A stretch of 24,053 nt of DNA, taken from positions 1 to 24,053 of the forward strand of contig JARLHY010000018.1 of assembly GCA_031292015.1 (NCBI GenBank), in the 5' to 3' direction. This document shows positions 1 to 24,053 of the stretch, piece after piece. The notes beneath the pieces were generated by a model. That model was not told the origin of the DNA. It searched no databases and saw only the letters and a list, made by a program, of their open reading frames with translations. A program made the translations under genes and the position numbers. The stretch is from Negativicutes bacterium. Its GTDB lineage: Bacteria > Bacillota_C > Negativicutes > Sporomusales_B > JARLHX01. The stretch's first letter is position 1, and each line of letters begins with the position of its first letter.

Positions 1-42
1 CCTTTAAGGGATAGCCCGGTAATCAATGCAGAAGACAGTATC

Positions 43-113
43 ACGCATCTTGAGGTGCGGCCGGGAAGATGCCCTTATAGGGCTTGCCCAAACCGCACCT
101 TGAAGGTGCGGTT
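43..113. repeat. Stacked hairpins at left edge; probable terminator for the Cys-rich peptide gene
   Basis: A perfect hairpin lies at 91-113 (arms AACCGCACC and GGTGCGGTT, loop TTGAA). A second inverted repeat, GCATCTT/AAGATGC, lies just upstream at about 43-71, and GCCCTTATAGGGC is a short palindrome between them. On the minus strand the 91-113 hairpin begins about 20 nt after the stop of the small peptide gene, so it is the likely end of that transcript, but only TTT follows the stem, so the U-tract is poor. It could equally terminate a plus-strand transcript entering from the left, or belong to a structured RNA cut off by the window edge. Confidence 0.45.
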
Positions 114-133
114 GTGATTCTTATGACGATTGC

Positions 134-247
134 TTATTTCTCATCGTTGCAACGAGGGCTGCAGGCGCTTTTATCATGGCATTCGTTTTCGCAGGCTACC
201 CAGAATTCACAGCCTGGGCCAAGACAGTGGGTTGCGCATCCGTACAT
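134..247 (-). CDS. Small cysteine-rich peptide, 37 aa
   Basis: A short ORF with a near-ideal SD: AAAGGAGG is 7 nt before an ATG at 247, and a TTGATT-N17-TATACT promoter sits just upstream. The 37 residues include seven cysteines (4, 8, 13, 19, 23, 29, 33), giving the pattern CX3C-X4-C-X5-CX3C-X5-CX3C, plus two histidines and one tryptophan. It has no signal peptide or membrane segment and is acidic toward the end. I do not recognise the family. The regular CX3C pairs suggest metal or Fe-S binding, a metallothionein-like role, or a modified-peptide precursor, but no radical-SAM partner is adjacent. The six-cysteine SCIFF peptide family is longer and differently spaced. That it is a gene is well supported by promoter, SD and terminator; its function is unknown. 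Confidence 0.72.
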   Translation of the reverse strand: MYGCATHCLGPGCEFWVACENECHDKSACSPRCNDEK

Positions 248-279
248 GTTACACCCTCCTTTGCTTACTTCTTGATTCA

Positions 280-308
280 AGTATAACAAAGGAGATTTAA
301 CAAATCAA
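280..308 (-). promoter_or_regulatory. Sigma-A-type promoter of the Cys-rich peptide gene
   Basis: On the minus strand, TTGATT (303-308) and TATACT (280-285) are separated by exactly 17 nt. Transcription would start near 273, giving a short leader of about 25 nt that contains the SD. The surrounding 250-428 is AT-rich and otherwise featureless. Confidence 0.6.
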
Positions 309-401
309 GTAAATTAGACAAGTTAAATAAATAACATATATATTGTTGCAAAAAGAACTTAATAAAAAACGAAATGTTACGTTATGAACTTTCTTATCTA
401 T

Positions 402-420
402 AAAACAATGATAAATTGTT
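402..420 (-). terminator. Weak terminator-like hairpin after the lactate permease gene
   Basis: On the minus strand, stem AACAAT/ATTGTT with a 5-nt loop is followed by TTAT, 9 nt beyond the permease stop codon. The stem is short and AT-rich, so the call is tentative. No stronger terminator is visible between this gene and 248. Confidence 0.35.
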
Positions 421-428
421 CACATGCT

Positions 429-1967
429 TCATGTCGCAAAAACATAAGTGATGACTCCTAAACCGACAGTGAAGATACCGGCGTATTTTATCATGATATT
501 CAATATATCGCCTTCCTTGCCTGTGAGCCCCGTAGCCACTGCCGCTATGGCGATATTCTGCGGCGATATCAGCTTTCCGATACAGGCGCCACTGGTGTTG
601 GCGGCGGCGATCCAGATCGGGTCAGTACCAATTTGGAGCGCCACATTTTTCTGCAGCAGGCCGAATAAGATGTTGGCGCTGGTGTCGCTGCCGGTAATAA
701 ATGTGCCCAGCATGCCAATCAGGGGTGCAATGGCAGGATAGAACAAGCCGGAAGTATCGGACAGAGCCATCGCAATGAAGCCGATCGTCCCGCTGTAAGC
801 CAATACCTTCGACATACTTACGATGCTTATGACCGTCAGGGCGGTTGTTTGCAGCTGGGAGAGTGTCTCGCCAAGGGTTGTCGCCAGTGTACGGCAGGAA
901 CATCCCTGAATCAAACCGCCGAGTATGGCGGCAAGCATAATCAGTGTGCCGGGGGTCAACAGCCAATCAATCGACAGGGGGGCGCCGCCGGTTCCGCTGT
1001 AAACGACGAAAGTGGTCTTTGCCTGGCTGAGCAGCCCGTTCAGAGGGGGGGACAGTCTGCTTGTGACTAAGGCAAAAAATAACAGGAGCAGATAAGGCGC
1101 CCATATCTTGCATTGACTTGACAGCGGTTCGCGTCCGCCCGCCGCAGCGGCTTCGTATTGCCTGCCGTCCTCGCCCGGAAAGCGCCAGGTTTGGGAACCC
1201 GGCATAAGTTTCACGCAAGCAATGATGGTGGCCAGTGAGAAGACGGAACCGATGATGGCCGGCAGTTCAGGGCCGACATACTTGGCGGTTATGTACTGGG
1301 CGCCGGCAAAACTGAGTCCGGCCAGCAGCGTAGTCAGCCAAACCCCTCTGAAGCCGGCCAGGCTTTTGGTAACCGTAAATACCAATAGAAATGGTACCAA
1401 TATTACAAACGGCGTAAGTTGGGCGGCGGCGGCGAGAGAAAGCGGGAGAACGGGAAGCCCGGTAATTTTGGCCAACATCGTTATCGGAATCCCCACCACG
1501 CCGAAGGCTACTGCGACGGTATTGGCCAGCAGGCAGACAATGGCTGCGAAGAAAGGCTCAAACCCCAGGGCGACGAGAATGGATGCCGGGATGGCGACTG
1601 CCGTCCCGAAACCGGCTACTGACTCGAAGAAGCCACCGAAGCCCCAGGCGATGGCAAGAACCTGAATCCGCCGGTCACCGGATAAATTGGCCATAATATT
1701 CTTTATCCGGGTCATGGCCCCTGATTTTACGCAGATATTATAGGTGTAGAAGGCTGCGAAAATTACCCACAAAATAGGCACAAACGCCAGTATGGCTCCT
1801 TCCAGCGCGGCCTCAAAGGCAAGATTGTAGGGCATTTGCAAAAAAGATACGCAAATGGCGATACTGAGAAACAGGCCGAGGGTACAGGCCTGATGGGCTG
1901 CCAGTCTAAAATAACCCAAACTGATAAACAGCCAAACAATGGGAAGCAGGGCAAATGACAACGCCAT
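429..1967 (-). CDS. lctP: L-lactate permease family transporter (LctP/LldP type)
   Basis: A 512-residue integral membrane protein of the lactate permease family (TC 2.A.14), which normally imports L-lactate or glycolate with protons. About a dozen hydrophobic segments are evident. Family-like stretches include GGFFESVAGFGTAVAIPASI near residues 110-130 and a C-terminal SPQNIAIAAVATGLTGKEGD. Length is usual for the family. The ATG at 1967 has no SD of its own; the good SD upstream belongs to a 14-codon ORF that stops one sense codon before this ATG in the same frame, so expression may depend on reinitiation. No lactate dehydrogenase genes are adjacent. Family assignment is strong; exact substrate is inferred. 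Confidence 0.9.
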   Translation of the reverse strand: MALSFALLPIVWLFISLGYFRLAAHQACTLGLFLSIAICVSFLQMPYNLAFEAALEGAILAFVPILWVIFAAFYTYNICVKSGAMTRIKNIMANLSGDRRIQVLAIAWGFGGFFESVAGFGTAVAIPASILVALGFEPFFAAIVCLLANTVAVAFGVVGIPITMLAKITGLPVLPLSLAAAAQLTPFVILVPFLLVFTVTKSLAGFRGVWLTTLLAGLSFAGAQYITAKYVGPELPAIIGSVFSLATIIACVKLMPGSQTWRFPGEDGRQYEAAAAGGREPLSSQCKIWAPYLLLLFFALVTSRLSPPLNGLLSQAKTTFVVYSGTGGAPLSIDWLLTPGTLIMLAAILGGLIQGCSCRTLATTLGETLSQLQTTALTVISIVSMSKVLAYSGTIGFIAMALSDTSGLFYPAIAPLIGMLGTFITGSDTSANILFGLLQKNVALQIGTDPIWIAAANTSGACIGKLISPQNIAIAAVATGLTGKEGDILNIMIKYAGIFTVGLGVITYVFAT

Positions 1968-1970
1968 CGA

Positions 1971-2015
1971 TTACTGTTCAACTAACTGGACGGAAGGGCA
2001 AATTACGTGTCGCAT
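1971..2015 (-). CDS. 14-codon upstream ORF in the lactate permease leader
   Basis: AAGGAG (2023-2028) is 7 nt before an ATG at 2015. The ORF encodes MRHVICPSVQLVEQ and ends in TAA, followed by one codon (TCG) and then the permease ATG in the same frame. This could be a coupling or attenuation peptide, or the remains of a longer permease N-terminus cut by a nonsense mutation. Lactate permeases commonly begin close to the first membrane helix, as MALSF does here, so the upstream ORF reading is favoured. It has no amino-acid run typical of amino-acid attenuators. Confidence 0.45.
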   Translation of the reverse strand: MRHVICPSVQLVEQ

Positions 2016-2199
2016 ACAGTTACTCCTTATCGAAATTTGAATAGTAATACTTGGGAATAAGTATAAGGCAGTTTATCGCCGCAATAAAATACATAATAGC
2101 TATGAATTCCATTCTTGAAAATTATATAAAGGGAAAAAATGTAATAGCCTGCTGGCCGCACATACTAATTAAACCGTTGAAGTGACAGTCAAACAGAGC

Positions 2200-2230
2200 A
2201 AAAAAAAAAAAAGACGGCTTGCCGTCTTTT
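2200..2230 (-). terminator. Rho-independent terminator, strong on the minus strand
   Basis: Stem AAAAGACGGC/GCCGTCTTTT (2209-2218 and 2221-2230) with a 2-nt loop. On the minus strand it is followed by at least twelve U residues (the A-run starting near 2200). It would end a transcript coming from the 2231-3019 region, probably that of the HesB-like gene. It has a modest U-tract in the plus direction too. Confidence 0.7.
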
Positions 2231-2683
2231 CAGCTTGTCGACAAAGTAAGGGAAATGGGAGGGGAATGTTGAACTCAAGCCAGCAAAGGTGTCCGACGGC
2301 GTAGAGGAGGATTCTAGGCGCTGTTGGCGTAGTCGGCAAGCTCGCCGCACGCGCGGTCAAGGATGACCGCGCGAGGAGCCCCTGCGCATGGATGCGCATG
2401 GGCTCCGGTGCTCGCGGGGCGCAGCCGCAAGCCATACAGCGCTTTAATCCGGAACTCCGTCGACCGGCACTTTTGCGGTGGAAGGCGGGAAAAGCACAGA
2501 TGAGAGAGAAAGGCATCGTTGATAACGGCTGTGGTCATTAGTGAAACTGGCCTCGGGAAATTCCCCAAGGCTTAGTTGAACTTATCCAAGTATGTGGGCG
2601 AGTCCTGCTGCGGAAAATCCGTTCTCGGCCTGCCTCACAGCTTAAAAAGGAGTTTTTTCAACATCCTGAAAGGCCGATGCCGT
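2231..2683. other. Structured non-coding stretch, probable dispersed repeat
   Basis: About 450 bp without a credible gene. It contains a perfect 10-bp hairpin at 2350-2373 (CGCGCGGTCA / TGACCGCGCG) and a long hairpin at 2375-2406 (GGAGCCC-C-TGCGCAT, loop GG, ATGCGCA-T-GGGCTCC), the two separated by one base. Several overlapping short ORFs on both strands lack SD sites, are rich in Arg/Cys/Ser and follow the palindromes, so I treat them as spurious. The structure density resembles an intergenic repeat or a structured RNA. No U-rich terminator is present inside it except the one at 2200-2230. Confidence 0.4.
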
Positions 2684-3019
2684 TCATTCATCAAAAACCG
2701 GGGTCGCTTTCGCGCCTTCCAGCTCCAGCCATTCCCAGCACAGCAGTCGTTTCAGGCCAAGGAAGATTTTCCGATAGCCGGTTTTCATCCGCAGCTGCGG
2801 GTGATAATAAATGGTCACTCCGTTCGCCTGATTGGCCAGAAAGAGGGTATCAGGTTCGTTCGTCGCAGGCCTGACCTCGATTTTCGGCACATAACAGCCG
2901 ATGAGCCGCTTGCCTGATCCGATCGCGCCGCTGAAGGAATACTCCATTTTCAGATCGATAACCGCGCAGGCGTCCCGCAGCCACAGATAGGTCGCCGCGT
3001 CGTCGCTGAGTTCGAACAT
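2684..3019 (-). CDS. Small HesB/IscA-like fold protein, hypothetical
   Basis: A 111-residue soluble protein. The order of elements (an N-terminal helix SDDAATYLWLRD, a strand AVIDLKM, a glycine-rich segment, a single Cys in LIGCYVPKIEV, then NGVTIYYHPQL and a C-terminal strand LLCWEWLELEG) resembles small HesB/IscA-like proteins, including the CC/Se-motif relatives, but the paired cysteines or CGC motif used to carry Fe-S clusters are missing. The start at 3019 is supported by AGGTGA about 7 nt upstream. A 13-bp hairpin (3052-3086) lies 33 nt before the start. It stands alone, with terminators on both sides (2200-2230 and 3106-3153). Family placement is tentative; that it is a gene is fairly likely. 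Confidence 0.6.
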   Translation of the reverse strand: MFELSDDAATYLWLRDACAVIDLKMEYSFSGAIGSGKRLIGCYVPKIEVRPATNEPDTLFLANQANGVTIYYHPQLRMKTGYRKIFLGLKRLLCWEWLELEGAKATPVFDE

Positions 3020-3051
3020 ATCCTTTCACCTGCCTTTCAGCCCTAGTATTG

Positions 3052-3086
3052 ACCAAACCCCGGCAACCCATCAGCCGGGGTTTGGT
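3052..3086. repeat. 13-bp perfect hairpin upstream of the HesB-like gene
   Basis: Arms ACCAAACCCCGGC (3052-3064) and GCCGGGGTTTGGT (3074-3086) with a 9-nt loop. There is no U-tract in either direction, so it is not a canonical terminator. Its position between an upstream terminator and the HesB-like start suggests an operator or a 5'UTR structure. Confidence 0.45.
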
Positions 3087-3105
3087 GTGCGCAGAAAAGG
3101 CAGCT

Positions 3106-3153
3106 AAAAAAAACACGGACCGGCTTGATGGTTTCATCTGGCCGGCCCCGTGT
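3106..3153 (-). terminator. Rho-independent terminator of the magnesium operon
   Basis: On the minus strand, an imperfect GC stem (ACACGG plus GCCGGC, closing with GCCGG and CCGTGT) is followed by eight U residues. It begins about 33 nt after the stop of the Nramp-family gene. Confidence 0.75.
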
Positions 3154-3186
3154 CGATTGTTTAGTTTCGGTTTATTGCCCAGCGTA

Positions 3187-4455
3187 TCAGATGCCCAGGA
3201 AATCCATCAGCGAGCCGATGAAATCGGGCGCCAGGGTGGAGATGAGCAGGAGCGCGGTCAGGATAATCAGGGTGATGGTGAAAACCCAGGTGACGATGCT
3301 GTACCAGCGCGGGTTGACGAAGTTGCCCATGATCGTCCTGTTGTTGGCGATAAGCACCATGAACACCAGAATCGGCGGCAGCAGGACGCCGTTGACCACC
3401 TGGGAAGTCAGCATGATATGGTACAGCGAGGCTCCCGGCAGCAATACCAGGCCCGCTCCCAGCACGATCAGCAGGGTGTACAGTCCGAAGAAAACCGGCG
3501 CTTCCTCCCGGGTTTTGCTGACTCCGTGTTCAAACCCGAAGGCTTCGCAGACGGCGTAGGCGGTGCTCAGCGGCAGGATAAACGCCGCCAGCATCGAGGC
3601 TCCCAACAGGCCGAAGGAAAACAGCATGCTGGCATATTTCCCGGCCAGCGGCGCCAGCGCGACAGCCGCATCCCCGGCGGTGTCGATGGAAATATTGTTG
3701 GCATAAAGGGTAGCCGCGGTGGTCACGATGATAAAGAAGGCGATCAGCCAGGTGAAAAACGCGCCGATCATGACGTCCCAGAAGGTGTAGCGGTAGTCTT
3801 TGGCGGTGATGCCCTTGTCGACCACCGACGCCTGCACATAAAACTGGCCCCAGGGAGTGATGGTGGTACCGATGACCCCGATGGCCATCGTCAGAAACTC
3901 GGCGTCACGGGCGAAGCTCGGGACCACCGACGCCACCAGCACCTGTTCCCAGGGCGGATTGATGATGACACCGGAGATGATATAGCTCACAAAAGTGACG
4001 CACAGTGCCAGAAATACCTTTTCGATCCGGTCGTAGCTGGCCTTGAGCACCAGCCACCAGATCACTACCGCCACAAGCGGCACCGACAGGTATTTGCTGA
4101 CCCCGAAGATCTCGAAGCTGGTGGCGATGCCGGAGAACTCCGAGGCGGTGGTGCCGACATTGGCGATTAGTAAAACAATCATGGCAAAGAACGTCCATTT
4201 TACGCCGAACAGTTCCCGGATCAGATCCGATAAACCGCGGCCGGTGACCGCGCCGGTCCGGGCCGAGATTTCCTGGGCCACAGCCAGGGAAATGCTGGCC
4301 ACCAGCAGGGTGAAGAGCAGCCCGTACCCGTATTTGGCGCCGGCCGCAGCGTAAGTGGCGATTCCGCCGGCGTCGTTGTCGGCGAACGCGGTGACGATTC
4401 CGGGGCCCATGATGGCAAAAAACAGTCCTAAACGGGTCCGAGCGTTTTTCAGCAT
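3187..4455 (-). CDS. Nramp-family divalent metal transporter, probably a Mg2+-type Nramp (NRMT)
   Basis: A 422-residue membrane protein of the Nramp/SLC11 family with about 11 membrane helices. In helix 1 the classical DPGN metal motif is replaced by DNDAGG (residues 26-31). In helix 6 the classical Met-Pro-His is replaced by TITPWGQFY (about 198-206), so the soft-metal-selecting methionine is absent. Such changes are known from Nramp-related magnesium transporters, which carry Mg2+ or Mn2+ and discriminate poorly. The start codon lies 3 nt after the stop of the MgtE-like gene, with a GGGGG-type SD inside that gene's end, so the two are probably translationally coupled. The M-box upstream of the operon independently supports magnesium. 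The alternative is Mn2+ import (MntH), less likely given the motifs. Confidence 0.85.
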   Translation of the reverse strand: MLKNARTRLGLFFAIMGPGIVTAFADNDAGGIATYAAAGAKYGYGLLFTLLVASISLAVAQEISARTGAVTGRGLSDLIRELFGVKWTFFAMIVLLIANVGTTASEFSGIATSFEIFGVSKYLSVPLVAVVIWWLVLKASYDRIEKVFLALCVTFVSYIISGVIINPPWEQVLVASVVPSFARDAEFLTMAIGVIGTTITPWGQFYVQASVVDKGITAKDYRYTFWDVMIGAFFTWLIAFFIIVTTAATLYANNISIDTAGDAAVALAPLAGKYASMLFSFGLLGASMLAAFILPLSTAYAVCEAFGFEHGVSKTREEAPVFFGLYTLLIVLGAGLVLLPGASLYHIMLTSQVVNGVLLPPILVFMVLIANNRTIMGNFVNPRWYSIVTWVFTITLIILTALLLISTLAPDFIGSLMDFLGI

Positions 4456-4458
4456 TTT

Positions 4459-5745
4459 TTAGCGCCCCCTTCCGGCTTTCTTGTTGCCGATGAACAGGGA
4501 GTAGATGTCCATTTTCCGTTCCGGCACCATGACATAGAGAATATCGTCGACAGTCACGATCCCCAGCATGACATTATTCTCGTCAACCACCGGCACGGCC
4601 AGCAGGCTGTACTTCTTGATGATCTCGGTAACTTCGTCGTAATTGTCGAACTCGCCCGCCATCGCCACTTTGGTATGCATGATCTCCCGCAGCAGCGTCT
4701 GCGGCGCGGCGATAATCAGCTCGCGCAGCGAGAGCACGCCTGTCAGGCGCTCCTCGTCGTCAACGACGTACAGGTAGTAGATGGTCTCTGCTTCGGCGGC
4801 TTCTTCCCGCAGTTGGTTGATGGCCTGCTCGACGGTAATGCTGGCCGAGAAAGTCAGGAATTCGGTCGTCATGAGCGCTCCGGCGGTGCCTTCCTCATAT
4901 TGCATGAGTTCGCGGACTTCGTCGGCGTCATCCGCTTCCATCAGCTTCAAGAGGCCTTCGGATTTCTCGGTGGACAGTTCGCCCAGGATGTCGGCGACTT
5001 CGTCCGGCGGCATATCTTCCAGAATATCGGATGCATGATGTTCGTCGATTTGCTCGATGATTTCGACCTGAGTCTCCAGGTCCACCTCGCTCAGTGCGTC
5101 CCCGGCCAGCTCGCTGTCCAGGTTGCGCATGAAATCGACCCGCTCTTTGTAGCCCATTTCTTCCAACAGTTCGGCGATGTCCGCCGGGTGGAGCTCGCTA
5201 AGCTGCTGTTTGCTGCGGCTTAGCTGCAGGGCCGAATTCCAGCTTTCCAGCGGCTTGATGTACTGCCAGCTTAAGAGATTTTCCTTGAGGTTTTTGACCA
5301 AAAACTCCAGGCCGAGACGGCGAAACAGGCCGCGCAGGCCGATGTCCACGGCCGCCAGTACCATCAGCGGACCGCCTTCCTGATGAATGAGGGACAGGGT
5401 GATATCGTTGACCCGCACCATCCTGGTGCCTTTCAGGTCGATGATCTGTTTATCAAGCAGCCACTTGCTGATATAGATAGCGCTTTCTTCCAGCGCAACA
5501 GTCTGATCCCAGGAAAACTGCTGCGCCAGGGTCACGCTGTTTTCGTCAAAGGACTGGATCCGGTCGATAGGAATGAGGCTGTGGACTTTTTTGGCATATT
5601 TTATCCCCACCACCTGGGGGAAAGAGCTTTCCCAGCGGACCGCCATATCCTTGATACGGCCGACCATGCGGCCGCCCGCATCGTAAATGGGCCTGCCAAG
5701 CAGCCGGCTGAAGTAGAACTCGCGGGTCAGAGTCATTTGGGCCAT
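4459..5745 (-). CDS. Soluble MgtE-like sensor: PRC-barrel, MgtE_N and paired CBS domains, no channel
   Basis: A 428-residue cytoplasmic protein. Visible modules: PRC-barrel-like region at about 10-70 (LGRPIYDAGGRMVGRIKDM), a second PRC-like stretch at about 95-165, an acidic MgtE N-terminal superhelix at about 183-285 (SELHPADIAELLEEM, ILEDMPPDEVADIL), and two CBS motifs at about 290-415. In true MgtE channels these cytosolic domains sense Mg2+ and gate a five-helix pore; here the pore is absent and an Nramp transporter gene follows at once. I infer that it regulates that transporter. A TTG at 5751 is also possible, but ATG 5745 has the better spacing (8 nt) from GAGGAGG. The start codon lies in the arm of a 13-bp inverted repeat whose loop contains the SD. 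Confidence 0.85.
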   Translation of the reverse strand: MAQMTLTREFYFSRLLGRPIYDAGGRMVGRIKDMAVRWESSFPQVVGIKYAKKVHSLIPIDRIQSFDENSVTLAQQFSWDQTVALEESAIYISKWLLDKQIIDLKGTRMVRVNDITLSLIHQEGGPLMVLAAVDIGLRGLFRRLGLEFLVKNLKENLLSWQYIKPLESWNSALQLSRSKQQLSELHPADIAELLEEMGYKERVDFMRNLDSELAGDALSEVDLETQVEIIEQIDEHHASDILEDMPPDEVADILGELSTEKSEGLLKLMEADDADEVRELMQYEEGTAGALMTTEFLTFSASITVEQAINQLREEAAEAETIYYLYVVDDEERLTGVLSLRELIIAAPQTLLREIMHTKVAMAGEFDNYDEVTEIIKKYSLLAVPVVDENNVMLGIVTVDDILYVMVPERKMDIYSLFIGNKKAGRGR

Positions 5746-5791
5746 GAGCAATTCCTCCTCTGGTTATTATTGTGCGCCGAATTGCTCATGG
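5742..5791 (-). promoter_or_regulatory. 13-bp inverted repeat enclosing the SD and start codon of the MgtE-like gene
   Basis: Minus strand: left arm CCATGAGCAATTC (5791-5779), 24-nt loop containing GAGGAG, right arm GAATTGCTCATGG (5754-5742) carrying the ATG start. Pairing is perfect. In mRNA this would bury the start codon in a stem. Translation of the upstream 31-codon ORF, which reads through the left arm and stops in the loop, would open it. Confidence 0.6.
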
Positions 5792-5862
5792 AATCCGGGG
5801 AGGTTACAGAACAACCGGCGACCGATGACAGGTATCGACATTATAAGAGGCCCCTCGTCCAT
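5767..5862 (-). CDS. Putative 31-codon leader ORF between the M-box and the MgtE-like gene
   Basis: AAGGTGG (5870-5876) is 7 nt before an ATG at 5862. The ORF runs 31 codons through the left arm of the start-codon hairpin and ends in two consecutive TAA codons in the loop, 21 nt before the MgtE-like ATG and in the same frame. The peptide has no obvious domain (begins MDEGPLIMSIPVIGRR). It may serve only to open the hairpin by translation. Its magnesium connection is inferred from position. It may also be a chance ORF. Confidence 0.4.
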   Translation of the reverse strand: MDEGPLIMSIPVIGRRLFCNLPGFHEQFGAQ

Positions 5863-5993
5863 ATAACCACCACCTTAGCGTAATATAGTATTCTGCCGGA
5901 CCGTGGTCTTGACACTGCCGGCAGCCGGAAGCTGCAAAAAGTTCGTTGCCGCATGACCGCCGCCGATCTTTAGAAAAACTGTCGGCGGGGGGT

Positions 5994-6028
5994 AAAAAAA
6001 GATAGACCTTCAACAGGAAGGTCTATCT
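5994..6028 (-). terminator. Expression-platform terminator of the M-box riboswitch
   Basis: Perfect 12-bp stem AGATAGACCTTC / GAAGGTCTATCT with a 5-nt loop, followed on the minus strand by a run of seven U. It lies directly after the M-box aptamer and about 250 nt before the MgtE-like start, so it acts as the regulated terminator. Confidence 0.85.
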
Positions 6029-6029
6029 T

Positions 6030-6205
6030 GCAGACACGCGGCATTACCTTCCCCACTCGTTGAGTTTTGGCACTGCATAACGTAGAGTCACACTCACCTC
6101 AGCCACCTTAAGTAAAACCTTACTCCGGTAATACCTGTTCTACCCATTGGCGTCTCTCGACGTTTCCGGGCAGTGGCCTGTGTTTATGCAGGAGCCTCAC
6201 CTAAC
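6030..6205 (-). ncRNA. M-box (ykoK) magnesium riboswitch
   Basis: The minus strand starts with the M-box hallmark GTTAGGTGAGGCTCC (6205-6191). It continues with ACTGCCCGGAAACGTCGAGA, the ACCGGAGTAAGG segment and the AAGGTGGCTGAGGTGA region, then a 3' portion with ATGCAGTGCC. Order and spacing match the M-box class, which folds with several Mg2+ ions and favours the downstream terminator when Mg2+ is plentiful. It precedes the MgtE-like/Nramp operon, so transcription should rise when Mg2+ is scarce. The exact 3' aptamer boundary is approximate. Confidence 0.92.
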
Positions 6206-6239
6206 AGAGAAAATGTATTCAGTTTGTTTTCCAAGTAGA

Positions 6240-6268
6240 AGTTTAGCACTGTTATAAGGAAAAATCAA
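6240..6268 (-). promoter_or_regulatory. Promoter of the M-box operon
   Basis: Minus strand TTGATT (6263-6268), 17-nt spacer, TAAACT (6240-6245). Start would be near 6233, about 28 nt ahead of the M-box core. Confidence 0.5.
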
Positions 6269-6287
6269 GCGTAATACAGCAAAAATT

Positions 6288-6309
6288 AACCTAATTTTAA
6301 AACTAGGTT
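6288..6309. terminator. Weak AT-rich hairpin, possible terminator after pyruvate carboxylase
   Basis: Stem AACCTA/TAGGTT around an AT-rich loop, followed on the minus strand by AATTTTT. It is the only U-rich candidate terminator between the pyc stop (6567) and the Mg-operon promoter. Confidence 0.3.
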
Positions 6310-6417
6310 GATCTTGCTGGTTCTACGTCGCTGCAGCTGAATCAATCGTCGATTATAGAATGGAAAAACCCATTGCGAGACACAGTTCAGAACGTCAGAA
6401 CCCCCCGGATGCACGGC

Positions 6418-6496
6418 GGCCCCGCAAACCCGGCATCGCGCGCATCATATACGCTGGCAATCGGGTGTGCGGGGCCAAGTGCGCAGTTCTTGCGCT
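6418..6496. repeat. Dispersed structured repeat, copy 1
   Basis: A 15-nt inverted repeat (6418-6432 and 6462-6476, 14 of 15 pairing) is followed by a 25-nt segment (6472-6496) that recurs exactly at 13325-13349. In both copies the 25-mer follows a hairpin of about 60 nt whose loop-side sequence ends in ACGCT(G/A)GCAAT. The same order in two places identifies a repeat family. It sits in the gap between pyc and the Mg-operon promoter. Confidence 0.6.
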
Positions 6497-6505
6497 GCGG
6501 CGATT

Positions 6506-6559
6506 AGACCTGCAGCCAGCCTCTTGCGGGTAAAAGCAGGCGGGGCTGGAGCGCGGTCT
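6506..6559. repeat. Long imperfect hairpin after pyruvate carboxylase
   Basis: AGACC ... CCAGCC pairs with GGCTGG ... GGTCT; it ends 7 nt beyond the pyc stop codon on the minus strand. There is no U-tract, so it is either a 3' mRNA-stabilising stem or part of the neighbouring repeat. Confidence 0.4.
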
Positions 6560-6566
6560 GGGGGTG

Positions 6567-9500
6567 TTATTTGGGTAGTTGCTTTGACAGCTCCATCAGC
6601 AGGTCGCCGGTTTGGACAGGCTCCTTGGCTTTGACGTACAGCTCCTTGACAAAGCCGTCAAAAGGAGCCTGGACCGTTGTTTCCATCTTCATTGCCTCGG
6701 TGACCATCAGATGATCGCCTTTCTTTACCGGGGCGCCTTTTTCCACCAGGATCTTCAGTACCGTACCCGACATCGCCGCCCCGATCTGAGCCGGATCGTC
6801 CGGATCGGCTTTAGCCTTGGAAACAACGATGGTCTGGAGGTTTTTATCCCTGATCACCACATCCCGGGCCAGCCCGTTCAGCTCAAAACTGACGATCCTG
6901 GTGCCGTCCGGGTTGGGAGCGCCGACGGCGACCAGTTTGACCACCAGGGTTTTGCCTTCCTCGATATCCACCTTGATTTCTTCCCCGCAGCGCATGCCGT
7001 AGAAGAAGGTGGGGGTGTCGAGAACGCCGACATTGCCGTAGCTTTTGCTGAAGGTGATCCAGTCGGTGAAGACCTTGGGGTATAGGGCGTAGGAAATCAC
7101 ATCCTGCTCGGTTACCGGGCGGGGTAGGGTTTCTTTCAGCACCCGGAAGATATGATCGAAGTTGGCTGGTTCCAATAGTTCGCCAGGCCGCCGGCTGATC
7201 GGTTTTTTGCCTTTCAGGATAATCCGCTGCAGCTCCCGGGGAAAACCCTGATAAGGCTGACCCAACTGGCCTTCAAAAAACTCTACCACCGAATTGGGAA
7301 AGTCCAGGTATTCGCCCTGTTCGTAAATGTCGTCCTCGGTCAGCTTGTTCTGCACCATGTACAGCGCCATGTCGCCGACCACCTTGGAGGAGGGGGTGAC
7401 TTTCACGATATCGCCGAACATCTGGTTGACCTTGCGGTAGGTCTCGGTCACTTCATCCCACCTGTCGTCAAGCCCCAGGGCTTTGGCCTGCTGCTTCAGA
7501 TTGCTGGACTGACCGCCAGGCATTTCGTGCAGGTAGTTTTCCGGATCAGGGAAGCTGACCCCGGCTTCGAAGTCCTGATAGTAGGACCGGACGCCTTCCC
7601 AGTAATGGGACAGCTCGGTCAGGGCCCGGCTGTTGACTGCCGGCTGGCGGGCATGGCCGCTCAGGGCGTGGTAGAGGCTGTTGGCGCTGGGCTCCGACGT
7701 GCCTCCGGCCAGGGCGGAGAGCGCCACGTCGACAATGTCCACCCCGGCGTCGACGGCCCGGGCGTAAGTGTAGATGCCGTTGCCGCTGGTGTCGTGGCTG
7801 TGCAGATGGATCGGGATGTCCACCGTATCCTTCAGGGTCGAGATCAGGCGGTAAGCCGCCTCGGGTTTCAGAACCCCGGCCATGTCCTTGATGCACAGGA
7901 TATGGGCGCCAGCCGCCTCCAGCTCCTTGGCCATGGTCACATAGTAAGCCAGATCGTATTTGGTCCGGGTTTTGTCAAGAATGTCGCCGGTATAACACAC
8001 CGACGCCTCGACCACCTTGTTGTGTTCCCTTACGGCCGCAATGGCGACTTTCATTCCCTCCAGCCAGTTGAGGCTGTCGAAGATCCGGAATACATCCATG
8101 CCGGCCTCGGCCGACCGGGCCACGAACTCCCTGATCACGTTATCGGGATAGTTGGTGTAGCCGACGGCGTTCGAGCCTCTGAGCAGCATCTGGAACAGAA
8201 CATTCGGCACTTGGCGGCGCAGCAGCGCCAAACGTTCCCAGGGGTCCTCCTTGAGAAAACGCAGCGCCACGTCGAAGGTCGCTCCGCCCCACATCTCCAG
8301 CGAGAAAAGTCCTGGCAGCATATGCGCCGTAGGTTCGGCGATTTTCTCCAGATCGTGGGTCCGGATCCGGGTGGCCAGCAGCGACTGATGGGCATCCCGC
8401 ATCGTGGTGTCTGTCAGCAGCACCTGCGGCTGCTCCTTGATCCAGCGGACCAGGCCTTCCGGGCCCTTTTCATCCAGTATCTGTTTGGTGCCGGACGGAG
8501 GGGCGCCTACCGGGAGATGCGGAACCCGCGCTGTTTTGAAAATCGGCTTTGTTCGCTTGGCGATGCCCTCATAGCCGTTGACGGTGACGTTGCCGAGATA
8601 GTTCAGCAGCTTGGTGCCCCGGTCCAGTTTCTCCGGGAAGACGAACAGCTCGGGCGAAGTGTCGATGAACGACGTATCGTAGCTGCCTGTCAGGAATTTT
8701 TCATGACTTACCACATTATCAAGGAAAGCGATGTTGGTTTTCAGGCCCCGGATCCTGAATTCCCCGAGGCCCCGCCGCATTCTGGCGATGGCGCTTTTAT
8801 GGGTCAGCCCCCAGGTGGATAATTTGACCAACAATGAGTCATAGTATGGGGTAATAACCGATCCGGCGTAAGCATTGCCGGCATCCAGCCGGAAACCGAA
8901 ACCGCCGCCGCTGCGGTAAACGGTGATCTTTCCGGTGTCAGGCAGGAAGTTGTTGGCCGGGTCCTCGGTGGTGACCCTGCACTGAATGGCGTGACCATGG
9001 CAGATGATATCCTCCTGGCGGGGAACACCGGCCTCCTCACCATGCATGTTCTGGCCGTCGGCGATGAACAACTGGGCCTGGACGATGTCAATCCCGGTCA
9101 CCATTTCGGTGATGGAGTGTTCCACCTGGATCCGCGGATTGACTTCGATAAAATAAAACTTATCGTCAGGTGTGACCAGGAATTCCACCGTCCCGGCACT
9201 CAGGTAATTGACACTTTTCATCAGATCTACCGCCGCCGCGCAGATCGAATGCCGCAGAGCTTCGGACAGCCCCAGGCTGGGAGCGATTTCCACCACTTTC
9301 TGATGGCGCCGCTGGACCGAGCAATCCCGTTCGTACAGATGAACAAGGTTGCCCAGCTCGTCAGCCAGAATCTGCACCTCAATATGTTTGGTGTGTTCCA
9401 GCAGTTTTTCCACATACACTTCGTCGCTGCCGAAGGAATTCTTTGCCTCCGACCTGGCGCGGTGATAAGCCTCCTGCAGCGATTCCGGTCCGCGGACAAT

Positions 9501-10016
9501 CCGCATGCCGCGGCCGCCGCCGCCCAGATTCGCCTTGATCATGATCGGATAGCCGTTCCGGGCGGTGAAGGCTTTGACTTCCTCCAGATCCCTCGCCGGT
9601 CCGTCTGTGCCGGGAATCATCGGGATGCCCGCGATTGCGGCCTGTTTGCGGGCATTGATCTTGTCGCCGAACATGATAAGATGCTCCAGCCGCGGGCCAA
9701 TAAACAGCAGTCCTTCTTCGCCGCAGCGTTTGGCCAGGTCCGCATTTTCCGCCAGAAAACCGTAGCCGGGATGAATAGCGTCGACATCGTGCTCCTTGGC
9801 GATGGTGATGATTCCCTCGATATCCAGATAAGCCTCGGTCGGTTTTTTGCCCTCCCCTACCAGATAGGCTTCGTCGGCTTTGTAGCGGTGCAGGGACAAA
9901 ATATCTTCATTGGAGTAGATTGCCACAGTCCGAATGCCCAGCTCGTGACAGGCCCGGAAGACCCGGATGGCGATTTCGCCGCGGTTGGCAACCAGTACGG
10001 TGCGGATTTTATTCAT
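6567..10016 (-). CDS. pyc: Pyruvate carboxylase, single-chain biotin enzyme
   Basis: A 1149-residue cytoplasmic enzyme that carboxylates pyruvate to oxaloacetate using ATP, bicarbonate and biotin. Domain order is complete: biotin carboxylase in about the first 450 residues (VLVANRGEIAIR, glycine-rich GGGGRGMR, EVNPRIQVEHSITEM), carboxyltransferase at about 530-800 (LLTDTTMRDAHQSLLATR, HLHSHDTSGNG), the PYC/OADA region, and a C-terminal biotinyl domain with the biotin lysine in EAMKMETT. It supplies C4 acids for the reductive branch and gluconeogenesis. ATG 10016 is preferred over 10022 because AAGGAG is 8 nt from the former but only 2 nt from the latter. Monocistronic by appearance; no biotin ligase or pyruvate oxidoreductase gene is adjacent. 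Confidence 0.97.
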   Translation of the reverse strand: MNKIRTVLVANRGEIAIRVFRACHELGIRTVAIYSNEDILSLHRYKADEAYLVGEGKKPTEAYLDIEGIITIAKEHDVDAIHPGYGFLAENADLAKRCGEEGLLFIGPRLEHLIMFGDKINARKQAAIAGIPMIPGTDGPARDLEEVKAFTARNGYPIMIKANLGGGGRGMRIVRGPESLQEAYHRARSEAKNSFGSDEVYVEKLLEHTKHIEVQILADELGNLVHLYERDCSVQRRHQKVVEIAPSLGLSEALRHSICAAAVDLMKSVNYLSAGTVEFLVTPDDKFYFIEVNPRIQVEHSITEMVTGIDIVQAQLFIADGQNMHGEEAGVPRQEDIICHGHAIQCRVTTEDPANNFLPDTGKITVYRSGGGFGFRLDAGNAYAGSVITPYYDSLLVKLSTWGLTHKSAIARMRRGLGEFRIRGLKTNIAFLDNVVSHEKFLTGSYDTSFIDTSPELFVFPEKLDRGTKLLNYLGNVTVNGYEGIAKRTKPIFKTARVPHLPVGAPPSGTKQILDEKGPEGLVRWIKEQPQVLLTDTTMRDAHQSLLATRIRTHDLEKIAEPTAHMLPGLFSLEMWGGATFDVALRFLKEDPWERLALLRRQVPNVLFQMLLRGSNAVGYTNYPDNVIREFVARSAEAGMDVFRIFDSLNWLEGMKVAIAAVREHNKVVEASVCYTGDILDKTRTKYDLAYYVTMAKELEAAGAHILCIKDMAGVLKPEAAYRLISTLKDTVDIPIHLHSHDTSGNGIYTYARAVDAGVDIVDVALSALAGGTSEPSANSLYHALSGHARQPAVNSRALTELSHYWEGVRSYYQDFEAGVSFPDPENYLHEMPGGQSSNLKQQAKALGLDDRWDEVTETYRKVNQMFGDIVKVTPSSKVVGDMALYMVQNKLTEDDIYEQGEYLDFPNSVVEFFEGQLGQPYQGFPRELQRIILKGKKPISRRPGELLEPANFDHIFRVLKETLPRPVTEQDVISYALYPKVFTDWITFSKSYGNVGVLDTPTFFYGMRCGEEIKVDIEEGKTLVVKLVAVGAPNPDGTRIVSFELNGLARDVVIRDKNLQTIVVSKAKADPDDPAQIGAAMSGTVLKILVEKGAPVKKGDHLMVTEAMKMETTVQAPFDGFVKELYVKAKEPVQTGDLLMELSKQLPK

Positions 10017-10362
10017 GCTCATTTCTCCTTCTTGTCAGCAAACTGCTTGCGGACATTAGGCCCCAAGCATATCGTTACATTAGCAAAATACTTAACAAAA
10101 AGCAATAATATCTCAAAATGTATACATGATTCATAATTAAAATGACAGATTAGTCTGCAATAAGAAAACACAATGTGCATAATAAAAGGACAGCACCGCC
10201 GGCAGACGCCCGGTACCTTGCGGCCCAATGGCAGTAATCAAGCTATTTTCTGCGGCTCGTCCCCACCTTTTTCGTAGTCAGGCAGGGCAAACCGGAACAA
10301 CGGAGAATTCAATATGTATAATCGGTTCATCGCCGAGCCGTCTGCCGCAAGGGGGAAGCTTC
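10017..10362. other. Divergent intergenic region between pyc and moaA
   Basis: An AT-rich half (10070-10190) must hold the pyc promoter: TTGCTT-N17-TAATGT and TTGAGA-N16-TAAGTA are both possible on the minus strand. A 10-bp palindrome ATGTATACAT lies inside it and could be an operator. The GC-rich half before moaA contains complementary 9-mers CGGCAGACG (10200-10208) and CGTCTGCCG (10339-10347) that could close a structured leader ending just before the moaA SD. I do not see the known Moco riboswitch consensus. Confidence 0.4.
10294..10322 (+). promoter_or_regulatory. Candidate moaA promoter
   Basis: A consensus -10, TATAAT (10317-10322), has a weak -35 GGAACA 17 nt upstream. Transcription would begin near 10329, leaving a 35-nt leader with the GGGGGAA SD. 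This would exclude the 5' half of the long-range helix from the transcript. Confidence 0.35.
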
Positions 10363-11343
10363 ATGCACGATGCTTACGACCGTCCCATCAACTATCTCCG
10401 GGTGTCGGTGACCGATCGCTGCAATTTCCGCTGTTCCTACTGCCTGCCGCGCAAGGGTGTCCGTTATCTGAGCCACCGGGACATCCTTACCTATGAGGAA
10501 TTGCTGCGGCTGATCGCGGTGTTCAGCGCTGAGGGGATATCACGGGTGCGACTTACCGGCGGTGAGCCGCTGGTTCGCAAGGGCATCGTCAACTTCGTGG
10601 CGGCGATCAAAGCCCTGGGGGTTATCGACGATTTGTCTCTCACCACCAACGGCAGCCTGCTGCCGCCGCTGGCCAAGCCGCTGAAAGCGGCAGGCCTCGA
10701 TCGGGTCAATATCAGCCTGGACACCGTCAACCCGGACCGCTTCGCCGAAATCACCCTTCACGGCCGGCTGGAGGACACGCTGGAGGGCGTGGCCAGCGCG
10801 CTGGAGGCCGGTCTGTCGCCGGTGAAGCTGAATGTCGTGCTTACCGACGCCCTCAGCGAAAGCGATCTGACCTACTTTATCGATCAGGTTTATCGGTTTC
10901 CCATAGCCGTGCGATTTATCGAACAGATGCCGATAGGCGGCTGCGGCGCGAAGCCCGGCCTGGATGTTGCCGCCGTGAAGAGGCTGCTGACCGGTGCCGG
11001 CTTCGGCCCGCTGGCGCCGGCTTCCGTCGGCCGGGGCGGTGGCCCGGCCCAATATTATCAATTGCCGGAGTCCCAAGGCATCTTCGGCTTTATCACCCCG
11101 ATCTCCGAGCACTTCTGCGGTGCCTGCAACCGTCTGCGGCTGACCGCCGACGGCCGGCTGAAACCCTGTCTGCTTTCAAATCAGGAAATTGACGTCAAAA
11201 CCCCTTTGCGGACCGGTGCCGACGACGCCGAACTGGCGGCCCTGTTCCATCAGGCAGTCCGGGAAAAACCGCAGGGACATTCCTTGTGCCCGGCTAGCGG
11301 GCACCCCGGGTTTCAGCGCACCATGTCCCAGATCGGCGGGTAA
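10363..11343 (+). CDS. moaA: GTP 3',8-cyclase MoaA
   Basis: A 326-residue radical-SAM enzyme that makes the first intermediate of molybdopterin synthesis from GTP. The N-terminal cluster motif is CNFRCSYC (Cys 20, 24, 27); the C-terminal cluster motif is in FCGACNRLRLTADGRLKPCL, and the chain ends in the Gly-Gly required for catalysis. Length matches the family. An in-frame extension back to 10228 exists but has no SD; ATG 10363 follows GGGGGAA at good spacing. It is the first gene of a Mo-cofactor cluster continuing to 13169, although 120-odd nt separate it from the moaD-like gene. Confidence 0.95.
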   Translation: MHDAYDRPINYLRVSVTDRCNFRCSYCLPRKGVRYLSHRDILTYEELLRLIAVFSAEGISRVRLTGGEPLVRKGIVNFVAAIKALGVIDDLSLTTNGSLLPPLAKPLKAAGLDRVNISLDTVNPDRFAEITLHGRLEDTLEGVASALEAGLSPVKLNVVLTDALSESDLTYFIDQVYRFPIAVRFIEQMPIGGCGAKPGLDVAAVKRLLTGAGFGPLAPASVGRGGGPAQYYQLPESQGIFGFITPISEHFCGACNRLRLTADGRLKPCLLSNQEIDVKTPLRTGADDAELAALFHQAVREKPQGHSLCPASGHPGFQRTMSQIGG

Positions 11344-11466
11344 TTGAGACATTGAACAAATTTACAAAATATGGAAAAACTTGCAGGAATTATCGGCTGC
11401 TGGCCGAATAGGTAATGATGTAGGACAAACTGACTCTCAATATAATAGGGGAAGGTGTGGACTAAT

Positions 11467-11715
11467 TTGGTGATTGAAGTGCGGCTGTACGCCTCACTCA
11501 GGCAGAGTAGACCCTCAGTAGCCGACCAGGGACTTGTAACCGTCGATGTTCCGGATGGTATTTCCCTGGGCGAGCTTTTGGATGAGCTGGAAATGGCCAC
11601 CGCCCAGGTCAAACAGGCCACCGTTAATGGGGTGGACAGCGATCTGGAGCGGGTTTTGTTCGACGGTGATCGGGTAGCCTTGTACCCTGCAGCCGATCAT
11701 GCGCGGCATTTATGA
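11467..11715 (+). CDS. MoaD/ThiS-like ubiquitin-fold protein lacking the C-terminal diglycine
   Basis: An 82-residue beta-grasp protein (IEVRLYASLR..., VDVPDGISLGELLDELE..., LFDGDRVALYPA). Position between moaA and moaC and the strand pattern indicate the sulfur-carrier subunit of molybdopterin synthase. However, MoaD proteins end in Gly-Gly, the site of adenylation and thiocarboxylation, and this one ends ALYPAADHARHL. I looked in the other frames and found no Gly-Gly there either. It may be non-catalytic, regulatory, or serve another partner; no moaE is in the window. The start is uncertain: AAGGTG (11452-11457) precedes TTG 11467 (9 nt) and GTG 11470 (12 nt); a longer GTG at 11455 overlaps the SD. 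Confidence 0.75.
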   Translation: MVIEVRLYASLRQSRPSVADQGLVTVDVPDGISLGELLDELEMATAQVKQATVNGVDSDLERVLFDGDRVALYPAADHARHL

Positions 11716-11743
11716 ACCAACGAGGGACGAAAGGGGCCGGGGG

Positions 11744-12220
11744 ATGGCTTTAACCCATTTTAACAAGGCCGGGCGGGCCCGGATGGTCGACGTGACCGCC
11801 AAGGAAGACAGCCAGCGACAGGCTCTGGCGGAAGGCAGGATCAGCATGCTGCCGGCGACGTTGTCCCTTGTGCAACAGGGGCTTATCGGCAAAGGTGATG
11901 TTCTGGGCGTCGCCCAGGTAGCAGGCATTATGGGGGCGAAAAATACCTGGCAGCTAATTCCCATGTGCCATCCGCTCCTGCTGACCGGTATCGACATCGA
12001 ATTTACCCTTGATGAAGCGGCTTGCTGCATCCATATTTCCGCTACCGTGAAGACCACCGGCAAGACCGGCGTGGAAATGGAGGCCTTGACCGCGGTCTCG
12101 GTGGCGGCGCTTACCGTCTATGACATGTGCAAGGCTGTGGACAAAGGAATGCAGGTGGAATATATCCGCCTCTGCGCCAAGAGCGGCGGCAAGAGCGGTG
12201 ACTATCGGCGGTCGCAGTGA
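11744..12220 (+). CDS. moaC: Cyclic pyranopterin monophosphate synthase MoaC
   Basis: A 158-residue protein that converts the MoaA product to cyclic pyranopterin monophosphate. Recognisable MoaC stretches: ARMVDVTAKEDSQRQALAEG, the catalytic region GAKNTWQLIPMCHPL, and TGKTGVEMEALTAVSVAALT with DMCKAVDK. Length is typical. ATG 11744 follows a purine-rich AAAGGGG/GGGGG SD; an in-frame ATG at 11699 overlaps the end of the moaD-like gene and would add 15 unrelated residues, so it is rejected. Spacing to the previous gene is 28 nt, consistent with one operon. Confidence 0.95.
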   Translation: MALTHFNKAGRARMVDVTAKEDSQRQALAEGRISMLPATLSLVQQGLIGKGDVLGVAQVAGIMGAKNTWQLIPMCHPLLLTGIDIEFTLDEAACCIHISATVKTTGKTGVEMEALTAVSVAALTVYDMCKAVDKGMQVEYIRLCAKSGGKSGDYRRSQ

Positions 12221-12244
12221 CCGCCAGGGGAGGAACGAACTTAC

Positions 12245-12685
12245 ATGCAAGGCAGTATTGTGGCAGTGTCGGTCAGCGCCAATAAAGGGGAACGCAAGCA
12301 CAATGTCAAGAGCGCCCGGCTCATTGTCGGCCAGGGCCTGGAAGGCGACGCCCACGCCGGCTTCGGCCACCGTCAGGTCAGTCTGCTGGCCCAGGAAAGC
12401 ATCGACAAGATGCGCGCAATGGGGCTTGACGTCAATCCGGGGGACTTCGCCGAAAATATCACCACCGTGAATCTCGTTTTGACTGAGCTGCCGGTGGGAA
12501 CCCGTCTGAAAATCGGCGACAACCTTCTTGAAGTGAGCCAGATCGGCAAGGAGTGCCATCAGCGCTGTGCGATATACTATCAGGCCGGTGACTGCGTGAT
12601 GCCCAAAGAGGGTATTTTTGCGGTGGTGCTGTCCGGCGGTACCGTCAAAGTCGGCGACAGGGTAGAGGTGATTGCTGATGTTTAA
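12245..12685 (+). CDS. MOSC domain protein
   Basis: A 146-residue single-domain MOSC protein (MOCO sulfurase C-terminal type). Signatures: GQGLEGDAHAGFGHRQVSLL near residues 30-50, GDFAENITT near 75, and a conserved-cysteine segment IGKECHQRCAIY near 100-110. MOSC proteins are thought to bind molybdopterin cofactor or transfer sulfur; small standalone forms accompany Mo-cofactor genes. GGGGAGGAA precedes ATG 12245. Its 3' end overlaps mogA by 8 nt, so the two are translationally coupled. Precise role unknown. Confidence 0.9.
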   Translation: MQGSIVAVSVSANKGERKHNVKSARLIVGQGLEGDAHAGFGHRQVSLLAQESIDKMRAMGLDVNPGDFAENITTVNLVLTELPVGTRLKIGDNLLEVSQIGKECHQRCAIYYQAGDCVMPKEGIFAVVLSGGTVKVGDRVEVIADV

Positions 12686-13169
12686 TATCGGAATCATTAC
12701 CGCCAGCGACAAGGGATCCCGCGGCGAACGCAGCGATGTCAGCGGCAAAACCATCGCCACCATGCTGGCCGGCCTGGGGGAAGTTAAACATTACATCATT
12801 GTGCCTGACGATCGGGAAGCCCTGAGCCGGGAACTGATCAACATGGTCGACAGGCTCAATCTCGATCTCATCCTGACCACCGGCGGCACCGGGCTTGGTC
12901 CGCGGGACGTTACCCCCGAGGCCACCCTGGCGGTCATCGAGCGGCAGGTGCCGGGGATTCCCGAAGCCATGCGGGCCAGATCGCTGGAGATAACATCAAG
13001 GGCCATGCTGTCCAGAGCCGTGGCCGGCATCCGCGGCCGCACCCTGATCATCAACCTGCCCGGCAGCCCCAAGGGCGTGACCGAATGCCTCCAGGTGGTT
13101 CTGCCGGCCCTGGAGCACGGCCTGGCGATCATGAAAGGCGAGACCGGCGAATGCGGCGGCCCGGCCTGA
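12678..13169 (+). CDS. mogA: Molybdopterin adenylyltransferase, MogA/MoaB family
   Basis: A 163-residue protein that adenylates molybdopterin ahead of metal insertion. Family motifs: GIITASDKGSRGERSD at the N-terminus, LILTTGGTGLGPRDVTPEAT in the middle, and LIINLPGSPKGV toward the end. ATG 12678 lies within the last codons of the MOSC gene and follows GAGGTG by 7 nt; the TTG 6 nt earlier is less well placed. It is the last gene of the cluster. No clear terminator follows before the repeat element at 13240. No moeA, moaE or molybdate transporter is visible, so the pathway must be completed elsewhere. Confidence 0.93.
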   Translation: MFNIGIITASDKGSRGERSDVSGKTIATMLAGLGEVKHYIIVPDDREALSRELINMVDRLNLDLILTTGGTGLGPRDVTPEATLAVIERQVPGIPEAMRARSLEITSRAMLSRAVAGIRGRTLIINLPGSPKGVTECLQVVLPALEHGLAIMKGETGECGGPA

Positions 13170-13239
13170 GTCTGGGCTGTTGAACAACTTCGCCCATCTA
13201 TCAAGGCATTGAATTATTTGTTTTTATAGAAAAACTAAA

Positions 13240-13510
13240 GGCCGTTCAGAAAGGTCCATATGCTAGACGACCGGGCGGACCCCGCCGCGACGCGTACTGG
13301 AAGTACGCTAGCAATGGGTTCGCCGGGCCAAGTGCGCAGTTCTTGCGCTTTAAGCAGACACACAGCGCTTCAGCGATGATGTGGTCGCTTATGCATGGCA
13401 ACAAGCGAACCGAAAGCTCTGCTTTCGAGTGAGACGTTAGCCAGGCGAAGCGCTTAGAAATGCGGCCTGCCCTTTACGGGTGCGACGCAGATGGGCCTTT
13501 ATCAACGGCC
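13240..13510. mobile_element. 271-bp palindromic element with imperfect terminal inverted repeats, repeat copy 2
   Basis: The ends are inverted repeats: 13240-13262 reads GGCCGTTCAGAAAGGTCCAT and on, and the reverse complement of 13488-13510 matches it at 19 of 23 positions. Inside are a perfect GCGTACT-GGA-AGTACGC hairpin, a CGAAAGC-TCT-GCTTTCG hairpin, and the 25-mer (13325-13349) also found at 6472-6496. No ORF of note. The architecture is that of a non-autonomous, MITE-like element or composite repeat. No target-site duplication is clear. Confidence 0.5.
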
Positions 13511-13523
13511 GAGTAATTTGCCC

Positions 13524-13552
13524 TTGACAGCGGCTTCCAGTTTTGCTATAGT
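13524..13552 (+). promoter_or_regulatory. Sigma-A promoter of the T-box aroF-tyrA operon
   Basis: Consensus TTGACA (13524-13529), 17-nt spacer, TATAGT (13547-13552). Start near 13559. It is the best promoter in the window and begins 13 bp after the repeat element ends. Confidence 0.85.
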
Positions 13553-13558
13553 AGCTAT

Positions 13559-13838
13559 CAACAACATACGTAAATGCGATGACCGTGGAGGAGTAAGCCA
13601 GACGCATTTTCCAGAGAGCCGGGGGTTGGTGCGACCCGGCAGATGCACTGACTGAAATACACCCGTGAGCAGCAGGTCGAACAGCTTTTTTAAGTAGACC
13701 GTGCCGGAGCGCCACCGTTAACACAGGCTAGGGTATCGGACCAGTGTCCCGTACCTGACAGAGCGGCTTGCATAGCAAGCAGGGTGGTACCGCGGGGTAT
13801 AATAATCCCGTCCCTGATTTTCAGGGACGGGATTTTTT
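13559..13838 (+). ncRNA. T-box riboswitch, predicted tyrosine specific
   Basis: Contains a stem I with GGAGTA (E-loop) and the specifier region CTGAAATACACC, a distal GCCGGGGGTTGGTGCGACCC region, and the T-box sequence AGGGTGGTACCGCGG (13781-13795). The codon in the specifier loop reads UAC (13658-13660), tyrosine, followed by a purine. The discriminator-facing site is UGGU, which pairs with tRNAs having A at position 73; this fits tRNA-Tyr and argues against tRNA-Trp. It precedes DAHP synthase and prephenate dehydrogenase. Uncharged tRNA-Tyr should stabilise the antiterminator and allow read-through. Confidence 0.92.
13804..13838 (+). terminator. Regulated terminator of the T-box
   Basis: Perfect 14-bp stem AATCCCGTCCCTGA / TCAGGGACGGGATT with a TTT loop and a T-run. 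The left arm also contains the CCCGTCCC segment that pairs with the T-box in the antiterminator form. Confidence 0.9.
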
Positions 13839-13900
13839 GTTTCACCGTCGCTCTCGCCTGACCGATTGGATCGCGAGAAAAACGCTAGGAGGAAAGCAGT

Positions 13901-14917
13901 ATGATTATTGTCATGAAGCCCCAGGCCAGCCAGGAAGAACTGAACCGCGTCATCGCCAAGGTGACCGATCTGGGCCTGAAAGTCCATCTGTCGGAAGGGA
14001 AATTCCGCACCATCATCGGGGTCATCGGCGACAAGAAGCTGATCGCCGAACTGCCGGTGGAAGTAATGCCTGGCGTGGAAAAAGTCGTGTCAGTCACTGA
14101 AAACTTCAAACTTGTCAGCCGTGGCTTCAAACCCGAAAACACCGTTGTCGACGTGGGTGGGGTGCTGGTAGGGGGGCCTGGGCTTGTAGTCATGGCCGGG
14201 CCGTGCGCCGTGGAAAGCCGCGAACAGCTTATGGAAGCGGCGCTGGCGGTGAAAAGCTGCGGCGCCCAGTTCCTGCGGGGCGGGGCCTTCAAACCGCGAA
14301 CCTCGCCGTACGCCTTTCAGGGGCTGGAGGAAAAGGGCCTGGTCATGCTGGCCGAGACCAGGGAAGCCACCGGGCTGAAAATCGTCACCGAAGTGGTCGA
14401 CGTCCAGTCGGTGGAGATGGTGAGCGCCTACGCCGATGTGCTTCAGATCGGGGCGCGGAATATGCAGAACTTCCAGCTGCTGAAAATGGCCGGCAAGTCC
14501 GGCAAGCCGGTGCTGCTCAAACGCGGCCTGGCGGCTACTATCAACGAATGGCTGAACGCCGCCGAATATATCATGAACGAAGGCAATTACAACGTCATTT
14601 TCTGCGAACGCGGCATCCGCACCTTCGAGAATTACACCCGCAACACCCTTGACCTGAGCGCCGTGGCGGCTCTGAAGGAGATCAGCCACCTGCCGGTCAT
14701 TGTTGATCCCAGTCACGGCACCGGGCGGTGGAAACTGGTTTGCCCGATGGCCAGGGCAGCCGTGGCCGCCGGCGCCGACGGACTGATGATCGAAGTGCAC
14801 CCCAATCCGTCTGAAGCCTTGTCCGACGGCAGTCAATCCCTCACTCCGGAGAATTTCGCTGTTCTCATGAACGAAGTAACGGCCCTCGCTACCCTGATGG
14901 GGCGGACAATCGCATGA
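13901..14917 (+). CDS. aroF: 3-deoxy-7-phosphoheptulonate (DAHP) synthase, AroF type with N-terminal regulatory domain
   Basis: A 338-residue enzyme that condenses phosphoenolpyruvate and erythrose 4-phosphate, the entry to the shikimate pathway. The first 70 or so residues form a ferredoxin-like regulatory domain (MIIVMKPQASQEELNRVIAK...), as in the Thermotoga-type enzyme that is feedback inhibited by Tyr/Phe. The catalytic barrel follows with VMAGPCAVESREQLM, FLRGGAFKPRTSPYAFQG, QIGARNMQNFQLL, KRGLAATINEW and DPSHGTGRW. AGGAGG precedes ATG 13901. It is first in a two-gene operon behind the tyrosine T-box; the last 4 nt overlap tyrA. Confidence 0.95.
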   Translation: MIIVMKPQASQEELNRVIAKVTDLGLKVHLSEGKFRTIIGVIGDKKLIAELPVEVMPGVEKVVSVTENFKLVSRGFKPENTVVDVGGVLVGGPGLVVMAGPCAVESREQLMEAALAVKSCGAQFLRGGAFKPRTSPYAFQGLEEKGLVMLAETREATGLKIVTEVVDVQSVEMVSAYADVLQIGARNMQNFQLLKMAGKSGKPVLLKRGLAATINEWLNAAEYIMNEGNYNVIFCERGIRTFENYTRNTLDLSAVAALKEISHLPVIVDPSHGTGRWKLVCPMARAAVAAGADGLMIEVHPNPSEALSDGSQSLTPENFAVLMNEVTALATLMGRTIA

Positions 14918-15783
14918 AGGGGCTGCGGATTGCCATCATCGGCGTCGGCCTGATCGGGGGTTCTTTAGGGCTGGCTCTTCGCCAGGCCCGGCCCGGGACC
15001 TTTAAAATCACCGGGATCGACAGCCGCCGTGAAAGCCTGGCTGTCGCCCTCGACCGCGGCGCGGTGGATGAAACGGCGGCTGACCCTGTTGCCGGCGTAA
15101 GCGCCGCCGATATCGTCTTTTTGTGTACTCCGGTGCTGCAGATTCCCGGCCTTATCGCCGAAATAGCCCCCCATCTTAAGGACGGGGCGATTGTCACCGA
15201 CGTCGGCAGCACCAAGGGTTTCCTTCGTCGGGAAATCACCGCCCTGCTGCCGGCCGGCGTCTTTTATATCGGCGGCCATCCGATGGCCGGGCGTGAAAAA
15301 AGCGGCATCGCTGCCGCTGACGGGACGCTGTTCGCTGATAAAATGTTTATCCTCACGCCTTTAGAAGACGCCCCGCCGGCGGCGGTTGAGCTCCTGCAAG
15401 AACTCGTCGGTCTGACCGGGGCCCGGGTGACGGTGATGGATGTTGACCACCACGACCGCTGTGCGGCCGTCATCAGCCACATTCCGCATATCGCCGCCGC
15501 GGCGCTGGTCAACCTGCTGGCCCGTTATCCCGGCGAAGAGCAGAATCTGCTCAACCTGGCGGGAGGAGGCTTTTGCGATACCACCCGGATCGCGTCCTCG
15601 GACGCCGACATGTGGGCCGACATCTGCCTGACCAACTCTGCCGCCATCGGTCAAAGCCTGGATCAGATGCAGGCGATCCTGGACGACCTCGCCCGCTTCA
15701 TCCGGCAGGGGGACCGCGACAGGGTGCACGCCTTCTTCAAGGCGGCGAAGGCCCGCCGGGACAGTGTCATCGCGTCACTCTAG
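14914..15783 (+). CDS. tyrA: Prephenate dehydrogenase
   Basis: A 289-residue enzyme that oxidatively decarboxylates prephenate to 4-hydroxyphenylpyruvate, the tyrosine-specific step. Rossmann signature IIGVGLIGGSLGLAL near residue 8; DVGSTKG and GHPMAGREKSG in the middle; SHIPHIAAAAL and a helical C-terminal part. There is no C-terminal ACT domain, unlike many Bacillus-type TyrA proteins, so feedback control may rest on the DAHP synthase domain and the T-box. The start overlaps the aroF stop (ATGA). The 3' end overlaps the oppositely oriented SGNH hydrolase gene by 17 bp. Confidence 0.95.
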   Translation: MKGLRIAIIGVGLIGGSLGLALRQARPGTFKITGIDSRRESLAVALDRGAVDETAADPVAGVSAADIVFLCTPVLQIPGLIAEIAPHLKDGAIVTDVGSTKGFLRREITALLPAGVFYIGGHPMAGREKSGIAAADGTLFADKMFILTPLEDAPPAAVELLQELVGLTGARVTVMDVDHHDRCAAVISHIPHIAAAALVNLLARYPGEEQNLLNLAGGGFCDTTRIASSDADMWADICLTNSAAIGQSLDQMQAILDDLARFIRQGDRDRVHAFFKAAKARRDSVIASL

Positions 15784-17383
15784 CCCAGTTGGCGTTGATG
15801 ATCTGAGCCATTAGCTTTTTCCCCTCAATATCGGGGTGGAGGCCGTCGATGGCGTAATAGTCCGGCAGCTGTCGCTCGGCGTCCGACATCTGCGGAGCAA
15901 GATCGATGTAGTAGCGCTGCTGCCTGATGAAGGCATTGACCGTGTCGAATTCCCGCTGCCAGCCGTCGATGGTTTCCTCTTCGAAAACCCGCATGATCGC
16001 CTCGGGGTTGATCGGCGGCAGGGTAAGGAAAATCGGCCGGATTCCGTGGATCAGGCACCTGTCGCGGATTGCGGTGAGATCTTCGATGACCTTGCCGGAG
16101 GGGGTACCGCCGCGCAGACTGTTGGTGCCACCGAGGATAATCAGGTATTTGGGGCGGAAAGGCAGCACATCCCGGTCAAACCTGTCGGCAAGAGTTTCCG
16201 AAGTGTCGCCGCTTTTGCCCAGATTTACCACCGGGAAATTCAGATAGGTCTGAAAGCTGTATTCCCAGTTGGCCGGGGAATAGGAGACGGCCCCGCCGCC
16301 ATGGGTGATACTGTCGCCGAAGGTGGCGGCGTAATTACCTTTTTTCAGGTCGACCGTGAACTGGCCGATATCGGAATACACTCCCACCGGGTTGCCGGAC
16401 GCATCCAGGCCGCGCACCCGCCAGTAGTAAACCCCGGGAATATTTCTCGGTTCATCGTCATAGCAGTCGAAGCCGGTGGTTTCCTTACTCCAGATGCGGT
16501 AAACCGAAGCCGCCGTTCCGTCCGGGTTTTCCGGCGGCTGGCTCAGTATTTCCACTTCGTAGCTGGTCGCCCCGGTGATGGGGATCCAGGAATAGGCCGG
16601 AAACAGCGGCGTCGCCGCGCCGTTTTCGTTGAACACCGTCGTGATCAGCGGTTTTAACGGCACCTGCTTGTTATGGTCGATAAAGATCTGCTGGGCTTCG
16701 GAGAAAACCCCCAGCGGTTTGCCGTCATAGTCAAGAGCCCGCACCCGCCAGTAGACAAAACTGCCGGGATAGGCGGAAAGATCGGGGTTGTAGCCGTTGG
16801 TGAAGACCTCGCGGGAAGCAAACAGCCGGTGTTTGGAAGGCATGATGTCGCTGGGGTTTTCCGGCGGGGCGGTCAAAAACTCGATTTCATAATAAACCGT
16901 CCCGGGAATGACTTTCCAGGTCAAAAAAGGTTTGTCCGGGCCCGGGGCCGCCTGTGGGTAGGAAACGGTGGCAACCGGCTTGAAACGCTGGAAGTCTTCG
17001 CTGGAATAGCCCATTACCGCCGCCAGATTCAGTGAGTTGGAATACGAACCCAGGGGATGGCGGAACAGCCCGTGGGCCGACACCCGCCAGTAGGTCCGGA
17101 AGGGAAAGCTTTCATTGACCGTAAGCTGATTTCGCCAGGTTCGGTAAGTAATGATCCTCTGGGACACCGGCACCGCCAGGTCCTGGTTTTCCGGCGGCGC
17201 TTTCAGCACCTCGACCTCATAGTAGCTGAAATAATCCAGCTTGGGCCAGGTCAGCACATATTCGTTGGCGACAAAAGACGCCTCCAGTTTTGGCTTATAG
17301 CTGCTCAACCCCATAATGTCCAGGGTCTCCGCCAGGCCGATCAGCGCTAATATGGCAACCAACAGCGCAAGAATACGCTTCAT
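15767..17383 (-). CDS. Secreted or membrane-anchored SGNH/GDSL hydrolase with three Fn3-like repeats
   Basis: A 538-residue protein. Residues 1-20 form a hydrophobic signal or anchor (MKRILALLVAILALIGLAET). Three repeats follow with a period of 110 residues: PPEN motifs at 63, 173 and 283, each after a Y-E-(V/I)-E strand, and a YWRV strand late in each repeat. These look like fibronectin-III-type beta domains. The C-terminal SGNH esterase domain has ATFGDSITHGGG (Ser 358), NLGKSGDTS (about 387-395), LGGTN (Asn 421) and DGLHPDIEG (Asp 513, His 516), so all four SGNH blocks are present. Likely acts on acylated cell-surface polymers. ATG 17383 follows GAGG; the longer in-frame start lacks an SD and would bury the signal. 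Confidence 0.85.
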   Translation of the reverse strand: MKRILALLVAILALIGLAETLDIMGLSSYKPKLEASFVANEYVLTWPKLDYFSYYEVEVLKAPPENQDLAVPVSQRIITYRTWRNQLTVNESFPFRTYWRVSAHGLFRHPLGSYSNSLNLAAVMGYSSEDFQRFKPVATVSYPQAAPGPDKPFLTWKVIPGTVYYEIEFLTAPPENPSDIMPSKHRLFASREVFTNGYNPDLSAYPGSFVYWRVRALDYDGKPLGVFSEAQQIFIDHNKQVPLKPLITTVFNENGAATPLFPAYSWIPITGATSYEVEILSQPPENPDGTAASVYRIWSKETTGFDCYDDEPRNIPGVYYWRVRGLDASGNPVGVYSDIGQFTVDLKKGNYAATFGDSITHGGGAVSYSPANWEYSFQTYLNFPVVNLGKSGDTSETLADRFDRDVLPFRPKYLIILGGTNSLRGGTPSGKVIEDLTAIRDRCLIHGIRPIFLTLPPINPEAIMRVFEEETIDGWQREFDTVNAFIRQQRYYIDLAPQMSDAERQLPDYYAIDGLHPDIEGKKLMAQIINANWARVTR

Positions 17384-17419
17384 ATAAAACCTCGGATTTT
17401 TATTTTGTGGTACAAGGGT

Positions 17420-17448
17420 TTGGCTGGCAGGAAACGAAATAGTAACTA
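17420..17448 (+). promoter_or_regulatory. Candidate promoter of the first MFS transporter gene
   Basis: TTGGCT (17420-17425), 17-nt spacer, TAACTA (17443-17448). It would start near 17455 and give a 22-nt leader containing GGGAG. It lies in the 93-nt gap between two divergent genes. Confidence 0.4.
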
Positions 17449-17476
17449 TCACCAAACTCGCCCGGGAGATGATCGG

Positions 17477-18643
17477 TTGTTCAACAGCGCAATCTACAGC
17501 CGGCAGTTTGTCACTCTGATTTCAGCGAACATGTTTTTCTGGATGAGTGTCAATTTTTTTCTGCCGGTGTTACCAATATATTACCACAGCTTAGGTATGG
17601 ATGACCATCAGATAGGCTTGGCAATCGGCGCCTTTTTTGTCGGTTCGGTGCTGTTTCGTGTCTTTGCCGGTCGAGCGGTGGACCATTATGGCGGCAAACC
17701 TGTGCTGACCATCGGGATGGTCCTTTCCGTGATCTCGATCATCGGCTACTATTACAGCCAGACGCTGCTGCCGGCGATGCTGACCCGGTTTCTCCACGGC
17801 GCCGGCATCTCCGGCTATGCATCCGCAGCTCTTACCATGGTGACCCTGATGCATGAGGAACACCACACCACTGAAGCCGTGGCCGCCTATACCCTGTTTA
17901 CGATGTTCGGCGTGGGTGTTGCCTCCAGCAGCGCTATCTGGATTTTCGGTCTCGGCGATTTTTCCCTGATCGTGATTTGCGGTGTCGTGACCACCTTGCT
18001 GTCGTTATTATTGTTTCCCCGCAAACCGAAACTAAAAGTAAAGATATCGGTCGCCGAAACGCTGCCCCTGCGGACCGTGGCCTGCCATCCGGGGGTTATC
18101 ATTCCCGCCGTCAGCCTGCTGGCGACCAGTATCTGTTTTGGCAGCATGATGACCTTCCTGCCGCTGATGATGATCAGTCAGGGCATCAAAGGCCTCGGCA
18201 TGTTCTATATCGCCTACTCGGTCACCGTCATCCTGTCCCGCTTCTGGGTCAGCAGGCTGTGCAACTGGCTGACGGCGGAGCGGTTGTCCCTGTATATTCT
18301 GCTCATGTTGGGCGCTACTATGCTTCTGGCGGGACAGATCGTCGCCGAGTGGGTGCTGGTGCTGTCCGGCGTCAGCATCGGGATCAGCAGCGGACTGGTT
18401 TACCCGGCCCTGGCGTCCGTCGTGACCGCCAATACCCAGCCGGTCAACAGGGGAACCGCTTTCGGCTTCTTCACCATGGCCTTCGACATCGGCGTTGCCG
18501 GCGGCGCCATCGTCCTGGGAGCAGTGGCCTCGGTCTGGGGTTATCAGGCCGTCTTTCTTGCCGCCGGCGCCTACACCCTGGCCTACGCCGCCGCCTACTA
18601 CTGGTGGCTGATGGGTCGCCTGCTCAGCTGTCAGACTGAATGA
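17477..18643 (+). CDS. MFS transporter
   Basis: A 388-residue protein with about 12 hydrophobic helices and the MFS signature between helices 2 and 3 (FRVFAGRAVDHYGGKPVLTIG). It resembles the drug or arabinose efflux type of the major facilitator superfamily; the substrate cannot be read from the sequence. The TTG at 17477 is chosen because GGGAG is 8 nt upstream and the protein then begins FNSAIYSRQFVTLISANMFF, just before helix 1. The longer in-frame start at 17405 would add a polar tail and has no SD. It is followed by a good terminator, so it is transcribed alone. Confidence 0.85.
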   Translation: MFNSAIYSRQFVTLISANMFFWMSVNFFLPVLPIYYHSLGMDDHQIGLAIGAFFVGSVLFRVFAGRAVDHYGGKPVLTIGMVLSVISIIGYYYSQTLLPAMLTRFLHGAGISGYASAALTMVTLMHEEHHTTEAVAAYTLFTMFGVGVASSSAIWIFGLGDFSLIVICGVVTTLLSLLLFPRKPKLKVKISVAETLPLRTVACHPGVIIPAVSLLATSICFGSMMTFLPLMMISQGIKGLGMFYIAYSVTVILSRFWVSRLCNWLTAERLSLYILLMLGATMLLAGQIVAEWVLVLSGVSIGISSGLVYPALASVVTANTQPVNRGTAFGFFTMAFDIGVAGGAIVLGAVASVWGYQAVFLAAGAYTLAYAAAYYWWLMGRLLSCQTE

Positions 18644-18668
18644 TATCCTTCATCCGACCGGCGCTTTT

Positions 18669-18699
18669 ACCCGGACTTCCAGGTCCGGGTTTTCTTTTT
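18669..18699 (+). terminator. Rho-independent terminator after the first MFS gene
   Basis: Stem ACCCGGAC/GTCCGGGT with a 6-nt loop, then TTTCTTTTT. It starts 26 nt after the stop codon. Confidence 0.85.
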
Positions 18700-18705
18700 C
18701 CCCGC

Positions 18706-18736
18706 TTGACCCGACTATAGCTTCATAGTTTATCAT
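18706..18736 (+). promoter_or_regulatory. Candidate promoter of the MFS-MerR pair
   Basis: TTGACC (18706-18711) with TTTATC at 17 nt or TATCAT at 19 nt. A 19-nt spacer would fit a MerR-activated promoter, and a MerR-type regulator is encoded in this unit. The SD GGGAGGG for the MFS gene follows. Confidence 0.45.
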
Positions 18737-18779
18737 GCTGTAGAGAAGCTGCAAAAAGGCATCTTGGTGGGAGGGCGCC

Positions 18780-19988
18780 ATGTTTTTGATCAACCGCAAT
18801 TTCCGGCTGCTCTGGTTTGGCCAGTCGATCTCGCAATTGGGCGACAAAGCCTATAACATCGCCCTGATGTGGTGGCTGTTCGAGAAAACCGCCTCACCGC
18901 TCTACATCAGCTCGTTTTTGATCGCCTCGATGCTGCCGGAGCTGATCTTCGGGCCGGTAGCCGGCGTGTATATCGACCGCTGGGACAAGAAAAAAATACT
19001 GGTGGCCGCGGATTTCGTCCGCGGGATCGCCGTCCTGCTTCTCGCCGTTCTCTACCTGGCGGATGTCCTGGCCATATGGCACATCTACAGCGCCGCTCTT
19101 TGCATATCGCTTTGTTCGGCGCTGTTCAACCCGGCGACCATGGCGGTGATCCCGGCGGTGGTGGAAAAGGCGGAACTTCGCCAAGCCAACGCTCTGAGTC
19201 AGCTGGTGGCAGGAGCGGTGGCGGTGATCGGTCCGCTGGTGGGAGCTTCCAGTGTGGCCTTACTGGGGTATGCCGGGGTGCTGGTATTCAACGGCTGTTC
19301 CTATATGATATCAGGGCTCGCTGCCGCCTTTCTCCGGATGCGGAAGACCGGGGCTGCGGCGAAGGAGCCGGTATGTTCCGCTCTCCTGCAGGGGTTGCGC
19401 TACATTCGCCGCGACCCGCGGATAGTGGTGGTGGTGATCATCGTGGCTGTCATTCATGTCTTTGTCGGCGCCATGGTGGTAGTCATGCCTTTTTTGGCCG
19501 GCTCCCTGACCGGCGGCATCAACAGTCTGGGCGTATTGCAGGCCGCCCTCGGCGGCGGGATGATCGCCGGGGCGGTGTATGTATCCCGGTTTTCCGGTGA
19601 GCGCTTGGCCGGATCGTCCCTTTTCTGCGCCATCATGGTTATGGGGGCAGGAATCGCAGCCCTTGGGGTGCTGCAGTTTCTCCGCAGCGACGCGGTGGAG
19701 GTCTATGCCGGGTGCTGTCTCATCATCGGCATGTGTGTCGCGGTTGTCAGCGTCTTCTGGCGCACCATAGCTCAAACTTGCGTCGCTGCGGAAATGACCG
19801 GGCGGGTTTTCAGTGTGCTGTCCACCACCGGCAATATCACTCTGCCTGTTTCCATCGGGCTGTTCGGAGTGATCCTCCATTATGCCGCTCCGGCGTTCCT
19901 GCTTTCTTTTGCAGGAATTTGCCTGGTCCTTATCGGAATAGTATTGCTCATAAGCAGCAGGACAATGTTTGAAAACCTGCAGCAGTAA
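18780..19988 (+). CDS. MFS transporter, EntS/MFS_3-like exporter
   Basis: A 402-residue, 12-helix protein. The N-terminus FLINRNFRLLWFGQSISQLGDKAYNIAL is typical of the MFS_3 group, which includes enterobactin exporter EntS and many macrolide or multidrug efflux proteins. The loop motif GPVAGVYIDRWDKKKILVAAD is the MFS signature. Start ATG follows GGGAGGG. The MerR-type gene begins 30 nt after the stop, suggesting local control by an effector that the pump exports. Substrate unknown. Confidence 0.88.
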   Translation: MFLINRNFRLLWFGQSISQLGDKAYNIALMWWLFEKTASPLYISSFLIASMLPELIFGPVAGVYIDRWDKKKILVAADFVRGIAVLLLAVLYLADVLAIWHIYSAALCISLCSALFNPATMAVIPAVVEKAELRQANALSQLVAGAVAVIGPLVGASSVALLGYAGVLVFNGCSYMISGLAAAFLRMRKTGAAAKEPVCSALLQGLRYIRRDPRIVVVVIIVAVIHVFVGAMVVVMPFLAGSLTGGINSLGVLQAALGGGMIAGAVYVSRFSGERLAGSSLFCAIMVMGAGIAALGVLQFLRSDAVEVYAGCCLIIGMCVAVVSVFWRTIAQTCVAAEMTGRVFSVLSTTGNITLPVSIGLFGVILHYAAPAFLLSFAGICLVLIGIVLLISSRTMFENLQQ

Positions 19989-20018
19989 GAACGGCCGCCG
20001 CAGAACGGATGTGACAAT

Positions 20019-20552
20019 ATGACCTTTACCATCGGAAAACTGGCCCGAAGATTTAACCTGTCCCGCAGCACGCTCCTCTACTATGATTCCATCGGCCTGT
20101 TGTCACCTGAGGCAAGAGGCAAAAGCAACTACCGCCTCTATTCCGAAACCAGCTGCCAGCGGCTGGAGCAGATCGCCGTCTATCGCCAGGCAGGCCTGTC
20201 CCTTTGCCGGATCAAAGAACTGCTGGACGCCCCGAAGGGCGCCGCTGCCGCCGCCCTGGAAGCCAAGCTGGAGGAAATCAACAGGCAAATCAGGGCACTG
20301 CGTCAGCAGCAGCACTTTATCATCCAGGTACTGAAAAGCAGCCAACTGCTTGAGCGCCTGAGCGTCATCCCGAAGGATGCCCTGGTCGGGCTGCTTCAGG
20401 CCGCCGGAGTCGATGAACAGGCCCAGTGGCGGTTTCATCATCTGTTCGAACAGCAGTTTCCCGAACGGCATCAGGAGTTTGTGGAACTGCTGGGACTGAC
20501 GCCCGGCCAGGCGAATGAAATCCGGGAATGGTCGCGCCGGGAACAGGAATAA
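20019..20552 (+). CDS. MerR-family transcriptional regulator
   Basis: A 177-residue DNA-binding protein. The N-terminal winged-helix motif MTFTIGKLARRFNLSRSTLL with YYDSIGLLSPEARGKSNYRLY is the MerR signature. A coiled coil follows (residues 75-110, LEAKLEEINRQIRALRQQQH), then an effector-domain-sized C-terminal region of about 65 residues with no metal-binding cysteines, arguing for an organic ligand rather than a metal. The SD is weak. Its position after the MFS gene suggests it regulates that gene, possibly at the 19-nt spacer promoter at 18706. Confidence 0.9.
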   Translation: MTFTIGKLARRFNLSRSTLLYYDSIGLLSPEARGKSNYRLYSETSCQRLEQIAVYRQAGLSLCRIKELLDAPKGAAAAALEAKLEEINRQIRALRQQQHFIIQVLKSSQLLERLSVIPKDALVGLLQAAGVDEQAQWRFHHLFEQQFPERHQEFVELLGLTPGQANEIREWSRREQE

Positions 20553-20649
20553 TGCCTCCGCTTTTTCTTGGGGATGAAGGGGCTTGTCCGGCGGGGGAGA
20601 ATATAGCGGTAAGGAAAGCCAAAAGATCCAGGGCACATGGAGGAAAAAA

Positions 20650-21251
20650 ATGAACGAAGCGAATCGTTGGTTGCGAATCGGAAGTCTGTCTATTTTGCTT
20701 TTCGCGGCGGTTTTTGCTTTCTGCCTTACTCCCGCCGGGCTTGCGTCTGAGAAGCCAGCGGCACGGGCCGCTTCAGGCCAGGATGGGCCGGGGGCGGGCG
20801 ACGCGACGAAAAAAGACTACGTCCGATTAGGGTTCGACCTTATGAAGAAGGAAACGGTCGGCGATCTTAGGCTCAACAGTACAGACGATACCGTACTGGG
20901 ACTTATCGGAGAGCCGGAAGATAGGTCTCCGGCGAGAATCTGGGGCGCGGACGGCCGGGAGCACCAGTCCTGGTATTATCCGGCCAGGGGTCTGGAACTC
21001 GGCATGGTCAGAGCCGGAGATGGGCAGAAGGTCGAACGGATTTGCCTGAAAAGTCCCTGTGAGCTGAAAACCGGACGGGGTATAGGGATCGGCAGCACCG
21101 AAGAGGAAGTCAGGGCGGCTTACCGCGATGAAATAGACCTCCAGGCCCGGGGGCGGGAAGGCTGGTGGCCGGCACCATTTATGGCGGGGTCATCTTCGCT
21201 CTGGAAAACGGTGTTGTGTCATCTATTTTCATCGGTGCCGGCGCAGAGTGA
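20650..21251 (+). pseudogene. Secreted hypothetical protein, broken by a single frameshift
   Basis: Starts at ATG 20650 after GGAGG. It has a signal peptide (LRIGSLSILLFAAVFAFCLT followed by AGLASE), then LGEPEDRSPARIWGADGREH, HQSWYYPARGLEL and IGIGSTEEEVRAAYRDE, a layout like small SmpA/BLIP-type repeat domains. After residue about 170 the open frame becomes unlike the rest and ends at 21312. In the -1 frame the sequence continues sensibly as LVAGTIYGGVIFALENGVVS and then SIFIGAGAE with a stop at 21251. A one-base loss in the C/G-rich run near 21150-21160 (GCCCGGGGGCGGG) explains this. The restored protein would be about 200 residues. It may be a real inactivation, a sequencing error, or phase variation. 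Function unknown. Confidence 0.7.
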
Positions 21252-21323
21252 CAAAATCCTGGCCAATCCATGGTCACGGTTGATGCTCAAAAAAGAATCC
21301 CAAATAATATAAGGAAGACAAAT

Positions 21324-21354
21324 AAAGGCACCCGGCGAGACGCCGGGTGCCTTT
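21324..21354. terminator. Bidirectional terminator between the broken secreted gene and hydG
   Basis: Perfect 14-bp stem AAAGGCACCCGGCG / CGCCGGGTGCCTTT with a 3-nt loop, lying 22 nt beyond the hydG stop. The U-tract is short in both directions (CTTTATTT on the minus strand). Confidence 0.75.
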
Positions 21355-21375
21355 ATCATCGAAAACGCTGTTTGA

Positions 21376-22815
21376 CTAAAAATACAGGTCCCGCTGACCT
21401 TCTTCAATCTCCCTGAGCCGCTGGGCGGTGAGAGTTCGGGTGTTTTCCTGGGGGATGGACGCCAGGGCGTCTTTGATCAGGGACTCGCCTGCCGTCTTGG
21501 TCGGTTCGTCGGCGTAATCCAGGAGATATTCCTTAAAAGTCAGCAGGGCGTTGGGCAGACAGACGTTCTGAATCTCGCCGCTTTTGGCCAGGCTCATGAA
21601 CCGGTCGCCGGTGCGGCCCTGACGGTAGCAAGCGGTGCAGAAGCTGGGAACAAACCCTTTTGCGCACAACATCCGGATGATTTCGTTGGGGGAACGCTGG
21701 TCGCTCGGTTCGAACTGCTGGCCGTTGTTGGCGTTGTAGGCCGTGGAGGCATGCTCCTCGTAAACCTGCTGGTAGCCGCCGACACCGGTACAGGACCCGG
21801 CGCTGATCTGGGAGATGCCGTAGGTGATCAGTTCGTCCCGCAGCTCGGGATTTTCGCGGGTCGACAGAATCATGCCGGTATACGGCACCGCCAGGCGGAT
21901 GATGGCAATGATCTTCTTGAAATCTTCGTCATCCACCAGGTAGGGGAAGTTCGCCAGATTGACGCTGCCGGCTGGCCGAAGGCGGGGCACCGAGATGGTG
22001 TGGGGCCCGACCCCGAACGTGCTGTCAAGATGTTCGGCGTGGAGGAACATTGCCACTGTCTCGTACTTCCAGTCATAAAGACCGTATAGTACGCCGATGC
22101 CCACGTCGTCGATGCCGGCCTGCATCGCCCGGTCCATGGCGGTGGTGTGCCAGTTGTAGTCGTGTTTCGGGCCGGTGGGGTGAAGCGTGGCGTAGGTCGG
22201 ACGGTGGTAGGTTTCCTGGAACAGGATGTAGGTGCCGATTTCGGCTTCCTTCAGTCTGCGGTAGTCTTCGACCGTGGTGGCGGCGATATTGACGTTTACC
22301 CGGCGGATGGCGCCGTTGCCGTCCTTGATGCTATAAATCTCCTTGATGACGTCAGTCACATAGTCGATAGGGCAGTTGACCGGGTCTTCGCCGGCCTCCA
22401 GCGCCAGGCGCTTGTGGCCGAGGGCTTCCATGATCTCCACTTCTTTTCTTACATCCGCCAGCTCTAGGCGGCGGCGGAGCTGCTCTTTATTGGCGGACTG
22501 ATAGCCGCAGTAAACGCAGTTGTTGATACAGAAGCTGGAAATGTAGAGCGGGGCGAAGAGCACGATCCGCTTGCCGTAAATCGCTTCCTTGACTCTGGCT
22601 GCGGTCTGGAACATTTCCTGCAGCAGGGCCGGGGCCTTTACTTCGATCAGTACCGCGACTTCCTCCGCCGACAGGCCGTGATAGCGGGCGGCCTTGGCGA
22701 TGATCTGCCGCACGGCGGCCGCATCGCCGGCCTTGGTTTTGGCCTCAGCCAAAAGGTTCACGATCAGGTTATTGTCGATAAATCCGTCACTGGATCGTTG
22801 TTTTTCGTCAATCAT
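21376..22815 (-). CDS. hydG: FeFe-hydrogenase H-cluster maturase HydG
   Basis: A 479-residue radical-SAM tyrosine lyase that makes the CO and cyanide ligands and the Fe-CO-CN unit of the hydrogenase H-cluster. N-terminal SAM-cluster motif CINNCVYC (about 96-103). The C-terminal auxiliary-cluster motif is CX2CX22C: CTACYRQGRTGDRF, then 22 residues to the Cys in NVCLPN. Length is typical. ATG 22815 is preferred to the GTG at 22824, since AGGAGG is 9 nt from the ATG. It overlaps the TM1266-like gene upstream by 8 nt, so the two are coupled. No hydE, hydF or hydrogenase structural gene is in the window. Confidence 0.96.
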   Translation of the reverse strand: MIDEKQRSSDGFIDNNLIVNLLAEAKTKAGDAAAVRQIIAKAARYHGLSAEEVAVLIEVKAPALLQEMFQTAARVKEAIYGKRIVLFAPLYISSFCINNCVYCGYQSANKEQLRRRLELADVRKEVEIMEALGHKRLALEAGEDPVNCPIDYVTDVIKEIYSIKDGNGAIRRVNVNIAATTVEDYRRLKEAEIGTYILFQETYHRPTYATLHPTGPKHDYNWHTTAMDRAMQAGIDDVGIGVLYGLYDWKYETVAMFLHAEHLDSTFGVGPHTISVPRLRPAGSVNLANFPYLVDDEDFKKIIAIIRLAVPYTGMILSTRENPELRDELITYGISQISAGSCTGVGGYQQVYEEHASTAYNANNGQQFEPSDQRSPNEIIRMLCAKGFVPSFCTACYRQGRTGDRFMSLAKSGEIQNVCLPNALLTFKEYLLDYADEPTKTAGESLIKDALASIPQENTRTLTAQRLREIEEGQRDLYF

Positions 22816-23083
22816 GGTTATCACCCTCCTGAATCGTTTTAGCGGTGAGAGCGGACTTTACGGTTACGCCGGGGATGTTGCCCAGCTTGCCGGTCATGGC
22901 GCCCACCTCGTCGGTGGTTCCCTCAATAATCAGGGCGATGACCCCGACATTGGCCTGGGGTCTGGGAATACCCATCCGCCCGATGACGATATGACCGTAA
23001 CTTGAGATGACGGCATTGACCTTTTCCCCGACACATCTGGGATCGTCAATGACGATGCCGATGACGCCGACACGTTTTGGCAC
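22808..23083 (-). CDS. TM1266-like iron-only hydrogenase system regulator
   Basis: A 91-residue protein with the ACT/NikR-C-like beta-alpha-beta pattern (RVGVIGIVIDD, then YGHIVIGRMGIPRPQANVGV, IALIIEGTTDEVG, TGKLGNIPGVTVKSAL). The family (TM1266) is known from operons of FeFe-hydrogenase maturation genes and is described as a putative regulator with no DNA-binding domain. GTG 23083 is preferred, preceded by GAGGGAGGGG at 6 nt. An in-frame extension upstream crosses the leader structures and is rejected. It overlaps hydG by 8 nt. How it acts is not established. Confidence 0.85.
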   Translation of the reverse strand: MPKRVGVIGIVIDDPRCVGEKVNAVISSYGHIVIGRMGIPRPQANVGVIALIIEGTTDEVGAMTGKLGNIPGVTVKSALTAKTIQEGDNHD

Positions 23084-23266
23084 CAGGCACCCCTCCCTCG
23101 AAAATAATAAAAGCCTTCTTTTGCGCGCAAGGCATAAGAAGGCAGTAATTACCGTCCGGTAAATTCGCCATCCTTTGCGCAGGCATCGCCCTTGCTTGCA
23201 GATTGCGCTGAAAGCTTTTCCTCCAAGGCACGGCAGCCACGGCTGGCATGCTTTGTCAGAAACTAT
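23084..23266 (-). ncRNA. Structured leader of the TM1266-hydG operon, candidate attenuator
   Basis: About 180 nt of 5'UTR. On the minus strand it contains a GCCAGCCGTGGCTGCC hairpin, a GCGCA/TGCGC stem with 22-nt loop, a TTACCG/CGGTAA hairpin (23149-23162), and a terminator-type hairpin at 23113-23143. I could not match it to M-box, T-box, SAM, cobalamin, FMN, TPP, glycine, THF, ZTP, fluoride, c-di-GMP or Moco consensus. The class is unidentified. Confidence 0.5.
23101..23143 (-). terminator. Intrinsic terminator inside the TM1266-hydG leader
   Basis: Minus strand stem GCCTTCTT/AAGAAGGC around a loop that itself contains the palindrome TTGCGCGCAA, followed by TTTTATTATTTT. The SD of the TM1266-like gene begins right after the U-tract. 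A terminator between a promoter and its first gene suggests attenuation. Confidence 0.65.
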
Positions 23267-23272
23267 GTACTG

Positions 23273-23278
23273 ATTATA
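23273..23278 (-). promoter_or_regulatory. Consensus -10 of the TM1266-hydG promoter
   Basis: Perfect TATAAT on the minus strand, with only a weak -35 (TGGATT) 17 nt upstream, inside the 3' end of the GNAT gene. A weak -35 with a perfect -10 suggests help from an activator. Start near 23266. Confidence 0.5.
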
Positions 23279-23290
23279 CACCATCCGGAG

Positions 23291-23752
23291 TTATAAATCC
23301 AGACCCATAAACACCGTTCCTGACGCCGCGTGGCCGCCGTACGGCGGTATTTCCCGGAAACCCAGCGAACGGTAAAGCTGCTGGGCCGCAGTCATTGTAA
23401 CAAGTGAATCGAGAAACATCTGCCGGTAGCCGATCTGGCGGGCGTCGGCGATTACTCTGTCCGCCAGCAGTCTGCCGGTTTTTTGGCCGCGAAACGCAGG
23501 CCGCACGTACAGGCGCTTCATTTCGCACCGGCCTTTCGTCAAGGGTCGCAAGGCCACGCATCCCGCCGGGATTTGGCCGGCAAAAGCCAGGTAGAGACGG
23601 CCCTTTGGCGGTGCATACTTGCCGGGCAGGGTCGACAGCTCTGTCGCAAAACCCTGATAACCCAGGTCGATGCCCAGCCCTTCCTGGTATTCGCGGAAAA
23701 TCGCCCGGGCCGTGCTCAGCAGCGGTTCTGTGGTTACCAGTTCAAGCATCAT
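23291..23752 (-). CDS. GNAT-family N-acetyltransferase
   Basis: A 153-residue acetyl-CoA-dependent acetyltransferase. The acetyl-CoA binding motif is MKRLYVRPAFRGQKTGRLLA (motif A, R-x-x-G-x-G/A type), with LDSLVTMTAAQQLYRSLGF near the C-terminus. It is closest in pattern to small stand-alone GNAT proteins of the PhnO/ArgA-like group; substrate unknown. The start is one of two adjacent ATGs (23752 or 23749) after GGGGTG at 8-11 nt; the longer frame back to 23893 codes for a hydrophobic Arg/Phe-rich tail without SD and is rejected. Its 3' end carries the promoter of the hyd operon. Confidence 0.88.
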   Translation of the reverse strand: MMLELVTTEPLLSTARAIFREYQEGLGIDLGYQGFATELSTLPGKYAPPKGRLYLAFAGQIPAGCVALRPLTKGRCEMKRLYVRPAFRGQKTGRLLADRVIADARQIGYRQMFLDSLVTMTAAQQLYRSLGFREIPPYGGHAASGTVFMGLDL

Positions 23753-23903
23753 CCTGCTATCACCCCGCTTTACCCATACTCCGCAGAAACGGAAAAATCC
23801 TGCCGCTGACAGGAAAAACAAAGGGGCCGCGGCCATCAGGCCTGACGGTTTTGCCGAAAAAGGCCGCATAATAGGGCCGCAGGGGAGAAACAATAATCAG
23901 GAT

Positions 23904-23912
23904 TGCTATAAT
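23904..23912 (+). promoter_or_regulatory. Extended -10 promoter of the activase-related gene
   Basis: TGCTATAAT, an extended -10 (TG-N-TATAAT), with no good -35. Transcription would start near 23919, about 12 nt before the GGAGGAGG SD. Confidence 0.5.
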
Positions 23913-23946
23913 GGACCTCAGATACGACAAGCGGAGGAGGGTGCCC

Positions 23947-24053
23947 GTGGCGCCAACTGTGGGAATACCAAGAGGCCTGCTGTTTTACTACTATAAAGAT
24001 CTGTGGCAGAATGTTCTGCGCGGACTTGGCGCTGAAGTGGTCGTGTCGGGGGA
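23947..24053 (+). CDS. Acyl-CoA dehydratase activase-related protein (DUF2229 type), 5' part only
   Basis: Cut by the window end after 35 codons. GGAGGAGG lies 6 nt before GTG 23947. The visible N-terminus, (M)APTVGIPRGLLFYYYKDLW then NVLRGLGAEVVVSG, has the GIPR(A/G)LL(Y/F)YYY and LGAEVV(V/L)S pattern that opens proteins of the DUF2229 / CoA-substrate-specific enzyme activase-related family, associated with 2-hydroxyacyl-CoA dehydratase and benzoyl-CoA reductase type ATPases. The role of these stand-alone proteins is not established. Confidence 0.7.
   Translation, partial: MAPTVGIPRGLLFYYYKDLWQNVLRGLGAEVVVSG

Follow-up and report, generated by a model that had tools for sequence, protein, structure and literature searches.

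The window analysed here (24,053 nucleotides) carries on its minus strand an M-box riboswitch with its terminator, a short leader ORF and, behind these, a PRC-MgtE_N-CBS gene and an Nramp-family gene. The features, in the order in which they are read, are as follows.

6215-6045, minus strand: M-box (Mg2+) riboswitch aptamer (RF00380, 163.1 bits, E 4.8e-38, full model)
6029-6017 and 6011-5999, minus strand: arms of the 13-bp hairpin of an intrinsic terminator, located as an inverted repeat, with a T run to 5994
5876-5870, minus strand: SD of the leader, AAGGTGG (anti-SD duplex -11.4 kcal/mol)
5848-5875, minus strand: arm 1, comprising leader RBS, start codon and first codons, in duplex with arm 2
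5862-5767, minus strand: leader ORF of 31 codons, MDEGPLIMSIPVIGRRLFCNLPGFHEQFGAQ, from ATG at 5862 to TAA at 5769-5767
5796-5824, minus strand: arm 2, within the leader ORF, pairing with arm 1 (duplex -27.8 kcal/mol)
5776-5819, minus strand: alternative stem of GCCGGUUGUUC (5819-5809) with GAGCAAUUCGGC (5787-5776), which excludes the 13-bp start-codon hairpin
5791-5779, minus strand: upstream arm of the 13-bp start-codon hairpin (element 3), translated by the leader ORF
5759-5754, minus strand: SD AGGAGG of the PRC-MgtE_N-CBS gene
5754-5742, minus strand: downstream arm of the 13-bp hairpin (element 4), holding the gene ATG at 5745-5743
5745-4459, minus strand: PRC + MgtE_N + CBS protein, 428 aa (Pfam)
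4455-3187, minus strand: Nramp-family transporter, 422 aa (Pfam PF01566), downstream of the PRC-MgtE_N-CBS gene

The score of the aptamer, 163.1 bits, exceeds the RF00380 cut-off of 44, and its 3' strand GGAAGGT could pair with ACCTTCC of the terminator, a candidate antiterminator read off the sequence. The leader lies, as a preliminary description of this DNA had stated, downstream of a complete M-box and terminator with hairpin and T run. The first gene, called MgtE-like in that description, does not encode a full MgtE, as Pfam assigns PRC, MgtE_N and CBS domains to the 428-residue protein and found no MgtE channel domain in it. The Nramp-family gene probably encodes an Nramp-related Mg2+ transporter, to judge from its M-box context, which is that reported elsewhere (PMC4072509). 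A search for known RNA families between terminator and gene gave three matches, none close to the cut-off. The closest named relative found was Lucifera butyrica (71%).

The arms at 5791-5779 and 5754-5742 are perfectly complementary over 13 bp and enclose a loop of 24 nt, so placed that the gene ATG sits in the stem and the loop holds five of the six bases of the gene SD together with the leader stop codon, which the SD-led ORF of 31 codons reaches after passing through the opposite arm; this anatomy had been given correctly in the preliminary description. Over its 71 nt the hairpin has a folding energy of -22 kcal/mol (z = -3.0), a value equalled by one of 200 shuffles, and in the surrounding 701 bases there are just two perfect 13-bp pairs, the second being the terminator. 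When folded alone, the region of the alternative stem comes to -19.2 kcal/mol against -20.0 for the 13-bp hairpin, and the full window fold retains the 13-bp 3:4 stem. With a ribosome modelled at the leader stop, the mean unpaired probability of the gene RBS rises from 0.24 to 0.73, and with one modelled at the first leader codons the RBS stays closed (0.25).

Comparison across the class involved 380 Negativicutes genomes. Protein matches to MgtE_N, many of them partial, were present in 60 of these; 75 M-box matches, also in 60 of the 380, were reduced to 67 loci, eight being tandem partners. Between M-box and gene a pattern recurred: GGAGGTGG, a few bases, and then ATG or GTG followed by GAT TCC GGN CCN, i.e. 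M-D-S-G-P. When leaders were defined as short SD-led ORFs with a 16S-tail pairing of -7 kcal/mol or better, one with an acidic second codon was found at 53/67 loci. Another, at locus L126, was missed by this rule because the ORF extends far into the gene, and was found by picking the strongest SD (see below); with it, leaders are present at 54/67 loci, plus the window. The window leader ORF is, on its sequence, a member of this widespread class of leaders behind M-box terminators. Its conserved part consists of the first codons, M-D-E-G-P (D2, E3, then G-P), a point absent from the preliminary description. The genes behind the 54 leaders encode PRC-MgtE_N-CBS proteins (22), ABC permeases (17), P-type ATPases (nine), Nramp proteins (three), MgtC (two) and CorA (one), types being assigned by Pfam for the window genes and for L094, L131, L133, L136, L138, L116, L109 and L129, and by sequence likeness for the others. 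Outside the class, too, MgtE-like genes, identified by likeness, are preceded by leaders.

At the 13 loci without a leader, seven Nramp-like and two ATPase genes start close after the terminator; at L111 and L114 the leader start is deleted, the sister locus L115 being intact; L135 is degraded; and at L129 the M-box precedes a pseudouridine synthase gene. In G300 and G302 the leader start has been lost and M-box and gene are retained. Conversely, L029 (genome G143, MDAGSSGAGP) and L032 (genome G099, MDAGPDS) have a leader, and no M-box was found there under the strict filters of the class search; survival of leaders where no M-box is detected fits an independent function. The same -7 kcal/mol rule applied to 30 TPP riboswitch loci from the same genomes gave four acidic cases: by their sequence we read two as thiS and one as a transposase, and the fourth has a weak TTG start. 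Starts of class leaders and genes were curated by hand for the pairing, composition and folding analyses, and the blind picks described next were not. No M-box was found in either of the two genomes, from Nitrospirae and Chloroflexi, that carry distant MgtE_N relatives, and further searches at class level, around G454 and around G469, each brought up three genomes, all of them sampled already.

The idea of an acidic second codon originated in the Negativicutes class. In a blind selection, the pick at each locus was whichever short ORF had the strongest SD, provided that its SD reached -13 kcal/mol or better and that it lay at least 25 nt past the aptamer and out of the gene frame. From 68 sequences of the class (67 loci and the window) this gave 51 picks, of which 49 were acidic at codon 2, the exceptions (L081 and L131) starting 4 nt inside the leader and adjoining that leader's own M-D start; the window leader is not among the picks because its SD, at -11.4, misses the cut-off. 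A first sample of the phylum comprised 119 genomes, 44 of them with an M-box, and its 47 loci outside G001 yielded 26 picks, 23 acidic (including L213, which has 105 codons and may not be a leader); the exceptions read MKQDSTEVPKP, LNTKSDVPL and MVDEDCY. A second draw, of 299 genomes with the first sample included, had an M-box in 104. Its 62 new loci were fetched after the rule had been set, the weak matches in G612 (partial) and G564 (below cut-off) being excluded from the picking; the rule was unchanged, and 27 of 33 picks were acidic. Among the exceptions, L242 resembles the CorA gene itself, cut by the contig end, L255 reads M-G-S-G-P and L236 V-G-T-G-S-E, in L282 and L287 acidic runs follow slightly later in the ORF, by a few codons, and L265 possibly has a shifted start. 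In all, 99 of 110 blind picks were acidic at codon 2, the window not included and the genomes counted being possibly related. The genes downstream of the M-boxes had an acidic second codon in 5/67, 4/41 and 4/59 cases (13/167), and strong-SD short ORFs elsewhere in the TPP and M-box loci in 2/10 and 4/21. Applied to 28 TPP loci, the blind pick returned three ORFs, two of them acidic and both presumably thiS. No strong-SD pick was made at 21/47 M-box loci of the first sample and 29/62 of the second draw, often because the gene begins at once.

What is conserved in the leader peptides is the composition of their first residues. The set consisted of 84 leaders, 68 after dereplication, codon 2 having been used in choosing most of them. 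In these 68, residues 2-6 are 38.8% D/E, 11.2% P, 17.1% G and 1.5% K/R, and residues 8-25 are 7.2% D/E, 4.5% P, 5.8% G and 14.7% K/R. As codon 2 entered the selection of leaders, codons 3-7 are the fair test, and here D/E makes up 22.1% in the reading frame but 7.1% and 2.4% in the two alternative frames, and K/R 3.8% but 10.9% and 22.6%. At codons 9-25 the D/E contents of the three frames are nearly alike (7.3% in frame, 4.4% and 5.5%). The 28 leaders from outside the class have 26.4% D/E and 17.9% P at residues 3-7, compared with 7.1% and 3.3% at residues 8-25, and the 33 picks of the second draw, which are separate from the 84, have 18.2% and 18.8%, compared with 8.7% and 2.8%. Codon 2 is GAT, GAC, GAA or GAG in 65 of the 68 leaders, its third position carrying 0.42 bits and the first two 1.8-1.9; all four codons each of glycine and proline are used. 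Leaders outside the class include MDDPDADL and MDDPEADL (before CorA-like genes), MDADPEPQ (before a permease), MDPSPLP, METDPGR, MDTDPDG and MEPESS. The pattern [DE].?[PDE] occurs in residues 2-8 of 45/68 leaders, and the strict motif of intrinsic ribosome destabilisation (IRD; D/E with P) proved too narrow, many class leaders having G or S in place of P. With a bias in N-terminal composition confined to the reading frame, and little bias from codon 9 on, selection appears to act on the opening residues (2-7) of the peptide as it emerges, rather than on a folded product.

A second stem, one that the preliminary description did not include, is formed by the leader RBS, start and first codons with a downstream arm. 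When each sequence was paired with its own or a swapped partner, swapping did as well in 0 of 20000 permutations for the ABC group (13 sequences after dereplication), 0/20000 for ATPase and MgtC together (nine sequences), 19/20000 for the MgtE_N core (16 sequences, L091 added and the window and L120 excluded) and 0/20000 for the phylum samples (40 sequences; own -28.3, swapped -21.5 kcal/mol). With a wider MgtE_N region and the window included (n = 18), there was no cognate preference (7527/20000). A figure pooled over all groups (0/20000) was set aside because it mingles them. The duplex of arms 1 and 2 in the window, at -27.8 kcal/mol, compares with swapped means of -21.9 to -22.1, and 22 of 100 shuffles were as good, which falls short of the 5% level. 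Against shuffles of the downstream region, that level was reached by 8/9 class leaders before ATPase genes, 5/17 before ABC genes and 3/23 of MgtE_N type. In the phylum samples, shuffling was done locus by locus, because swapping mixes genomes of differing composition, and 31/45 leaders reached 5% against 2/45 matched intragenic sites; at L179 the pairing spans 25 bases. The existence of an acidic leader class behind M-box terminators, and of a hairpin on the leader RBS, is thus well supported by sequence comparison. Of 56 leaders, 45 of them from the phylum samples and 11 from ATPase and MgtC loci, 53 have their stop beyond the point where the second arm begins and 41 beyond the whole of that arm, so that reading the leader would unzip its own hairpin in most of them. 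Arm 2 as a general competitor for the gene RBS was rejected (7611/20000 permutations).

The groups differ in how the leader is computed to affect the gene RBS. Occupation of the leader start makes this RBS easier to open at 17/17 ABC loci (mean cost 13.3 to 7.8 kcal/mol), harder or no easier at 9/9 ATPase loci (8.2 to 12.0 kcal/mol) and about as easy as before in the MgtE_N group (7.1 to 7.6 kcal/mol; cost lower in 6/23); in a mixed set of 56 the cost goes up in 13 and down in 31. Folding does not, therefore, support one polarity for the whole leader class.

Our working hypothesis, to which we give a probability of roughly 0.6, is that the leader ORF acts in cis as a second layer of Mg2+ control below the M-box, with the ribosome as the checkpoint. 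At low Mg2+ the M-box would permit transcription and ribosomes would start the leader; its acidic nascent N-terminus would cause them to pause or drop off, and more so at low Mg2+, by analogy with the enterobacterial leaders discussed below, the effect having been reported for mgtL and proposed for mgtQ. Depending on whether ribosomes stay at the leader start or move on through the second arm, the RNA at the transporter RBS would then take one shape or another, and this shape would set the level of transporter translation. In the window, the output element would be the 13-bp start-codon hairpin, with its competing stem as in mgtQ. That the leader acts in cis via its nascent chain is likely, and the Mg2+ dependence and polarity of its action are what we infer: net activation at low Mg2+ is expected because the products are Mg2+ importers, the polarity being assumed.

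An unlikely alternative, though one that merits serious weight, is a coupling of RNA alone, in which passage of ribosomes along the leader opens or blocks the gene RBS, the peptide is irrelevant and the start sequence serves initiation or pairing. The covarying stem on the leader RBS would be expected of such a coupling, as would the position of the leader stop, no more than 35 nt upstream or 4 nt downstream of the gene start in 21/23 MgtE_N-type leaders (window included), and the computed opening of the gene RBS by a ribosome at the window leader stop. The enrichment of acidic residues, Pro and Gly is, however, confined to the reading frame and the first codons, and at codon 2, GAN in 65/68, the third position is far less constrained than the first two (0.42 against 1.8-1.9 bits); with a leader stem that is free to covary, base pairing by itself would leave the amino acids unfixed.

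It is improbable that the ORF encodes a small protein acting in trans, for example on the transporter. The frame does remain open, and pooled pN/pS is 0.69 over 15 hand-chosen pairs of close leaders, but there is little constraint past about residue 8, codons 9-25 being nearly alike in composition in the three frames, the same N-terminus stands before unrelated genes, and the leader overlaps the next gene out of frame at 17/17 ABC loci.

More improbable still is the model of the preliminary description, in which the start-codon hairpin, opened by leader translation, forms a conserved second layer of control. Its anatomy is as described, and the coupling it proposed finds computational backing in the window, where a ribosome at the stop is computed to open the gene RBS; stems sequestering the gene RBS also covary in the ATPase group (19/20000 permutations, n = 7). 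The hairpin itself, however, is missing from the 16 other MgtE_N-type sequences that remained once the set was dereplicated, in which the best pairing of the gene RBS with upstream sequence is -6.7 to -10.4 against -21.8 in the window, and gene-RBS stems show no preference for the cognate partner in the MgtE_N (2461/20000) or ABC (15641/20000) groups. The relatives compared have thus kept the ORF and not the arms, and we reject the 13-bp hairpin as a conserved element. Equally hard to credit is a nascent N-terminus that binds Mg2+ itself, for although several leaders (MDTDGS, MDSDGD, MDADGS, MDPDGS, MDCDGN) read D-x-D-G, like a cation-binding loop and, we assume, resembling those of EF-hands, many others (MDSGP, MDDPDAD, MDPSPLP, MDAGGS) do not, and at residues 5-7 the chain is still within the ribosome.

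The M-box is a textbook metal riboswitch. We suggest tentatively, and at somewhat under even odds, that in many Mg2+-transport operons across the Bacillota two Mg2+ sensors act in series, the M-box RNA on transcription and a ribosome destabilised at low Mg2+ by an acidic leader on translation. The second would be the equivalent in Bacillota of mgtL/mgtQ; it would have arisen next to many transporters that are unrelated to one another, and could persist where the M-box has been lost. If so, the M-box would often be only the first of two Mg2+ checks, and destabilisation of ribosomes by acidic nascent chains would be a far more general bacterial strategy. The leaders, with dozens of naturally varied acidic motifs and matched RNA stems, lend themselves to studies of such destabilisation, and give a reading of a 5' region otherwise passed over as untranslated.

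The presence of uORFs downstream of an M-box has a precedent in pe20 of M. tuberculosis, where one uORF has a conserved N-terminus (PMC12810186), so that the remark of the preliminary description that dual-input Mg control was not known for M-box operons has to be qualified; the available text of that paper leaves the role of the peptide open and proposes no ribosome destabilisation or other nascent-peptide mechanism. There, a translational platform and Rho operate with no canonical intrinsic terminator (PMC12810186), the SD/anti-SD of the uORF being linked to the aptamer, whereas in the window a terminator separates aptamer and leader. As in NrmT loci, an M-box precedes an Nramp-family gene, but in the window, unlike in those loci, the PRC-MgtE_N-CBS gene lies between the two (PMC4072509). 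Neither that account nor a survey of structured RNAs mentions a leader ORF in the text available, and acidic leader peptides behind Bacillota M-boxes are not described among the matches listed from open-licence full texts, a corpus in which an account in a subscription journal could be missed.

Sensing of Mg2+ through ribosome destabilisation by acidic nascent chains has, in the published accounts found, as far as their available text goes, been described for leaders of E. coli and Salmonella. The leader mgtL of E. coli mgtA carries an EPDP motif. In it, acidic residues close to the start of the peptide destabilise ribosomes or make them pause as the means of sensing low Mg2+, control runs through Rho-dependent termination, and destabilisation by acidic residues depends on context, according to the portions available (PMC11282234). 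Like mgtL, the leaders described here precede Mg2+ transporter genes and have acidic residues and proline within the first five codons, MDPSPLP, MDADPEP and MDDPDAD being alike in style, descent not implied; unlike mgtL with its Rho dependence, as the available text gives it, they lie in the Bacillota, behind the intrinsic terminator of an M-box, and pair with their own RBS. For mgtQ of Salmonella mgtCBRU, a short SD-led ORF, the text available reports that Asp2 and Glu5 increase MgtB synthesis and that stems 1:2 and 3:4 alternate with 2:3 around the RBS of the next gene (PMC8092293). The window leader, also a short SD-led ORF before a putative Mg2+ transporter, has acidic first codons (D2, E3) and offers a similar three-way choice of stems, 2:3 being the more stable in mgtQ (PMC8092293, text available) and the 13-bp 3:4 stem being the one kept in the full window fold. 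It differs, by the same text, in having 31 codons and lying under an M-box, where mgtQ has eight codons and lies in an operon interior under PhoP. As a class, the leaders resemble mgtL and mgtQ of enterobacteria, in which an acidic start to the peptide is reported (mgtL) or proposed (mgtQ) to make ribosomes unstable, and by this analogy they have fitting residues, place and target genes for a mechanism of the same kind.

Comparison of related loci identifies, at the level of sequence, a natural loss of the leader start: in G300 and G302 (loci L111 and L114) it has been deleted, with M-box, terminator and gene kept, whereas the leader is intact in the genomes compared with them, G301 and G303 (L115 and L030). 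An acidic leader ORF precedes the PRC-MgtE_N-CBS gene at L029 (G143) and L032 (G099), in genomes in which our class-wide M-box search found no M-box. A single 5' region in G092 (L120) contains two leader-like ORFs, the first (MDSGEGGP) directly behind the M-box terminator and the second (MDFDTEDR) adjoining the gene, as if the leader had been duplicated. A strong M-box (148 bits) was also seen upstream of a PseudoU_synth_2 gene (L129, G307:C1), and no leader ORF was found in the 5' region behind it.

Where the downstream gene encodes a P-type ATPase, a second stem, beside that enclosing the leader's own RBS, sequesters the SD of the gene and covaries (19/20000 permutations; n=7 after dereplication):

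L133, L134, L137-L139, L141, L142, L144, L145: ATPase loci with the second stem

M-boxes also occur in tandem, at L012-L018 (G073, G074, G076-G080) and L104 (G319). The two complete aptamers are separated by approximately 250-320 nt; judged by eye, a terminator-like hairpin seems to stand behind each of them, and the leader lies behind the second. The window itself also has two further RNA-family matches:

2302-2457, + strand: TwoAYGGAY RNA match (65.9 bits, cut-off 43)
13570-13818, + strand: T-box leader (119 bits)

At 17 loci of the class the M-box is followed by a permease of roughly 540-560 aa:

L094-L096, L100, L106, L108, L110, L113, L122, L125-L128, L130-L132, L146: permease loci

This assignment was made by Pfam for L094 and L131, whose products each contain two BPD_transp_1 stretches, and by likeness to these two for the other 15 (16 if one of the pair is counted). 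The M-box-associated permease is a candidate ABC-type Mg2+ uptake system.
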